Shown here: positions 1 through 64,000 of the stretch, piece after piece
Layout of the letters: each line of letters begins with the position of its first letter
Numbering within the stretch: the first letter of the stretch is position 1
NCBI RefSeq assembly: GCF_002285285.1
Contig: NZ_NSJF01000004.1
Coordinates: forward strand, 124,001 to 188,000
DNA from: Vandammella animalimorsus
Lineage (GTDB): Bacteria; Pseudomonadota; Gammaproteobacteria; Burkholderiales; Burkholderiaceae_C
Direction: 5' to 3'
Length of the DNA stretch: 64,000 bases
The notes under the pieces: model-generated
What the model was told of the DNA's origin: nothing
Database searches by the model: none
Seen by the model: the letters and a program-made list of their open reading frames with translations, nothing else
Position numbers and translations under genes: made by a program

Positions 1-91
1 CAGCCATGCCGCAGCGCACGCCCTGGCAAGGCATCATCGCTCTGGCCCCGACTTTTCTAGGGCCTGTTCACACTATGCAAGGAGACACCGC

Positions 92-1081
92 ATGATCTCT
101 TCCACAACAACAGCTGCCAGCCGCTGGCTGCTGGCCGGCGCTGCGCTGGGCCTGGCCACGCTGGGCCAAGTCTGGGCGCAGGACTATCCAAGCCGTCAAC
201 CCATCACGCTGGTGGTGCCCGCATCCCCCGGCGGCACCACTGATCTGGCCGGCCGCATGCTGGCCCAGCCACTGGGCCAAGTGTTGGGGCAATCCGTGGT
301 GGTCGACAACAAGGCTGGTGGCAGTGGCGCCATTGCTGCCAATCTGGTGCGCCGCGCTGCGGCCGATGGTTACACACTGTTGATGCAGTATTCGGGCTTT
401 CACGTCATCACCCCGCACGTGACCGCAGCGCCGCAATGGCAACAAAGCGACTTCATCCCCGTGGCCAGCGTGCTGGCAGCGCCGCAAATCGTCGTGGTGC
501 GCGCTGATCTGCCGGTCAAGAGCCTGCAGGAGCTCATTGCCTATGCCAAGGCCAACCCAGGCAAGCTCAACTACGCATCCTCTGGCAATGGCTCATTGCA
601 ACACGTCACCGGCATGCAGTTGGAGCAACAGGCCGGCATCCAGATGGTGCATGTGCCTTACAAGGGCACGGGCCCGGCCTTGCAGGACCTGCTGGGCGGC
701 CAGGTGGATCTGACCTTTGGTACAGCACCTCCTTTCGTGCCGCATGTGCAATCGGGCCGCCTGCGGGTACTGGCCGTGACCGGCAGTGAGCGCCTGCCCA
801 GCCTGCCCAATGCGCCGACCACGGCAGAAGCAGGCTACCCAGGCGTGAACGCCTCCTCATGGTTTGGGGTATTCGCGCCAGCGGGCACGCCACAGCCCGT
901 GATCGACAAGCTGGTCGCCAGCATCGAACAGGTAGTGTCCGAACCCACGTTTGCGCAAAGCGCTCTCCAGCAAGGGGCCAAAGCCGATTTCAGCGCCCCC
1001 GCTGCTTTTGCCCAACGGGTACAAAACGATTACGCCGCCTGGGCCGACATCGTCAAATCAGCAAGTATCACGGCCCAGTGA
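92..1081 (+). CDS. Bug-family tripartite tricarboxylate receptor (TctC-like solute-binding protein)
   Basis: This is a 329-residue secreted binding protein of the Bug/TctC family, which captures small carboxylates or aromatic acids in the periplasm. Residues 1-29 form a signal peptide ending after a WAQ motif. The mature protein opens with the family pattern YPSRQPITLVVPASPGGTTD and continues with the VDNKAGGSG block near residue 70 and PYKGTGPALQDLLGG near residue 185. An AAGGAG-like site lies 8 bases before the ATG. No TctA or TctB membrane gene is adjacent, which is usual for the many orphan Bug genes of Burkholderiales. The ligand cannot be inferred. The 91 bases to its left hold no clear gene end. 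Confidence 0.9.
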   Translation: MISSTTTAASRWLLAGAALGLATLGQVWAQDYPSRQPITLVVPASPGGTTDLAGRMLAQPLGQVLGQSVVVDNKAGGSGAIAANLVRRAAADGYTLLMQYSGFHVITPHVTAAPQWQQSDFIPVASVLAAPQIVVVRADLPVKSLQELIAYAKANPGKLNYASSGNGSLQHVTGMQLEQQAGIQMVHVPYKGTGPALQDLLGGQVDLTFGTAPPFVPHVQSGRLRVLAVTGSERLPSLPNAPTTAEAGYPGVNASSWFGVFAPAGTPQPVIDKLVASIEQVVSEPTFAQSALQQGAKADFSAPAAFAQRVQNDYAAWADIVKSASITAQ

Positions 1082-1228
1082 CATCAGCGGACAAGGGGTC
1101 AAGCCAGAGCGCCCTATGACGTTGCCAAGGCTTGCCCCCTGCAACAGGGTCAGCTTGCTTCGACAGTCGGCCAGTGCACTGCATTCACAGAGCAGTCACT
1201 CAAGCTGTACCAGCACAGACCAAAAAAC

Positions 1229-1270
1229 GATGGCTTTGGGTGCAAAGACGCACCCAAAGCCATCTTTTTT
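1229..1270. terminator. Bidirectional intrinsic terminator between the Bug gene and pilD
   Basis: A perfect 15-bp stem (1229-1243 with 1250-1264) around a 6-base loop has an A-run on its left and a run of T on its right at 1265-1270. It can therefore end transcripts arriving from either of the two convergent genes. Confidence 0.85.
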
Positions 1271-1296
1271 CAGGCCATATCCCTGCAAAAAGCCTT

Positions 1297-2175
1297 TTAG
1301 AAACCCAGCAGCCGGTTCAGCCAGCCATTCACACGCTCTGGCGTGCATACCAAAATCAGCAGGCCTGCGCCCCCCAAGAAAGGGCCATAAGGGATATAGC
1401 CACCTTCACGCAGGCCTTGACGCGCTTTGAGCACCAAGCCCACCACAGCGCCCAACAAGGACGAGGCCAGCACAATGGGCAACACCGCTCCAGCCCCCAG
1501 CCAAGCACCCATGGCAGCCAGCAGCTTGAAGTCGCCGTGGCCCATCCCCTCTTTCTTGGTCACCAGCTTAAACAACATGGCGACCGACCAAAGCGACAAA
1601 TACCCCACTGCCGCCCCAAGCACCGATTGACGCAGCGGCACGGCAATCAGCCCCACCCAAGATGCCATCAATCCCGCCCACAACAATGGCAGCGTCAGGG
1701 TGTCTGGCAGTAAGGTTGTGTCCCAGTCGATCAGGATCAGCGCAATCAAGACTGCACAGAAAAACGCCCAGGCCGCAGCCGTCCAGCTCATGCCCCATTG
1801 ATGGCCACAAAATGCAAACGCAGCCGCCGTCGCCAGCTCTACCAGTGGATAACGCAGACCAATCGGTGTCTGGCATGCCTTGCAACGCCCGCGCAGCACT
1901 AAATAGCTCAGCACCGGAACATTTTCCAGTGCAGAAACAGGGTGTCCGCAAGCCCGGCAACGCGAACGCGGCGTCACCAGATTGAATGGCGTCGTCTCCC
2001 CAGCAGCATCATCGGGCAACTCAATTCCCTGCTCGCGCAGAAAAGCCACGCTGTCATGCCGCCAGGCACGCTGCAGCATGACAGGCAGTCGGTACACCAC
2101 CACATTGAGAAAACTGCCGATGAGCAAACCCAGCAGGGCAAAAATCAGTGCCGCCGCCCAAGCATCCAAAGCCAT
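1297..2175 (-). CDS. pilD: Prepilin peptidase / N-methyltransferase PilD (A24 family)
   Basis: PilD is the inner-membrane aspartic protease that cleaves and N-methylates type IV prepilins. The protein (292 aa) starts with the family signature GSFLNVVVYRLP. It has two CxxC pairs of the cytoplasmic zinc loop (CRACGH and CKACQT) and both catalytic aspartates, in LIDWDTTLLPD and GHGDFK. About eight hydrophobic segments follow the usual topology. The ATG at 2175 overlaps the pilC stop by one base; an in-frame TTG lies one codon upstream. It is the last gene of a pilB-pilC-pilD operon. The coaE gene that often follows it in beta-proteobacteria is not here but about 14 kb away. Confidence 0.95.
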   Translation of the reverse strand: MALDAWAAALIFALLGLLIGSFLNVVVYRLPVMLQRAWRHDSVAFLREQGIELPDDAAGETTPFNLVTPRSRCRACGHPVSALENVPVLSYLVLRGRCKACQTPIGLRYPLVELATAAAFAFCGHQWGMSWTAAAWAFFCAVLIALILIDWDTTLLPDTLTLPLLWAGLMASWVGLIAVPLRQSVLGAAVGYLSLWSVAMLFKLVTKKEGMGHGDFKLLAAMGAWLGAGAVLPIVLASSLLGAVVGLVLKARQGLREGGYIPYGPFLGGAGLLILVCTPERVNGWLNRLLGF

Positions 2176-3416
2176 CAAACCACCTGCCCCAGCTTGAAGA
2201 TTGGCAAATACATGGCCACCACAATGCCGCCAATCAAGGTACCCAGCACCACGATGATGATGGGTTCCATCAAAGAGGACAGGCCCTCCACCTTGGTGTC
2301 CACCTCGGCCTCGTAATAATCGGCCGCCTTGGACAGCATATGATCCAGCGAGCCCGACTCCTCGCCAATGGCCGTCATTTGCAGCACCATGGACGGGAAC
2401 ACATTGGCGTTCGTCATGGCCGCTGTCAGGCTAGTGCCCGTCGCCACTTCTTTCTGGATATCTTCCGTAGCCTTGCGATACACATAATTACCCGATGCGC
2501 CCCCCACGGCATCCAGCGATTCCACCAGAGGCACCCCAGCCGCAAACATGGTCGACAGTGTGCGAGTCCAGCGCGCAATACTGGACATGTTCACCAGTTC
2601 ACCAAAGATGGGCAGCTTCAGCAAAGTGCGATCGACGAATATCTGCACTTTCTCATTGCGGCGCCAGGCCTGATAGGCGAAATAGCTTCCCGCCCCAATT
2701 ACGATGGCAATCAACCAAAACCATTGCACAACAAAATCACTGATAGCCATCACAATCAGGGTTGGAGCCGGCAAATCGGCACCAAAATTGGTGAAAACTT
2801 CCTTGAAAGCCGGAATCACCCAAATCATGATCACCGTCAACACCACTGCTGCGACCACCAGCACTGCTATAGGGTACATCAGCGCTGATTTCACCTTGGA
2901 TTTGACCGCCTCCATCTTTTCCATGTAGGTAGCCAAACGATCGAGCAGATCTTCGAGAATACCTGCTGCCTCACCTGCCTCCACCAAGTTGCAGTAGAGA
3001 TTATCAAAATAAAGAGGATATTTTCTGAATGCCGCACTCAGCGGGCTACCACTTTCCACATCAGCCTTGATGTTGTTGAGCAGACGAGTGACATTGGGAT
3101 TGGGGTTGCCTCTCGCCACAATATCGAAGGACTGCAGCAGCGGCACGCCAGCGCGCATCATGGTAGCCAATTGACGTGTGAAAACAGCAATATCACGGCC
3201 CTTGATCTTCTTGCCGGATTTCATGCGGCGCTTCTTGATCTTGGTCGCAAAAATCCCTTGACGACGCAAGGTGGCTCTCACCTGGTTCTCACCTGCGGCC
3301 GTCATCTCCCCGCGCACCAAGCGGGCATTGCGATCCTTGCCCTCCCATTCATAAAGAAATGTCTTGGTAGCGTTTTTGGTTTTTCCCTTGCTTGCTGCCG
3401 CAGTAGTGGTTGCCAT
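2175..3416 (-). CDS. pilC: Type IV pilus inner-membrane platform protein PilC
   Basis: PilC (413 aa) is the polytopic platform on which the PilB and PilT motors act during pilus extension and retraction. Two copies of the T2SSF/GspF fold are visible: the first around residues 75-200 (FTRQLATMMRAGVPLLQSFD and the EAGEAAGILEDLLDRLA block) and the second around residues 280-400 (WTRTLSTMFAAGVPLVESLD and GEESGSLDHMLSKAADYY). Three long hydrophobic helices separate and end them. The first 20 residues are Ala/Thr/Lys-rich. It lies between pilB, 30 bases upstream, and pilD, with which it overlaps. Confidence 0.96.
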   Translation of the reverse strand: MATTTAAASKGKTKNATKTFLYEWEGKDRNARLVRGEMTAAGENQVRATLRRQGIFATKIKKRRMKSGKKIKGRDIAVFTRQLATMMRAGVPLLQSFDIVARGNPNPNVTRLLNNIKADVESGSPLSAAFRKYPLYFDNLYCNLVEAGEAAGILEDLLDRLATYMEKMEAVKSKVKSALMYPIAVLVVAAVVLTVIMIWVIPAFKEVFTNFGADLPAPTLIVMAISDFVVQWFWLIAIVIGAGSYFAYQAWRRNEKVQIFVDRTLLKLPIFGELVNMSSIARWTRTLSTMFAAGVPLVESLDAVGGASGNYVYRKATEDIQKEVATGTSLTAAMTNANVFPSMVLQMTAIGEESGSLDHMLSKAADYYEAEVDTKVEGLSSLMEPIIIVVLGTLIGGIVVAMYLPIFKLGQVV

Positions 3417-3446
3417 GATTTCTAGCCCTCGTTGTTATGCAGAGAA

Positions 3447-5177
3447 TTATTCGTTGGTCACAGCCAGCACTTCTTCCAAGGAAGTCACGCCCAGCTTGAC
3501 TTTTTGCAGCCCTGACTGGCGAAGTGTGCGCACGCCTTCTTTTTCAGCCTGCTCCTGAATTTCGATTGCGGAACCATCATTGAGGATAATGCGCTGGATT
3601 TCCTCACTGATGGGCATCACCTGATAAATACCCACTCGACCTTTGTAGCCGTTGTTGCACGCCGAGCAACCCACTGGCTTATAAGGGACCCAGGAGCCAT
3701 CCAGATCATCGTAATTAAAGCCCGCATCGATCAAAGCATCCACTGGGATATCGGTCTCTTCCTTGCACTGATTACAAAGACGACGCGCCAGGCGCTGCGC
3801 AGTGATCAGAATCACGCTGGAAGCAATATTGAAAGGAGCAATCCCCATGTTGCGCAAGCGAGTCAATGTGGTCGGGGCATCGTTGGTGTGCAGCGTGGAC
3901 AAAACCAAATGCCCAGTTTGGGCGGCCTTGATGGCGATGTCCGCCGTTTCCAGATCACGGATCTCACCCACCATGATGATGTCGGGATCCTGGCGCAAAA
4001 ACGATTTCAGGGCTGCAGCAAACGTCAAGCCAGCCTTTTCATTGACGTTGACCTGATTCACGCCCGGCAGGTTGATTTCCGAGGGGTCCTCAGCCGTGGA
4101 AATATTCACCCCTGGTTTGTTCAACAGATTCAGACAGGTGTACAAGGACACCGTTTTACCCGAGCCCGTTGGCCCAGTCACCAGCACCATGCCATATGGA
4201 CGCTCAATGGCCGTGAGCAGACGCTCCTTCTCAATCGGTTCGTAGCCCAGCGCATCAATACCAATTTTTGCATTACTGGAATCCAGAATACGAATGACGA
4301 TTTTCTCGCCAAACAATGTAGGCAAAGTACTGACACGAAAATCGATGGATTTTCCGCCAATGCGCATTTTGGTGCGACCATCCTGCGGGATGCGTTTCTC
4401 GGCGATATCCAATCGGGAGATCACTTTAATTCGAGATGCCAGGCGCTCCTTGATGGAAACAGGCGGTGCAGCATATTCACGCAACTCACCGTCAATGCGA
4501 AAACGCACACGATAATTGAATTCATACGGCTCGAAATGCAAGTCTGAAGCCCCCAGACGGTAGGCATCAATGATCATTTTCTGCAAAAACCGCACCACCG
4601 GCGCATCATCGGCATCGCTGGAGGCATCGCCAGCGTCATCATCTGACACCTCCTCTACGATGCCATCGAGCTCATCGAACTGGAAATCCGAAGACTGCCC
4701 ATCGAGGGCATTGGCCTTGGCCAGCTCATCGAGCAAGGCTGCGACCTTGTCGTGCGCCGCCACCAGCCACTCGATGGAGGCCTGGGTGGCAAACTTCAGC
4801 TTCTCCGCCGTATCGCGATTGCTGGGGTCGGCGCTGGCGACGATCAGCCGGTTCTGGCGCTTGCCCAGCACAACCACTTTGTAGGACAGGCATAGCTTCA
4901 AATCCAACAGATCGGCTGGCAAACGCATGGCATCGACAGCTCCCAGGTCGATGTAGGGCACGGCAAAAACATCCGAAATGGTTTTGGCCGCCTGTGTAGC
5001 GGACAGGACATTGCCTTCGACCAATGCGCTGAGAAAGTCCCGCCCTTCGTTGCGAGCCCGCTGCAGCGTGGCATCCACCTGCTCCTGCGTCAGCTGCTTG
5101 GCAACCAGAAATGCCCTGGCAACGCTGGGCACGACCAGTTCGGCAGTGGCTTTTTTGGTGAGATCTTCAGTGGCCAT
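3447..5177 (-). CDS. pilB: Type IV pilus extension ATPase PilB
   Basis: PilB (576 aa) is the hexameric cytoplasmic ATPase that powers pilin polymerisation. An N-terminal MshEN-type domain covers about residues 1-150. An acidic linker rich in Asp and Ser follows, around residues 170-192. The ATPase core carries Walker A GPTGSGKT, the Asp box with EDPSE, Walker B IIMVGEIRDLETA and the His box STLHTNDAPTTLTRL. Two CxxC pairs (CNQC and CSAC) form the zinc site typical of PilB/GspE. It is the first gene of the pilBCD operon. The 330 bases upstream probably hold the promoter, but I see no decisive motif. Confidence 0.97.
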   Translation of the reverse strand: MATEDLTKKATAELVVPSVARAFLVAKQLTQEQVDATLQRARNEGRDFLSALVEGNVLSATQAAKTISDVFAVPYIDLGAVDAMRLPADLLDLKLCLSYKVVVLGKRQNRLIVASADPSNRDTAEKLKFATQASIEWLVAAHDKVAALLDELAKANALDGQSSDFQFDELDGIVEEVSDDDAGDASSDADDAPVVRFLQKMIIDAYRLGASDLHFEPYEFNYRVRFRIDGELREYAAPPVSIKERLASRIKVISRLDIAEKRIPQDGRTKMRIGGKSIDFRVSTLPTLFGEKIVIRILDSSNAKIGIDALGYEPIEKERLLTAIERPYGMVLVTGPTGSGKTVSLYTCLNLLNKPGVNISTAEDPSEINLPGVNQVNVNEKAGLTFAAALKSFLRQDPDIIMVGEIRDLETADIAIKAAQTGHLVLSTLHTNDAPTTLTRLRNMGIAPFNIASSVILITAQRLARRLCNQCKEETDIPVDALIDAGFNYDDLDGSWVPYKPVGCSACNNGYKGRVGIYQVMPISEEIQRIILNDGSAIEIQEQAEKEGVRTLRQSGLQKVKLGVTSLEEVLAVTNE

Positions 5178-5509
5178 TTGTCAGCGACACGGTGTGGGGT
5201 TTGAAAGTGAAAATGCGGCAGCAACAAGCACATTAGCTTGTGCAGTGTATCGGATTTCTGTACAAGTGGTTACGTTTATTCCAGGGTAATCCCCAGTAAA
5301 CGTTAACTATTCCTATCCTGTTGTTTTTCAGCAGGTTTGCCCATCTGTTCATCAGACTGATGAACGCATGTTGTGCGCTTGATCGGCCCATGGGCCAGTA
5401 AAGAAGCCATCACCGCCAAGCAGCCACAATCAAGACAGCGCATACAGTCCAGAGGACCTGCCTACACTAGAGCGTGTTGCCGACCGTCACCCATACGCCT
5501 ACCTTTCAT
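5178..5509. other. Divergent intergenic region between pilB and the M23 peptidase gene
   Basis: This stretch must contain promoters for both flanking genes, but no strong sigma-70 or sigma-54 pair stands out. It holds a short inverted repeat, ACAAGC/GCTTGT, near 5224-5241. At 5467-5480 it also has a CTAGAGCGTGTT tag that matches the ends of the 208-bp element at 13527-13734. Confidence 0.5.
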
Positions 5510-6427
5510 ATGCTGCTCCTGCGCCACATCCCCTCATTGATTCCTCGCTTGCAGCGCTACGCTGTCGCCGCCCCGCCACGCCCGCGCCGCTGGCTCACTG
5601 CCTGGCTGCTTGCAGTGCCACTATTGGGCGGCGCAGCGCTGGCGCAAACGCCTTCCACAGCCACAGGCACAGGGGTGCTGCGCTTTCCCGCCAGCGTTCA
5701 GCAAGGCTCCATGGTGATTGGGCGCGTGCCAGTTGACAGCCATGTGCAATACCGGGGCCGGGTGTTGCGTACGACCGGCTATGGCACGGTCGTATTCGGC
5801 GTGGGCCGCAATGAGCCAGGCCCAGCGATTGTGCAGGTGCGAACGCCCGACGGCCGCCAGCTGACGGCCACGGTCCAGGTCACGCCGCGCGACTGGCCCA
5901 CTGAATACGTCAAGGGCGTGCCGCCCAAAACGGCCAGCCCAAAGGGGGAGCTTGCCGAGCGCATCAAACGCGAGCAGGCCCAGGTCACTGCCGCGCGCCA
6001 ACGTGACGACGACCGCGCTGACTTTGCCCAGCCCTTCATCTGGCCCGTCAAGGGGCGCATCAGCGGGCGCTTCGGCAATGCGCGCGTCTACAACGGCATT
6101 CCCAGTGGCAGCGGTCACTCGGGCATGGACATCGCCGCCCCCACCGGCACACCGGTCAAAGCGCCCGCTGGCGGTATTGTCACCTTTGCCAACCCCAATC
6201 TGTTTCTGACTGGCGGCACGCTGCTCATCGACCATGGCTTTGGCATCAGCTCCAATTTCCTGCACCTCTCGCGTATCGACGTGCAGGTCGGCCAGCGCGT
6301 CGAACAAGGGCAGATCATCGCCGCCGTCGGCGCCACCGGGCGCGCCACCGGGCCGCATCTGCACTGGGGCATGAACTGGTTCGACGTGCGCCTGGATCCG
6401 CTCTTGGTACTGGAGCGCAAACCGTAA
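5510..6427 (+). CDS. M23-family peptidoglycan peptidase (LysM-less)
   Basis: This is a 305-residue exported metallopeptidase of the M23 (lysostaphin/LytM) family, expected to cut or regulate cell-wall crosslinks. An Arg-rich stretch followed by a hydrophobic segment and an ALAQ cleavage site (about residues 27-48) is the export signal. The middle domain resembles the all-beta region found before the catalytic domain in beta-proteobacterial homologues. The catalytic domain shows the zinc ligands in HSGMD and HLHWG. I chose the ATG at 5510; a GTG at 5474 is in frame but sits inside a repeat tag. The stop overlaps the rimI start (TAATG). Confidence 0.88.
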   Translation: MLLLRHIPSLIPRLQRYAVAAPPRPRRWLTAWLLAVPLLGGAALAQTPSTATGTGVLRFPASVQQGSMVIGRVPVDSHVQYRGRVLRTTGYGTVVFGVGRNEPGPAIVQVRTPDGRQLTATVQVTPRDWPTEYVKGVPPKTASPKGELAERIKREQAQVTAARQRDDDRADFAQPFIWPVKGRISGRFGNARVYNGIPSGSGHSGMDIAAPTGTPVKAPAGGIVTFANPNLFLTGGTLLIDHGFGISSNFLHLSRIDVQVGQRVEQGQIIAAVGATGRATGPHLHWGMNWFDVRLDPLLVLERKP

Positions 6428-6951
6428 TGCCCTCTGCCGCCACAGACCCCATGACCACCCCCTCGCCAGTGGCCGACTGCCACTGGCGCGCCATGGCCCT
6501 AGACGATCTGGATGCCGTACTGCCCATCGAAGAGGCCAGTCACAGCCATCCCTGGAGCCGAGGCAACTTCGCAGACTCCATCACTGCAGGTTTTTTCATG
6601 CCTTGCCTGTGGCAAGAGCAGCGCCTGCTGGGCTATCTGGTGGCCATGCCTGGGGTGGACGAGGCCCACCTGCTCAACATCACCGTTGCCCCAGCCTGCC
6701 GCGGCATGGGACTGGGCCAATTGCTGCTGCAGGCGCTGGAATTCTGGGCGCTGAAACAGCAGGCCACCCAGCTGTGGCTGGAAGTGCGACAAAGCAATGC
6801 CCGCGCCCAGGACGTTTATGTGGCGGCCGGCTACCAGACCATCGCCGTGCGCAAGCACTATTACCCGCTCGACGGCCAGCAGCGCGAGCACGCCATCGTG
6901 ATGTGCAAGTCCTTGGCCATTGCGCCCGCCGCTGCGGCTGGATGCGATTGA
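6427..6951 (+). CDS. rimI: Ribosomal protein S18 alanine N-acetyltransferase RimI
   Basis: RimI (174 aa) is a GNAT acetyltransferase that acetylates the N-terminal alanine of ribosomal protein S18. The acetyl-CoA binding loop is visible as VAPACRGMGLGQLLLQ near residue 90, followed by LEVRQSNARAQDVYVAAGY, the usual RimI block. The ATG overlaps the stop of the M23 gene. A second in-frame ATG eight codons in could also be used. In related genomes rimI often sits between tsaB and a family-4 uracil-DNA glycosylase gene; here tsaB is replaced by the M23 peptidase but the glycosylase-like gene follows. Confidence 0.93.
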   Translation: MPSAATDPMTTPSPVADCHWRAMALDDLDAVLPIEEASHSHPWSRGNFADSITAGFFMPCLWQEQRLLGYLVAMPGVDEAHLLNITVAPACRGMGLGQLLLQALEFWALKQQATQLWLEVRQSNARAQDVYVAAGYQTIAVRKHYYPLDGQQREHAIVMCKSLAIAPAAAAGCD

Positions 6952-6972
6952 GCAGCGCTTCGCCAAGACTTG

Positions 6973-7092
6973 GGGCCTGCTCAAAGGCTAGGCCGGAGCG
7001 AGCAAGAAGTGGTTTGAGATAGGCTTTGCGGGCGCTGCAAACCACCCCCAATCCGCTTCATTGCCTGCCATGCAGAGCCTTCGAACAGGCTC
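6973..7092 (+). repeat. MITE-like dispersed element, copy A
   Basis: This 120-bp non-coding element has imperfect terminal inverted repeats: the first and last 16 bases agree at 13 positions when one is reversed. Its right-hand 50 bases align well with 19140-19193 and with the complement of 23142-23195, so it is one of three copies of a family. Short ORFs through it are artefacts. Confidence 0.65.
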
Positions 7093-7153
7093 TTACAATC
7101 ACCGCCAGCTTCAGCCGCCCTGCCCCATTGCTCCTTTTCCTTTGCTCTAGGCC

Positions 7154-7981
7154 ATGCTCAGCCGCTCCGACAGCGCCAGCCCCCCCTGGCTGGATGCCCG
7201 ACGCCACGCCATGCTGCAGGCCATGGGGGCCGATCCATGGTGGCTCGGGCCGGCACCGCATGCGCCTACAACAGATCGCCCCCCGGCAAATGCCGTTCCG
7301 CACAGGCCCAGCGACATGCCTGCGGCCGCTGCTGAACCGACCATGGCCGCGCGCAATCGACCCACGGCGCCGGGTAATGCCCCTCACGGCGCACTGTCCG
7401 GCCCCACTCGCCCAGGCCGTCCCCCTCTTGCGCGGGCTACCGCAGCGCCCCAAGCCCGGCCTCCGGCCACGGCCTCTGCCAGCCCCCTAAGCACCACAGT
7501 GCTGACGCCTGCTGCGCCACTGTTCCCGCCCGAAAGCCACCAAGCCGTCCATGCCAGCAACTGCCTGCTGGTCGTGGACGATTTGCGCCCACTAGGGCCT
7601 GAGCACGACGCCGCGCTACTGCTGCTACACAACATGGTGCGCGCCATGGGCCTGGCGCACAGCCCAGGGCTGTGGTGCAGCTGGGCGCAGCGCCCTGCAG
7701 ACGACCAGCCCCGGCAGGGGCAAGACTGGTCCCTTCAGGCCTGGCTGGCGCAGCAGCGCCCGGCCCTCATCCTGGCCCTGGGCCGCGACAGCGCCCAGCA
7801 CCTGCTGGGCGAATCACTGCCGCTGGGGGCGCTGCGCAAAACCCAACACCAGTTCGGCGGCACGGCATTGGTGGTCAGCTACAGCCCTGCCTACCTGCTG
7901 CGCGCCGCCCACGCCAAGCGCGATGCCTGGCGCGATCTGCAAGGCGCCATGCAACTGCTGCAGACACAGGAGCCGAGCTAA
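7154..7981 (+). CDS. Uracil-DNA-glycosylase superfamily protein, degenerate active site
   Basis: This 275-residue protein has a Pro/Ala-rich N-terminal third with no visible domain. A C-terminal region (about residues 155-270) resembles family-4 uracil-DNA glycosylases: a LLHNMVRAMGL helix, LILALGRDSAQHLLG, and YSPAYLLRAAHAKRDAWRDLQ at the position of the HPAYLLR motif. The GEAPG uracil-binding motif expected near residue 140 is replaced by VVDDLRPLG, and the Fe-S cysteine set is absent. It may have lost glycosylase activity. Its place after rimI matches the position of this family in related genomes. Confidence 0.75.
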   Translation: MLSRSDSASPPWLDARRHAMLQAMGADPWWLGPAPHAPTTDRPPANAVPHRPSDMPAAAAEPTMAARNRPTAPGNAPHGALSGPTRPGRPPLARATAAPQARPPATASASPLSTTVLTPAAPLFPPESHQAVHASNCLLVVDDLRPLGPEHDAALLLLHNMVRAMGLAHSPGLWCSWAQRPADDQPRQGQDWSLQAWLAQQRPALILALGRDSAQHLLGESLPLGALRKTQHQFGGTALVVSYSPAYLLRAAHAKRDAWRDLQGAMQLLQTQEPS

Positions 7982-7996
7982 GGGGCCTGCCTCCAG

Positions 7997-8005
7997 TGCC
8001 ATAAT
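7997..8005 (+). promoter_or_regulatory. Candidate extended -10 promoter for the corA leader
   Basis: The sequence TGCCATAAT fits an extended -10 element. It lies about 235 bases before the corA ATG, so a transcript from it would contain the short upstream ORF and stem described next. No good -35 is visible, so this is weak. Confidence 0.35.
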
Positions 8006-8089
8006 TGCCTGTTGCAGCGCAACACCCTTTGCCATGGCATGTGTCGCAAACCCATGCCGTTTTGTAGCGCCATTGAATTGGAGTCCTCG

Positions 8090-8113
8090 ATGGAAGCCGA
8101 CCCGAGTCGCTAG
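8090..8113 (+). CDS. Seven-codon upstream ORF in the corA leader (MEADPSR)
   Basis: An ATG preceded by a TTGGAG ribosome site at 7-base spacing opens a 7-codon ORF ending in TAG at 8111-8113. The peptide has the acidic/proline pattern EADP. In enterobacteria, short leader peptides with runs of acidic residues and prolines (mgtL) sense Mg2+ through ribosome destabilisation, and corA has its own leader ORF (corL). The stop touches the first base of a perfect 12-bp stem, so a ribosome at the end of this ORF would mask the left arm. The function is inferred from position and composition only. Confidence 0.45.
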   Translation: MEADPSR

Positions 8114-8180
8114 CTTTCAGCGCCCAGGCCGTGCCTGTCCGGGAAATTGCCCGGGGGCCATGGTGGCAGGCGCTGAAAGC
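8113..8180 (+). promoter_or_regulatory. Structured RNA element in the corA 5' leader
   Basis: A perfect 12-bp stem (8113-8124 with 8169-8180) closes a 44-base interior. Inside are at least two further pairings: a CCGGG/CCCGG hairpin around 8138-8153 and TGCC/GGCA at 8132-8135 with 8165-8168. The corA start is 59 bases downstream. I do not recognise it as a named riboswitch class. Confidence 0.55.
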
Positions 8181-8239
8181 CGCCCCAGCCCCTCTTCGCC
8201 CCTTTCCCGCAACCCGTCACGCCGCAATGGAGCGCCCCG

Positions 8240-9223
8240 ATGCTCAATGTCTTCGTCCTGGTCAATGGCCGCCTGGTGCAAAAGGACATCGAAACCCTGC
8301 ATGACCTGACCCAGCTCCAGCCCGTCTGGGTGGACATGGAATCGCCCACGCAGGAAGAAAAGCTCTGGATCAAGCAGCATTTCTCATTGCACATCCCGGA
8401 CGATGCGGTGGATGACGACATCGAGGAATCGGCGCGCTTTTACGAGGAAGACAACGGCGAGCTGCACATTCGCAGCGACTTTCTCATCGATGACGACTCG
8501 CCGCGCTACGTGCGCGTGGCCTTCATCATGAATCTGCAGAACCGCGAGCTGCGCAGCCACAACGTGCTGTTCTCCATCCGCGAGGACGACGTGCCGGTGT
8601 TTCGCCTCTTTCGTCTGCGCGCGCGGCGCATCCCCGGCCTGATCGAGGACTGCAAAGAGGTGCTGCTGAGCCTGTTCGACACCGATGCGGAGTATTCGGC
8701 CGATTCGCTGGAGTGGATTTACGACGAGCTGGATGCGGCCAGCCAGCGCATCCTCTCGGGCGAGGTCAACGACGAGCAGGCCGGCGAGGTGCTGGGCAGC
8801 ATCGCCCGCCACGAGGACTTGAACGGCAAGATCCGCCGCAACATGATGGACACGCGCCGCGCCGTGAGCTTTCTCATGCGCAGCAAAATCCTCAGCGCAG
8901 AGCAGTTCGAGGATGCGCGCCAGATCCTGCGCGACATCGAATCGCTGGACAACCACACGGCCTTTCTGTTCGACAAGATCAACTTCCTGATGGATGCCAC
9001 CGTCGGCTTTATCAACATCAACCAGAACAAGATCATCAAGCTGTTCTCAGTGGCCAGCGTAGCCCTGCTGCCGCCCACACTGATTGCCAGCATCTACGGC
9101 ATGAACTTCCAGTTCATGCCCGAGCTGAGCTGGAAGTACGGCTACCCCTTCGCGCTGGGGCTGATGATCGCCAGCGCCGCGCTGCCCATGCTGTACTTCC
9201 GCCGCAAGGGCTGGCTCAAATAA
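8240..9223 (+). CDS. corA: Magnesium/cobalt transporter CorA
   Basis: CorA (327 aa) is the pentameric Mg2+ channel of the inner membrane. The long N-terminal cytoplasmic domain is rich in Asp and Glu. Two transmembrane helices lie at the C terminus; the first ends in the diagnostic YGMNF motif, followed by the MPEL loop, and the last is followed by a basic tail RRKGWLK. The length is normal for the family. The ATG at 8240 lies 59 bases after a strongly structured leader, which suggests control at the RNA level. A terminator follows at once. Confidence 0.96.
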   Translation: MLNVFVLVNGRLVQKDIETLHDLTQLQPVWVDMESPTQEEKLWIKQHFSLHIPDDAVDDDIEESARFYEEDNGELHIRSDFLIDDDSPRYVRVAFIMNLQNRELRSHNVLFSIREDDVPVFRLFRLRARRIPGLIEDCKEVLLSLFDTDAEYSADSLEWIYDELDAASQRILSGEVNDEQAGEVLGSIARHEDLNGKIRRNMMDTRRAVSFLMRSKILSAEQFEDARQILRDIESLDNHTAFLFDKINFLMDATVGFININQNKIIKLFSVASVALLPPTLIASIYGMNFQFMPELSWKYGYPFALGLMIASAALPMLYFRRKGWLK

Positions 9224-9245
9224 AAGTGCATCACACGCTCTAGGC

Positions 9246-9284
9246 AAAAAGCCTGGGCGCCTTGTCGGCCGCCCAGGCTTTTTT
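9246..9284 (+). terminator. Intrinsic terminator after corA
   Basis: A 14-bp stem with sequence GCCTGGGCG/CGCCCAGGC, flanked by an A-run on the left and six T on the right, lies about 20 bases after the corA stop. A CTAGAGCGTGT-type tag (complement at 9225-9243) sits between the stop and the stem. Confidence 0.85.
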
Positions 9285-9330
9285 CATCGGCATCCGGCCT
9301 TGTTGCCATGGCCTGCGCGCCCAAGCGCGC

Positions 9331-10293
9331 TCACCAGCGCTCGCGGATACGCCCGTAAGCCCAGCTGCCAAACTGCTGGTGCACCGTGGGGGTCAGGTAA
9401 ATGGCGTCGGCAAAGCCATAACGCTCGACCTGGGGCGAGACCAGCGTCGTGCTGTTGCACAGCGCGGAGTTGACCTGGCCTGCGCCAATGCCGATGCCGG
9501 CGCCGGCATCGACCGAGGTGCACACCGGACGGTCAATGTGCTCGATGCCGAAATACTGCGGGCCCGTCGTGATGTTGTTGAGGTAGTACTCAAAATCCAC
9601 ATACAGCGCGCGATTGCCAAAACCCTGCGCATGCATGGAGACCTTGAAGCCCTCGTTGAACTGGCGCGTCAGATCGCGCAGAAACGCCTGCTCCTGCAGG
9701 TTGCGCGCCCACACCGAGGTGCCCAGGTCGTAACTGCCGATGATGGCCACATGCTGCGCCCCGTTGGCCAGCAAGCGCTGCACTTGCTCGGTCAGGGCTT
9801 GGCCTGCGCGGCGCACTTGCTGGCCCGCGGCCTCGCGCGTGATCTGGCCCGCCAGCGCCGCACGAGCCTGCACGATGATGTCGGCCGTGCCGCCGCTGAC
9901 CAGCACGAGATCGGTCTGGCCAAACTGCTGGGCGGCCAAGAAAGCGTCAATCTGCTCGGCCAGCGTCGGCGTGCTGGCCTCGCCAGCGGCGTCGGGTTTG
10001 GCGCTGACGCGCGCATTGCCTTGCGCAAAGGACAGGCCGCCTTGCGCCGAAGGCTTCAGGCTCAAGCCGTAGTCGCGTGCAACCTGCTCGCTCCAGTTCG
10101 AAATGCCCCCCGTGCCATTGACGGTGTAGCTCGAGCCTCTCTGGCCCAGGTCGCTGTGGCCATCGCCAAACGCAATGATGCGGCTGGGGGTGAGCGCCGA
10201 CTCGACGGTGCTGCTTGAGCCGCAGGCGCTCAAAGCGACGGCGGTAATGCCTGCTGCCAGCGGAGCGATGCAGCGGCGCCATTGGTATGCCAT
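9331..10293 (-). CDS. SGNH/GDSL-hydrolase-like lipoprotein
   Basis: This 320-residue protein has a lipoprotein signal: MAYQWRRC, a hydrophobic stretch, then the lipobox LSAC near residue 23. The rest follows the layout of GDSL autotransporter-type esterases: block I at FGDGHSDLG, block III at VLVSGGTADI, and a C-terminal TPTVHQQFGSW block. The usual catalytic Ser of the GDS motif is Gly here, and the block III Asn is not present, so hydrolase activity is doubtful. I chose the ATG at 10293; the ORF stays open upstream for 95 codons without a signal peptide. It stands alone, convergent with corA. Confidence 0.75.
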   Translation of the reverse strand: MAYQWRRCIAPLAAGITAVALSACGSSSTVESALTPSRIIAFGDGHSDLGQRGSSYTVNGTGGISNWSEQVARDYGLSLKPSAQGGLSFAQGNARVSAKPDAAGEASTPTLAEQIDAFLAAQQFGQTDLVLVSGGTADIIVQARAALAGQITREAAGQQVRRAGQALTEQVQRLLANGAQHVAIIGSYDLGTSVWARNLQEQAFLRDLTRQFNEGFKVSMHAQGFGNRALYVDFEYYLNNITTGPQYFGIEHIDRPVCTSVDAGAGIGIGAGQVNSALCNSTTLVSPQVERYGFADAIYLTPTVHQQFGSWAYGRIRERW

Positions 10294-10592
10294 GGTGGTG
10301 TTCTCCGGTTGCGTTGGGCCAGCGTCGCGGCCGGGCACTATGGGGCAGGCACCGTGCGCATCGCCATGGGCAGCGCTGGTGGCCCACAGGCCCGGGCATG
10401 CATGGGCCGGCGGGCGAAAGCCTGTGCCCATTTTTCTCGACCCGCAACAACACAGATCTGAAAAGCACACCCGCCTGCCAAGCACAAAGCGCAGCATTGC
10501 CAAACGCATCGCACGCATTGCTTTCGGGCGGCCGCCGCTTTTCCAAAACCGTCGCAACGGAGCCAAGAACGAAGGCACAACAGCGCGCTAGT

Positions 10593-11618
10593 TTATCCGC
10601 TGGCGCTGGCCGCCGCGCGCTCGATCCGGTCGCGCACACCATCCCAGGCCGGCTCATCGGGCACGGTCTCGATCCAAATGAGCTTCACGCCCTGGACATC
10701 AAAGCTGCGCAGCACCTGGAACAGCTCCTGTGCGGTGGCCTGCGGCGTGGCCGGCATGCGCCGCAGCACGATGTCACGCGATGGGCTGTGCATGGGCGTG
10801 CGCGCATACACGGCAATGTGCTTGCCTTGCGCGCCCAGAATGCCCAGCGCCGTCTGGATGGCGCTGGCATCCATCAGCCGCACCGTGGCATTGGGGGCAT
10901 AGTGGGCGCTGAGCGTGCCTGGCGCCTGCGGCGCGCCGTCATCTTGGGCATCACGCGCTGCGCCGCTGCGGCCCACGGGCAGGCCAGTGACGCGGGCGAT
11001 GTCCTGCGCCTGTACGTGACCGGGGCGCAGCAGCACGGGCTGGCCACGGCTGCAATCGACGATGGTGGATTCGATGCCGATTTCGCAGGCGCCGCCATCG
11101 AGCACCAGCAAATCGCCCTGGCCGCTGCCGGCCAGCTCCTCGATGACGTGCTCAGCCTGGGTCGGGCTGACGCGCCCAAAGCGGTTGGCGCTGGGCGCGG
11201 CCAGGCCACGGATCGGTGGGTCGGCCTGCAGCCCTTGTTGCAGCACTTGGCGCGCCACCGGATGGGCCGGACAGCGCAGCCCGATCGTGGCATGGCCGCC
11301 CGCGGCGCGCTCGGCCACGCCCGGGCGCCGCGGCAGGATCAGCGTCAGCGGGCCGGGCCAGAAAGCGGCCATCAGCGCGCGGGCGAAGTCCGGGACGGCT
11401 GCGGCAAAGTATTCGGCAGCAGCCGCATCGGCCACATGCACGATCAGCGGGTGCTGCGCCGGCCGGCCTTTGCGCAAGAAAATCTGCTGCACGGCCTGAT
11501 CCTGGCAGGCATCGGCAGCCAGGCCATACACCGTCTCGGTCGGCAGCCCCAGCAACTGGCCTTGCTGCAACGCAGCAATGGCTTGGGCGATGGCGGATTC
11601 GCTGGGCGGCAGGATCAT
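10593..11618 (-). CDS. sua5: L-threonylcarbamoyladenylate synthase, long Sua5 form
   Basis: This enzyme makes L-threonylcarbamoyl-AMP, the first step in t6A37 modification of ANN-decoding tRNAs. The YrdC/TsaC domain (about residues 8-205) shows GLPTETVYGLA, the K-R-P block KGRPAQHPLIVH, and APSANRFGRVSPT. The C-terminal Sua5 domain (about 230-335) begins after SPGT-like APGTLSAHYAP, the linker that closes over the active site. The 341-residue length is typical of the two-domain type. It is followed by nothing on the same strand before 10593, and purK lies 21 bases upstream, so purE, purK and sua5 may be co-transcribed. Confidence 0.92.
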   Translation of the reverse strand: MILPPSESAIAQAIAALQQGQLLGLPTETVYGLAADACQDQAVQQIFLRKGRPAQHPLIVHVADAAAAEYFAAAVPDFARALMAAFWPGPLTLILPRRPGVAERAAGGHATIGLRCPAHPVARQVLQQGLQADPPIRGLAAPSANRFGRVSPTQAEHVIEELAGSGQGDLLVLDGGACEIGIESTIVDCSRGQPVLLRPGHVQAQDIARVTGLPVGRSGAARDAQDDGAPQAPGTLSAHYAPNATVRLMDASAIQTALGILGAQGKHIAVYARTPMHSPSRDIVLRRMPATPQATAQELFQVLRSFDVQGVKLIWIETVPDEPAWDGVRDRIERAAASASG

Positions 11619-11639
11619 GGCAGGCGGGGGCGGCGGCGC

Positions 11640-12890
11640 TCAGGCGCTGCGCGCGGCAAGAAAGGGGTGGCGGCTGGGCGCGCGCGCCTGGCTGCCGAAA
11701 TCACTAGGCAGGCCCAGCGCTGCGGCCACTTCAGCGGCAGTCTGCAGGGCGGCTTCCGTACCGCGCGCGGTGATGGTGACATGGCCCATCTTGCGCCCAG
11801 GGCGCGGCTGCGACTTGCCGTACAGGTGCAGGTGCACGCCAGGCAGGCCCAGAATGGCAGGCCAATCGGGCGTGACGGGCTCATCCTCGCCAGCCGGAAA
11901 CCACAGATCGCCCAGCAGATTGAGCATGATGGCCGGGCTGTGCTGCTGCGGCATGGTCAGCGGCAAGCCGGCCATGGTGCGCACCTGCAGCTCGAACTGC
12001 GACACGTCGCAGGCGTCGATGCTGTAGTGCCCACTGTTGTGCGGCCGTGGCGCCATTTCATTGGCAACGACGCTGCCGTCCTTGAGCACAAAGAACTCCA
12101 CGCACAGCACGCCCACGTATTCGGTGGCCACGGCAATGGCCTGGGCCGCCTGCAAGGCCTTGTCCTGCACGACAGCGTCGATAGTGCCCGGCAGCACCAA
12201 CGTGGTGGCCAGAATGCCGTTGTGATGGATGTTGCGCTGCACGGGCAGATGCACCATGGCCCCGTCGAAGCCGCGCGCCAGGATCACCGAGCATTCGTAA
12301 TCGAGCTCCAGGCGCTTTTCCAGCACGCAAGGCACGCGGCCCAGCGCATGCCAGGCGGCCTCCAGCTCCTGCGCATGGGCCACGGCCACCTGGCCTTTGC
12401 CGTCGTAGCCCAGGCGGGCCGTTTTCAGAATGCCCGGAAACAGCGTGGGCGCAGCCGCAATCAGCGATTGCGGCGAATCGATCACGGCAAACGGCGCCAC
12501 CGGCACGCCATGGTGCTGGAAGTGGATTTTCTCGGCCGCCCGATCCTGGGCGATGGCCACGGCCACGGGCGGCGGCACGACGCGGTTGAGCTTGGCCAAG
12601 GCGGTCAGAGCATGCGCCGGTACGTTTTCGAATTCGGTGCTGATGGCTGCCGCCGACTTGGCCAGATCGGCCAGGCCGCGCGGATCGTCATAGGCGCAGA
12701 CGATTTGCCGCTCACTGGCCTGCCCGGCCGAGCTGCCCGGCTGCGGATCGAGCACCACCGTGGCATAGCCCATGGCCTGGGCCGCATGCACAAACATGCG
12801 CCCCAGCTGGCCGGCGCCCATCACCCCCAGGGTGGCGCCGGGCGCAATGGGTTCGTACAGCGGCGGCTGGATGGACAGCGGCTCATGCAT
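11640..12890 (-). CDS. purK: 5-(carboxyamino)imidazole ribonucleotide synthase PurK
   Basis: PurK (416 aa) uses ATP and bicarbonate to carboxylate AIR to N5-CAIR in purine synthesis. An ATP-grasp enzyme is evident: the N-terminal GAGQLGRMFVHAA loop, the EFENVP motif near residue 88, and the C-terminal metal/ATP residues in NEMAPRPHNSGHYSIDAC. About 20 N-terminal residues precede the first beta strand, so a later start is possible. purE is the next gene upstream, 100 bases away. Confidence 0.95.
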   Translation of the reverse strand: MHEPLSIQPPLYEPIAPGATLGVMGAGQLGRMFVHAAQAMGYATVVLDPQPGSSAGQASERQIVCAYDDPRGLADLAKSAAAISTEFENVPAHALTALAKLNRVVPPPVAVAIAQDRAAEKIHFQHHGVPVAPFAVIDSPQSLIAAAPTLFPGILKTARLGYDGKGQVAVAHAQELEAAWHALGRVPCVLEKRLELDYECSVILARGFDGAMVHLPVQRNIHHNGILATTLVLPGTIDAVVQDKALQAAQAIAVATEYVGVLCVEFFVLKDGSVVANEMAPRPHNSGHYSIDACDVSQFELQVRTMAGLPLTMPQQHSPAIMLNLLGDLWFPAGEDEPVTPDWPAILGLPGVHLHLYGKSQPRPGRKMGHVTITARGTEAALQTAAEVAAALGLPSDFGSQARAPSRHPFLAARSA

Positions 12891-12990
12891 GAAAGAGGCC
12901 TTCTTTGGTGAGGTTGATCGATTCGGTGTGGCTGCTGGCCGCTAGGGCCTGGGGGATTGATTTGAACCAGCGCTGCCGCCTCAAGGGATA

Positions 12991-13494
12991 TCAGGCAGTG
13001 GCAGGCGGCAATGCCATGCCGCGCGCCAGCTCGGTCTGGGCCGCGCGCCACTGCTGCAGCTGCTGGGCCAGCGACCGATTGTGCCGCGCCAGCATGGCCA
13101 CGGCAAACAGCGCCGCATTGGCCGCGCCCGCAGCGCCAATGGCAAAGGTGGCCACCGGCACGCCCTTGGGCATTTGCACAATGCTGTGCAGCGAATCCAC
13201 CCCCTGCAGATGGCGGCTGGCCACGGGCACGCCCAGCACGGGCACGATGGTTTTGGCCGCCAACATCCCGGGCAGGTGCGCTGCGCCGCCCGCGCCGGCG
13301 ATGATGGCCTGCAGGCCGCGCTGCTCGGCCGCCTCGGCGTAGGCGAACATGTCATCGGGCATGCGATGCGCCGAAACCACCCGCGCCTCGTGCGCGATGG
13401 AGAACTCCTGAAGAATCGAAACTGCGTGCTGCATGGTCTCCCAGTCGCTGCTGGAGCCCATGACCACGCCCACCTGGATGTGCGCCTGCGTCAT
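12991..13494 (-). CDS. purE: N5-carboxyaminoimidazole ribonucleotide mutase PurE
   Basis: PurE (167 aa from the ATG at 13494) converts N5-CAIR to CAIR, the step after PurK. The class I signature is clear: VVMGSSSDWETM near the N terminus, SAHRMPD, and GAGGAAHLPGMLAAKT, which hold the substrate phosphate and the CO2-shuttling His. An in-frame TTG at 13515 would add seven residues that do not match the family. The gene heads a purE-purK(-sua5) transcription unit. A 208-bp inverted-repeat element begins about 30 bases upstream of the start. Confidence 0.95.
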   Translation of the reverse strand: MTQAHIQVGVVMGSSSDWETMQHAVSILQEFSIAHEARVVSAHRMPDDMFAYAEAAEQRGLQAIIAGAGGAAHLPGMLAAKTIVPVLGVPVASRHLQGVDSLHSIVQMPKGVPVATFAIGAAGAANAALFAVAMLARHNRSLAQQLQQWRAAQTELARGMALPPATA

Positions 13495-13526
13495 GCCGTC
13501 GTGTCCATGAAACAAAACGCGCGATT

Positions 13527-13734
13527 CTAGAGCGTGTCCTCAAACTCACCGCGAATCGCGCTCATCCCCAGGTCGGGACGGGCTGCAAAGCGCAAAACGC
13601 AACCAATCGCCCATGCGATTGCCACGTGTTGTAACTCAGCGGGCCGCCCCTATCTGGGGATGAACACAGCGCGAGGATTTTTGAGCACAGGCCCTATTGG
13701 CGGGAATGGCCGAAAAGTGCATAACACGCTCTAG
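13527..13734. repeat. 208-bp element with perfect 11-bp terminal inverted repeats
   Basis: The left end CTAGAGCGTGT (13527-13537) is the exact reverse complement of the right end (13724-13734). The interior has no convincing gene. Part of it (about 13558-13590) resembles the left part of the element at 19064-19193. Single copies of the end tag also occur at 5467-5480 and 9225-9243. It fills the gap between divergent purE and the thioredoxin gene. Confidence 0.6.
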
Positions 13735-13782
13735 GGGCATCCCTTACACTCGCGCGCTGATTCTGAATCGAACGAGGTTTGC

Positions 13783-14691
13783 ATGATGGACGTCACGATC
13801 GAAAACTTTGAGGCCGAGGTCATCGAGGCCTCCATGCACACGCCCGTGCTGGTGGACTTCTGGGCCCCTTGGTGCGGTCCTTGTCGCTCGCTGGGGCCAG
13901 TGCTGGAGAAACTGGAGACGGCCTACCATGGCCGCTTCAAGCTGGCCAAGATCGACTCCGATCAAGAGCAGCAGCTCGCCGGCATGTTCGGTGTGCGCAG
14001 CATTCCCACCTGCGTGTTGATGGTGCAAGGCCAGCCGGTCGATGGCTTCATGGGCGCTCTGCCCGAGGCGCAGGTGCGCGCCTTCCTGGACAAGCATCTG
14101 CCCGAAGGCGCTCCGGCCATCGAGGACGAGGGCGCGGCGCTGGCGGCCGAGCCGGCCGTGGAGGAAGACCTGCAAACCCGCCTGGACAAGCTGCAGCAGG
14201 CCGTGCAGGACAAGCCCGAGGACGAGGCCGCACGCTTCGATTACGTCAAGCTGCTGCTGGAAATGGGCCTGGAAGACGAAGCCAAGGTGGCCTTTGCGCC
14301 CGTCATTGCGCAGGCCGGGACTTCACAGCGCTATGGCGCGCTCAAGACCTGGATGGACGCCCTCGACGCCGCGCACCGCGCAGGCGACGCCAATGCCCGA
14401 CTCAAGGAACTGGACGCGACCATTGCCGCTGACAAGCGCAACTTCGAGGCCCGCCACCAGCGCGCACAAATCCTGTTGGCGCACAACCAATGGACGGCCG
14501 CCATGGATGAGCTGCTGGAAATCCTGATGCGCGATCGCCAATGGAACGACGGTCTGGCTCGCAAGACCTATGTGGCCATCCTGGATTTGATCGAGCCGCC
14601 CAAGCCGGCCGTGGCCGAAGGACAGATCCCGCCCGAGGACCCCACCGTGGCCAGCTACCGCCGCCGTCTCTCCAGCGTGGTGCTGAGTTGA
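13783..14691 (+). CDS. cnoX: Thioredoxin-TPR co-chaperone of the CnoX/YbbN type
   Basis: This 302-residue protein couples a thioredoxin domain (residues 1-105) to a C-terminal helical tetratricopeptide-like region (about 130-300), the layout of CnoX/YbbN holdases that protect proteins under oxidative stress and hand them to GroEL. The thioredoxin site is a full WCGPC, whereas E. coli CnoX lacks a reducing pair, so this homologue may be redox active. The cis-Pro is in SIPTCVL. The linker near residues 112-130 is acidic. It is a single gene that converges on the monooxygenase gene, ending 8 bases before it. Confidence 0.88.
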   Translation: MMDVTIENFEAEVIEASMHTPVLVDFWAPWCGPCRSLGPVLEKLETAYHGRFKLAKIDSDQEQQLAGMFGVRSIPTCVLMVQGQPVDGFMGALPEAQVRAFLDKHLPEGAPAIEDEGAALAAEPAVEEDLQTRLDKLQQAVQDKPEDEAARFDYVKLLLEMGLEDEAKVAFAPVIAQAGTSQRYGALKTWMDALDAAHRAGDANARLKELDATIAADKRNFEARHQRAQILLAHNQWTAAMDELLEILMRDRQWNDGLARKTYVAILDLIEPPKPAVAEGQIPPEDPTVASYRRRLSSVVLS

Positions 14692-14699
14692 GCGCCTGC

Positions 14700-15980
14700 T
14701 CAAGCCTTCTCTGATTTGGGCACGGGCCCGCCGGCGAACAGCCAGGGCTTGTCCATCAGATAAGCGCCCATCAGCCTGAGGGCGGCATCGCGCCCATGGC
14801 GCACCAAGCCTTGCGCATGGAAGATCCGGCCATTGCGCAACGCCTGTTTTTGCACCTTGGCCACGCGCCCGGCTCGCAGCCGGGCCCATTGGGCCAACGC
14901 TGCAGGGATGGCCTGGGCCGGCGCGTCGGCCTGCAGCCCTTGCAGGCATTGCCCCAGCTGCTGGGCATCTTCGATCGCCATGGCTGCGCCCTGGGCCAGG
15001 AACGGCACCATGGGATGGGCCGCATCGCCCAGCAAGGCCATGCGGCCCGATGCCAGGGCCCGGGGTGACGGCACGGGCCGGCGGATGCGCAGCGGCCATT
15101 CCGTCCAGCGATAGCCCAGCGTGTTCATGCCGTGGGCCTCGATGGCCAGAATCGTATCTTTCAGATCTTTGGCCAACGGGCCATGCCGCTCAATGCTGCC
15201 CAGCACCGCCTGGATATCTGCACTGCCGCGCCTCGTGCTGTGCGCCAACGCCGTGTCGTTGGCAATCAAGACCACATTGAGCCAGTCGTTGCCCCGCAAG
15301 GGATAAGTCACCGCATGCAGGTACTTGCCCAGCCAGGCGCTGACCTGCTGGCTTCTCAGGCAATGCGGCAGCGCAGATTGACGGATGATGCCGCGATAGG
15401 CGGTGTAGCCTGAGCGAGACAGCGGCTCTTGTGCTGCCTCCACATTTGTTTGCTGGCGCAATCGGCCGCCAGCGCCATCGGCGATCAACAGCAGCTCACC
15501 TTGAAGCTGCTGCGTCACACCATCGGCGCCCGCCATGCGCAGGGAAACAGCCTGCCCAGCGCAGTGGCTGTCAATGGCCTGTACCTGGCCGGCCATGCGC
15601 AGCGTCAGGCGCTCGGTCTGCCTGGCGCGCTGCGCCAGGCAATTGAGCAAATCGGCCCGCAGCACAGTGGCATAGGGGGCGCCATAGCGCTGCTCCGAGC
15701 TCAAACCCAGCGGCAGCGTGCCCAGAACGGCGCCTGTATGCAGGTTTTTGGCAACCATGGCATGGGGCAGGCTGGAGACGGCCAATACATCCCGCTCCAA
15801 CCCCCAAGCGCGCAGGCAGCGCCAGGCATTCGGGCCGATTTGCAGGCCCGCGCCCACTTCAACGAACTGGGGGGTTTGCTCGATCAATGTGGTGGCAAAG
15901 CCTTGTTCGGCCAGCACGATGGCCGCACTCAGGCCCGCAATGCCGCCGCCCGCTACCAGTGCCTGTGATGTGGCCTGCAT
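14700..15980 (-). CDS. FAD-dependent monooxygenase (salicylate-hydroxylase-like)
   Basis: This is a 426-residue class A flavoprotein monooxygenase. The ADP-binding fold is GGGIAGLSAAIVLAEQG near residue 11, and the flavin ring motif is MALLGDAAHPMVPFLAQGAAMAIEDA near residue 300. The VGAGLQIGPNAWRCL block near residue 43 is like the 3-hydroxybenzoate/salicylate hydroxylase group. No aromatic catabolic genes are adjacent, so the substrate cannot be named. coaE lies 32 bases upstream on the same strand. Confidence 0.85.
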   Translation of the reverse strand: MQATSQALVAGGGIAGLSAAIVLAEQGFATTLIEQTPQFVEVGAGLQIGPNAWRCLRAWGLERDVLAVSSLPHAMVAKNLHTGAVLGTLPLGLSSEQRYGAPYATVLRADLLNCLAQRARQTERLTLRMAGQVQAIDSHCAGQAVSLRMAGADGVTQQLQGELLLIADGAGGRLRQQTNVEAAQEPLSRSGYTAYRGIIRQSALPHCLRSQQVSAWLGKYLHAVTYPLRGNDWLNVVLIANDTALAHSTRRGSADIQAVLGSIERHGPLAKDLKDTILAIEAHGMNTLGYRWTEWPLRIRRPVPSPRALASGRMALLGDAAHPMVPFLAQGAAMAIEDAQQLGQCLQGLQADAPAQAIPAALAQWARLRAGRVAKVQKQALRNGRIFHAQGLVRHGRDAALRLMGAYLMDKPWLFAGGPVPKSEKA

Positions 15981-16012
15981 GTGTTCCTGATTTTTGAAGA
16001 GAAAAGCGCGCG

Positions 16013-16654
16013 CTACCGGCGCTGCTCAAGCTGCAGCAAGGCTCCAGCGCGCTGGGCCTGCGCGCGCAGTTGCGCCAGGGTGATGTCGCCATTGGCAATC
16101 ACCAGATCGGCCGCGGCCAGCTTGGTGCGGCGCGGCGCCTGCTGGCCAAGGATGCGCTGCACTTCTTGCGCCGGCAATTGCGAGCGCTGCATGACGCGCT
16201 GCAGTTGCAGCTCGGCGCTGCAATCGACGATGACCACTGCGTCCAGCCGCGGGCGCCAGTGCGCGGATTCCACCAACAAGGGGATGTCCAGCACGATGGC
16301 CGTCTGCCGGCGCGCCTGCGCTTGCTGCACCAAATCCTGCAAGGCCTGAAAAATCAAGGGATGCAAAATGGCTTCCAGCGCCTTTTTGGCCTGCGCATCG
16401 GCAAACACGCGCTGGCGCATCCTGGCCCTGTCCATAGCGCCGTCTGCGCTGACGTATTCAGTACCGAAGTGCTGCGCGATGGCGGCCACAGCCGCGCCGC
16501 CGGGCTGCGTCAGCTGGCGCGAAATACCGTCGGCATCGGCCACGGGCACGCGAAACAGCTCCTGCCACAAAGCCGCCACCGTGCTTTTGCCACTGCCAAT
16601 GCCGCCGCTCAGGCCAATCAGGCGTGGCGGTTTGCTGTCTGGCTCGCAATGCAT
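16013..16654 (-). CDS. coaE: Dephospho-CoA kinase CoaE
   Basis: CoaE (213 aa) phosphorylates dephospho-CoA on the ribose 3'-OH, the last step of CoA synthesis. The P-loop is GLSGGIGSGKST at residue 14, followed by the ADADGISRQLTQPGG substrate block and VLDIPLLVES. In many beta-proteobacteria coaE follows pilD; here it sits instead between aspS and a flavin monooxygenase gene, with the same orientation as both. Confidence 0.94.
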   Translation of the reverse strand: MHCEPDSKPPRLIGLSGGIGSGKSTVAALWQELFRVPVADADGISRQLTQPGGAAVAAIAQHFGTEYVSADGAMDRARMRQRVFADAQAKKALEAILHPLIFQALQDLVQQAQARRQTAIVLDIPLLVESAHWRPRLDAVVIVDCSAELQLQRVMQRSQLPAQEVQRILGQQAPRRTKLAAADLVIANGDITLAQLRAQAQRAGALLQLEQRR

Positions 16655-16708
16655 GGCAAACAGGCGGTGCGGTTCAGCGTTGGGCCGTGGCTGCGGGCGC
16701 GGGCCGCA

Positions 16709-18502
16709 TCACTGCGGCTGCGGGTTGCGCAGGCGAATGTGCAGCTCGCGCAATTGCTTTTCGTCCACCGCGGAGGGGGCCTGGGTGAGCAAGTCCTGGG
16801 CGCGCTGGGTCTTGGGGAAGGCGATCACATCGCGGATGGATTCGGCGCGCGTCATCAGGGTGATGAGGCGATCCAGGCCAAAGGCCAGGCCGCCGTGCGG
16901 CGGCGCGCCGTATTGCAGCGCATCAAGCAGGTAGCCGAACTTGGCGCGCGCTTCTTCCTCACCGATGTTAAGGGCGCTGAACACCTTGCTTTGCACGTCG
17001 GCGCGGTGGATACGCACCGAGCCGCCGCCCAGCTCCCAGCCGTTGAGCACCATGTCGTAGGCCTTGGCCACGCACTGGCCGGGGTCGGTGGCGAGCAATT
17101 CCTCGTGGCCGTCCTTGGGGCTGGTGAAGGGGTGGTGCATGGCCACCCAGCGCTTGTCTTCCTCGTCGTACTCGAACATGGGGAAGTCCACCACCCACAG
17201 CGGTGCCCAGCGGTCTTCGAACAGGCCATTGGCCTTGCCGAATTCGCTGTGGCCAATCTTCACGCGCAGCGCGCCCATGGCGTCGTTGACGATTTTTTCC
17301 TTGTCCGCGCCGAAGAAGATCAAGTCCCCATCCTGCGCGCCGGTGCGCGCCAGCAGCTCGGCAATGGCCTTGTCGTGCAGGTTCTTGACGATGGGCGATT
17401 GCAGGCCGTCGCGGCCCTTGGCGATGTCGTTGACCTTGATCCAGGCCAGGCCCTTGGCGCCGTAGATCTTGACGAACTCGGTGTAGGCGTCGATCTCGCT
17501 GCGCGGCATGGCGCCGCCGCCGGGCACGCGCAGCGCCACAACGCGCCCGCCGGGCATGGTGGCCGGACCGGAGAAGACTTTGAACTCCACATCGGCCATC
17601 ACGTCCTTGAGGTCGGTAAAGGCCAGCTTGACGCGCAGATCGGGCTTGTCCGAGCCGTACAGGCGCATGGCCTCGGCAAAGGTCATGACAGGGAATTCGC
17701 CCAGATCCACGTCCATGGTCTTGGCAAACACCTCGCAAATCATGCGCTGGAACAGCTCGCGGATGTCCTGCTCGGTGAGGAAGGATGTTTCGATATCGAT
17801 CTGCGTGAACTCGGGCTGGCGGTCGGCGCGCAAGTCCTCGTCGCGGAAGCACTTGGTGATCTGGTAGTAGCGGTCGTAACCGGCCACCATCAGCATTTGC
17901 TTGTAGAGCTGGGGCGATTGCGGCAGGGCGTAGAACTGGCCGTCGTGCACGCGGCTGGGCACGAGGTAGTCGCGCGCGCCTTCGGGCGTGCTCTTGCCCA
18001 GCATGGGCGTTTCGATGTCGATGAAGCCGTGCGCATCCAGGAACTGGCGCACCGCCATGCTGACGCGGTAGCGCAGCATCAGGTTCTTCTGCATGTAGGG
18101 GCGGCGCAGGTCCATCACGCGGTGCGTCAGGCGCGTGGTTTCGGACAGGCTGTCGTCGTCCATCTGGAACGGCGGCGTGACCGAGGGGTTGAGCACTTTG
18201 AGCTCATGGCACAGCACTTCGACCCGGCCGCTTTTGAGGTTGTCGTTGCTCGTGCCTTCGGGGCGCGCGCGCACCAGGCCGGTGATTTGCAGGCAGAACT
18301 CATTGCGCACCGTTTCGGCGGCGGCGAACATCTCGGGGCGATCGGGATCGCACACCACCTGCACATAGCCTTCGCGGTCGCGCAGGTCGATGAAGATCAC
18401 GCCGCCATGGTCGCGGCGGCGGTTGACCCAGCCGCACAGGGTCACAGTCTGGCCAGTCAGGGCTTCGGTGACCAGGCCGCAGTATTCGGTGCGCATTGCC
18501 AT
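16709..18502 (-). CDS. aspS: Aspartate--tRNA ligase AspS
   Basis: AspS (597 aa) charges tRNA-Asp. The OB-fold anticodon domain is at residues 1-110 ([21 protein letters not shown]). The class II catalytic core shows motif 2 [19 protein letters not shown] and motif 3 [13 protein letters not shown]. The large insertion domain of bacterial AspRS lies around residues 290-410. I chose the ATG at 18502, which gives MAMRTEYCG; the ORF continues upstream but without family similarity. fmdB lies 66 bases upstream on the same strand. Confidence 0.96.
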
Positions 18503-18568
18503 AAAAAATGTCCGTTTCTGGCTGGTTTCAGCCGGGGTTGTTCTGGTGCAAGAAAAAGAAAGCGCCAC

Positions 18569-18868
18569 TCAGGCGGCAGCCGGTGCGGCTGGCGCGGCCG
18601 GGCTGCCGCCACCGCTGCCGGCATCGGTCGAGGCGGCTGCGGGCGCGGCATCGCCGCTGCTGGGCGCTGGGCTGGGCGGCTTGCCGCTGTTTTTGAAATC
18701 CGTGGCGTACCAGCCCGTGCCCTTGAGCTGAAAGCTCGGCGCAGACAGCTGCTTGGCAAAGGCCTGGGCGCCGCAGTGCGGGCACAGCGTCAGCGGCGCA
18801 TCAGAGAGCTTTTGCAACACATCTTTGCGAAAGCCGCATTGGCCGCACAGGTAGGCGTAGATCGGCAT
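18569..18868 (-). CDS. FmdB-family zinc-ribbon protein
   Basis: This 99-residue protein begins MPIYAYLCGQCGF, the FmdB regulator-type zinc ribbon, with its second cysteine pair in CPHCG near residue 33. After residue 60 the sequence is a low-complexity Ala/Pro/Ser/Gly tail. Members of this family are found next to aspS in many beta-proteobacteria, and this one probably shares its transcript. The biochemical role is unknown. The ATG at 18868 matches the family start; an upstream in-frame codon at 18904 does not. Confidence 0.85.
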   Translation of the reverse strand: MPIYAYLCGQCGFRKDVLQKLSDAPLTLCPHCGAQAFAKQLSAPSFQLKGTGWYATDFKNSGKPPSPAPSSGDAAPAAASTDAGSGGGSPAAPAAPAAA

Positions 18869-19063
18869 ACAACAGCGCGATGAAAAATCCAGAAAAAGGC
18901 CCATGGTCAGCCCATGGCCTGTCTGCAGAAAAAACCGCTGATTATAAAAGCCGCGCCCAGCGCCTGGGCGGCGCCCGCAAAGCGCCTGCCAGGCAGGCCG
19001 CCGGGCGCGGCTGCCGCCCTGTCGGGCCTGGCAGTTAAGCAGTTAAACTCGCAGGCTTTGTCA

Positions 19064-19193
19064 GAGCCTGTCTTCAAAATTGCCGCACACAGCGCTCGCC
19101 CCAGGTCGGGTTGGGCAGCAAGTTTTTACGGGCGCCGTAGACCGCCCGAATCCGCTGGATTGCCCGCTGTGCAGGGATTGTGAGCAGGCGCTC
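19064..19193 (+). repeat. MITE-like dispersed element, copy B
   Basis: About 130 bp, with a last 50 bases that align with copy A (7040-7092) and with the complement of copy C. The ends are weaker inverted repeats. It lies just upstream of minC and may carry or displace the min promoter. The remaining 195 bases back to fmdB (18869-19063) hold only GC-rich sequence without a recognisable site. Confidence 0.6.
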
Positions 19194-19221
19194 AGCCCCT
19201 TCTCTTTCTGGATGGACACCG

Positions 19222-19995
19222 ATGCCCAGCCAAAACCCCGCCCCAGCGCCTGCCGGCGCCAAGGTGCCTTTTGAACTCAAGAGCGCCACGCTGCCCGTGG
19301 TGGCGTTGCTGCTCAAGTCCACGGACACCTACGCCATCCGCAAGGCGCTGGCCGAGCGCTTTGCCGACGAGCCGGATTTCTTCGACAACGACGCCGTCAT
19401 CATCGATCTGAGCGCCGTGCGCGACGACCCTGGCGCCATCGACTTCCGCGGGCTGATGGGCACATTGCGCAGCCTCAAGACCACGCCCGTGGCGGTGCGG
19501 GGCGGCAACGCGGTGCAGATCGAGTTTGCGCGCGCCGCCGGCCTGTCCGTAGCGCCCGACGCCCCGCCGCAGCGCGCCGCCCCCGAGCCCGCGCCGCCCT
19601 CGGTGGAAATCCGCGAAGTGGTGCGTGAGGTGGAGGTGGTGCGCGAGGCGCCCGCCAGCGAGACGGTGCTGATCGACAAACCCTTGCGCTCGGGCCAGCA
19701 GGTCTATGCCCGAGGCGCGGATCTGATCGTCATGACGGCCGTGAACTTCGGCGCCGAGGTGATCGCCGACGGCCATGTGCACGTGTATGCGCCGCTGCGC
19801 GGCCGCGCCATCGCCGGTGCGCGCGGCAACCCCAATGCCCGCATCCTGACCCTGTGCCTGGAGGCGCAGCTGGTTTCGGTAGCCGGCATTTACCGCACGG
19901 CGGAAAACGACTTGCCGCCAGAAGTCGCCGGCCGCCCGGCGCAGGTGCGCCTCGATGGCGAGCGCCTGCTCATCGAGCCGCTGGGCAAAGGCTGA
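19222..19995 (+). CDS. minC: Septum-site-determining protein MinC
   Basis: MinC (257 aa) blocks FtsZ assembly away from midcell. The N-terminal FtsZ-binding domain covers about residues 12-105, an Ala/Pro/Val linker follows at about 110-145, and the C-terminal beta-helix begins at LRSGQQVYARGADLIVMTAVN and contains the MinD-binding region with GRAIAGARGN. The ATG at 19222 avoids the repeat element that overlaps an upstream in-frame GTG. It heads the minCDE operon, with minD 146 bases downstream. Confidence 0.94.
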   Translation: MPSQNPAPAPAGAKVPFELKSATLPVVALLLKSTDTYAIRKALAERFADEPDFFDNDAVIIDLSAVRDDPGAIDFRGLMGTLRSLKTTPVAVRGGNAVQIEFARAAGLSVAPDAPPQRAAPEPAPPSVEIREVVREVEVVREAPASETVLIDKPLRSGQQVYARGADLIVMTAVNFGAEVIADGHVHVYAPLRGRAIAGARGNPNARILTLCLEAQLVSVAGIYRTAENDLPPEVAGRPAQVRLDGERLLIEPLGKG

Positions 19996-20141
19996 GCAAT
20001 GACACTCTGAAACACCGCCAGCTCATGACAGGCGCCAAGCGCCACGCACACCAAGGCAGAATACGCACACTTTGACCCGCTCCGCCCCGCAGCCACCGGG
20101 CCGGGTGCGACCAGAACCGTAACTTTCACAGGATGCATTCC

Positions 20142-20957
20142 ATGGCCAAAATCATCGTCGTCACTTCCGGAAAAGGCGGGGTCGGTAAAACCACCACCAG
20201 TGCCAGCTTCTCATCGGGCCTGGCCATGCGCGGGCACAAAACGGCAGTGATCGATTTCGACGTGGGGCTGCGCAATCTGGACCTGATCATGGGCGCCGAG
20301 CGCCGCGTGGTCTACGACCTGATCAACGTCATCCAGGGCGAGGCCAACCTGAATCAAGCGCTGATCAAGGACAAGCAGCTGGAAAACCTCTACATCCTGG
20401 CCGCCTCGCAAACGCGCGACAAGGACGCGCTGACCGAGGAAGGCGTGGAAAAAGTGCTCAATGACCTGGCCGGCATGGGTTTCGAGTACATCATCTGCGA
20501 CTCGCCCGCCGGCATTGAAAGCGGCGCGCTGCTGGCGATGAAGTTTGCCGATGAGGCCCTGGTCGTGACCAACCCGGAAGTCTCCTCGGTGCGCGACTCC
20601 GACCGCATCCTGGGCATGCTCTCGTCCAAGACCAAGCGCGCCATTGATGGCAAGGAGCCCGTCAAGGAGCATTTGCTCATCACGCGCTACAACCCCAATC
20701 GTGTGGAGGGCGGTCAGATGCTGTCGCTGACCGACATCCAGGAAATCCTGCGCATCCCGCTCATCGGCGTCATCCCCGAATCCGAGACCGTGCTGCAGGC
20801 CTCCAACCAGGGCCTGCCTGCCGTGCACATGAAGGGCTCGGACGTGGCCGAGGCTTATCAGGACGTGATCGCCCGCTTCCTCGGTGAGCAGCGGCCGCTG
20901 CGCTTTGTCGATGCCCAGAAAGGCGGTTTTCTCAAGCGCATCTTCGGCGGGAGGTAA
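20142..20957 (+). CDS. minD: Septum-site-determining ATPase MinD
   Basis: MinD (271 aa) is the membrane-cycling ATPase that recruits MinC and is released by MinE. The deviant Walker A is GKGGVGKTTTSAS, and FDVGLRNLDLIMG and CDSPAGIESGA follow. The C-terminal amphipathic membrane helix is KGGFLKRIFGG. The ATG at 20142 is preceded by an AGGA site at good spacing; an in-frame ATG three codons earlier is too close to it. minE starts 3 bases after its stop. Confidence 0.97.
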   Translation: MAKIIVVTSGKGGVGKTTTSASFSSGLAMRGHKTAVIDFDVGLRNLDLIMGAERRVVYDLINVIQGEANLNQALIKDKQLENLYILAASQTRDKDALTEEGVEKVLNDLAGMGFEYIICDSPAGIESGALLAMKFADEALVVTNPEVSSVRDSDRILGMLSSKTKRAIDGKEPVKEHLLITRYNPNRVEGGQMLSLTDIQEILRIPLIGVIPESETVLQASNQGLPAVHMKGSDVAEAYQDVIARFLGEQRPLRFVDAQKGGFLKRIFGGR

Positions 20958-20960
20958 GCC

Positions 20961-21245
20961 ATGGCCTTGATCGACATGCTCTTTGGCGGGAAGAAAAAAA
21001 CCGCCTCCGTGGCCAAGGAGCGCCTGCAAATCATCCTCGCGCACGAACGCAGCGACCGCACCACCAGCAAGCCGGACTTCCTCAACGACCTGCAAAAAGA
21101 CCTGGTGCAGGTGATCTCCAAATACATCCAGATCCACCCCAACGACATCAAGGTCAACCTCGACCGGCAAGACAACCTGGAAGTGCTGGAAGTCAAGATC
21201 GAGATGCCGGAGTCGGAACTGCGCGCCAAGCCCGGCGGCCAATAA
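20961..21245 (+). CDS. minE: Cell-division topological specificity factor MinE
   Basis: MinE (94 aa) stimulates MinD ATPase and drives the pole-to-pole oscillation. The N terminus [10 protein letters not shown] is the membrane-binding part, the [12 protein letters not shown] segment near residue 20 is the MinD-contacting helix, and the C-terminal half gives the dimerising beta sheet with [19 protein letters not shown]. It follows minD by 3 bases and completes the operon. Confidence 0.97.
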
Positions 21246-21287
21246 ATCCAGCTTTCTGTCCGCCGCCCAGGCGAGCGCGGCACCTGC

Positions 21288-22109
21288 TCACGCGCCCTGC
21301 CCGGCGGGCAATGGCGTGCGGGCAAACACCATGGCGGAGACCGCCGCCACACCCGCATCACGCTGTAGCACCCGGGCCAGCGCCCACAACGTAGCGCCCG
21401 TGGTCATCACGTCATCGACCAGCAGCACGTGCTGCCCTTGCAAGCACGGGCCGGGCTGCTGCACTGCAAAGGCCCGGCGCAGATTGCGCCAGCGCGCCTG
21501 CCGCCCCATGCCAGCCTGCTGCGCCTGCATGCCGTGGCGCAGCACCACATCCTGGCGCAGCTTGTGCGCCTGCCCCGTTTGCGCAGCCAGTGCGCGCGCC
21601 AGCTCCCAGGCCTGGTTGTAGCCGCGCTGGCGCAAGCGCGCCGCAGCCAGCGGCACGGCCACGATGGCATCGGCGCCATGCAGCAATGCCGCACTGCCCG
21701 GCTGCCGCAGCAGCAGCTGCGAAAAGCCATGCGCCCAGGCCGGCGCAGCGTAGTACTTGAACTGGGCAATGAGCTGCTGCCAAGGGTAGGCGTAGTCCAC
21801 CGCCGCCACGCAATGCTGCAACGGGCCGGGCCGCACCATACAAGCGCCGCAGACCAGGGCAGACCAAGGCAGCGCCCTGCTCTGCGCCTCATCACCCCAC
21901 CCTTCGTCGTGTTCCCGCCCCCCATCCACAGGGGCCGAAAATGGCAAGGCACAGCGCGTGCAACGCGGCGCCTGCAGCCCATGGCGCGCCAGGCAATCGG
22001 CGCACAGGCCCGCCGGCCCATGCCACACCGGCCAGCGCCGGCACAGCGGGCACTGCGCCGGCAGACAACGGGCGGCCAGCAAGTCAAAACGCAACAAATG
22101 CAAAGGCAT
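21288..22109 (-). CDS. comF: ComF-family phosphoribosyltransferase-like protein
   Basis: This 273-residue protein belongs to the ComF group, linked to DNA uptake and DNA handling. N-terminal cysteines CPLC, CADC, CTRC and CGAC form zinc-binding pairs. The C-terminal phosphoribosyltransferase fold carries the PRPP loop VLLVDDVMTTGATLWALA near residue 230, and RGYNQAWELARALA before it. The ATG at 22109 follows an AGGAG site; the ORF extends 20 codons upstream without support. It is divergent from the methyltransferase gene. Confidence 0.9.
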   Translation of the reverse strand: MPLHLLRFDLLAARCLPAQCPLCRRWPVWHGPAGLCADCLARHGLQAPRCTRCALPFSAPVDGGREHDEGWGDEAQSRALPWSALVCGACMVRPGPLQHCVAAVDYAYPWQQLIAQFKYYAAPAWAHGFSQLLLRQPGSAALLHGADAIVAVPLAAARLRQRGYNQAWELARALAAQTGQAHKLRQDVVLRHGMQAQQAGMGRQARWRNLRRAFAVQQPGPCLQGQHVLLVDDVMTTGATLWALARVLQRDAGVAAVSAMVFARTPLPAGQGA

Positions 22110-22249
22110 GGCAGGCTCCTGGACATTGGCAACCCTGCCTGGACCACCCGCGCTGGCAAGCCCAGGCACGGCCTGCTATCGCGCCCCATCATGCCATGGC
22201 AGCCCGCACCACCTATACTCGCGCGCTGGCTGCACCGCCCACCGACCAC

Positions 22250-23143
22250 ATGCCGCCCACCGACACGCCCCCCACCCTGGACCCCACCGCACTGGCGCGC
22301 TGGCAAGCCCACGCGCCGGCAGCCAGCCCCTGGCTGCACGAAGAAGTCGGCAGGCGCATGCAAGAGCGCCTGGCCTGGATGGCTCGCGCACCACAGACCT
22401 GGTGTGACTGGGAACCCGTGCGTGGCGGCATGCAAACCCACGACCTGATCGTGCAGCGCTACCCCAAAAGCAGCTGCTGGATCGTGCAGCAACAGCCCGA
22501 GCAGCAACGCGTGGCAGCCCAACGCTGGCGCACACCGCGCTGGGCCCGCTGGGCCGGCCGCGCCGCCGTGCACCTGCAAGAGCCTGCGCCGCAAAGCCTG
22601 GACATGCTCTGGGCCAACATGGCCCTGCACCAGCAAGCCCAGCCCCCCGCCGTACTGCGCCGCTGGGCGCAATGGCTCAAGCCCGATGGCATGGTGCTGT
22701 TCTCCTGCCTTGGGCCCGACACCCTGCGGCAACTGCGCAGCCTGTACCAGCAACTGGGCTGGCCACCACCTGCGCAGCAATTCACCGACATGCACGACCT
22801 GGGCGACATGCTGGTGGCCAACGGCTTTACCGAGCCCGTCATGGACATGGAATGCATCGAGCTGCAATACACCAGCACCGAGCGCCTGCTGCAAGAGCTG
22901 CGCGAACTGGGCCGCAACCTGCACCCACAACGCTTTGCCGCACTGCGCGGGCGCCAATGGCTGGCGCAATGGCACCAAGCCCTGCACAGCCTGGCCGACG
23001 CGCAAGGCCGCATCGGGCTGACATTTGAAATCGTCTACGGCCACGCCATCAAGGCCGCCCCCACCATGCCCGTGGCCGCCCAAACCCACATCAGCCTGGC
23101 AGACATGCGCCAAACCCTGCAAAAACACCGCCGCGAAACTTGA
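22250..23143 (+). CDS. BioC-like methyltransferase-fold protein lacking the SAM motif
   Basis: This 297-residue protein resembles malonyl-ACP methyltransferase BioC in its C-terminal two thirds: WLKPDGMVLFSCLGPDTLRQLR, then FTDMHDLGDMLVANGFTEPVMDME and a long helical tail. The glycine-rich SAM motif expected around residue 45 reads WCDWEPVRGG, and the acidic residue after strand 2 is missing, so methyl transfer is doubtful. A TATACT box at 22213-22218 supports the ATG at 22250; an ATG at 22196 is an alternative. No bio genes are nearby. The stop overlaps the left edge of repeat copy C. Confidence 0.7.
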   Translation: MPPTDTPPTLDPTALARWQAHAPAASPWLHEEVGRRMQERLAWMARAPQTWCDWEPVRGGMQTHDLIVQRYPKSSCWIVQQQPEQQRVAAQRWRTPRWARWAGRAAVHLQEPAPQSLDMLWANMALHQQAQPPAVLRRWAQWLKPDGMVLFSCLGPDTLRQLRSLYQQLGWPPPAQQFTDMHDLGDMLVANGFTEPVMDMECIELQYTSTERLLQELRELGRNLHPQRFAALRGRQWLAQWHQALHSLADAQGRIGLTFEIVYGHAIKAAPTMPVAAQTHISLADMRQTLQKHRRET

Positions 23144-23311
23144 GCGCCTGTGCAAAGTCTCTGTACGACAGGCAATCAAGCCGATTGGTGCGGTGGTCTG
23201 GCATTGCAAATGCCTCGCCGGGCCACTGGGGTAGGACTTCGTTTTGCTGCTTGTATCCCATCCCAAACCGCTTCTTGCTCACTCGCGCCGAGGCTTTGAA
23301 CAGGTTCTGAG
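23142..23311 (-). repeat. MITE-like dispersed element, copy C
   Basis: About 170 bp in the opposite orientation to copies A and B. The complement of 23142-23195 aligns with their right-hand 50 bases. Near the other end, about 45 bases (23258-23303) match the complement of 6974-7020 in copy A. It separates the methyltransferase gene from the CRISPR locus. Confidence 0.65.
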
Positions 23312-23416
23312 CTGCAATACAGCCAGACCGCACGGCGCAGGCTCTGTTCACAATTGGGCTGCCAACAACCGCCAGCCAGGGACAACCACGTCGGGTATTG
23401 GCAAATCTTGGGGCCA

Positions 23417-23518
23417 GAAAAGCCTAAAGCCGGGCATGCCCGGCTTTCCATTTTTTGCATCTAGCTACAAAAGCATCAGCTTGTTAGCGGCCAGAGCACA
23501 AATCCCAGTGAACTAGTG
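23417..23518 (-). ncRNA. Type II-C tracrRNA
   Basis: An anti-repeat lies at 23488-23515. Its core, 23492-23511, is a 20-base exact match to the complement of the CRISPR repeat as written on the plus strand. Read on the minus strand it can pair with the crRNA repeat over about 24 bp, including one G-U pair. The tail forms a small hairpin (about 23461-23486, CUAACAAGC with GCUUUUGUAG) and then a perfect palindromic terminator at 23426-23447 followed by U-rich sequence. A TACAAT box at 23525-23530 sits 7 bases before the proposed start. The gene diverges from cas9. Confidence 0.85.
23426..23447 (-). terminator. tracrRNA terminator hairpin
   Basis: A perfect 22-base palindrome, AAAGCCGGGCA and its complement, is followed on the minus strand by AGGCTTTT. 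It sits where type II tracrRNAs end and probably also stabilises the Cas9-bound RNA. Confidence 0.8.
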
Positions 23519-23842
23519 GCGGCAATTGTAACCCCATCCGCTCTGCCTCTACATATCCATGCGCAATTATTTGGTCACGCACCCCAACACTGGCAATGCA
23601 CTGGTGGCGTAATCCCCAATTCAAGAACTCCACGCACACAAGCCACAAAATGTTAAATTGCGCGCAAACAGTGTCTCGCGGATAGCCTGCGAAGGGCTTC
23701 TGAGAGGCACTTAACCTGAGGTCATAAAACAGCAAAGAGGGGCTACAGCAAGTAGAGAGGGCCTTCGAGCCGCCCCTGATGACAAACATGGATGCCGCAC
23801 AGCATCCATCAATGCATGAATGTGTGGAAAGGGGCTGGTTTC
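23519..23842. other. Region between the tracrRNA and cas9 starts
   Basis: These 324 bases hold the tracrRNA promoter (TACAAT on the minus strand at 23525-23530) and must hold the cas promoter, for which I see no convincing -35/-10 pair. An AGGGGC/GCCCCT pair at about 23734-23780 could form a hairpin. The base composition is lower in G+C than the flanking chromosome. No gene is seen. Confidence 0.5.
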
Positions 23843-26800
23843 GTGTCAAGAAAAAGAAACATCATTCGTTACCGACTGGCTTTGGATCTGGGATCCACCT
23901 CGCTGGGATGGGCCATTCTGCGCTTGAATGCCGAAAACGAGCCTACTGCCATCATCAAGGCCGGCGTGCGCATCTTCAGCGATGGCCGAAACCCAAAGGA
24001 TGGCTCCTCTCTGGCCGTGACTCGCCGTACCGCCCGCTCCATGCGCCGCCGTCGCGACCGCCTGCTCAAGCGCAAGGCGCGCATGCTGGACAAGCTGATT
24101 GCGCATGGCTTCTTCCCACAGGACGAAGCCGCACGCAAGGCATTGGAGGCGCTCAATCCCTACCAGTTGCGCGCCGAGGGCTTGCAGCGCGCGCTGACGC
24201 CGGGTGAGTTCGCCCGCGCGCTGTTCCACATCAACCAGCGCCGGGGCTTCAAGAGCAACCGCAAGACCGACAAGAAAGACAACGACAGCGGCGCCCTCAA
24301 AACCGCCATCAGCCAACTGCGCCAGCAACTGCAAAACGAAAACGCCCGCACGGTAGGCGAATGGTTGTGGCAACGCCTGCAAGCCGGCCAAGGCACGCGT
24401 GCCCGCTACCGGGAAACACGCATCGCCACCGAGACAGGCAAGGGCAAGATCGACAAAAGCTACGACCTCTATATCGACCGCCAGATGGTGGCCGATGAGT
24501 TCGATGCGCTGTGGGCCGTGCAGGCGGCCTTCAACCCCGTACTGTTCAACGAGCAAGCACGGGCCGAACTGCGCGACACCCTGCTGCATCAACGCCCGTT
24601 GCGCCCGGTCAAGCCGGGGCGCTGCACTTTGCTGCCGGAAGAAGAGCGCGCCCCGCTGGCCCTGCCCAGTACGCAGCGCTTTCGCATCCTGCAAGAGGTG
24701 AATCACCTGCGAATCCTGCACCCGGACCTGCGTGAAGAAGCATTGAGGCTGGATCAGCGCGATGCCATCGTGGCCTTGCTGGAGGACAGGGGAAAAGTCA
24801 CATTCCAGGCCATGCGCAGAACACTCGACTTGGGTGATGCCGTGCAATTCAATTTGGAAGATGCCAAGCGCCGTGAACTCAAGGGCAATGCCACCACGGC
24901 GGCACTGTCGAAAAAGGAACTGTTCGGCGCTGCGTGGCGCGAATTTGACGAAGCCTTGCAGGACGACATCGTGCTGCGCTTGGTCACGGAAGAAAGCGAA
25001 GCCGAACTGGTGCAATGGCTGATCGAAAACACCGGCGTGGATGAGGCACGCGCCACGGCCATTGCCAACACCGGCTTGCCTGAAGGCTACGGCAGCCTGT
25101 GTCGCAAGGCACTGGCGCGCATCGTGCCCGCGCTACGGGCCGAGGTCATCACCTACGACAGGGCCGTGCAAGCTGCGGGTTTTGCACATCACAGCGATCT
25201 GGGCTTTGGCTTTGAGCATGATGATGACGAGGTGACGCAAATTGGCGAGCGCGTCATCGCATCCACAGGCGAGATCAAGGCTGTGCTGACTTTCAAGCAA
25301 CTGCCCTATTACGGTCGAGCCCTGCAACGTCATGTGGCCTTTGGCAGTGGCAAGCCCCAAGACCCGGAAGAAAAGCGCTACGGCAAGATCGCCAACCCCA
25401 CGGTGCACATCGGCCTGAACCAGCTGCGGCGCGTGGTCAATGACCTGATTCGCCGCTATGGCCACCCCACCGAAATCGTGGTAGAGCTGGCACGTGACTT
25501 GAAACAAAGCCGCGAGCAGAAGCTGGAAACTCAAAAACGCCAGAATGAAAACCAGGAGCGCAGGCAAAGAATTCGCAAGGAAATTTCAGATGCCTTCGGC
25601 CAGCAGGGTAGAGAAATTTCCCCGGAACGTGTCAAAGACGCCGACATCCAGAAATGGATCCTCTGGGAAGAGCTGAGCTTTACGCCTACTGACCGCCGCT
25701 GCCCCTACAGCGGCGTGCAAATCAGCGCAGCCATGTTGCTCAGTGACGAGGTGGAGATCGAACACATCCTGCCGTTTTCACAAACCCTGGACGACAGCCT
25801 GAACAACAAGACCGTGGCAATGCGCCAGGCCAACCGCATCAAGCGCAACCGCACGCCCTGGCAGGCGCGGCAGGACTTCGAGGCGCAGGGTTGGTCATAC
25901 GAAGGCATGCTGCAACGCGCCGAACGCATGCCCCGCGCCAAGCGCTACCGTTTTGCCGAGGATGGCTACGAACGTTGGCTGGGCGAGGACAAAGGCTTTC
26001 TGGCACGCGCGCTGAATGACACGCGGTACCTCTCACGCGTGGCCAAGGAATATCTCAAACTGATCTGCCCTGGCGGAGTGCGGGTGATTCCGGGGCAGCT
26101 CACGGGCATGCTGCGTCGGCATCTGGGCTTGAATGACGTACTGGGGCTCGATGGCAAAAAGAACCGCGACGACCATCGCCACCATGCTGTGGACGCCTGC
26201 GTGATCGGCGTTACCGACCAAGCACTCTTGCAACGCTTTGCCAACGCCAGCGAACTGCCCAAGATGCAGGGGCGCCACAAGTTGGCTCAGGACTTCGAGC
26301 CTCCTTGGCCTACGTATCGCGAACACGCGGCACGCGCCGTGAAAAACATCTGGGTCAGCCACCGCCCCGACCATGGGCATGAGGGCGGCATGATGGAAGA
26401 AACTTCCTACGGCATCAGCAAGGATGGGCGCATCAAGCAGCGGCGCAAGGCCGATGGCAGCCAAGGGCGCGAAGTCAGCAACCTGATCCGCATCAGCGAG
26501 CCAACCCAGCCCGAGCGCCACGGCCTGGACGCCGAAGGCCAGCCTTTGCCCTACAAAGGCTATGTCGGCGGCAGCAACTACTGCATCGAAATCACGTGCA
26601 ATGACAAAGGCAAATGGGAGGGCGAAGTGATCTCGACTTTCCGCGCCTATCAAATCGTGCGCAAACATGGGGTGGCGCGCTTGCGGCATCCTGGACTGGC
26701 GCAGAACGGGAAAGCCTTAATCATGCGCTTGATGATTGATGATTGCGTGCGCCTGGAACTGGATGGGCGAGAGGAAACAATGCGTGTGGTGAAGATCGGC

Positions 26801-26980
26801 AGTAATGGGCAAGTATTCATGGCGCCACTGCACGAAGCCAATGTGGATGCCAGAAACCGGGACAAGAACAATCCGTTCTCCTATGTCTCGAAAATGGCTG
26901 GATCTTTCCAGCAGGCCAAAGCCCGCCGCGTCACCATCTCGCCCATCGGCGAGTTGCGCGACCCCGGCTTCAAGGGCTGA
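23843..26980 (+). CDS. cas9: CRISPR-associated endonuclease Cas9, subtype II-C
   Basis: Cas9 is the crRNA/tracrRNA-guided nuclease that cuts target DNA. At 1045 residues it has the compact II-C size. RuvC-I is LALDLGSTSLGWAI with D15; the Arg-rich bridge helix covers about 57-85; REC lobes follow to about 500. RuvC-II has E548 in VVELARD, HNH has H641 in EHILPFSQ with N664, and RuvC-III has H781 and D784 in HHAVDA. The C-terminal 250 residues form the wedge and PAM-interacting part. All catalytic residues are present. The GTG at 23843 follows GAAAGGGG at 8 bases; in-frame ATGs lie at 23792 and 23816. cas1 follows by 14 bases. Confidence 0.97.
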   Translation: MSRKRNIIRYRLALDLGSTSLGWAILRLNAENEPTAIIKAGVRIFSDGRNPKDGSSLAVTRRTARSMRRRRDRLLKRKARMLDKLIAHGFFPQDEAARKALEALNPYQLRAEGLQRALTPGEFARALFHINQRRGFKSNRKTDKKDNDSGALKTAISQLRQQLQNENARTVGEWLWQRLQAGQGTRARYRETRIATETGKGKIDKSYDLYIDRQMVADEFDALWAVQAAFNPVLFNEQARAELRDTLLHQRPLRPVKPGRCTLLPEEERAPLALPSTQRFRILQEVNHLRILHPDLREEALRLDQRDAIVALLEDRGKVTFQAMRRTLDLGDAVQFNLEDAKRRELKGNATTAALSKKELFGAAWREFDEALQDDIVLRLVTEESEAELVQWLIENTGVDEARATAIANTGLPEGYGSLCRKALARIVPALRAEVITYDRAVQAAGFAHHSDLGFGFEHDDDEVTQIGERVIASTGEIKAVLTFKQLPYYGRALQRHVAFGSGKPQDPEEKRYGKIANPTVHIGLNQLRRVVNDLIRRYGHPTEIVVELARDLKQSREQKLETQKRQNENQERRQRIRKEISDAFGQQGREISPERVKDADIQKWILWEELSFTPTDRRCPYSGVQISAAMLLSDEVEIEHILPFSQTLDDSLNNKTVAMRQANRIKRNRTPWQARQDFEAQGWSYEGMLQRAERMPRAKRYRFAEDGYERWLGEDKGFLARALNDTRYLSRVAKEYLKLICPGGVRVIPGQLTGMLRRHLGLNDVLGLDGKKNRDDHRHHAVDACVIGVTDQALLQRFANASELPKMQGRHKLAQDFEPPWPTYREHAARAVKNIWVSHRPDHGHEGGMMEETSYGISKDGRIKQRRKADGSQGREVSNLIRISEPTQPERHGLDAEGQPLPYKGYVGGSNYCIEITCNDKGKWEGEVISTFRAYQIVRKHGVARLRHPGLAQNGKALIMRLMIDDCVRLELDGREETMRVVKIGSNGQVFMAPLHEANVDARNRDKNNPFSYVSKMAGSFQQAKARRVTISPIGELRDPGFKG

Positions 26981-26994
26981 GCAAGGGGCGTGAC

Positions 26995-27924
26995 ATGATT
27001 GGCCGCATTGTCGAAATCGCAGACGACCGGCGGCACCTATTCGTCAACCGCGGCTTCATGGTGGTGCGCGACACTGCAGGCGAGCGCAAAGAACTGGGGC
27101 AGGTGCCACTGGACGACATCGCCGCCGTCATCGCCAATGCCCACGGCATCAGCTACACCAACAACCTCCTGGTGGCCCTGGCCGAGCGCGGCGCGCCCTT
27201 CGTGCTGTGCGCGGCCAACCACAATGCCGTGGGCATGCTGCTGACGCTGGACGGCCATCACGTACAGGCCAAGCGCATCGAAGCGCAAATCGCCGCCAGC
27301 CTGCCCACGCACAAGCGGCTGTGGGCGGCCATCGTCAAATCCAAACTGGAACAACAAGCCGCCGCACTGGAGGCCGCAGGCGCACCCACTGCACCCTTGA
27401 CTGCATTGGTGCGCAAGGTCAAAAGCGGTGATCCGGAAAACGTCGAAGGCCAAGGCGCGCGGCGCTACTGGGGCTTGCTGTTCGGCAAGGACTTCCGTCG
27501 CGACCAAAACGCCGGCGGCCTCAACGCCCTGCTCAACTACGGCTACACCATCCTGCGCTCGGCCACCGCCCGCGCCGTGGTGGCCGCCGGCCTGCATCCC
27601 AGCATCGGCCTGCACCACAGCAATGATGGCAATGCCATGCGACTGGTGGATGACCTGATGGAACCCTTCCGCCCAGTCATCGACCTGAAAGTCTGGCAAT
27701 TGCAGCGCGCCGGTGAAGAACAGGTCACGCCCGCAGCCAAACGCGCCTTGGTGCACACGCTTTACGACGACATGCAAAGCCGTGCCGGCGTCACCCCGGT
27801 GATGGTCTGCATGCAGAAACTGGCCGTCTCGCTGGCCCAGGTGTATCTGGGCGAACGCGACAAGTTGGAACTGCCGCTGCCAGGCTTGCCGCTCGCTCTG
27901 GCCAAAGGTCTGGACCAGGAATGA
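26995..27924 (+). CDS. cas1: CRISPR adaptation integrase Cas1 (type II)
   Basis: Cas1 (309 aa) integrates new spacers as a Cas1-Cas2 complex. The N-terminal beta domain (to about residue 80) includes DRRHLFVNRGFMVVRD and the ISYTNNLLVALAERG block. The helical catalytic domain shows the expected Glu region before YWGLLFGKDFRRD, then NALLNYGYTILRSATARAV and the metal-binding His and acidic residues in GLHHSNDGNAMRLVDDLMEPFRP. It is in the cas9-cas1-cas2 operon, with cas2 starting 9 bases after its stop. Confidence 0.97.
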   Translation: MIGRIVEIADDRRHLFVNRGFMVVRDTAGERKELGQVPLDDIAAVIANAHGISYTNNLLVALAERGAPFVLCAANHNAVGMLLTLDGHHVQAKRIEAQIAASLPTHKRLWAAIVKSKLEQQAAALEAAGAPTAPLTALVRKVKSGDPENVEGQGARRYWGLLFGKDFRRDQNAGGLNALLNYGYTILRSATARAVVAAGLHPSIGLHHSNDGNAMRLVDDLMEPFRPVIDLKVWQLQRAGEEQVTPAAKRALVHTLYDDMQSRAGVTPVMVCMQKLAVSLAQVYLGERDKLELPLPGLPLALAKGLDQE

Positions 27925-27933
27925 CGCAATGCC

Positions 27934-28260
27934 ATGCTTTCAGGATACCGACTGATGTGGATGCTGGTGATGTTCGACCTGCCCGTGCTGACCAAAGCCG
28001 AGCGCAAGGCTGCCACCGACTTCCGCAAATCGCTGCTCGACATGGGCTTCGAGATGAGCCAGCTCAGCGTCTATCTGCGCTTTTGCACCAGTCAGACTCA
28101 ATTGGAAACTTACGCCAAAAGAGTCGAAGCTGTGCTGCCTTCAGGCGGTAAAGTCCACGTGCTGCAGTTCACCGACAAGCAGTACGAGCGGATCCTGACC
28201 TTTCACGGAAGAGCCAAGCAGCCGCCGTTGAAAGCACCCGAGCAGTTCACTCTTTTCTAG
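27934..28260 (+). CDS. cas2: CRISPR adaptation protein Cas2
   Basis: Cas2 (108 aa) is the dimeric core of the spacer-integration complex. The ferredoxin-like fold begins with the typical MLVMFDLPV strand and continues through YLRFCTSQTQLETYAKRVEAVLP and VHVLQFTDKQYERI. An in-frame ATG seven codons downstream could also serve. It is the last cas gene; no csn2 or cas4 follows, which supports subtype II-C. The array begins 70 bases downstream. Confidence 0.95.
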   Translation: MLSGYRLMWMLVMFDLPVLTKAERKAATDFRKSLLDMGFEMSQLSVYLRFCTSQTQLETYAKRVEAVLPSGGKVHVLQFTDKQYERILTFHGRAKQPPLKAPEQFTLF

Positions 28261-28296
28261 CTTGAAGCATGGTTCTCATCCCCCCCAAAAGCAGAA

Positions 28297-28319
28297 AACT
28301 CCTTGTAGAACAAGGAGTT
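28297..28319 (-). terminator. Hairpin between cas2 and the array, possible crRNA terminator
   Basis: A perfect 9-bp stem AACTCCTTG/CAAGGAGTT with a 5-base loop is followed on the minus strand by TTCTGCTTTT. It would end transcripts leaving the array on the minus strand. It could also fold in the cas mRNA. Confidence 0.55.
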
Positions 28320-28330
28320 ACTGCAGAGGG

Positions 28331-30658
28331 ATTTTAGATCACTGGGATTTGTGCTCTGACCGGAACTGCGGTTTACTACAATGGCCGTTTCGATCTATTT
28401 TAGATCACTGGGATTTGTGCTCTGACCGGAACTATTGCCGCGGCCATCTGGAAATGGCTGCGATTTTAGATCACTGGGATTTGTGCTCTGACCGGAACAC
28501 GTGAAGGCTGCTCGCCGATAGCAGAAAGATTTTAGATCACTGGGATTTGTGCTCTGACCGGAACGCATGGGTACGTGCATTCATCGCCCGCCACATTTTA
28601 GATCACTGGGATTTGTGCTCTGACCGGAACTCACCAGGCAAATGCAAGTACCCCATCAAAATTTTAGATCACTGGGATTTGTGCTCTGACCGGAACCCAG
28701 GCTGCCTAGGGGAAGAAGGCCTGACAATTTTAGATCACTGGGATTTGTGCTCTGACCGGAACCGAATTCTACTCGGACAATGCCAACCACAAATTTTAGA
28801 TCACTGGGATTTGTGCTCTGACCGGAACATGCGCGGGATTGAGTGTGTGAGCATGGGATTTTAGATCACTGGGATTTGTGCTCTGACCGGAACAGCCTCT
28901 ACATCGGCAGCAAAGAAGCAGGCATTTTAGATCACTGGGATTTGTGCTCTGACCGGAACTTTCCCAAAGTCAATAACAATCTACCTGTCATTTTAGATCA
29001 CTGGGATTTGTGCTCTGACCGGAACATGAGCGGGATTGAGTATGTTAGCATGGGCATTTTAGATCACTGGGATTTGTGCTCTGACCGGAACTGCGCTCGG
29101 TATGGTGAGCTATGAATTGTCATTTTAGATCACTGGGATTTGTGCTCTGACCGGAACAACAGAAGCCGTCTCACGAGGGTAGTCGGAATTTTAGATCACT
29201 GGGATTTGTGCTCTGACCGGAACGGCTCTGTGATTATCTATGATGAAGTTCAAATTTTAGATCACTGGGATTTGTGCTCTGACCGGAACTCTGGGCGAAA
29301 CAACTTACAAGGCGCTTGCATTTTAGATCACTGGGATTTGTGCTCTGACCGGAACACCAGCCAGGTTTGGAAGCAAACCACACTCATTTTAGATCACTGG
29401 GATTTGTGCTCTGACCGGAACGCCCCAGATGCTGGCCGTGTTAGTCCGGTGATTTTAGATCACTGGGATTTGTGCTCTGACCGGAACGCCTGGAGTGACT
29501 ACTATGTCTGTTCGTAAATTTTAGATCACTGGGATTTGTGCTCTGACCGGAACCGCCTAGGCGGCAGACAAATAAGCAAGCTTATTTTAGATCACTGGGA
29601 TTTGTGCTCTGACCGGAACACCATGTATTACTACAAGGCTGGTGCCGCGATTTTAGATCACTGGGATTTGTGCTCTGACCGGAACGCCGCGCTGGGCGAG
29701 CTTGAGATCCTGATTATTTTAGATCACTGGGATTTGTGCTCTGACCGGAACGTAACATTGGTGCATCACCTGCATCACCTGCATCACCTGCATCACCTGC
29801 ATCACCTGCATCACCTGCATCACCTGCATCACCTGCATTTTAGATCACTGGGATTTGTGCTCTGACCGGAACCAGGAAAAGCGTACATGGCCCAGAAAGG
29901 GAATTTTAGATCACTGGGATTTGTGCTCTGACCGGAACATCGGCGCTGAACTGCTGAAGCGCACAGCCATTTTAGATCACTGGGATTTGTGCTCTGACCG
30001 GAACCTGAGCATGTGCAGATCGCCCGGCTGCACCATTTTAGATCACTGGGATTTGTGCTCTGACCGGAACTGCCGTGCAGGACAGACTGAAAATCATTTG
30101 ATTTTAGATCACTGGGATTTGTGCTCTGACCGGAACCGTCGGCTTCGTACAGGAAGAACTGCTCACATTTTAGATCACTGGGATTTGTGCTCTGACCGGA
30201 ACCGATACGACAGTCCAACAGAACCTGATTTCATTTTAGATCACTGGGATTTGTGCTCTGACCGGAACTCGAATAGGCGCGTGCCGCATATATCGTCCAT
30301 TTTAGATCACTGGGATTTGTGCTCTGACCGGAACATGGCACGCGCAGGGCGCGGATTGGATGGTATTTTAGATCACTGGGATTTGTGCTCTGACCGGAAC
30401 GACGCGGGTGCGGAACGGGGGTTTCTGGGGATTTTAGATCACTGGGATTTGTGCTCTGACCGGAACCCCCCGGTACATCGGGCACAGGTACGCCTGATTT
30501 TAGATCACTGGGATTTGTGCTCTGACCGGAACCGCGTTTGACCTCCAGCGCCGCTGCGCCGTATTTTAGATCACTGGGATTTGTGCTCTGACCGGAACGC
30601 CTTGTGGTTCCACTGCGGCGGAGCCTTGATTTTAGATCACTGGGATTTGTGCTCTGAC
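28331..30658 (-). CRISPR. CRISPR array, 34 full repeats plus one truncated repeat, 34 spacers
   Basis: The first full repeat is 28331-28366 and the last is 30563-30598, all 36 bp and, as far as I read them, identical. A 30-bp truncated repeat at 30629-30658 lacks six bases at its right end. Spacers are 30 nt except spacer 8 (29 nt) and spacer 22 (85 nt, 29752-29836). On the minus strand each repeat begins GTTCCGGTCAG and ends GATCTAAAAT; the TAAAAT end resembles the repeat-borne -10 promoters of Neisseria and Campylobacter II-C arrays. With the anti-repeat orientation, this puts crRNA synthesis on the minus strand, opposite to the cas genes. Confidence 0.98.
29752..29836. repeat. Tandem 9-mer array inside CRISPR spacer 22
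   Basis: After ten unique bases the spacer consists of eight perfect copies of TGCATCACC plus TGC, and the following CRISPR repeat supplies two more matching bases. The rest of the array has 29-30 nt spacers, so this one appears to have expanded by about six units. Confidence 0.95.
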
Positions 30659-30728
30659 ATGTGCGCACAACTCAAAAGAAAATCAGGTAATAGCCATTAC
30701 TGCGTCAAAAAAATAGATTCCGCCTGAG

Positions 30729-30734
30729 ATTATA
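30729..30734 (-). promoter_or_regulatory. Candidate minus-strand promoter upstream of the array
   Basis: A perfect TATAAT on the minus strand lies about 70 bases before the truncated repeat, in an A+T-rich stretch (30659-30764). A transcript from here would read into the array. No good -35 is present, and the same region is also the end of higA. Confidence 0.35.
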
Positions 30735-30764
30735 TCGGCGATTATTCTCGTTTGGCGTGGCTGA

Positions 30765-31064
30765 TCAGGCCGCCGTGCATTGAAAGGGCTGAATTTTTGC
30801 CAGCTCGTCTGCGGCATTTTCTTTAGCGGTGCGCAGGTCATATTCAGACTGAAGGTTGACCCAGCTTCGCGCATCAGTGTTGAAGAACGCGGCCAGGCGC
30901 AGGGCGGTGTCTGCGGAGATGGAGCGTTTGCCATGCACGATCTCGTTGATCCGACGCGGCGGCACGCCGATGGCCTTGGCCAGGGCGTATTGGCTAATGC
31001 CCATGGGCGCCAAAAACTCCCCGTTCAGAATCTCGCCGGGGTGGGGCCATGTGAATTGGGTCAT
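30765..31064 (-). CDS. higA: HigA-family antitoxin (XRE helix-turn-helix)
   Basis: This 99-residue protein matches the HigA/VapA addiction-module antidote family: HPGEILNGEFLAPMGISQYALAKAIGVPPRRINEIVHGKRSI is an XRE-type helix-turn-helix, followed by DTALRLAAFFNTDARSWVNLQSEYDL. Such antitoxins bind their own operator and neutralise the HigB mRNA nuclease. A GAAAGGGA ribosome site precedes the ATG. The partner toxin gene immediately upstream is broken, so this antitoxin is now an orphan. It lies between the CRISPR array and the DUF72 gene. Confidence 0.9.
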   Translation of the reverse strand: MTQFTWPHPGEILNGEFLAPMGISQYALAKAIGVPPRRINEIVHGKRSISADTALRLAAFFNTDARSWVNLQSEYDLRTAKENAADELAKIQPFQCTAA

Positions 31065-31073
31065 TGTTCCCTT

Positions 31074-31330
31074 TCAGCGGTCACTGACGATCTCTACATC
31101 GTCTGCGTTGTTGGTGGCTTCATTCCACTTGAAGCAGATGCGCCACTAATCGTTGATGCGAATGCTGCACTACTCCCCTGCGCTCACCTTTCAGGGCCTC
31201 CAGGCGATGGCTGGACGGTACACGCAAAAAATTAATGCTGCTTGCGGCGTGCAGCAATGCGAGTTCCCTCAGTGCTAATTTGCAATATTGGCAAATCGCT
31301 TTCTTCGCTATGTTTCACCTCCTCTGGCTG
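31074..31330 (-). pseudogene. higB: Decayed higB toxin gene
   Basis: The minus strand upstream of higA encodes recognisable HigB pieces in different frames. ALLHAASSINFLRVPSSHRL and EALKGERRG are in one frame; after a one-base insertion the next frame gives SIRIND, a TAG, then WRICFKWNEATNNADDVEIV and the stop nine bases before higA. Two TAG codons stand where the family has Gln. An upstream piece, RFANIA, is in yet another frame and is preceded by a TAG. The toxin cannot be made. The left limit given for its start is approximate. Confidence 0.85.
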
Positions 31331-31394
31331 ATGGGTTTGATCCAAGGATAAGGTACAGCTGGATTACTGCTTCAAAAATCACAATTCCTTTCAT

Positions 31395-32588
31395 CTATAC
31401 CAGCAGCTGCGCCGCCAGCTCCAGAACCGACAACGGCGCCGAGCCTTCAGCCTTGTTGTTGATGGTCACGTAAGCGTTTTGGCCTGCGCCGCAGGTGCCG
31501 TTGATGACGCGGGCCAGGTGCGCGCGGGTTTCGGGGTCGGGGTCTTGCAGGCGGTTGAATGGTGCGTATTCGGCCTTGGCGCTTTCGTAGCCGTAGGCGC
31601 CGTGGCGGCGGTGCAGGTTCCAGCGGCACACCAATGGGCCTGGCCACAGGGCGCGCAACAGCGGCAACTGCTCTTCAATGGGTGGCATTTTGGCGTGCAA
31701 GCCCAGGCAGTAGGTGATGGGGTTGCCGCGGGCCTGGCGCGCCGTGCGCAAGGCCTGGGCCAATTGCGGCGCATGGCCAGGGGCCAGAAAGGCGGCGTCA
31801 CGCACTTCGAGCGCGAGGACGCCATCGGGCGCCGCGGGCGCCAGCGGCGGCATGGCCGCCAGCAAGGCGCCAATGCGTTCGATCAATGCGGGCAGCTCGG
31901 CCAGCTGTGCGCGGGGCAAGGGGCTGATCTGGAAGACCAACGCGCCCACTTTGTGGCCCAGGCCTTGCAATGCGGGCTGGATGAATTCACGCAGCGCCAG
32001 CTCCGGGCTGAGAAACAGCGGGTTGGGCGCGCGGCCGCGGCCGTCTTCAGCGCGCACCAGCGCATCGCAAACCAAGCTCGGGGCCTTGACGACGAAGCGA
32101 AAGTCATGGGGCACTTGCGCCGCATAGTGCGCGTATTGCTGGGCGCTCAGTGGGCGGTAGAAGGCCCGATCCAGGCTGACGCTGCGCAGCAGTGGGTGGG
32201 CAGCATAGGCGATCAGCCCCTGCCGGGAGAGCTGGCTTTCAGCGTAGTCGCCTTCCCACACCAGCCCGGCCCAACCGGGAAAGTGCCAGGAAGAGGTGCC
32301 CATGCGCAAGCGGGGCGGCAAGGCTGCAGCCAGTGCCTGTATGCGGGCATCGGCAGGCGCGGCGCGCACCGCTGCTGTACGGCTGCGCCCCAGCAGCGTA
32401 CCCCGGGCTGGCACGGCCTTGCGCTGCGTGTGCGTGTGCGTGTGCGTGTGCGTGTGCTCGTCCTCGGCCAAAGGGCCTGCCTGGTCACTGGCCTGGCGGG
32501 CTTGCTGGGCATCTTGGGCGGCAGGCTCTGCGGGCAAGGGCAGGGCGTCGAACAGGGCTGTTTGCTGTGGTGGCGGGCTGGCGGGCAT
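31395..32588 (-). CDS. DUF72 family protein
   Basis: This 397-residue protein contains the DUF72 (YecE-like) barrel from about residue 90 to the end, with the MGTSSWHFPGWAGLVW opening and the RWNLHRRHGAYGYESAKAEYAPFNRL block. The first 80 residues are low-complexity, with a run of five His-Thr pairs near residue 46 encoded by a CACACG hexanucleotide repeat. The ATG at 32588 was chosen because the ORF upstream has no family similarity. The biochemical role of DUF72 proteins is not established. Confidence 0.85.
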   Translation of the reverse strand: MPASPPPQQTALFDALPLPAEPAAQDAQQARQASDQAGPLAEDEHTHTHTHTHTQRKAVPARGTLLGRSRTAAVRAAPADARIQALAAALPPRLRMGTSSWHFPGWAGLVWEGDYAESQLSRQGLIAYAAHPLLRSVSLDRAFYRPLSAQQYAHYAAQVPHDFRFVVKAPSLVCDALVRAEDGRGRAPNPLFLSPELALREFIQPALQGLGHKVGALVFQISPLPRAQLAELPALIERIGALLAAMPPLAPAAPDGVLALEVRDAAFLAPGHAPQLAQALRTARQARGNPITYCLGLHAKMPPIEEQLPLLRALWPGPLVCRWNLHRRHGAYGYESAKAEYAPFNRLQDPDPETRAHLARVINGTCGAGQNAYVTINNKAEGSAPLSVLELAAQLLV

Positions 32589-32723
32589 GGCAGCGATGAT
32601 AGGGCTATGTGCCGAGACGACCCATGGCACGTCCCGCGTATTCAGCCCAGACGGCACAATGGCGCAAGCGCCACACTGTGGTGGCGCACGCATGCGCACA
32701 GACGCAATAGGGAGAGAACAAGG

Positions 32724-32981
32724 ATGCGTTGGTTGGGATTTGCCGGGCTGTTGTTGGCCCTGCTCATCACGGGCCTGGTGGTCAAACAGCAGCTGCAGAC
32801 CGCACGCCCTGCCCTGCCCCAATCGGGCGGAGGCGTGGCCTTACCAGAAGGGACAAAGCCGCCCATCACCAGGGCCACGACGCCAGAGGCCTACGGCGAG
32901 CAAGTCCGGCAGCAGTATCAAAAGACGCTGGATGCGGCCATGGAGCAGCAGCAACGCGCGCTGGAGGCCGCCACGCAGTGA
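32724..32981 (+). CDS. Small single-pass membrane protein, unknown function
   Basis: This 85-residue ORF has a good ribosome site (GGGAGAG and AAGG) before ATG. Residues 4-20 form one hydrophobic helix (LGFAGLLLALLITGLVV). The remainder is a soluble, Gln-rich tail, predicted helical from EAYGEQVRQQYQKTLDAAMEQQQ. I do not recognise the family. It is transcribed away from the DUF72 gene and converges on the SDR gene. Confidence 0.7.
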   Translation: MRWLGFAGLLLALLITGLVVKQQLQTARPALPQSGGGVALPEGTKPPITRATTPEAYGEQVRQQYQKTLDAAMEQQQRALEAATQ

Positions 32982-32996
32982 GCGATGCGCTCTTGG

Positions 32997-33872
32997 TCAA
33001 CGCGGCTTTGGCGGCGTGCCGGGCGCGGCCATCATGGAGAAGTCGCGCTCAAAGCGCATCAGGTGCTGGCCGCCATCGACCAGCAGCGTGGTGCCGGTCA
33101 GCGAGGCGTTGCTCAATGCGAAGTGCACGGCGGCGGCCACATCCTCAGGGGTGGACGAGCGCCCCAGCGGGCTGAGTTGGTGCAGGCGCGCAAAACTGCT
33201 GGCGTCGAGGAATTCGCTGGTCAGCGTCAGCCCCGGCGCAACGCCGACGACACGCACCCAAGGAGCCAAAGCCAACGCCAACATGGTGCCGGCCGCTTCC
33301 AGCGCCGCCTTGGAGAGGGTGTAGCTGAGAAAGTCTGGGTTCTGGTTCCAGAGCTTCTGGTCCAGCAGGTTCACGACCACGCCCTGCGGCTTGGCCGCAG
33401 CCGCCGCATCATCGCCATCGGCGGTAGCAACAGCCGCGGCGCGCGCCTGCAGGTGGGCCTGCAGGGCCTGCGCCAGCACAATGGGCGCGGCCGTGTTGCT
33501 GCGCAGATGCCGCTCCAGGCTGGCGTAGCTGAAGTCGCTGGCATCGTCAAATTCGAAGCGCGAGGCACTGTTGACGATGGCATCGACGCGGCCAAAGCGC
33601 GCCAACGCTGCAGGCAGCAGCGCGCGGGTTTGCGCCTCGTCGTCAAAGTCGGCGGCCAGCGCATGGCTGTCGGCACCGGCGGCGCGGCAAGCCTGCACCG
33701 TGGCCTGCGCGGCGGCGCTGGAGTGGCGGTAGTGCACGGCCACATTCCAGCCCTGCTGCGCCAGATGCACGGCGATGGCCGCCCCCAGGCGCAAGCCGGC
33801 CCCGGTGACCAGCACGGTGGGCCTGGCGTGGCCGGCGGGCAAAGCGGTGGCAGGGCTGGGGTTGGGGGGCAT
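32997..33872 (-). CDS. SDR oxidoreductase of the FolM/pteridine-reductase type
   Basis: This 291-residue short-chain dehydrogenase has the nucleotide loop VTGAGLRLGAAIAVHL, the NSASRFEFDD block in place of NNAG, and the catalytic YTLSKAA pair. The RLG spacing in the nucleotide loop and the NSAS motif resemble pteridine and dihydromonapterin reductases, which reduce folate-like cofactors. An Ala-rich insertion near residue 165 is unusual. The start at 33872 is likely; an ATG at 33896 overlaps the divergent methyltransferase start. Confidence 0.82.
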   Translation of the reverse strand: MPPNPSPATALPAGHARPTVLVTGAGLRLGAAIAVHLAQQGWNVAVHYRHSSAAAQATVQACRAAGADSHALAADFDDEAQTRALLPAALARFGRVDAIVNSASRFEFDDASDFSYASLERHLRSNTAAPIVLAQALQAHLQARAAAVATADGDDAAAAAKPQGVVVNLLDQKLWNQNPDFLSYTLSKAALEAAGTMLALALAPWVRVVGVAPGLTLTSEFLDASSFARLHQLSPLGRSSTPEDVAAAVHFALSNASLTGTTLLVDGGQHLMRFERDFSMMAAPGTPPKPR

Positions 33873-33894
33873 GAAGGGCTGCGACAATCGCGGC

Positions 33895-35097
33895 ATGGAC
33901 GATGAAACACACGCAAACGCGCCGAGTGTAACCGGCCCCTTGTCGGCCAAACTGCGCCAGGCCATCGCCGCCCAGCAGGGCTGGCTGGGCTTTGATGCCT
34001 TCATGCAAATGGCCTTGTACGAGCCTGGCCTGGGCTATTACAGCAATGCGCGGCGCAAGATCGGGGCCATGCCTGCCACCGCCACATCCGTTGGGGCTGG
34101 CGAAGGCAGCGATTTCGTCACCGCGCCGGAGCTCTCGCCGCTGTTCGGCCGCTGCGTGGCCGTGCAGTTGGCGCAAGCGCTGCACGTGAGCGGCACCGAC
34201 ACGGTGTACGAGTTCGGCGCAGGCCACGGCAGCCTGGCGCGCGAGGTGCTGGGCACGCTGCAGGCCATGGGCGCGCCGCTGCGGCGCTACTGCATCATCG
34301 ACGTCTCCGGCGCGCTGCGCGCGCGCCAGGCTCAAACCCTGGCGGCATTTGGCGCGCAGGTGCAATGGCTGGACGAGCTGCCGCAAACCCTCGAAGGCGT
34401 ACTGCTGGGCAACGAGGTGCTGGACGCCATGCCCGTGAAGCTGTTGGCCTGCAAGCAGGGCCAGTGGCACGAGCGGGGCGTGGCGCTCGATCCCGCCGGC
34501 GCCTTCACCTGGGCCGACCGCCCCAGCGCGCTGCGCCCGCCCTGCGAGCCCAGCGCCAGCGAGCTGGCCGCCCAGGCCTGGCCAGGCGATGCGCTGCCGC
34601 TGCAGGGGCCGGGCGATGCCTGCGACTACCTGACCGAAATCCACCCCTGGGCCGAAGCCTTTGTACGCACCTGCGCCGAGCGCCTGCGCAAGGGCGCCAT
34701 GCTGTGGATCGATTACGGCTTTGGCGAGCGCGAGTACTACCACCCGCAGCGCCGCAGCGGCACGCTGGCCTGCCACTTCCAGCACCGCATGGACGACCAG
34801 CCTCTGCACGACGTAGGCCAGAAGGACATCACCAGCCACGTCAACTTCACCGGCATTGCCGTGGCCGCACAGGAAGCCGGCCTGGAAGTGCTGGGCTACA
34901 CCTCGCAGGCGCGCTTTTTGATCAACTGCGGCATCCAAGCGCTGCTGGACGCGGCCAGCCTGCCTGAGCGCGCCATGGCCGCCAAGCTGCTGCACGAGCA
35001 CGAAATGGGCGAGCTGTTCAAGGTGATGATGCTGGGCAAAGGCCCATTCTGGGAGCCGCAAGGCTTTGCCACCGGGGATCGCACGCATACGCTGTAG
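33895..35097 (+). CDS. MidA/NDUFAF7-family SAM methyltransferase
   Basis: This 400-residue protein belongs to the family whose mitochondrial member NDUFAF7 methylates an arginine of complex I. Signatures are YEPGLGYYSNARRKIGAMP, FVTAPELSPLFGRCVA and the SAM loop VYEFGAGHGSLAREVL near residue 108, followed by VLLGNEVLDAMPV. The role in bacteria is likely protein arginine methylation but is not proven. The ATG at 33895 lies in a palindromic CATG shared with a possible start of the divergent SDR gene. Confidence 0.88.
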   Translation: MDDETHANAPSVTGPLSAKLRQAIAAQQGWLGFDAFMQMALYEPGLGYYSNARRKIGAMPATATSVGAGEGSDFVTAPELSPLFGRCVAVQLAQALHVSGTDTVYEFGAGHGSLAREVLGTLQAMGAPLRRYCIIDVSGALRARQAQTLAAFGAQVQWLDELPQTLEGVLLGNEVLDAMPVKLLACKQGQWHERGVALDPAGAFTWADRPSALRPPCEPSASELAAQAWPGDALPLQGPGDACDYLTEIHPWAEAFVRTCAERLRKGAMLWIDYGFGEREYYHPQRRSGTLACHFQHRMDDQPLHDVGQKDITSHVNFTGIAVAAQEAGLEVLGYTSQARFLINCGIQALLDAASLPERAMAAKLLHEHEMGELFKVMMLGKGPFWEPQGFATGDRTHTL

Positions 35098-35144
35098 CAG
35101 CGCCCAGCGACGCGCCGCATCAAACATCCAGAGGATGCAGCAAA

Positions 35145-35177
35145 AAGCCCTTGCGGCAGGCCATGCAGCAAGGGCTT
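35145..35177 (-). terminator. Intrinsic terminator after tRNA-Cys
   Basis: A 10-bp stem AAGCCCTTGC/GCAAGGGCTT is followed on the minus strand by a run of T. It lies 9 bases beyond the tRNA 3' end. Confidence 0.8.
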
Positions 35178-35185
35178 GAAATGTC

Positions 35186-35259
35186 TGGAGGCGCGGCCCG
35201 GAATCGAACCGGGGTAAACGGATTTGCAATCCGGTGCATAACCACTTTGCTACCGCGCC
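35186..35259 (-). tRNA. tRNA-Cys (anticodon GCA)
   Basis: The minus strand folds as a 74-base tRNA with the acceptor pair GGCGCGG/CCGCGCC, T-loop GTTCGATTC and anticodon GCA in the loop TTGCAAA. The discriminator is U and the CCA end is encoded. It is read after clpX on the same strand, separated from it by a 13-bp hairpin. Confidence 0.96.
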
Positions 35260-35284
35260 AGAAACGATGCATTCTACACGAGTT

Positions 35285-35315
35285 GCAAGGCCCGCGCAGA
35301 GAGCGCGGGCCTTGC
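35285..35315 (-). terminator. Strong hairpin after clpX, no U-tract
   Basis: A perfect 13-bp GC-rich stem with loop AGAGA (35285-35297 with 35303-35315) lies 11 bases after the clpX stop. No T-run follows on either strand, so it may be a processing or stability element rather than a true terminator. Confidence 0.5.
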
Positions 35316-35325
35316 GCGGGCAGGC

Positions 35326-36612
35326 TCAGGCCTGCTTGGCCTCCTCACGGTAGATCAACAGCGGCGGCGCGCCTTCGGTAATGGTGGCCTCCTCGACGAC
35401 AACTTTCTGCACATCGTGCATCGACGGCAGTTCGTACATCGTGGTCAGCAGCGCCTGCTCCAGGATGGAGCGCAGGCCGCGCGCACCGGTCTTGCGCGCA
35501 ATGGCCTTGCGGGCGATGGCCTGCAAGGCTTCGGGGCGGATTTCCAGCTCGACGTTTTCCATACCCAGCAGCTTGGCGTACTGCTTGACCAACGCATTGC
35601 GCGGCTCGGTGAGGATTTGCACCAGCGCGGCCTCGTCGAGTTCGGCCAGCGCAGTGACCACTGGCAGGCGACCGATCAGCTCGGGGATGATGCCGTACTT
35701 GATGAGGTCTTCAGGCTCGATCTCGGCAAACAGCTCGCTGACGCTGCGGCCGGCCTTGGACTGCACCGCCGCGCCAAAGCCGATGCCCGAGGCCTCGGTG
35801 CGGTTCTCGATGACTTTTTCCAGCCCGGCAAAGGCGCCGCCGCAAATGAACAGGATGTTGGAGGTATCAACCTGCAGAAAGTCCTGGTTGGGGTGCTTGC
35901 GCCCGCCTTGTGGCGGAATGCTGGCCATGGTGCCTTCAATGAGCTTGAGCAGGGCCTGCTGCACCCCCTCGCCAGAGACATCGCGCGTGATCGAGGGGTT
36001 GTCGGCCTTGCGGCTGATCTTGTCGATCTCGTCGATGTAGACGATGCCGCGCTGGGCCTGCTCGACCTTATAGTCGCAGCTTTGCAGCAGCTTCTGGATG
36101 ATGTTTTCCACGTCTTCGCCAACGTAGCCGGCCTCGGTCAGCGTGGTGGCATCTGCCATGACGAAGGGCACGTTGAGCATCTTGGCCAGGGTCTGCGCCA
36201 GCAGGGTCTTGCCCGAGCCGGTCGGGCCGATGAGCAGGATGTTGCTCTTGGAGAGCTCAACCCCATCGTCGGCCGCGCCAGCGCCTTGCTGGTCGCGGTG
36301 CCACAGGCGCTTGTAGTGGTTATAGACTGCCACGGCCAGGGCCTGCTTGGCCTTGTCCTGGCCGATGACGTACTGATCCAGGTTGGCCTTGATCTGTGCG
36401 GGCGTGGGCAGATCCGGGCGGGCCTCGGCGCCATCGGCACTGGCACCCGCTTCACTGGCTTCGCTGTGAACCAATTCATTGCACATGGCCAGGCATTCAT
36501 CGCAGATGAAGCCATTGAGCCCGGCAATCAGCTGCTTGACCTCGTGTTGGTTCTTGCCACAAAAGGAGCAGTACAGGGTTTTTTCGCCATTGGCGCGGTG
36601 TTTGTCAGCCAT
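35326..36612 (-). CDS. clpX: ATP-dependent Clp protease ATP-binding subunit ClpX
   Basis: ClpX (428 aa) unfolds substrates and feeds them to ClpP. The N-terminal zinc-binding domain has [11 protein letters not shown] and CDECLAMC. The AAA+ module shows Walker [16 protein letters not shown], the GYVGEDVE pore loop and Walker [11 protein letters not shown]. The ClpP-binding IGF loop appears as ASGIGFGA. The ATG at 36612 gives the family start MADK. It is last in the tig-clpP-clpX cluster, 84 bases after clpP. Confidence 0.97.
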
Positions 36613-36696
36613 TCGCGCAGTGCCTTTGAATGAGGGGAAAGGGCGGTCGGCGCAGCCTGGGCAGGCGTGCGCCATGCAGAGGCGCCAAGAGCCTGT

Positions 36697-37323
36697 TCAG
36701 CCGCCGCGCTTTTCGACGACGCTATCGACCAGGCCGTAGTCCTTGGCCTCGTCGGCGGTCATGAAGTAGTCGCGCTCGGTGTCGCGCTGGATTTTCTCGT
36801 AGGGCTGGCCAGTGCGCTCGGCCAGGATGCGGTTCATCTGCTCCTTGGTGCGCAGGATGTCGCGGGCGTGGATCTCGATGTCGGTAGCCTGGCCGCGCGC
36901 GCCGCCGAGCACCTGGTGGATCATGACCTTGCTGTTGGGCAGCGAGTAGCGCTTGCCCTTGGCGCCAGCGGCCAGCAAGAAGGCGCCCATGCTGGCGGCA
37001 AAGCCCAGGCACATGGTGGAAACGTCAGGCTTGATGAACTGCATGGTGTCGTAGATCGACATGCCGGCCGTGACGCTGCCGCCCGGGCTGTTGATGTACA
37101 GCGAGATGTCCTTGTCCGGGTTCTCGCTTTCCAGAAACAGCAGCTGCGCCACCACCAGGTTGGCGGTCTGGTCGTTGACTTCACCGACAAGAAAGACCAC
37201 GCGCTCCTTGAGCAGGCGCGAGTAGATGTCAAAGGCACGCTCGCCCCGGCCCGATTGTTCGATCACGGTGGGGATCAGCCCCAGATTGCGGCTGGGTTCG
37301 CGGCTGGATTCGAAAAGGGTCAT
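36697..37323 (-). CDS. clpP: ATP-dependent Clp protease proteolytic subunit ClpP
   Basis: ClpP (208 aa) forms the tetradecameric serine protease chamber. The catalytic triad is S111 in GFAASMG, H136 in KVMIHQ and D185 in RDTERD. The N-terminal propeptide-like stretch precedes [22 protein letters not shown]. The ATG at 37323 was chosen because the upstream open frame has no similarity. The 243 bases to tig contain an imperfect hairpin (37465-37494) that could affect the processing of the joint transcript. Confidence 0.97.
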
Positions 37324-37566
37324 GGTGGCTCCTGGAAAAAAGGGCTTGTGCACAGCATGCGCGCCTGGCGCAGGCAGTGCAATCAGCGGGCATGGTACAC
37401 GATGGCCCATGCGCCAATGGCCAGCATAGGCCTGAGGCCCACGACGGCTGTTGCCCCAATAGATAAGGGCCTGTGCGGCAAGACACAAGCCCTTGGGATG
37501 AATGGCGCCAACGCCATGGCGGCGCTGGCGTGCACGCCCGGCAGGGGCGGCATGGCAATAGGCTCC

Positions 37567-38919
37567 TCAGGCCTTTTCGGCCTCACCCTGCTCGGCAGCC
37601 GGCTCGGGCTGGCTGGGGTTCATCAGCTCGTCAAAGCCAATGGTCTTGTCCACCGTCTTGGCCTGTTGCAGCACGTAGTCAGTGACGTTGTTCTCAATCA
37701 CCACGGCCTCGACGTCGGCCAGGCGCTGGCGATCGGCGTAGTACCACTTGACCACTTCCTCGGGCTTTTCATAGCTGGCGGCCAGCTCCTCAATGTGGGC
37801 GCGCAGCTGTTCTGGCTTGGCCTGCAGGTCGTTGGCGCGCACCAGCTCGGCCACCACCAGGCCCAGACGCACGCGGCGCTCGGCCTGCGGGCGGAAGATC
37901 TCGGCGGGGATCGGCGATTGGCCAACATCCTTGATGCCGCGCATGCGCAGCTCCTCACGCGCGCCCTGCTCCAGACGGGCAATTTCGTTTTGCACGCTGG
38001 CGTTGGGCAGATCCAATTCGGCCTTGGTCAACAGGGCATCGAGCACGGCCTGCTTGTTGCGGGCACGCACGCGGAATTTGACTTCGCGCTCCAGGTTTTT
38101 GCGGATGTCGTCCTGCAGGGCGGCCACGGTGGCAGCCTCAACGCCCAGAGACTTGGCGAATTCATCGGTCACCTCGGGCAGGTTGGCGGCCTCGACCTTG
38201 TGTACGGTGACGAGGAAATCGGCCGTCTTGCCGGCCACATCGGCGCCGTGGTAGTCGGCCGGGAAGGCCAGCGGGAAGGTCTTGCTCTCGCCGACCTTCA
38301 TGCCACGCACGGCGTCCTCAAACTCCTTGAGCATCTGGCCTTCGCCCACCATGAAGGCAAAGCCTTCGGCCTTGCCGCCGGGGAAGGGGTCGCCATCGAT
38401 TTTGCCCTCGAAGTCGACGGTAACGCGATCGCCGTCCTGCACGGCATCGTCCTTGCCGCGCTGGGCGAAGGTGCGGCGCTGCTTGCGCAGGATGTCCAAA
38501 GTGCGCTCAATGGCCGCTTCATCCACTTCCACGTTGACGCGTTCGATCTCCAGATCACCCAGGCCATCAATCTTCACATCGGGGAAGACTTCAAACACTG
38601 CTTCGAAGTCAATGAAGCCTTCGGCTGCGCCTTCCTTTTCCGTGATGCGCGGCTGGCCAGCAACACGCAGCTGGGCCTCGTTGGCGGCCTGGTTGAAGGC
38701 CTCGCTGACCTTGTCGTTGAGCACTTCGTACTGCACGGAGCCGCCGTAGCGCTGCGCCACCACGGACAGCGGCACCTTGCCGGGGCGGAAGCCGTCCATC
38801 TTGACGGAACGCGCCAGACGCTTGAGGCGCGCCTGCACCTCTTGCTCGATGGTGCTGACAGGCACGTTCAGCACGATCTTGCGCTCGAGTTTCTCCAGTA
38901 CTTCAACATTCACAGCCAT
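37567..38919 (-). CDS. tig: Trigger factor
   Basis: Trigger factor (450 aa) is the ribosome-bound chaperone and prolyl isomerase. The N-terminal ribosome-binding tail shows the signature GFRPGKVPLSVVAQRYG near residue 43. The FKBP-type PPIase domain covers about 150-245 (VTVDFEGKIDGDPFPGG), and the C-terminal chaperone arms follow, ending in an acidic Glu/Ala-rich tail. It opens the tig-clpP-clpX cluster. tRNA-Leu lies 115 bases upstream on the same strand. Confidence 0.97.
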   Translation of the reverse strand: MAVNVEVLEKLERKIVLNVPVSTIEQEVQARLKRLARSVKMDGFRPGKVPLSVVAQRYGGSVQYEVLNDKVSEAFNQAANEAQLRVAGQPRITEKEGAAEGFIDFEAVFEVFPDVKIDGLGDLEIERVNVEVDEAAIERTLDILRKQRRTFAQRGKDDAVQDGDRVTVDFEGKIDGDPFPGGKAEGFAFMVGEGQMLKEFEDAVRGMKVGESKTFPLAFPADYHGADVAGKTADFLVTVHKVEAANLPEVTDEFAKSLGVEAATVAALQDDIRKNLEREVKFRVRARNKQAVLDALLTKAELDLPNASVQNEIARLEQGAREELRMRGIKDVGQSPIPAEIFRPQAERRVRLGLVVAELVRANDLQAKPEQLRAHIEELAASYEKPEEVVKWYYADRQRLADVEAVVIENNVTDYVLQQAKTVDKTIGFDELMNPSQPEPAAEQGEAEKA

Positions 38920-39034
38920 GGGAATCGTCCTATAAGGGGATACAGGTGCAGGCGGCCGGGCGCAATCGCATTGCCTTGCCTGCACAACAGGATTTCGTGG
39001 ATGTCTGCAGCTTGCCAATGCTGCAATCCATCGG

Positions 39035-39122
39035 TGGTGCGCGGGGGGGGACTCGAACCCCCACACCATCAACTGGCGTCAGGACCTAAACCTGGTGCGT
39101 CTACCAATTTCGCCACCCGCGC
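39035..39122 (-). tRNA. tRNA-Leu (anticodon TAG)
   Basis: The minus strand gives an 88-base tRNA with a long variable arm typical of class II tRNAs, acceptor GCGCGGG/CCCGCGC, T-loop GTTCGAGTC and anticodon TAG in the loop TTTAGGT. CCA is encoded. It precedes tig. Confidence 0.96.
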
Positions 39123-39256
39123 ACGGTGTTTCGCCGCCGCCCAGGGAAAAGCCCCCAAGGCAAGGCCCGCCTTGCTCGCGGTAAAACCGCAAGATTCTAC
39201 AGAGGTTTGACTGTGCCCGCGCCAAAGCCCCTGGAGCAGGCCATTCTCAGGACATG

Positions 39257-39294
39257 AAAAAAACCGCCACCAGGCACATGCCAGATGGCGGTTT
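39257..39294 (-). terminator. Intrinsic terminator after the DUF5666 pair
   Basis: The 9-bp stem AAACCGCCA/TGGCGGTTT (39261-39269 with 39286-39294) is followed on the minus strand by a run of seven T. It lies about 60 bases past the stop at 39351. Confidence 0.85.
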
Positions 39295-39350
39295 CAAGGC
39301 GCCAAGCCGCACGGCGCACGGCTCAGCCCAGCCCGAAGAAGAAGCAGGGC

Positions 39351-39641
39351 TCATTCCTCCAGCGTGATGCGCTTGGCGGTATAGACGTTGCTGCCCGAGC
39401 GGTCGAACTCGACGCTGACTTTTTGGCCCTGCTTCAGATTGGCGAAGGCCTGCAGCTCTTCGCTGTAATCGGTCTCGGCATTGGTTTGGAAGGTGATGCC
39501 TGCCACCACCAATGTCTTGTTGCTCTGGTTGGCCACGTCAATGCGCCCTTTGAGCGTTTCCGCAAACGAGCTGGTGGCGCAGGCCGCCAGCGCGACGCTG
39601 GCCAGTACGGCCAGATGGGTTTTGTTCAAGATGGATTTCAT
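39351..39641 (-). CDS. Secreted DUF5666-like protein, first of a tandem pair
   Basis: This 96-residue protein has a signal peptide with a possible lipobox (SVALAAC, or cleavage after SSFA). The mature part, TLKGRIDVANQSNKTLVVAGITFQTNAETDY, is a short beta-rich domain. It has the repeated feature of a hydrophobic strand followed by VEFDRSGSNVYTAKRI. The next gene upstream encodes a protein of the same pattern. The function is unknown. A GGGGGTGA site precedes the ATG at 39641. Confidence 0.75.
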   Translation of the reverse strand: MKSILNKTHLAVLASVALAACATSSFAETLKGRIDVANQSNKTLVVAGITFQTNAETDYSEELQAFANLKQGQKVSVEFDRSGSNVYTAKRITLEE

Positions 39642-39700
39642 GTCACCCCCTTTTTGGATTGGGTACTGCTGCGCACGCCATACCCGGCGCGCTGCGTGCT

Positions 39701-39973
39701 TCACTTGGAGACGGCCTGCACCACGTACTGGGCCCCATCGCGCGAGAACTCGATCGTGATCCGATCGCCTGGCTTGAGCTGACCCAGCCCCGCCACGCCC
39801 TGGTACTGCGTAGCCTGAGTGGTTTGAAAGGTAATGCCATTGAGCTGGATGGTTTGCGCACCCGGATCAATGGCATCGACGCGGCCCTTCATGGTTTCGG
39901 CCGCAGCAGCGCCTGCGGCCACCGTCAGAGCGGCCAATGTCGCGGCGCGGACTTTTTGCATCGTGCTGGGCAT
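39701..39973 (-). CDS. Secreted DUF5666-like protein, second of a tandem pair
   Basis: This 90-residue protein has a signal peptide ending AAAAE. The mature part, TMKGRVDAIDPGAQTIQLNG followed by ITFQTTQATQYQ, closely parallels its neighbour: KGR-D, then ITFQT, then a KPGDRITIEFSRDG strand. The two are paralogues, probably co-transcribed and separated by 59 bases. The function is unknown. An AGGAGAG site supports the ATG at 39973. Confidence 0.75.
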   Translation of the reverse strand: MPSTMQKVRAATLAALTVAAGAAAAETMKGRVDAIDPGAQTIQLNGITFQTTQATQYQGVAGLGQLKPGDRITIEFSRDGAQYVVQAVSK

Positions 39974-40085
39974 GGTGGACTCTCCTTTCCTCAGCAATGG
40001 AAGGCTGCGGCAGGCAGGCCGCCTGCCGCACAAGCGGTGAAATTGTAGTCACTTGCCCGCGCCCTGGCGCAGCAGCGATGGCCCA

Positions 40086-42035
<1,950 letters not shown>

Positions 42036-42082
42036 GGCAATACCTCTCTCAATCGTTGACATCATTAAAAAATCACATGCCA

Positions 42083-42116
42083 CAGTCCGGCGGGGCTGCT
42101 GGCCCACGCCGGACTG
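42083..42116 (-). promoter_or_regulatory. Hairpin between actP and acs
   Basis: A perfect 9-bp stem, CAGTCCGGC with GCCGGACTG, is followed on the minus strand by a TTTTTT run about 10 bases later. That spacing is too long for a standard terminator, so attenuation or mRNA protection is possible. Confidence 0.4.
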
Positions 42117-42158
42117 CGTGCGCTGGCAAGGCCCAGCGCTTTTCATCTCATTGCGGCC

Positions 42159-43853
42159 TCAGTGCGAGGCAGCCTTGGCAGCCCCCAGACCCGTTTCCGA
42201 GCGCACCTGCTGCGCCGGGAAGGCGGCGCGCTCAGCCTGGGCATTGCGGCTCTTGTCCGTGATGGAGAACAGCCAGATGCCGATGAAGGCCAGCGTCATC
42301 GAGAACAACGCAGGTGAAGCATAGGGGAAGGGCGCGGAGCCTTTGGCGTTACCCAGCACAGCCTCCCACACCGAGGGGGAGAGCACCGTCAACACCACCG
42401 AGGAGATCAGCCCCAAGAAGCCGCCGAGCACCGCGCCGCGCGTGGTCATGTCCTTCCACAGGATGGAGAGAAACAGCACCGGGAAATTGGCCGAGGCCGC
42501 CACCGCAAAGGCCAGCGAAACCATGAAGGCGATGTTTTGCTTCTCGAACACGATGCCCAGCAGCACCGCCACCACGCCCAGCACCAAGGTGGTGATGCGC
42601 GAGACCTTGAGTTCCGCCGCGCTGTCGGCCTTGCCCTGCTTGAACACCGTGGCATACAAATCGTGCGAGACCGCCGAAGCGCCCGAGAGCGTCAACCCCG
42701 CCACCACGGCCAGGATGGTGGCAAAGGCCACGGCCGAGATAAAGCCCAGGAACACGTTGCCGCCCACGGCATTGGCCAGGTGCACCGCCGCCATGTTGCT
42801 GCCGCCGATCAGGCCGCCCTTGGCATCGAGGAACTGCGGATTGGCACTGACCAGCACGATGGCGCCAAAGCCGATGATGAAGGTCAGGATGTAGAAGTAG
42901 CCAATCCAGGTTGTGGCCCAGAACACGCTCTTGCGCGCCTCCTTGGCGTTGGGCACGGTGAAAAAGCGCATCAGCACGTGCGGCAGGCCCGCGGTGCCGA
43001 ACATCAGTGCCATGCCGAAGCTGATGGCCGAGATCGGATCCTTGATGAAATTGCCCGGCCCCATGATGGAGTTCGAGCCCTTGACCTCGACCGAGGCCTT
43101 GAACAGGTTTTCAAAGCTGAAGCCATAAGCCTGCATCACCATGAAGGCCATGAAGCTCGCGCCCGCCAGCAGCAGGCAGGCCTTGATGATTTGCACCCAG
43201 GTCGTGGCCGTCATGCCGCCAAACAGCACGTACACCATCATCAAAATGCCCACGATGATGACGGCGTAGATGTAATCCAGCCCGAACAGCAGCTTGATGA
43301 GCTGGCCCGCGCCCACCATTTGCGCAATCAGGTAGAAGGCCACCACCACCAGCGTGCCGCTGGCGGCAAAGGCGCGGATCGGCCCCTGCTGGAAGCGATA
43401 GCCCGCCACATCGGCAAAGGTGAACTTGCCCAGGTTGCGCAGCTTCTCGGCCATCAAAAAGGTAATGACCGGCCAGCCCACCAAAAAGCCGATGGAGTAA
43501 ATCAGCCCGTCATAGCCATTGGCCATCACCGCCGCCGAAATGCCCAGAAAGGAAGCGGCCGACATGTAATCGCCCGCAATCGCCAGGCCATTCTGAAAGC
43601 CCGTGATGCCGCCGCCTGCGGTGTAGAAATCGGCCGCCGATTTGGTGCGCGCCGCCGCCCACTTGGTGATCCACAGCGTGCCTGCAACAAACAAGCCGAA
43701 CATGACGATCGCCGTCCAGTTGGTGGACTGCTTTTGCAGCTCGCCCAGATCGCCGCCAGCGGCCCAGGCCGCTGCAGAGGCCGCAGCCAGCACCACACCC
43801 AGCGCGGCCTGGCGGGCCTGCGCAGCTGTCAAGCTAAAACCCAGTGCATTCAT
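42159..43853 (-). CDS. actP: Cation/acetate symporter ActP
   Basis: ActP (564 aa) is a sodium:solute symporter family permease for acetate and related monocarboxylates. About 13 hydrophobic helices are visible. Family blocks are [20 protein letters not shown] near residue 75, [20 protein letters not shown], and the [19 protein letters not shown] region near residue 395. The ATG at 43853 overlaps the stop of the DUF485 gene by four bases. Confidence 0.95.
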
Positions 43854-44179
43854 TGGCGCGCCTCCTCCAGAACCTTGCGGGTGAGCGCATCGAACTCTGT
43901 ATTGGCGCGGTACACGTAAATGCCCGTGATCACAATCGTGAACACGATCACCCCCAGGCCGATGGGAATGCCCACCGTCGTCACCCCCGTGCCCAGGGGC
44001 TTGGCCAGGAAAGACTTGTCGAACGCAATCAGGCCGATGTAGCCGTAATAGACCAGCAACATCAGAATCGTCAGCGTCCAGCCAAAGCCATTGCGCTTGC
44101 GGCGCAGCAGCTGGTAGTTGGGGTTGTTCTCGATGCGTTGGACCATCGGGTCCGCAGCGTGGCTGTGCAAGGCACTCAT
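43850..44179 (-). CDS. DUF485 membrane protein (YjcH type)
   Basis: This 109-residue protein has two transmembrane helices (about residues 38-58 and 75-95) and the DUF485 signature [19 protein letters not shown]. Members are encoded next to ActP in most genomes and are thought to assist it. A GGAG site precedes the ATG at 44179. It opens the acetate operon; the 275 bases upstream, shared with divergent trpE, show no clear promoter. Confidence 0.92.
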
Positions 44180-44454
44180 GGCAGTCTCCAATCTCATCGT
44201 TGTCAGACCGAATGCCGCCAAACAGCGCCGCCCTGGATCCCAGACACACAGTGCCGGCGCAGCATTCGGGCAAGCACCAATTTAGCGGCCTACCCCCTGG
44301 GGCCGCCAGACGACTTTAGTCTTAAGGGATTACCCAAATCACGCCAAACGGCGCAGCCAGGACTGCGCCAGCCTGGAGCCGCGCTTTGCCACTACACTAC
44401 TTCGCCCCCTGATACCCCCATCGCCCGCCGCCCGCCCACAAGGAGCCCGCGTCC

Positions 44455-45996
44455 GTGATCACCGAACTGGAATTCCAAAGCCTGGCCCGCGAGGGCTACA
44501 ACCGCATCCCGCTGATGGCGCAGGCCTTTGCCGACCTGGAAACGCCGCTGTCGCTGTATCTGAAGCTGGCCCACGCGCAAGATGGCGGGCGCAACAGCTT
44601 CTTGCTCGAATCGGTGGTCGGCGGCGAGCGCTTTGGCCGCTACAGCTTCATTGGCCTGCCCGCGCGCACGGTGTTGCGCGCCAGCGGCTTTGGCGCGCAG
44701 GCGCGCACCGAGGTCATCACCGATGGCCAGGTGGTCGAGACCGACCACGGCAACCCGCTGGATTTCATCGCCCGCTACCAGGCGCGCTTCAAAGTGGCGC
44801 TGCGCCCGGGCATGCCGCGCTTTTCCGGCGGCCTGGCCGGTTATTTCGGTTATGACACGGTGCGCCACATCGAGCGCAAGCTGCAAGCCAGCTGCCCGCC
44901 CGATGACCTGCAACTGCCAGACATCCTGCTGCTGCACACCGAGGAGGTGGCGGTGATCGACAACCTCTCGGGCCGGCTGTATCTGCTGGTCTGGGCCGAC
45001 CCAGCCCAGCCCGAGGCCTACAGCCGCGCCAAGCGTCGCCTGCGCCAGCTGCGCGAGCTGCTGGCGTGCAGCGTGACCGCACCGCCCTTGGCGCCCTGCG
45101 CCAGCCATGCGCCGCTGCGGCGCTTTGCCAAGGACGATTATTTGGCCGCCGTGGCGCGCGCCAAGGAGATGATCGCCGCAGGCGAGTTCATGCAGGTGCA
45201 GATCGGCCAGCGCATCGAGCAGCCCTACACGCAAAGCCCGCTGGCGCTGTACCGCGCGCTGCGCTCGCTCAACCCCAGCCCCTACATGTACTACTACCAC
45301 TTCGGCAGCGCCGCCACGGATGCGCCGCCGGGCCAGGCCGACGATGGCCTGCACGTGGTGGGCGCCAGCCCGGAGATCCTGGTGCGCAAGGAGCGCTGCG
45401 AGGACGGGCAGAAAATCACCATCCGTCCGCTGGCGGGCACGCGCCCGCGCGGCGCCACGCCAGAGCTGGACAAGGCCGCCGAGCAAGAGCTGGTGGCCGA
45501 CCCCAAGGAGCGCGCCGAACACGTCATGCTCATCGACCTGGCGCGCAACGACATCGGCCGCATTGCCGAAGTCGGCAGCGTGCAGGTGACCGAGGCCTTC
45601 GTGGTCGAACGCTACAGCCACGTCATGCACATCGTCAGCAATGTCGAGGGGCGGCTGCGGCCCGGCCTGGGGCCGATCGACGTGCTCAAGGCCTGCTTTC
45701 CGGCCGGCACCCTCACTGGCGCGCCCAAGGTGCATGCCATGGAGTTGATCGACCAGCTCGAGCCCGTCAAGCGCGGCCTGTACGGCGGCGCCTGCGGCTA
45801 CCTCAGCTACGCTGGCGACATGGATGTGGCCATCGCCATCCGCACCGGCCTGGTCAAGAACCAGACCCTGTATGTGCAGGCCGCCGCCGGGGTCGTGGCC
45901 GACTCCGTGCCCGAGATGGAATGGCGCGAAACCGAACACAAGGCCCGCGCCCTGCTGCGCGCGGCCGAACTGGTAGAAGAAGGATTTGACACATGA
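44455..45996 (+). CDS. trpE: Anthranilate synthase component I TrpE
   Basis: TrpE (513 aa) converts chorismate to anthranilate with the TrpG glutaminase. The N-terminal Trp feedback motif is FLLESVVGGERFGRYSF near residue 50. The catalytic region shows IRPLAGTRPRG, RNDIGRIAEVGSV and CFPAGTLTGAPKVHAMELID. The start is GTG at 44455 with AAGGAG 9 bases upstream. The stop overlaps the chorismate mutase gene (ATGA). trpG, trpD and trpC do not follow; sbcDC does. Confidence 0.96.
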   Translation: MITELEFQSLAREGYNRIPLMAQAFADLETPLSLYLKLAHAQDGGRNSFLLESVVGGERFGRYSFIGLPARTVLRASGFGAQARTEVITDGQVVETDHGNPLDFIARYQARFKVALRPGMPRFSGGLAGYFGYDTVRHIERKLQASCPPDDLQLPDILLLHTEEVAVIDNLSGRLYLLVWADPAQPEAYSRAKRRLRQLRELLACSVTAPPLAPCASHAPLRRFAKDDYLAAVARAKEMIAAGEFMQVQIGQRIEQPYTQSPLALYRALRSLNPSPYMYYYHFGSAATDAPPGQADDGLHVVGASPEILVRKERCEDGQKITIRPLAGTRPRGATPELDKAAEQELVADPKERAEHVMLIDLARNDIGRIAEVGSVQVTEAFVVERYSHVMHIVSNVEGRLRPGLGPIDVLKACFPAGTLTGAPKVHAMELIDQLEPVKRGLYGGACGYLSYAGDMDVAIAIRTGLVKNQTLYVQAAAGVVADSVPEMEWRETEHKARALLRAAELVEEGFDT

Positions 45997-46376
45997 ACAG
46001 CCCCTGCCCGGCCCCCGGCCCCGCAGCCGCCGACGCGCGCCCGGCCATCGAGCGCACCGCCCACTGCACCGACATGGCCCAGGTGCGCGCGCGCATCGAC
46101 GCGCTGGACGACATCCTCGTGCCGCTGCTGGTCGAGCGCGGCGGCTACATGACCCAGGCCGCGCGCATCAAGGCCACGCAGGAGCAGGTGCGCGATGAAG
46201 ATCGCATCGCCTTCATCGTCGCGCGTGTGCGCGAACGCGCACTGGCCGAAGGCGGCCAGCCCGATCTGATCGAAGCCATCTACCGCAGCATGATGGAGGC
46301 CTACATCGCCTACGAGCACCGCGAGTTCGAGCGCCTGCGCGCGCCCGCCTCTGCCGCCCCCCATGCCCAGGGCTGA
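45993..46376 (+). CDS. Chorismate mutase (AroQ class)
   Basis: This 127-residue protein is an AroQ-fold chorismate mutase, converting chorismate to prephenate. The helical core begins at DMAQVRARIDALDDILVPLLVERGGYM and continues with AARIKATQEQVRDEDRIAFIVARVRERA. An N-terminal extension of about 25 residues is Pro/Ala-rich, without a signal peptide. It overlaps trpE by four bases, so a Trp-branch and a Phe/Tyr-branch enzyme using the same substrate are made together. Confidence 0.88.
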   Translation: MNSPCPAPGPAAADARPAIERTAHCTDMAQVRARIDALDDILVPLLVERGGYMTQAARIKATQEQVRDEDRIAFIVARVRERALAEGGQPDLIEAIYRSMMEAYIAYEHREFERLRAPASAAPHAQG

Positions 46377-46409
46377 GCCGCCCTGCCCCAGCGCCTTCGG
46401 CCCGCGGCC

Positions 46410-47741
46410 ATGAAGCTGCTGCACACCTCGGACTGGCACCTGGGCCGCAACCTGTTCGGGCGGCGGCGCCACGAGGAATTTGCCGCCTGGCTGGACTGGC
46501 TGGCCGGCACCGTCGAGCGCGAAGCCATCGACGTGCTGCTGGTGGCCGGCGACGTGTTCGACACCGGCACGCCCAGCAACGCCACCCAGGCGCTGTACTA
46601 CCGCTTTTTGCACCGCGTGGCCGCCGCGCGCTGCCGCCATGCCGTGGTCATCGCCGGCAACCACGACTCGCCCTCGCTGCTGGACGCGCCGCGCGAGCTG
46701 CTGCAGGCGCTGCAGGTGCACGTCGTCGGCCAGGCCCGCGCCAGCGCCGAGCAGGAAGTGCTCACGCTGCACGACGCGCAGGGCCAGGCGCAGCTGATCG
46801 TCTGCGCCGTGCCCTATCTGCGCGAGCGTGATCTGCGCAGCGCCGAGCCAGGCGAAAGCCCGCAGGACAAGGAACGCAAGCTGCTGCAGGGCCTGGCCGA
46901 GCACTACGCCGCCGTGGCCCAGGCCGCGCTGGCGCGCCGCGCCGCGCTGGGCCGGCCCGTGCCCATCGTCGCCATGGGCCACCTGTTTGCCAGCGGCGGC
47001 CAGACTTTGGACGGCGACGGCGTGCGCGATCTGTACGTTGGCAGCCTGGCCCAAGTTGACGCAGACCTGTTCTCGCCCGCCTTCGACTACGTGGCGCTGG
47101 GCCATTTGCACGTGCCGCAGACCGTGGGCGGCCAGGCCCACATCCGCTACAGCGGCGCGCCGCTGGCCATGGGCTTTGGCGAGGCCGCGCACAGCAAAAG
47201 CGTCTGCCTGGTGCAATGGGCCAGCGCCGGTGGTGATGCGCCACCCAGCACCGCGCCCAGCGCCATCACGCTGCTGCCCGTGCCGCGCTTTCAGCCGCTA
47301 GCGCGCGTGCGCGGCGACTGGCCTGCCATCGCCCAGCAACTGCAGGCGCTGGGCGCGCAACATCCCCTGCCAGCCCCACGGCCAGCCCCGGCGCAGCAGG
47401 CCGCCGATACCACCGCCGACGCCGAAGCACCGCCCGGCGCGCGCCTGTGGCTGGAAGTGCTCTACGAAGGCCAGGAGCTGCTGCCCGACCTGCGCCAGCG
47501 CGTGGCCGCCGCCACCGCCGACGCGGCCATCGACGTGCTGCGCATCGCCCAGCCGCGCCTGAGCGCGCAGCTGCTGGCGCACAGCCAGGCCGACGAGAGC
47601 CTGCAGACGCTGGACGTGCACGAGGTGTTCGAGCGCTGCCTGGCCGCGCACCAAATCCCCGATGCGCAGCGCGCGGCACTGCGCCAGACCTATGCCCAGG
47701 CCCTGCACGAACTGCAGCAGGCCGACCCGCAGGCGCAATGA
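46410..47741 (+). CDS. sbcD: DNA repair exonuclease SbcD (Mre11 family)
   Basis: SbcD (443 aa) is the nuclease subunit of SbcCD, which opens hairpins and trims DNA ends. The calcineurin-like metal motifs are LHTSDWHLGRNL, VAGDVFDTGTPS, IAGNHDSP and the MGHLFASGG and LGHLHVPQ pair. The C-terminal 130 residues form the SbcC-binding part, with an Ala/Pro-rich linker near residue 335. sbcC starts 28 bases after it. Confidence 0.96.
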   Translation: MKLLHTSDWHLGRNLFGRRRHEEFAAWLDWLAGTVEREAIDVLLVAGDVFDTGTPSNATQALYYRFLHRVAAARCRHAVVIAGNHDSPSLLDAPRELLQALQVHVVGQARASAEQEVLTLHDAQGQAQLIVCAVPYLRERDLRSAEPGESPQDKERKLLQGLAEHYAAVAQAALARRAALGRPVPIVAMGHLFASGGQTLDGDGVRDLYVGSLAQVDADLFSPAFDYVALGHLHVPQTVGGQAHIRYSGAPLAMGFGEAAHSKSVCLVQWASAGGDAPPSTAPSAITLLPVPRFQPLARVRGDWPAIAQQLQALGAQHPLPAPRPAPAQQAADTTADAEAPPGARLWLEVLYEGQELLPDLRQRVAAATADAAIDVLRIAQPRLSAQLLAHSQADESLQTLDVHEVFERCLAAHQIPDAQRAALRQTYAQALHELQQADPQAQ

Positions 47742-47769
47742 GCGCCCGCAGCCTTGCCACACCGCCCCC

Positions 47770-50700
47770 ATGCGCATCCTGCACATCCGCCTGAGCAACC
47801 TCAACGCCTTGAGCGGCCAGTGGCACATCGACCTCACGCACCCGGCCTACGCCAGTGAGGGCCTGTTTGCCATCACCGGCCCGACCGGCTCGGGCAAGAG
47901 CACGCTGCTGGACGCCATCTGCCTGGCGCTGTACGGCCGCACGCCGCGCCTGGCCAAAATCGGCAAGAGCGGCAACGACATCATGTCGCGCCAAAGCGGC
48001 GAATGCTTTGCCGAAGTCGTCTTCGAAACCCCGGCCGGGCGCTGGCGCTGCCACTGGAGCCAGCGCCGCGCCCGCAAGCAGCCCGAGGGCGAGCTGCAAG
48101 CGCCGCGCCACGAAATCGCCAACGCCGACACCGGGCAAATTCTGCAAAGCAGCCTGCGCGGCGTGGCCGAGCGTGTCGAAGCCCTCACCGGGCTGGACTT
48201 CATGCGCTTTACCCGCTCCATGCTGCTGGCCCAGGGCGGTTTTGCCGCCTTTTTGCAAGCCGGGCCCGAGGAGCGCGCGCCGCTGCTCGAACACCTCACC
48301 GGCAGCGGCATCTACAGCCAGATCTCCATGCACGTGCACGCGCGCCACAGCCAAGAGCAGCAGCAACTGCAGGCCTTGCGCGCCGCGCTGCAGGGCGTGC
48401 AGCCGCTGCCGGCCCAGGAGCTGGCCCAGCTGCAACAGGAACTGGTCGCCCAACAGGCCCATGAAGCCCAGCTGCAGGCCCAGCTGGCCGAGCAGGCCCA
48501 GGCCATTGCCTGGCGCGAGCGCCTGCAGCAGCTGCAGCAACAACACGCGCAATGGCTGGCCGCCCAGCAAGCCCTGGAGGCCGAGCAGGCGCGCTTTGCG
48601 CCCGAGCAGGCCCGGCTCGACGCCGCGCAGCGCGCGCTGGAGCTGGCCGCCGCCGACGCCGCGCTGCAGGCGCTGCGCCAGGCCCAAGCCAGCGATGCCC
48701 GGCAGCTGCAGAGCCTGCAGGCGCACAGCGCCGCGCAGCAGCAGGCACTGGCGCAGGCCCAGGCCGATCAACAGGCCGCCGAGCAACGCCTGCAGCAGGC
48801 CCAACAGACCCAAGCCCAAAGCCAGGAACTGCTGCAACAAGTGCAAGCGCTGGACTGGCAGCGCCAGCAGCAGCAGCTCCAGCTCAGCGAGCGGCAACAA
48901 GCCCTGCAAGCGCTGCATGAACGCCTGCAGCAACAACAGGCGCAACACCGGCACAGCCTGCAAGAGCAAGCCCAGGCCGAGCAGCAGCTGCAGGCCCTGC
49001 AGGCGCAACAGCAGCGGCGCGCCGGCGATGCCCGGCTCGTCGAGGAGCTCTCCGCCCTGCGCGAGCGTATTGCCGCGCTGCAGCAAGGCGCGCAGCAGGC
49101 CGCCGCCCTGCGCCACGATCTGACCCAGGCTGAACAGGCCCAGGCCCAGGCCGAAGCGCACCGGCAAGCGAAACAGCAGCAAGCGCAGGCCTGCCAGGCT
49201 GGGCTGCAGGCGCAGCAGCAGCAACTGGCCCGGCAGCAGGCACAGCTGGCCCAGCTGCTGGGCCAGCAATCGCTGGGCCACTGGCGCACCCACCACAGCG
49301 CCCTGCAAGCCCGCCTGGAGCAACTGGCCCAAGCCCAGGCCGCTGCCAACGAAGCCCGCCAGGCCCAGCAGGCCGCCGCCAACGGGCTGACCCAAGCACA
49401 GCACTGCCAGGCCCAGGCCCATGAGGCGCAACAGCGCCAGCAGCAACTGGCCCAACAGCTGCAGGCGCTGGAGCGCGAGCACCAGCTGCTGGAGCAGCAA
49501 CACCAGCTGGAGCTGCGCATCCAAAGCCTGGAGCAAGCGCGCCACACCTTGCAGGACGGTCAGCCCTGCCCGCTGTGCGGCGCGCTCGAACACCCCTTCG
49601 CCCAGAGCCAGCCGCAGCCCAAGCCACAGGCCACGGCCCAGCGCATCCAGGCCGCGCGCGCGCAACTGCAGCAATGCCGCGCCGAGCACACCCAGCAGCA
49701 ACTGCGGCACAGCCAAAGCCATGAACAGGCCCAGCAGGCCCGGCAGCACAGCCAGCAGCAGCAGCGCGCCCAGGCTGCGCTGGCCAGGCTGCAGGCATTG
49801 CACGAGGCCCTGGCCCAGCCGCCCGCCCCAGCGCCCGCTGCCGCGCCTGCCGCACTGCCGCCGCCAACCTGCGAGGTGCAGCAGGCCGCCACCGCCCTGC
49901 TGCAGCGCCTGGCCCAATGGCCGGCCGACGCCCAGGGGCCGGAGCACAGCGCCGCACTCGATGCCCTGGCCCAGGCCCTGCACGCCGCGCAGACCGAGCA
50001 GGCCGCGCAATACCAGGCCAGCGCACAGCGTCTGGCCGAAGCCGAAGAACTGGCGCAGGCCATCGCCCAAAGCCACGCCCAGCTGGAGCAGCAGCGCCAG
50101 GCCGCCGATCTGGCCATGCAGGCCAGCCATGCCGCAGCCGAGCAGCTGGCCAAGGCCCAGCACGCCTTGCAACAACGGCAGCAGGCCCTGCACACCCTGC
50201 AGGCGGCGCAGGCCGCGCAGCAGCAGGCATTGCGGCAGGCTCTGCAGGGCCTGCCAGACCAACACGCCCTGCCCTGCTGGGCCGCCGCACCCCACCCTGC
50301 GGCCCAAGACCACACCGAGGCCTTGGCCGACGCGGACGAAGTCGATCAACAAAACCTGCAGGCACTGTTGCAGGCGCTGGAGCAGCGCCGCGCGCAATGG
50401 CTGCTGCTGCAACAACAACATGGCGCGCTGCAGCAGCAGCTCGCCGCCCTGGACCAGCGCATTGCGCAGCAGGCCCAGCATGCCGAGCAATTGCAGGCGC
50501 AATGGGCCGAGCAGCGCAACCAGTGCCAGGCTCTGCAACAGGCCACCGAGCAACTGCAGGCGCAGCGTCAGGCCTTGTTCGGCACGCAGGATCCAACGGC
50601 CCAGGCCGAGCGTTTGCAGGCCGATTGCCAAGCCGCCGCCCAGGCGCTGCAACAGGCCCAGCGGCACTGGCAGCAGGCCCAGGCCGCACAGCTCGAACAC

Positions 50701-51693
50701 CAAAGCCGCTGCCAGGCGCTGCAGCAGGCCCAGGCCGATCGCGCACCGCAGCTGCTCGCACAGGCGGCCGAGTTCGCCGCGCAGCTGCAGGCGCGCGGCT
50801 TTGCCGATGAGGCCGCCTACCGCGCCGCCACGCTGCCGCCCGCCCAGCGCCAGCAGCTGGCCCAGCAGGCCGAGCGGCTGCGCATCGAACAGGCCCGCCT
50901 GCACAGCCAGCAGCAGGCGCTGCAAGCGCAGCGCAGCGCCCTGCAGGCCGAGCGCCCCGACGAGCCCCCGCCGCTGCCCAGCCTGCAGCAGGCCCAGGCC
51001 GAGCTGGCCGCGCAGCAGCGCCAGGCGCTGGAGGCGCTGGGCACGCTCAAATCCCGCCTGGCCGAGCAGCAACGCCTGGCCGATCAGCAGCAGGCGCAGC
51101 GCCAGGCCATCGAGGCGCAGCAGCGCGAATGCCAGCGCTGGGAGGCGCTGCACGCGCTGATTGGCTCTGCCGATGGCAAGAAGTACCGCCACTTCGTGCA
51201 GGGCCTGAGCCTGGCCATGGTGGTGGCCCAGGCCAATCGCCAGCTGCAGAAAATGAGCGGGCGCTACCTGCTGGTGTGCGACCCGGCGCAGCCGCTGGAG
51301 CTGAACGTGATCGACAACGACCAGGCTGGCCTGGTGCGCACGACCAAGAACCTCTCGGGCGGCGAGAGCTTCATCGTCAGCCTGGCGCTGGCGCTGGGCC
51401 TGTCGCACATGGCCAGCCAGAACGTGCGCGTGGACGCGCTGTTTCTCGACGAAGGCTTTGGCACGCTGGACGACGAGGCGCTGGAGACGGCGCTGGACAC
51501 GCTGGCCAGCCTGCGCCTGGAGGGCAAGCTCATCGGCGTGATCTCGCACGTGCCGGCCCTCAAGGAGCGCATCGCCACGCAAATCGTGCTCACGCCCCTG
51601 CCCGGCGGCCACAGCCGCCTCAGCGGCCCAGGCTGCTCGGCCGTGGCTGCGCCGCCGCCCGCCCCATCCAGCAAACGCCGTGCGGCGCAGTGA
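47770..51693 (+). CDS. sbcC: Exonuclease subunit SbcC (Rad50-like SMC ATPase)
   Basis: SbcC (1307 aa) is the ATPase arm of SbcCD. Walker A is ITGPTGSGKSTLLDA near residue 37. Two very long Gln/Ala-rich coiled coils flank a zinc hook CPLC (C600 and C603). The C-terminal ATPase part has LSGGESFIVSLALALGLS and Walker B ALFLDEGFGTLDDEAL. The protein is longer than the E. coli form because of extended coils. Repetitive CAG/CTG codons in the coils leave a 4.4-kb open frame on the other strand, which is not a gene. Confidence 0.96.
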   Translation: MRILHIRLSNLNALSGQWHIDLTHPAYASEGLFAITGPTGSGKSTLLDAICLALYGRTPRLAKIGKSGNDIMSRQSGECFAEVVFETPAGRWRCHWSQRRARKQPEGELQAPRHEIANADTGQILQSSLRGVAERVEALTGLDFMRFTRSMLLAQGGFAAFLQAGPEERAPLLEHLTGSGIYSQISMHVHARHSQEQQQLQALRAALQGVQPLPAQELAQLQQELVAQQAHEAQLQAQLAEQAQAIAWRERLQQLQQQHAQWLAAQQALEAEQARFAPEQARLDAAQRALELAAADAALQALRQAQASDARQLQSLQAHSAAQQQALAQAQADQQAAEQRLQQAQQTQAQSQELLQQVQALDWQRQQQQLQLSERQQALQALHERLQQQQAQHRHSLQEQAQAEQQLQALQAQQQRRAGDARLVEELSALRERIAALQQGAQQAAALRHDLTQAEQAQAQAEAHRQAKQQQAQACQAGLQAQQQQLARQQAQLAQLLGQQSLGHWRTHHSALQARLEQLAQAQAAANEARQAQQAAANGLTQAQHCQAQAHEAQQRQQQLAQQLQALEREHQLLEQQHQLELRIQSLEQARHTLQDGQPCPLCGALEHPFAQSQPQPKPQATAQRIQAARAQLQQCRAEHTQQQLRHSQSHEQAQQARQHSQQQQRAQAALARLQALHEALAQPPAPAPAAAPAALPPPTCEVQQAATALLQRLAQWPADAQGPEHSAALDALAQALHAAQTEQAAQYQASAQRLAEAEELAQAIAQSHAQLEQQRQAADLAMQASHAAAEQLAKAQHALQQRQQALHTLQAAQAAQQQALRQALQGLPDQHALPCWAAAPHPAAQDHTEALADADEVDQQNLQALLQALEQRRAQWLLLQQQHGALQQQLAALDQRIAQQAQHAEQLQAQWAEQRNQCQALQQATEQLQAQRQALFGTQDPTAQAERLQADCQAAAQALQQAQRHWQQAQAAQLEHQSRCQALQQAQADRAPQLLAQAAEFAAQLQARGFADEAAYRAATLPPAQRQQLAQQAERLRIEQARLHSQQQALQAQRSALQAERPDEPPPLPSLQQAQAELAAQQRQALEALGTLKSRLAEQQRLADQQQAQRQAIEAQQRECQRWEALHALIGSADGKKYRHFVQGLSLAMVVAQANRQLQKMSGRYLLVCDPAQPLELNVIDNDQAGLVRTTKNLSGGESFIVSLALALGLSHMASQNVRVDALFLDEGFGTLDDEALETALDTLASLRLEGKLIGVISHVPALKERIATQIVLTPLPGGHSRLSGPGCSAVAAPPPAPSSKRRAAQ

Positions 51694-52289
51694 TGCACAC
51701 GCCAGCCCGCTGCGCGCCATGGGTCACTGGCCGACCCGCGCCTTGTTCACATTTTCAGCAGGCTGCCGAAATACCTCCGCAAAGAGGTCCTCACCCCCTA
51801 TCAAGGGACGCCCAACCCCTACCCCGGGCCAAAAGATCGCTTGTAGCGCGTTTAAAGAGGTCACAGTTTCAGCAGTCAGCAGGGCAAAACAGTATTGGCT
51901 CTCGTAGCCACCGCCTGCGCCAGTGTTGCGTGCCGAGGCCGGGATGTGCGCCCGGCGGCGCACCTCCTTTTCTTGTCTCGCCAAGAAAAGGAGGCAAAAG
52001 AAGGCGACCCCACTGCCCGCGACCCCGGCGCTGCGCGCCGGGGCAACCTGTGCCGATGACCTGCCAGGGCGGATGCTGCGGAAACTCGCTGCGCGGCTGC
52101 GCCGCTACGCTCAAACAGCCGCAGCAAAGCATGATGAACAAAGCAGGCCCACTGTGTGTGGGCCTGCCCGCCCTGTCAGGCCAACGGCCCAGGCGCTGGC
52201 AGAAGGGGGCTCTGTTCGGGCCATCGCTGCGCTCGGCCCTTGGCTGGGCTGCTTGCCCCCATTTGCCGGCCCCAAAAACAGGCTGTCGA
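51694..52289. other. Repeat-bearing gap between sbcC and hpnE
   Basis: These 596 bases contain no convincing gene. From 51935 a 76-bp repeat is found (see separate entry), followed by GC-rich sequence whose open frames are rich in Arg, Ala and Cys and resemble over-called junk ORFs. A GCAGGCCCAC/GTGGGCCTGC-like pair near 52144-52168 could form a terminator for hpnE, but it lacks a T-run. Confidence 0.6.
51935..52010 (+). repeat. 76-bp dispersed repeat, copy 1
   Basis: It matches 54744-54819 at 73 of 76 positions in the same orientation. It contains a perfect 12-bp stem, CTCCTTTTCTTG with CAAGAAAAGGAG, around a 6-base loop (51964-51993). Confidence 0.9.
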
Positions 52290-53759
52290 TCACCGCACCC
52301 GATGGTTGCCAGCCACTGCACGGCACAGCGCGGCCACGGCCTGCTGGCCGCTGCGCACTGCGCCTTCCAGCGTGGCTGGGTAGGGGCCGTGCACGTAGTC
52401 GCCGCAGACCAGCAGCCGGGGCCAGGCGCTGCAAGGCTGCTGACCGGGGCGCTGCAGGCCTGCCGTGCAGGCGAAAGTGGCGCGCTTTTCGATGATGCTG
52501 GCCACGGGCTGCCAACGGCGCCCCGCCAGGCCGGGCAGGGCCTGGGCCTGGGCCAGCACGCGCTGCGTCAGCGCGGCCTTGTCCAGCGCCGCATCCAGGG
52601 TGCTGGCCACCCAGGCCAGCAGGCCGGGCTCGCCCGTCAATTGCTGGCGGTCGAACACATACTGCGCCACGCCGCCAGGCGCCAGCGCCAGCATGGGCCG
52701 CGTCAGCACGCTGGGCGATGGCGGGGTCGTATCCACATCTGCTGCGCGCAGGAACACCGTGCCAATGGCCTCGTGGCGCAGCGCCTCGGCCTGTTGCAGC
52801 CAGCTGCGCAAATCGGCGCTGGCCGCAGCCCCGGCCCCGGCCGCAGTTTCGATTTCGGCGGCCAGCGGGCGCAGCAGGCGCAGGGCCTCGCCCGCCGGGG
52901 TGGCCAGCAGCACGGCGTCGAAATGCTGGCCGTCCAGCAGCCAGCCTGCGCCTGTTTGACCGTCTGCCACAGGCTGCAACTGGTTGATGCGCTGGCCCAG
53001 GCGCAGCTGCGCGCCCTGCGCCTGCAGCCAGCGCCATGCAGGCTCGGCCAGCAAGTCGCCCAGCGGCACTGTGGGCAGCAGCAGATCGGCGCTGCCTGGC
53101 CCGCCGGCCACGCTGTCTTGCAGCACGCGCAAGAACACCGCGCCGCTGGCCTGGGCCAGTGGCGTGTTCAGCGCGGCGGTGCACAGCGGTTCGATGAGCT
53201 GCTGCACCACCGCCTGCGGCAGGCCGGCGCACAGCTGGGCCACGCTGGCCGTGGGCGCACAGGCAAAGCCGGCGCGCTGCCAGGCCTGCAGGCGGCGCAA
53301 TAGGGCCAGGCGCTCGCCCCAGCTCCAGCCTTGCGCGCGCAGCAGCGCCCAGGCCGTACCCAAGGCCTGGGCCGACGCCTGCAGCGCCGCAGGCAACCGG
53401 CTGGGCCAGGCGGGCAGGGCCAGGCCCTGGCCCTGGGCATCGCGCAAATCCAGCGGCAGGCGTTGCAGGCAGCGCGCGGCGTCCAGCCCCAGGGTGCGCA
53501 TCAGGCTCAGGCTGGCGCGGTAGGCGCCGATCAGAATGTGCTGGCCGTTGTCCAGCCGCAAGGCGGGCTGCCCGCCCGCGCCAGCCAGCGCCACATTGCG
53601 CGCCCGCCCGCCAGGCTGGCGGCTGGCTTCGAACAGCGTCAGCTGCGCGCCGGCCTGGCTGGCCGCCACGGCGGCGGCCAGGCCGGCCCAGCCCGCGCCG
53701 ACCACGGCCAGGCGCAGCCCTGCCAACGTCCCGGCCTGCGCTGTTGCTGCCCCCGCCAT
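52290..53759 (-). CDS. hpnE: Hydroxysqualene dehydroxylase HpnE
   Basis: HpnE (489 aa) is the FAD enzyme that reduces hydroxysqualene to squalene in the three-enzyme HpnCDE route to hopanoids. The dinucleotide fold is VVGAGWAGLAAAVAASQAG, followed by LFEASRQPGGRARN and DNGQHILIGAY. The C-terminal flavin block is LLVCGDYVHGPYPATLEGAVRSG. It lies 34 bases downstream of hpnD on the same strand. Direct 76-bp repeats flank the pair. Confidence 0.92.
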   Translation of the reverse strand: MAGAATAQAGTLAGLRLAVVGAGWAGLAAAVAASQAGAQLTLFEASRQPGGRARNVALAGAGGQPALRLDNGQHILIGAYRASLSLMRTLGLDAARCLQRLPLDLRDAQGQGLALPAWPSRLPAALQASAQALGTAWALLRAQGWSWGERLALLRRLQAWQRAGFACAPTASVAQLCAGLPQAVVQQLIEPLCTAALNTPLAQASGAVFLRVLQDSVAGGPGSADLLLPTVPLGDLLAEPAWRWLQAQGAQLRLGQRINQLQPVADGQTGAGWLLDGQHFDAVLLATPAGEALRLLRPLAAEIETAAGAGAAASADLRSWLQQAEALRHEAIGTVFLRAADVDTTPPSPSVLTRPMLALAPGGVAQYVFDRQQLTGEPGLLAWVASTLDAALDKAALTQRVLAQAQALPGLAGRRWQPVASIIEKRATFACTAGLQRPGQQPCSAWPRLLVCGDYVHGPYPATLEGAVRSGQQAVAALCRAVAGNHRVR

Positions 53760-53793
53760 TGGCCTGCCTTGCTTGCGCCTTGCGCCGCGCGGC

Positions 53794-54639
53794 TCAGCGC
53801 GGCATGCGCCCCAGCGCCTGCACCTGCCAGGCCAGCCAGAGCTTGCGCAGCGGCGTGAGCTGGATGCGCTGGTGCAGCACCTGGAATTGGTCGCGCTCGA
53901 TCTCGCGCAGCAAGGTGCGGTAGATGTGCGCCATCATCAGCCCGGGCTTTTGGCTGCGCCGGTCCTGCTCGGGCAGCAGCGCCAGCGCCTGGTCGTAGAG
54001 GCGGTGCGCGCGCTCGGCCTGAAAGCGCATCAGCGCGGCAAAGCGCTCCGAGTAGCTGCGCTGGGTGATTTCGTGCGCGCGCACCTCGAACTGCTGCAGC
54101 TCGGCCACGGGCAGGTAGATGCGCCCGCGCATGGCGTCCTCGCCCACGTCGCGGATGATGTTGGTCAGCTGAAAGGCCAGGCCCAGGGTGTGCGCATACT
54201 GCGTGGTCTGCGCCTGGGTCTGGCCGAAGATGCGCGCGGCGACCTCGCCCACCACGCCGGCCACCAGGTGGCAGTAGCGCTGCAGGCCGGCAAAGTCCAG
54301 GTAACGGGTTTGCTGCAGGTCCATCTCGCAGCCTTCGATGATGGCCAGCAGGTGTGCGGCCTCAATGCCCCAGTCCTGCGCGGCGGGCATCAGCGCCTGC
54401 ATGACCGGGTGGCTGGGCCGGCCGGCGTAGGCATTGGCCACTTCGGAGCGCCACCAGGCCAGCTTGCTGGCGGCCACGCCGGCGTCGCTGACTTCATCGA
54501 CCACGTCGTCCACTTCGCGGCAGAACGCATAGAAGGCCGTGATGGCCGCGCGGCGCGGTGCCGGGAGAAAACGGAACGCGTAATAAAAGCTGCTGCCCGA
54601 TGCGGCGGCCTTGTGCGCGACGTACTGCTGTGGACTCAT
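53794..54639 (-). CDS. hpnD: Presqualene diphosphate synthase HpnD
   Basis: HpnD (281 aa) condenses two farnesyl diphosphates to presqualene diphosphate. The two Asp-rich motifs are present: CREVDDVVDEV near residue 40 and NIIRDVGEDAMRGRIYLP near residue 165. QKPGLMMAHIYRTLL near the C terminus is typical of this family. hpnE follows, but hpnC, which would make hydroxysqualene, is not in the window. Confidence 0.93.
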   Translation of the reverse strand: MSPQQYVAHKAAASGSSFYYAFRFLPAPRRAAITAFYAFCREVDDVVDEVSDAGVAASKLAWWRSEVANAYAGRPSHPVMQALMPAAQDWGIEAAHLLAIIEGCEMDLQQTRYLDFAGLQRYCHLVAGVVGEVAARIFGQTQAQTTQYAHTLGLAFQLTNIIRDVGEDAMRGRIYLPVAELQQFEVRAHEITQRSYSERFAALMRFQAERAHRLYDQALALLPEQDRRSQKPGLMMAHIYRTLLREIERDQFQVLHQRIQLTPLRKLWLAWQVQALGRMPR

Positions 54640-54743
54640 GGGGCGCGATTGTCACACGATGGCTGTGGCGCCAAGGGCTGAGTGGGGCTGGCAGGGGGCT
54701 GGTCGCGCGCTTGGCACAGCCGACTGTGCAGGCTTGGAGCGTC

Positions 54744-54819
54744 GAGGCCGGGATATGCGCCCGGCGGCGCACCTCCTTTTCTTGTCTGGCCAAGAAAAGG
54801 AGACAAAAGAAGGCGACCC
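54744..54819 (+). repeat. 76-bp dispersed repeat, copy 2
   Basis: Second copy of the repeat at 51935-52010, in the same orientation, with three base differences and an intact 12-bp stem. It lies between hpnD and htpG, so the two copies bracket hpnE and hpnD. Confidence 0.9.
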
Positions 54820-54861
54820 TGCTGCCTACGTGCCGGGACAGCAGGCAGTAGGGGGCTCTAC

Positions 54862-56889
54862 TCAGCCCGCAGGGGCCAGCAGCAGGCGGTGGATGCGCTG
54901 CACGTAGGCGGCCGGGTCGTCTGGCAGGCCGCCTTCGGCCAGCAGGGCCTGGTCGAACAGCACGTGCGCCAGGTCTTCGAAGTCGCCGCCTTCGGCCTGG
55001 GCGTCCTGCGCAGCCTGCAGGCGCTGCACCAGCGCGTGGCTGGGGTTGACTTCCAGCACCGGCAGGGTCTCGGGCAGGGCCTGGCCGGCCTGCTTGAGCA
55101 GGCGCGCGAACTGGTTGCTGATCTGGCCGTCCTGCACGACCAGGCAGGCGGGCGAATCGACCAGGCGGGTGGTCACGCGCACGTCTTCGGCCTTGCCCTT
55201 GAGCACGGTCTTGAGACGCTCGACCAGGGGCTGGTACTGCTCGGCCGCGGCCTGGGCGGCCTGGCGTTCGGCTTCGTCCTGCAGCTCGCCCAGATCCACC
55301 GCGCCTTTGGCAATGGATTGCAGCGGCGTGCCGTCGAACTCGTGCACAAAGCCCATGGCCCATTCGTCCACGCGGTCGGTCATGAACAGCACTTCAATGC
55401 CTTTTTTGCGGAACAGCTCCAGCTGCGGGCTGCTCTTGGCGGCGGCCAGGCTGTCGGCGGTGATGTAGTAGATGGCCTTTTGCCCGTCCTTCATGCGCGC
55501 CTTGTAGTCGGCCAGGCCGACGCTGGGGCTGTCGCTGTGGGTCGAGGCGTAGCGCAGCAGGCGGGCAATGCGTTCGCGGTGCGCGAAGTCTTCGCCCAGG
55601 CCCTCCTTGAGCACGGCGCCAAACTGGGCGTAAAAGCGCGCGTATTTGCCTTCGCCCTGGGGCTGGGCAGCATCGGCGGCCGGGGCGTTCTTATCGACCA
55701 CGTCGGTCACGTCGCCGGCCTGCTCGGCCTGATCGGCGGCGGGCTGCGCGGGCGCTGCGGCTGCATCCTCCTCGGCCAGGCTTTCGAGCATGCCCAGCAC
55801 GCGGCGCGTGTTGCCGTCGCGGATGGCGCGCACGTCGCGGCTTTCCTGCAGGATTTCACGGCTGACGTTCAGCGGCAGATCGGCCGCGTCGATCACGCCG
55901 CTGACAAAGCGCAGGTAAGAGGGCAGCAGCGCATCGGCCTCGTTCATGATGAAGACGCGCTTGACGTAGAGCTTCAGGCCGGCCTGCTTGTCGCGGTTCC
56001 ACAGGTCGTGCGGGGCCTTGGCCGGCAGGTACAGCAGCTGGGTGTATTCGGTCGCGCCTTCAACCTTGTTGTGGCTCCAGGCCAGCGGCGCCTCGAAGTC
56101 GTGGCTGAGGTTTTTGTAGAACTCGATGTACTGCTCGGCGCTGATGTCCTTCTTGGGCCGCGCCCACAGCGCGCTGGCCTGGTTGACGGTCTCCCATTCG
56201 CCGGTCTTGACCATGGCGCCGGGCTGGCCTTCCTGCTCGGCCTCCTGCCATTGCTCCTGCTGCATTTGCACGGGCAGGCTGATGTGGTCGGAGTATTTGT
56301 TGATGAGCGAGCGCAGCTTCCAGCCGTTGAGGAACTCGCTGGCGCTGTCGCGCAGGTGCAAGGTGATGCTGGTGCCGCGCTGGGCGCGCTCGATGGTCTC
56401 GACCTCGAAATCGCCCGTGCCCTGGCTGCTCCAGCGCACGCCCTCGCTGGCGGGCAGGCCGGCGCGGCGCGTTTGCACCACCACCTGCTCGGCCACGATG
56501 AAGGCCGAGTAAAAGCCCACGCCAAACTGGCCGATGAGCTGCGCGTCGGCCTGCGCATCGCCGCTGAGGCGGCTGGCAAAGTCGCGCGTGCCGCTCTTGG
56601 CGATGGTGCCCAGGTTGTCGATGGCCTCCTGCAGGCTCATGCCGATGCCGTTGTCCTCGATGGTCAGGGTCTTGGCCTGCTCATCGAAGTGGATGCGCAC
56701 GCGCAGCTCGGCGTCGCCCTCGTACAGCGCGCTGTCGTTCAGCGCCTCAAAGCGCAGCTTGTCGCAGGCATCGGCGGCGTTGGAGATCAGCTCGCGCAGG
56801 AAGATTTCAGGGTTCGAGTACAGCGAGTGCGTCACCAGGTGCAGCACCTGGGCCACCTCGGCCTGGAAAGCATGTTTTTTCGTGCTCAT
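54862..56889 (-). CDS. htpG: Molecular chaperone HtpG (Hsp90)
   Basis: HtpG (675 aa) is the bacterial Hsp90. The GHKL ATPase site is visible in [23 protein letters not shown] and [14 protein letters not shown]. The middle domain includes [14 protein letters not shown], and the C-terminal dimerisation domain follows [17 protein letters not shown] Glu/Ala-rich insertion near residue 385 (about 45 residues, with [16 protein letters not shown]) is longer than in E. coli. The ATG at 56889 gives [13 protein letters not shown] sigma-32-like promoter lies 75-105 bases upstream. Confidence 0.96.
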
Positions 56890-56964
56890 GGCGTCACAAG
56901 GAATCGATGGGGGAAGAAATGGGGAAATGGGCGGCAGCGCGCAGCGCACGCCACGACCGTGGCC

Positions 56965-56992
56965 ATCTGAGGCCAAGCGCAGGCTTTTCAAG
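56965..56992 (-). promoter_or_regulatory. Candidate sigma-32 (heat-shock) promoter for htpG
   Basis: On the minus strand CTTGAAA (56986-56992) and CCTCAGAT (56965-56972) are 13 bases apart. The first matches the sigma-32 -35 consensus exactly and the second partly matches CCCCATNT. The position, 76 bases before the htpG ATG, fits. Confidence 0.55.
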
Positions 56993-57145
56993 GCGGGAGC
57001 CAGGCCCGGTGACACCAGGGCCAATTCAAAGACCTTGATGCCAGCACAAGACAATTGTTTGAATTTGTATCGCCAGCGCAGGGCTGCGCCACTAGAATGC
57101 CCAGCACGAGCATGAGAGCAATCCCGCACCCAAGGAGGAACATCT

Positions 57146-57535
57146 ATGTCAAAAACACCATCGCATCGCCTGACCCGCTCGGCCGCCGGCCTGTTGCTGG
57201 GCACGCTGCTGTGCGCAGCCTGGAGCCAGCCCGCGCTGGCGCGCACGCCTTCGGACAGCCAGCTGCAGGCCAACGCGCTGCAGCGCTGCGACGCCCACAC
57301 CGACCCGCGCTTTTGCGAGGCGCGCGTGCGCGGCGGCAACGGTGTGCGCATCACCGGCAGCGTGCGTGGCGGCGGCCTGTTCCGTGAAAACCTGCTCGGC
57401 GCGGCCATGGCGCAGCGCGGCAAGCCGGTGCTGATGACCTGGCAACAGCGCGGCGTGCTGACCACCTACGAGCGCATGCCCGCCCCGCCCAGCAGCCAGC
57501 ACTACACGCGCGACCCGCAGCGCTGGTACAACTGA
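57146..57535 (+). CDS. Small secreted protein, unknown function
   Basis: This 129-residue protein has a strong AAGGAGG site and a signal peptide ending PALA at residue 32. The mature part has two cysteines ([17 protein letters not shown]) that may form a disulfide, then a Gly-rich segment and a C-terminal tail rich in Pro and aromatic residues. I do not recognise the family. It diverges from htpG and lies upstream of the hydroxylase gene, 154 bases away. Confidence 0.72.
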
Positions 57536-57689
57536 GCGCAGCCGCTCTGCGGCGCACCCGGCCCCTGGCCTGCCTGCACCCCCTGCACGGCGGCCCGGGG
57601 CTTTTGCATGGCCGCCGCGCCGCTATCATGCGCAGCGGCCCGCGCTGGCCGCACGCTCAAGCATTCTGTTCTCACACCCGCACTTGCCC

Positions 57690-58859
57690 ATGCACGTTGA
57701 CATTGCCATCGTAGGGGCCGGCCCGGTGGGCCTGGCATTCGCCCAATCCATGCAAGGCAGCGGCCTGCGCCTGGCCGTGCTCGACCGCCAGCCGCTGACG
57801 GCCCTGGCCGAGCCGGCCTTCGATGGCCGCGAGATCGCCCTGACCCACGCCTCGCAGCGCATCCTGCAGGATCTGGGCGCCTGGCAGCGCATCGACCCGG
57901 CGCAGATCAGCGCCCTGCGCGATGCCCAGGTGTTCAACGGCCCATCGCTGTTTGCGCTGCGCATCGACGCGCAGGTCGCGGGCGTGGCGCAGCTGGGCTA
58001 TTTCGTGCCCAACCACCTGATCCGCAAGGCCTTGTTCGAGGCCGTGCAGGCGCGCAGCGAGGTGCAGCTCATCGGCGGCGTGGGCGTCAGCGGCCTGCAC
58101 TGCGGGGCCGAGCGCCACACACTGCAGCTCGACGATGGCCGCAGCCTGACGGCGCGCCTGGTGGTGGCCGCTGACAGCCGCTTTTCGCAAACCCGCCGCA
58201 TGATGGGCATTGCCGCGGCCACGCACGATTTCGCGCGCACCATGATGGTGTGCCGCTTCAGCCACGAGCTGCCGCACCAGCACGTGGCCTGGCAATGGTT
58301 CGACCAGGGCCAGACGCTGGCGCTGCTGCCGCTCAACGGCCAGCGCAGCAATGTGGTGCTCACGCTCAAGCCCGAGGCCATGCAGGCCGAGCTGGCGCTG
58401 GACGATGCAGCCTTCTCCGCCAGCATCACGCGGCGCTTTGCGCACCGCCTGGGCGCAATGCACAAGGAGGGCGAGCCCCACACCTACCCGCTGGTGGGCG
58501 TGTACGCGCAGCGCTTCGTGGCGCCGCGTTTTGCGCTGATTGGCGATGCGGCCGTGGGCATGCACCCCATCACCGCGCACGGCTTCAACTTCGGCCTGCA
58601 AAGCCAGCAGCGCCTGGCCGAGCAGCTGTGGCTGGCCAAGCGCCGCAACCGCGATCTGGCCGATCAGGAGTTTCTGCAGGCCTACGAGCGCCGCCACCTG
58701 GCCGCCACCTGGCCGCTGTACCAGGCCACCAATGCCATCGCCCGGCTCTACACCAACGATGCCGCACCGGCCCAGTGGCTGCGCGGCGGCGCGCTGCGCA
58801 TGGCCCAGGCCGTGCAGCCATTTCGCAAGGCCCTGGCGCGGCACCTGACGCAGACCTGA
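57690..58859 (+). CDS. UbiH/UbiM-like FAD hydroxylase (ubiquinone biosynthesis)
   Basis: This 389-residue flavoprotein hydroxylase belongs to the UbiH/UbiF/UbiM group that hydroxylates the ubiquinone ring. The FAD fold is IAIVGAGPVGLAFAQSM at the N terminus. The second flavin motif is FALIGDAAVGMHPITAHGFNFGLQSQ near residue 285; HGFN is characteristic of ubiquinone hydroxylases. The DGREIALTHASQRIL block near residue 45 is also typical. UbiM, a C5 hydroxylase, is the closest match I recall, but UbiH cannot be excluded. The ATG at 57690 is preferred over a TTG two codons earlier. Confidence 0.82.
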   Translation: MHVDIAIVGAGPVGLAFAQSMQGSGLRLAVLDRQPLTALAEPAFDGREIALTHASQRILQDLGAWQRIDPAQISALRDAQVFNGPSLFALRIDAQVAGVAQLGYFVPNHLIRKALFEAVQARSEVQLIGGVGVSGLHCGAERHTLQLDDGRSLTARLVVAADSRFSQTRRMMGIAAATHDFARTMMVCRFSHELPHQHVAWQWFDQGQTLALLPLNGQRSNVVLTLKPEAMQAELALDDAAFSASITRRFAHRLGAMHKEGEPHTYPLVGVYAQRFVAPRFALIGDAAVGMHPITAHGFNFGLQSQQRLAEQLWLAKRRNRDLADQEFLQAYERRHLAATWPLYQATNAIARLYTNDAAPAQWLRGGALRMAQAVQPFRKALARHLTQT

Positions 58860-58889
58860 ACGGCCTGTTGGAAGGCCTGTTGGGGCATT

Positions 58890-59759
58890 TCAGCGCGCCA
58901 TCACGCGGCGGATAGCAAAGGAGCTGCCATCGACCACGGCCACCAGCAGCAGCATGGCCAGCAGCACGGTGCCGGTCTCGCGCATGTGAAACAGCCCCAG
59001 GTGGTAGCTGAGCATCTGCCCCAGGCCGCCCGCGCCGACGATGCCCAGCACGGTAGCGGCGCGGATGTTGTTCTCCCAGCGGTACAGGGTGTAGGACAGC
59101 AGCTGCGGCGCGATCTGCGGCCAGGTCGCCCAGGCGAAGGTCTGCAGCGCGCCCGCGCCGCGCAGGCGCAAGGCCTGCGCCACTTCCGGGGCGGCGCTCT
59201 CCAGGCTTTGCGCAAACAGCCGCCCGAGCACGCCGCTGGTGTGCAGTGCCAGCGCCAGCGTGCCGGCCATGGGCCCCAGGCCGGCGGCGATGAGCAGCAG
59301 CACGGCCCAGATCAGCTCGGGCACGGCGCGCAATAGGTTCAAGATGGCAAGCGCCAGGCCGCGCAAGGCCGTGCGCCACGCACGCTGGCGGTGCGCCTGC
59401 ATGGGCGCAGCGCTGGCGAGCAAGGCCAGCGCCAGACCGCCCACTGCGGCCAGGGCCGTGCCCAAGAGGGACATGGCCAACGTCTCCAGCGCCGCGCGCG
59501 CCGTGGCCTGCAAAAAGCCCGGCCCAGTCTCGGGCGGGAAGAAGCCGCGCACGAATTGCGCCATCGCGCCCAGGCCCTGCGCCGAAAACAGATCGCGCCA
59601 CTGCAAGTCCAACGTCACAAAGCTGGCCACGACCAGGGCCGCCAGGGCCAGCAGCGCCAGGATCGTCCATAGGCTGCGCCGCGGCCGGGGCGGCAGCGGC
59701 AGCTCGACGCCAGTCTGGCCCGGCGCGGCTGCGTCATGCGGTCTGGATGCAAAGCCCAT
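58890..59759 (-). CDS. phnE: Phosphonate-type ABC transporter permease (second PhnE)
   Basis: This 289-residue inner-membrane permease has about six helices and the PhnE signature LNLLRAVPELIWAVLLL and then GPMAGTLALALHTSGVLGRLFAQSLES, containing the EAA loop. The C-terminal SSFAIRRVM ending is typical. It is the last gene of phnD-phnC-phnE-phnE and starts 14 bases after the first permease gene. The two permeases probably form a heterodimer. Confidence 0.9.
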   Translation of the reverse strand: MGFASRPHDAAAPGQTGVELPLPPRPRRSLWTILALLALAALVVASFVTLDLQWRDLFSAQGLGAMAQFVRGFFPPETGPGFLQATARAALETLAMSLLGTALAAVGGLALALLASAAPMQAHRQRAWRTALRGLALAILNLLRAVPELIWAVLLLIAAGLGPMAGTLALALHTSGVLGRLFAQSLESAAPEVAQALRLRGAGALQTFAWATWPQIAPQLLSYTLYRWENNIRAATVLGIVGAGGLGQMLSYHLGLFHMRETGTVLLAMLLLVAVVDGSSFAIRRVMAR

Positions 59760-59773
59760 GCGCCTGCCTCGAT

Positions 59774-60670
59774 TCAAGCCAGCCGCCGGCGCAGCCAGGC
59801 GCTCAGGCCGTCGCTGAGCCAGACCAGCCCAATGAACACCAACAGCGTGGCGCTGACCTCGTTGCCGGCAAACATCTTGGCGGCGCTGTCGAGCAACTGG
59901 CCCAGGCCCCCGGCGCCGACAAAGCCCAGCACCACGGACGAGCGCACGGCGCACTCCCAGCGGTAGACGGTGTAGCCGGCCAGCTCCTGCGCGCATTGCG
60001 GCAGCGTGCCGCAGAAAAACGCCTGCAGACGCCCGCAGCCGGCGCGCAGCAGCGCCTGGGTCGGGGCCGGATCGGCGCTTTCCAGGATTTCCGCATAGAC
60101 CTTGCCCAGCATGCCGCCGTAGGCAATGGCGATGGCCAGCACGCCGGCCGTAGGCCCCAGCCCGGTCACGCGCACCAGCAGCAAGGCATAGACCAGCTCG
60201 GGGATGGAGCGCAGGGCCACCAGCAGCCAGCGCAGCAGCTGGCGCAGCAACCGCGGCAGCGCGGCCATGCGGCCCGCGCCCTCGCTGGCGCTGATGGACA
60301 GGCTGGCGCTGGCCATCAGCGCCAGCGGCGCGCCGATGAGCCAGGCCAGCGCCAGGCCCGCCGTGGCGATGGCGATGGTGCGCCAGGCCTCCTTGGCCAG
60401 CAGCCAGACAAACGCCCAATCGTGGCGCGGCGGCACGAAGCTGGCCAAAAAGCTGGCCGTGGCCTGCAGGCTGTGCGCATCCAGCATCTGCCAGGGTCGA
60501 AATTCCGTCAGCCGCAGCACGGGCCAGAGCACGGCCAGCGCCAGCAGCAGCGCAGCCCAGCGCCGCAGCCAGGCCGGGTCGCGCCCGGCATCGGCAGCTG
60601 CCGGGGATGCGCCACGGGGCGCGGCCTGGGCAGCGCGGGCCGTGCGGGCAGTGTGGGCCTGCTCAGTCAT
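59774..60670 (-). CDS. phnE: Phosphonate-type ABC transporter permease (first PhnE)
   Basis: This 298-residue permease parallels its neighbour: ALRSIPELVYALLLVRVTGLGPTAGVLAIAIAYGGMLGKVYAEILESADPAP carries the EAA loop. An N-terminal cytoplasmic stretch of about 40 residues precedes the first helix. The start at 60670 lies 16 bases after the phnC stop. The pair shares the fold but differs clearly in sequence, so this is an old duplication. Confidence 0.9.
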   Translation of the reverse strand: MTEQAHTARTARAAQAAPRGASPAAADAGRDPAWLRRWAALLLALAVLWPVLRLTEFRPWQMLDAHSLQATASFLASFVPPRHDWAFVWLLAKEAWRTIAIATAGLALAWLIGAPLALMASASLSISASEGAGRMAALPRLLRQLLRWLLVALRSIPELVYALLLVRVTGLGPTAGVLAIAIAYGGMLGKVYAEILESADPAPTQALLRAGCGRLQAFFCGTLPQCAQELAGYTVYRWECAVRSSVVLGFVGAGGLGQLLDSAAKMFAGNEVSATLLVFIGLVWLSDGLSAWLRRRLA

Positions 60671-60686
60671 CACGGGCTTTGCTGGC

Positions 60687-61601
60687 TCAACCACAGGGCG
60701 CAGGGCCGGCCCAGACGGATGCGGGCGAGGGCGCGGCTTGGGCCTGTACGGCGGCCTGCACATCGGCCGGGGCATCGTCCAGCGCCGTGCTGCCATAGAG
60801 TTGCAGCAGCAGCGCATCGCTCAGGCCGCTGCCTGGGCCATCGTAGGCAATGGCCCCGTCCTTGAGGGCCAACACGCGCGCAAAGCGCCGCGCCGCGTCC
60901 ACCTGGTGCAGGCTGCACAGCAGCGTATTGCCGCGCTGGCGGGCCGTCTGCCGCAGCACCTGCATGACCTGCTGCGCGCGGCTGGGGTCAAGCGCGGAGA
61001 GCGGCTCATCGACCAGCCAGCAGCGCGCCTGCGATGCCAGCAGCCGCGCCAGCCCGACGCGCTGGCGCTCGCCGCCGGAGAGCCGGTCCACGCGCTGCCA
61101 GAGCTTGTCGGGCAGATCCAACGCCAGCAGCGCCTGCTGCGCCCATTGCGCATCGGCCCGGCGCGGGTGCCACAGCGTGCGCAAGCTGGCCACCAGCCCC
61201 ATGTGCGGCAGGCGCCCGGCCAGCACCGCTGCAACCACCCGCTGGCGCGGCGGTAGCGGCGGCACCTGGGGGGCATAAAACATCTCGCGCCGCAGCCGCT
61301 GGCGCTGGCTGCGCGGCAGCTGCCAGGGGTCTTGCCCATGCCAGTGCAGCGCACCGGCCTGCAGTGGCCAAGCCCCTGCCAGCGCCAGCATCAGCGTGCT
61401 CTTGCCCGAGCCGCTGGCGCCAATCAGGGCCACCTGCTCGCCAGGCGCGATCTGCAGCCGCAGGCCGCACAGCAAGGGCTGGGCCGCGCCAGCGGGCGCA
61501 ATGCTGGCATCGCGCAAGGCCAGGGCCAGGGCCGGGGCCTGTGCCTGTGCTGCTGGTGCCTGTGGGGCGGCGGTCATGGCAGCGGCAGTGGCGTCGTGCA
61601 C
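60687..61601 (-). CDS. phnC: Phosphonate-type ABC transporter ATP-binding protein PhnC
   Basis: This 304-residue ATPase has Walker A GASGSGKSTL near residue 60, the signature LSGGERQRVGLARLLAS and Walker B CWLVDEPLSALDPS. Ala/Pro-rich extensions at both ends (about 25 and 30 residues) are unusual. The start is a GTG at 61601 just after the phnD stop, with an ATG at 61577 as alternative. With phnD and two permeases it forms a complete importer for a phosphonate or similar oxyanion. Confidence 0.9.
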   Translation of the reverse strand: MHDATAAAMTAAPQAPAAQAQAPALALALRDASIAPAGAAQPLLCGLRLQIAPGEQVALIGASGSGKSTLMLALAGAWPLQAGALHWHGQDPWQLPRSQRQRLRREMFYAPQVPPLPPRQRVVAAVLAGRLPHMGLVASLRTLWHPRRADAQWAQQALLALDLPDKLWQRVDRLSGGERQRVGLARLLASQARCWLVDEPLSALDPSRAQQVMQVLRQTARQRGNTLLCSLHQVDAARRFARVLALKDGAIAYDGPGSGLSDALLLQLYGSTALDDAPADVQAAVQAQAAPSPASVWAGPAPCG

Positions 61602-61604
61602 AGC

Positions 61605-62555
61605 TCAGCGCAGCAGGCCGGCGCTTTGCGCTGCGGCGCGGATGCCGTCGTAATTGGCCGCCTCGGTGGGGATGAAGCGCGTGGCGCGCTGCAGCTGCAA
61701 GATGGCCTTGCCCGCCGGCTCGGCCGCATCGAGCTTGAGAAAGGCCTGGCGGATTTTTTCCTGCAGCTCGGCCGGCATTTCGGCGTGCACCGTCCAGTTG
61801 TAGTCGTGGTAGGCGGGCGTGGTGTAGAGGACGCGCACCTGTTTGGCATCGACCCGGCCCTCGGCCACGAATTTCTCCCACACCGAGATGTTCAGCGCCC
61901 CGGCATCGACCTTGCCGCTGGCCACGGCGGCGATGGTGGCGTCGTGCGCGCCGGAGAAGCTCACGCGCTTGAGATCGGCATCGGGGTTGATGCCCTGCGC
62001 CAGCAGGTAGTGGCGCGGCATCAGATGGCCGGAGGTGGAGCTTTGCGAGCCAAAGGCCAGCGTGCGGCCCTTGAGATCGGCCAGCGACTCGATGCCGCTG
62101 CCCGCGCGCGTGATGAACACCGAGCGGAACTGCGCGTCCTCCTGGCGCTGCACCAGCGGCACGGCCTTGCCCTGCGAGCGCTGCTGCGCTTGCACGAAGG
62201 TAAAGCCGCCAAACCAGGCCAGATCCACCTTGCGATTGGCCAGGGTCTCCACGGCGGCGGCGTAATCGGTCACCGGCGTCCACTGCACCGCCATGCCCAG
62301 CTCCTGCTGCAGGTATTGGCCCAGGGGCTCGAACTTGCGCGCCAGCTCGGTGGGCGACTCGTCGGGAATGGCCGTCACGCGCAACACCTGCTGCGCATGT
62401 GCGCCCACTGCCGCCAAGCCCAGCACGGCCGCCAGGCCCAGGCCACGCACCCAGCCACCCAGCGCACGACTGGCGCGACGCGCCAGGCCGGCACGGGTTG
62501 CGGAAAAGTGAAAAACAGACCCAGACGCAGCTGGGTTTGGCGCTTGCTCAGCCAT
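61605..62555 (-). CDS. phnD: Phosphonate-type ABC transporter substrate-binding protein PhnD
   Basis: PhnD (316 aa) is the periplasmic receptor. A long N-terminal region with Arg pairs and a hydrophobic helix ends at AHAQ near residue 55, giving an export signal. The mature protein has VTAIPDESPTELARKFEPL, the KVDLAWFGGFTF motif and the anion-binding GSQSSTSGHLMPRHYL loop. The ATG at 62555 follows AAGGGGTG. It heads the operon. No C-P lyase or phosphonatase gene is nearby, so substrate breakdown would be encoded elsewhere. Confidence 0.9.
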   Translation of the reverse strand: MAEQAPNPAASGSVFHFSATRAGLARRASRALGGWVRGLGLAAVLGLAAVGAHAQQVLRVTAIPDESPTELARKFEPLGQYLQQELGMAVQWTPVTDYAAAVETLANRKVDLAWFGGFTFVQAQQRSQGKAVPLVQRQEDAQFRSVFITRAGSGIESLADLKGRTLAFGSQSSTSGHLMPRHYLLAQGINPDADLKRVSFSGAHDATIAAVASGKVDAGALNISVWEKFVAEGRVDAKQVRVLYTTPAYHDYNWTVHAEMPAELQEKIRQAFLKLDAAEPAGKAILQLQRATRFIPTEAANYDGIRAAAQSAGLLR

Positions 62556-62784
62556 CTGCACACCCCTTCAAAAATGGCAAGACAAGGCCGACACGAAACC
62601 ACGCGGCGATTCGTGCAGCCCCTCCGAAAGGGCGCGATTGTAGCTGCGCCCTTTCGGCGCTTTGGCGCCTTCCACAGGGGCTGTGGCTGTGCGCTGGCCT
62701 GCGGGTTTTCGGCATTGGCAGCGCAGCACAGACGGCGGCATGGTGGCAGCCTTGCCGTATGAAACCCACAGAGAAATCCTGCCC

Positions 62785-63687
62785 ATGCCCTACTACCTTT
62801 TGCTGTCACTGGCCGCCGTGTTCTGGGGCGGCAACTACGTCGTGGGCCGGGTGCTGGTGGCGGGCATCGACCCCATGCTGCTCTCGGCCCTGCGCTGGGC
62901 TGGCACGGCGCTGCTGCTCAGCCTGGTGTTCGGGCGGCGCGTGCTGGCCGAGTGGCCGCGCAGCGCCAGCGATTGGGGGCGTCTGGCCTTTCTGGCGGCG
63001 CTGGGGCAGATCGCCTTTCCGGTCACGCTGTACCTGGCCTTGCAGACTGTGACCTCCGTGCGCAGCGCCATCTACATGGCCGCCTCGCCCTGCATCGTGA
63101 TGCTGCTGGGCCGGCTGTTCTTCGGCGATGCGTTGCGCCCGCGCGCGCTGCTGGGCATTGCCGTGAGCACGCTGGGCGTGCTGCTGATTCTCTCCAAAGG
63201 CCATCTGCCCAGCCTGCTGGCGCAAGGGGCGCTGGCGCGCGGCGACCTGTGGGCCATGGCGGCGGTGCTGAGCTGGGCGGTGTACTGCACCTTTTTGCGC
63301 ATCCGGCCCAAGGCGCTGTCCAGCGAGAGCTTCGTCACCCTCTCATCCTGGCTGGGGGCGCTGGCGCTGCTGCCCGCCGCCTGGCCGGCGCTGCTGGCGG
63401 CCTGGCAGCCCGGCGGCGGCTGGCCCTGGGGCGCGGCGCAGGCGCTGGGCCTGGCCTATCTGGTGATCTTCCCCTCCTGGCTGGCCTATGTGTTCTGGAG
63501 CCGGGGCGTGGCCGCCGTGGGCGCAGCGCGCGCCGACGTGTTCACGCACCTCATCCCCCTGAGCGGCGGGCTGATGGGCATCGCCCTCCTGAACGAGCCC
63601 TTCATGCACTACCACCTGGCCGCCGCACTGTGCATTCTGGCCGGGCTCGCACTGTGCCAATGGGACAAGGCAAGGCACACGCCTTGA
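62785..63687 (+). CDS. EamA-family (DMT superfamily) transporter
   Basis: This 300-residue protein has ten predicted helices in two EamA repeats. The first repeat opens LLLSLAAVFWGGNYVVGRVL, and the second begins near residue 150 with LWAMAAVLSWAVYCTFLRIR. Such transporters usually export metabolites such as amino acids; the substrate is unknown. The ATG at 62785 was chosen because upstream codons do not fit a membrane protein start. It diverges from phnD. Confidence 0.88.
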   Translation: MPYYLLLSLAAVFWGGNYVVGRVLVAGIDPMLLSALRWAGTALLLSLVFGRRVLAEWPRSASDWGRLAFLAALGQIAFPVTLYLALQTVTSVRSAIYMAASPCIVMLLGRLFFGDALRPRALLGIAVSTLGVLLILSKGHLPSLLAQGALARGDLWAMAAVLSWAVYCTFLRIRPKALSSESFVTLSSWLGALALLPAAWPALLAAWQPGGGWPWGAAQALGLAYLVIFPSWLAYVFWSRGVAAVGAARADVFTHLIPLSGGLMGIALLNEPFMHYHLAAALCILAGLALCQWDKARHTP

Positions 63688-63794
63688 AAGCCAGCCAGGC
63701 AGCCATCGCAGCGATGGCCCGCCGGACAGAGCCCCCCCCTTCTGCCTGTGCCGGCGCTGGGCCTGCGCACCGACCCAAAACACCCAAAGCAAAA

Positions 63795-63820
63795 GGCCCG
63801 CAGGGCTTGCCATGCGGGCC
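63795..63820 (-). terminator. Intrinsic terminator for the gene at the right edge
   Basis: The stem GGCCCGCA/TGCGGGCC is followed on the minus strand by TTTT and lies about 25 bases after the stop of the partial gene. Confidence 0.75.
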
Positions 63821-63844
63821 TGTGCAAGCAACCAGAATCGACAC

Positions 63845-64000
63845 TCAGTGCGAGACGATGTCGATCATCCCGCCGCCGGCCGCGCCCTGCTCGGCCGCCG
63901 CGCTGGCCGTGGCTGGCAATGCGGCGGCGGCGGCCACCTCGTCCTCGGACAGCGGCGTGGGCTGGCGCACCAGGGCGTGCTGCAACACCTGATCGAACCA
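63845..64000 (-). CDS. Partial gene, C-terminal 51 residues only
   Basis: An open frame enters from the right edge and ends at TGA (63845-63847). The visible tail starts WFDQVLQHALVRQ, continues with an Ala-rich stretch and ends GGGMIDIVSH. It is followed by a terminator, which supports a real gene end. The fragment is too short and biased for me to name the family. Confidence 0.55.
   Translation of the reverse strand, partial: WFDQVLQHALVRQPTPLSEDEVAAAAALPATASAAAEQGAAGGGMIDIVSH

Follow-up and report, generated by a model that had tools for sequence, protein, structure and literature searches.

A type II-C CRISPR-Cas9 locus of Vandammella animalimorsus with predicted minus-strand guides, a candidate leader-end terminator and close relatives that differ in their predicted PAM

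The window, a 64,000-nt stretch of a Vandammella animalimorsus genome (3.08 Mb in 13 contigs), holds a CRISPR-Cas9 locus at positions 23417–30658. A rightward three-gene operon, cas9-cas1-cas2 (23792–28260), is followed by a CRISPR array (28331–30658), and a minus-strand anti-repeat lies upstream of the operon. These edges had been placed correctly in the initial annotation, and the functional unit also takes in a leader (28261–28330) that lies within them. The rightward orientation of the three cas genes, likewise proposed there, was borne out by open reading frames and NCBIfam models: Cas9 (23792–26980, plus strand) scored 625 bits against TIGR01865 (cut-off 100), the type II Cas1 (26995–27924, plus strand) 234.6 bits against TIGR03639 (cut-off 120) and Cas2 (27934–28260, plus strand) 60.4 bits against TIGR01573 (cut-off 24.5). 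The length of 1045 aa previously given for Cas9 matches an in-frame GTG start at 23843, but an ATG 17 codons upstream, at 23792, gives 1062 aa instead; the codons upstream of the GTG are also kept in a close relative, locus L005. The four RuvC and HNH motifs LDLGSTS, VVELARDL, EIEHILPFS and HHAVDAC were all found, in agreement with the earlier claim of intact catalytic residues, which lie within these stretches.

A Pfam scan of the eight neighbouring ORFs found neither csn2 nor cas4, and the gap between cas2 and the array is without any gene. By sequence, the best solved relatives of the window Cas9 are compact Cas9s. The description as a complete type II-C locus is supported by the operon content, the Cas families (a type II Cas1 and a compact Cas9 with RuvC and HNH motifs), the array and the anti-repeat of a predicted tracrRNA. 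The same arrangement was found in a relative locus, L158, the repeat of which is that of Neisseria meningitidis; the Cas9 of its genome (G163) is 32–36 % identical to that of the window in the matched parts. The II-C systems of Neisseria, Pasteurella and Campylobacter, as presented in the available text of PMC3936727, share with the window the cas9-cas1-cas2 order and a compact Cas9 and, as predicted for the window, an oppositely transcribed array and a tracrRNA, but differ from it in the repeat sequence and the Cas9 C-terminal domain. The locus is thus an ordinary member of an already known class, in a little-studied genus; a literature search for Vandammella and CRISPR found no paper.

A scan of genomes confirmed 26 loci from 43 candidate stretches, and a Cas9 search gave matches in 30 of 199 genomes. 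Of the 26 named loci, 22 carry an array downstream of cas9, with none seen in L011, L018, L020 and L021; among the whole-genome stretches, the order cas9, cas1, cas2 was kept in 26/26, with an array behind in 23. The nearest Cas9s in named genomes were those of V. animalimorsus (L005) and Comamonadaceae bacterium OH2545_COT-014 (L002), at 88 and 89 % identity respectively over the best segment. Genomes of the same genus as the window included G006 (V. animalimorsus, carrying L005) and G009 (Allofranklinella schreckenbergeri, carrying L025). Another close relative, L008, comes from a record named Lysobacteraceae bacterium NML07-0707, a gammaproteobacterial family, so that, provided the record is correctly named, the locus has passed from one class to another.

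The array (minus strand) consists of 35 repeats and 34 spacers, a number of repeats that by itself excludes a chance origin. The crRNA repeat reads GTTCCGGTCAGAGCACAAATCCCAGTGATCTAAAAT and ends in a −10-like TAAAAT. The repeats had been described as uniform, which holds for repeats 1–34, all identical 36-mers, but not for the last (30629–30658), which is shortened to 30 nt. Spacer length is 30 nt in 32 cases, 29 nt in one and 85 nt in one. The long spacer (29752–29836, minus strand) is mostly a 9-nt tandem repeat, with about 8.6 copies of TGCATCACC, and no second spacer of this kind was found among 916 spacers from the 26 loci. It is probably a slipped-strand expansion on the side away from the guide seed, leaving the unique seed part intact. 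Spacers 28829–28857 and 29026–29055 differ at 3/29 positions and look like two variants of a single coding target; a degenerate pattern made from the pair gave 0 matches in viral contigs. A separate irregularity was seen in L002 at 14762–14804, where a repeat is partly duplicated inside the array and a 43-nt ‘spacer’ opens with a repeat’s end.

The two ends of the arrays differ. For 19 arrays both ends could be read (window counted; far end within fetched DNA, L112–L114 excluded). The cas2-side repeat equals the consensus in every one of them, and the far repeat carries mutations in 15, the unmutated ones being L003, L014, L016 and L022. Once 12 whole-genome arrays are added, the far ends of which are placed less surely, the far repeat is mutated in 18/31. 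In the window, the oldest or ‘extra’ repeat (30629–30658, minus strand) has lost six guide-proximal nucleotides. From this asymmetry we infer that new spacers join at the cas2 end. Similar patterns appear in the available text of two reports, where II-C spacers are acquired at the 3' end (PMC12638026) and the oldest repeat carries mutations, chiefly within its first 15 nt, in 60 % of II-C arrays (Feussner et al., PMC12080349), which like the window places the mutations in the guide-proximal part.

The predicted tracrRNA (23417–23518, minus strand) comprises an anti-repeat (23515–23488), a tail and a terminator-like hairpin (23447–23426) with a T-rich end. The anti-repeat pairs with the repeats at 93 % over 28 nt, accounting for 24 of the 25 inverted pairs listed (45 found); the remaining listed pair spans 43 nt at 79 %. 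When up to 700 nt upstream of cas9 were searched in 22 loci (window counted), the best anti-repeat lay on the minus strand in 20, was tied in L014 and lay on the plus strand in L019. The L019 copy could be an inverted tracrRNA gene or a stray repeat. On the minus strand, the anti-repeat is followed by a conserved core, CGCTAACA, and then by a hairpin with a T-rich end, in an alignment that kept 19 of the 22 rows (L014, L016 and L019 dropped); the terminal stem shows compensatory changes across the aligned loci. A terminator scan of the window (16 sites vs 8.5 in shuffles) lists this hairpin as terminator-like on both strands, the stem being nearly palindromic so that it leaves the strand undecided when taken alone.

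Further indications of the guide strand came from the repeats and the targets. All 30 distinct repeats, drawn from 36 arrays, end in TAnAnT, precisely TA[GAT]A[AC]T, when read on the minus strand, which resembles a −10 hexamer; a sigma-70 scan called no site at the repeat ends on that strand (2 sites vs 3.5 in shuffles). Protospacer flanks are most biased 5–6 nt off, on the side that is 3' only with minus-strand guides. Counting G-U against A-C pairs as a strand test was dropped as uninformative, with counts of 7 to 2 for the repeat:anti-repeat duplex (spurious L019 row included) and, for the leader hairpin described below, of 19 to 20. The placement of the RNAs on the minus strand in the initial annotation is therefore supported, as far as sequence can support it, by the side of the anti-repeat, the tracrRNA core and hairpin, the repeat ends, the flank bias and the leader hairpin.

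The converse arrangement would be that of type II-A, with plus-strand guides transcribed out of the leader into the array, and is exceedingly unlikely. In its favour, the array has the leader at its 5' end when read on the plus strand, leader-driven transcription occurs in other CRISPR types and the L019 anti-repeat is on the plus strand. Plus-strand guides would, however, leave the flank bias on the side opposite to that of a type II PAM and run against the 20/22 minus-strand anti-repeats and the 30/30 repeats with TAnAnT at their minus-strand end. They would also break the published II-C rule of an array transcribed opposite to the cas genes (Fonfara et al., available text of PMC3936727), and the initial annotation’s implied surprise at the ‘opposite strand’ does not hold, such transcription having already been described there. 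Minus-strand guides would likewise agree with II-C promoters carried in the repeats and pointing to the variable end (Hoikkala et al., available text of PMC8092290). The polarity of transcription relative to acquisition is the same as in those arrays, but the Flavobacterium columnare repeats, in the part of PMC8092290 available, lack the cited TAAAT promoter sequence, unlike the window repeats, each of which ends in TAAAAT.

The leader (28261–28330, no strand assigned) lies at the cas2 or newest-spacer end and is alike among arrays, with a mean ungapped identity of 0.56 over the 40 nt beside the first repeat (22 arrays) vs 0.26 beyond the last repeat (19 arrays). Inside this 70-nt gap between cas2 and the first repeat is a terminator-like hairpin for array transcripts (28291–28324, minus strand), with an inner stem of 10 pairs (28297–28319), an outer stem of 4 (28291–28324) and a T-rich tail. 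The fold of 50 nt of the leader reaches −25.9 kcal/mol (z = −5.1). In the direction of a minus-strand RNA, a stem that holds G+C is followed by a T-run; for the cas transcript there is no T-run at the hairpin. Across 36 arrays, compensatory changes were found in 10/14 pairs, 89 % of cells were paired and the covariation score was reached by 0/500 shuffles. G-U cells (19) were not in excess of C-A and A-C cells (20), so that the covariation alone leaves the strand unfixed.

A hairpin rule of at least 7 pairs, at least 3 of them G-C, a loop of 3–8 and at least 5 T in the next 9 was applied to both strands. Such a hairpin was present at the leader on the minus strand in 28/36 arrays and on the plus strand in 3/36 (L022, L168 and L176), at the far ends in 0/31 on either strand (a control in which 12/31 arrays were ended by a walk that may halt early at a decayed repeat) and in 0.6 % of 3,600 mononucleotide shuffles. 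The minus-strand misses were L003, L006, L010, L012, L014, L016, L024 and L025, with L003 and L025 passing once one mismatch was allowed. The T-run averaged 5.3 T in 9 on the minus side vs 2.0 on the plus side and was stronger on the minus side in 31 of 35 hairpin-bearing arrays. The rule, relaxed by one mismatch, was also applied to ten distant II-C loci from the same order, where 8/10 leaders passed on the minus strand (L163 weakly; L157 and L161 failed) and 1/10 on the plus strand (L163), while 1/8 far ends passed on the minus strand (L157); the leader hairpins of these loci have other sequences, T-tails and an equal position. Together these patterns suggest that the leader hairpin works as a terminator of minus-strand array transcripts. 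The predicted array transcripts and the cas operon face each other across the leader gap, and a terminator there would thus shield cas2-cas1-cas9 from antisense RNA, whatever number of spacers is added.

Alternatively, the hairpin could be a DNA element used by Cas1-Cas2 for integration at the leader end. It occurs only at the acquisition end, its sequence is kept as well as its structure (five invariant columns across the 36 arrays) and its distance to the newest repeat is 11–12 nt in 23 of the 35 hairpin-bearing arrays. As a replacement for termination, this reading is rather unlikely, given a T-run mostly on the minus side (31/35 arrays), stem letters that vary by compensation and T-tailed hairpins that differ in sequence but not in position in 8/10 distant II-C loci, one of them weak. 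Termination is preferred here, and the hairpin may serve both roles together. No report of a terminator at the leader end came up in literature searches, mostly without subscription papers, and the available text of PMC12638026, PMC13187072 and PMC10309648 describes none, the last reporting no significant terminator in its locus. Terminators near II-C arrays have been reported by Feussner et al. (available text of PMC12080349), in 31/260 systems and with no enrichment over other intergenic regions. Those belong to the oldest end, upstream of the array, whereas in 28/36 arrays here the hairpin of the window type is part of the leader and thus of the newest end.

To identify spacer targets, the window array was compared as one sequence with 399 relative genomes and 299 family genomes (overlapping sets), and the 916 spacers from 26 loci (912 of 24–36 nt as queries) were compared locally with the fetched stretches. 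A credible site (at most 3 mismatches) was found for 3 of the 34 window spacers, all three on the minus strand. Spacer 30005–30034 matches 30/30 a gene with Mu transposase domains in a Mu-like V. animalimorsus prophage (G006), and also IMG/VR contigs; 30533–30562 matches 28/30 a phage-tail-repeat protein gene in the same-genus genome G008; and 28894–28923 matches 27/30 a replication-initiation protein gene in G225. Conversely, the V. animalimorsus locus L005 carries a spacer (15290–15319) with a 30/30 match in contig C2 of the window’s own genome, in a Mu-like prophage about 200 nt beyond Mu-type transposase and transposition-protein genes, and another (15224–15253) with a 30/30 match to Mu-like contigs at the portal gene (gene judged on L095). 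Such reciprocal spacers between two members of one genus suggest recent use within it. Outside the array and anti-repeat, the window array had no match to its own genome below E 0.074. Some spacers of relatives match chromosomal genes of other bacteria with 1–3 mismatches, as for L005 15422–15451 (signal peptidase II) and L002 17416–17445 (GDPD), both in further members of the family; these two were perhaps taken from transforming DNA.

The comparison of the 34 spacers with phages and plasmids, proposed at the outset as a check, gave no credible target in those collections for the window array (sole phage hit at E 3), its three matches coming from relatives’ genomes. A Limnohabitans plasmid hit was set aside, as it spans repeat, spacer and repeat and is probably another CRISPR array. 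The arrays of L002, L004, L005 and L009 were also searched against phages, and that of L002 against plasmids; matches to BcepSauron (L004) and Variovorax phage V45v66 (L009) were used, and weak ones to Gordonia, Streptomyces, Synechococcus, Staphylococcus and Caballeronia were set aside. Degenerate patterns of two single spacers gave 1 and 0 matches in viral contigs. Protein searches in viral contigs found no relative for 2 of 5 queries, and 19, 15 and 4 loci for the other three. The one match to a degenerate pattern (in L182), with 7/30 mismatches to spacer 28367–28396, was kept out of the PAM count. That 31 of the 34 spacers lack a credible target here might point to a decayed, non-working copy, but this is very unlikely for a locus with open reading frames, intact motif stretches, 34 identical repeats and the two spacers differing at 3/29 positions, as if acquired repeatedly against one target. 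A complete type II-C immune locus, working as outlined below, is very probable on the sequence evidence.

According to the initial annotation, neither the PAM nor the targets can be read from the window; this is true for the window alone, but the relatives yield both in part. Protospacer flanks were counted from one best site per spacer with at most 5 mismatches, ties being settled by locus name and a filter removing repeat-like flanks. For nine spacers of the window, L002 and L005 (0–3 mismatches), position +5 was C in seven, A in one and T in one, and +6 was T in seven and C in two. The most biased of 40 flank columns was the 3' position +6 (simulated P = 0.004), and the six sites judged phage-derived all had T at +6 (P = 0.003), the copy used there for 30005–30034 having T at +5; these and the following probabilities assume independent letters and leave the choice of mismatch limit and classes out of account. 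The PAM predicted from these flanks is N4C(T/C), which falls on the correct side for guides from the minus strand; the prediction is weak at the single-base level. The exception is the perfect phage match of L005 15290, with A at +5 (N4AT); three of the nine spacers have sites in chromosomal genes or genes of unjudged origin, an equally good alternative site for 30005–30034 (in L117) has T at +5, and poorer sites of L002 17416 have A or G there. L005_15686 (4 mismatches, C at +5 and +6) was left out of the counts.

A different preference was found in other relatives. For seven spacers of L004, L025 and L009 (1–4 mismatches), +5 was A in 7/7 (P = 0.00125), vs 1/9 in the window, L002 and L005 (Fisher P = 0.0014); L003, with two distinct spacers (G at +5, 3–4 mismatches), was placed in neither class. 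The Cas9 C-terminal domains of L002 and L005 are 91–97 % identical to that of the window. Those of L004, L008 and L025 are 93–95 % identical among themselves and 43–47 % to the window, L002 and L005, vs 81–94 % for the backbone; L005 and L008 in particular share 94 % of the backbone and 43 % of the domain. By sequence comparison, this is a natural swap of the C-terminal domain. The L009 Cas9 shows no such swap (67 % and 75 %), yet shares with them an Asn at the position of His 1014 in the window. This position is a hypothetical determinant, chosen after the flanks were known since the mapping of the position-5 residue of Nme1Cas9 failed, the C-terminal domains aligning poorly; the ORF taken for the L158 Cas9 does not resemble Cas9 and was unusable for that mapping.

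That closely related II-C Cas9s can differ in PAM, and that their C-terminal domains can be exchanged, is already known from the Nme1Cas9 orthologs, which have differing PAMs and exchangeable PAM-interacting domains (available text of PMC9433092). The present Cas9s resemble these in being close, with differing C-terminal domains and differing base preference at position 5, but belong to another branch, and Acidovorax, Comamonas and Burkholderiales are absent from the main text of that report. A literature search for II-C domain swaps with all aspects combined returned no paper, and no PAM study of Acidovorax-like Cas9s was among the matches listed.

The features above fit a mechanism in which transcription, termination, cleavage, the acquisition end and the exact PAM are predictions. 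A minus-strand −10 element in each repeat would start crRNA precursors, which would run from inside the repeats toward cas2 and be stopped by the leader hairpin, about 11 nt past the newest repeat. The precursors would pair with the minus-strand tracrRNA made upstream of cas9, and the guided Cas9 would cut invading DNA, from Mu-like and other phages, that carries N4C(T/C) 3' of the target. Each spacer added by Cas1-Cas2 would enter at the cas2 end, with the terminator on one side and the newest repeat on the other. Going further, a joint reading may be advanced tentatively, as somewhat doubtful when taken whole: that the leader holds the array’s own terminator in this II-C branch, and probably more widely, and that one residue close to the Cas9 C-terminus, His 1014 in the window and Asn in its relatives, shifts the PAM from N4C(T/C) to N4A, having been moved in certain lineages through exchange of the whole domain. 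With this locus comes a further branch of compact Cas9s for which a short PAM is predicted, and the relatives contribute that PAM, phage targets (some reciprocal within the genus), the PAM-domain swap and the candidate leader-end terminator. The natural L005/L008 pair makes PAM switching testable, and the leader hairpin is a concrete, testable candidate for where II-C array transcripts end.

Adjoining the old end of the array, on the minus strand at 30765–31064, is a gene for a helix-turn-helix protein resembling HigA-type antitoxins (Pfam HTH_3), and the toxin-like frame beside it appears, by eye, to be broken.
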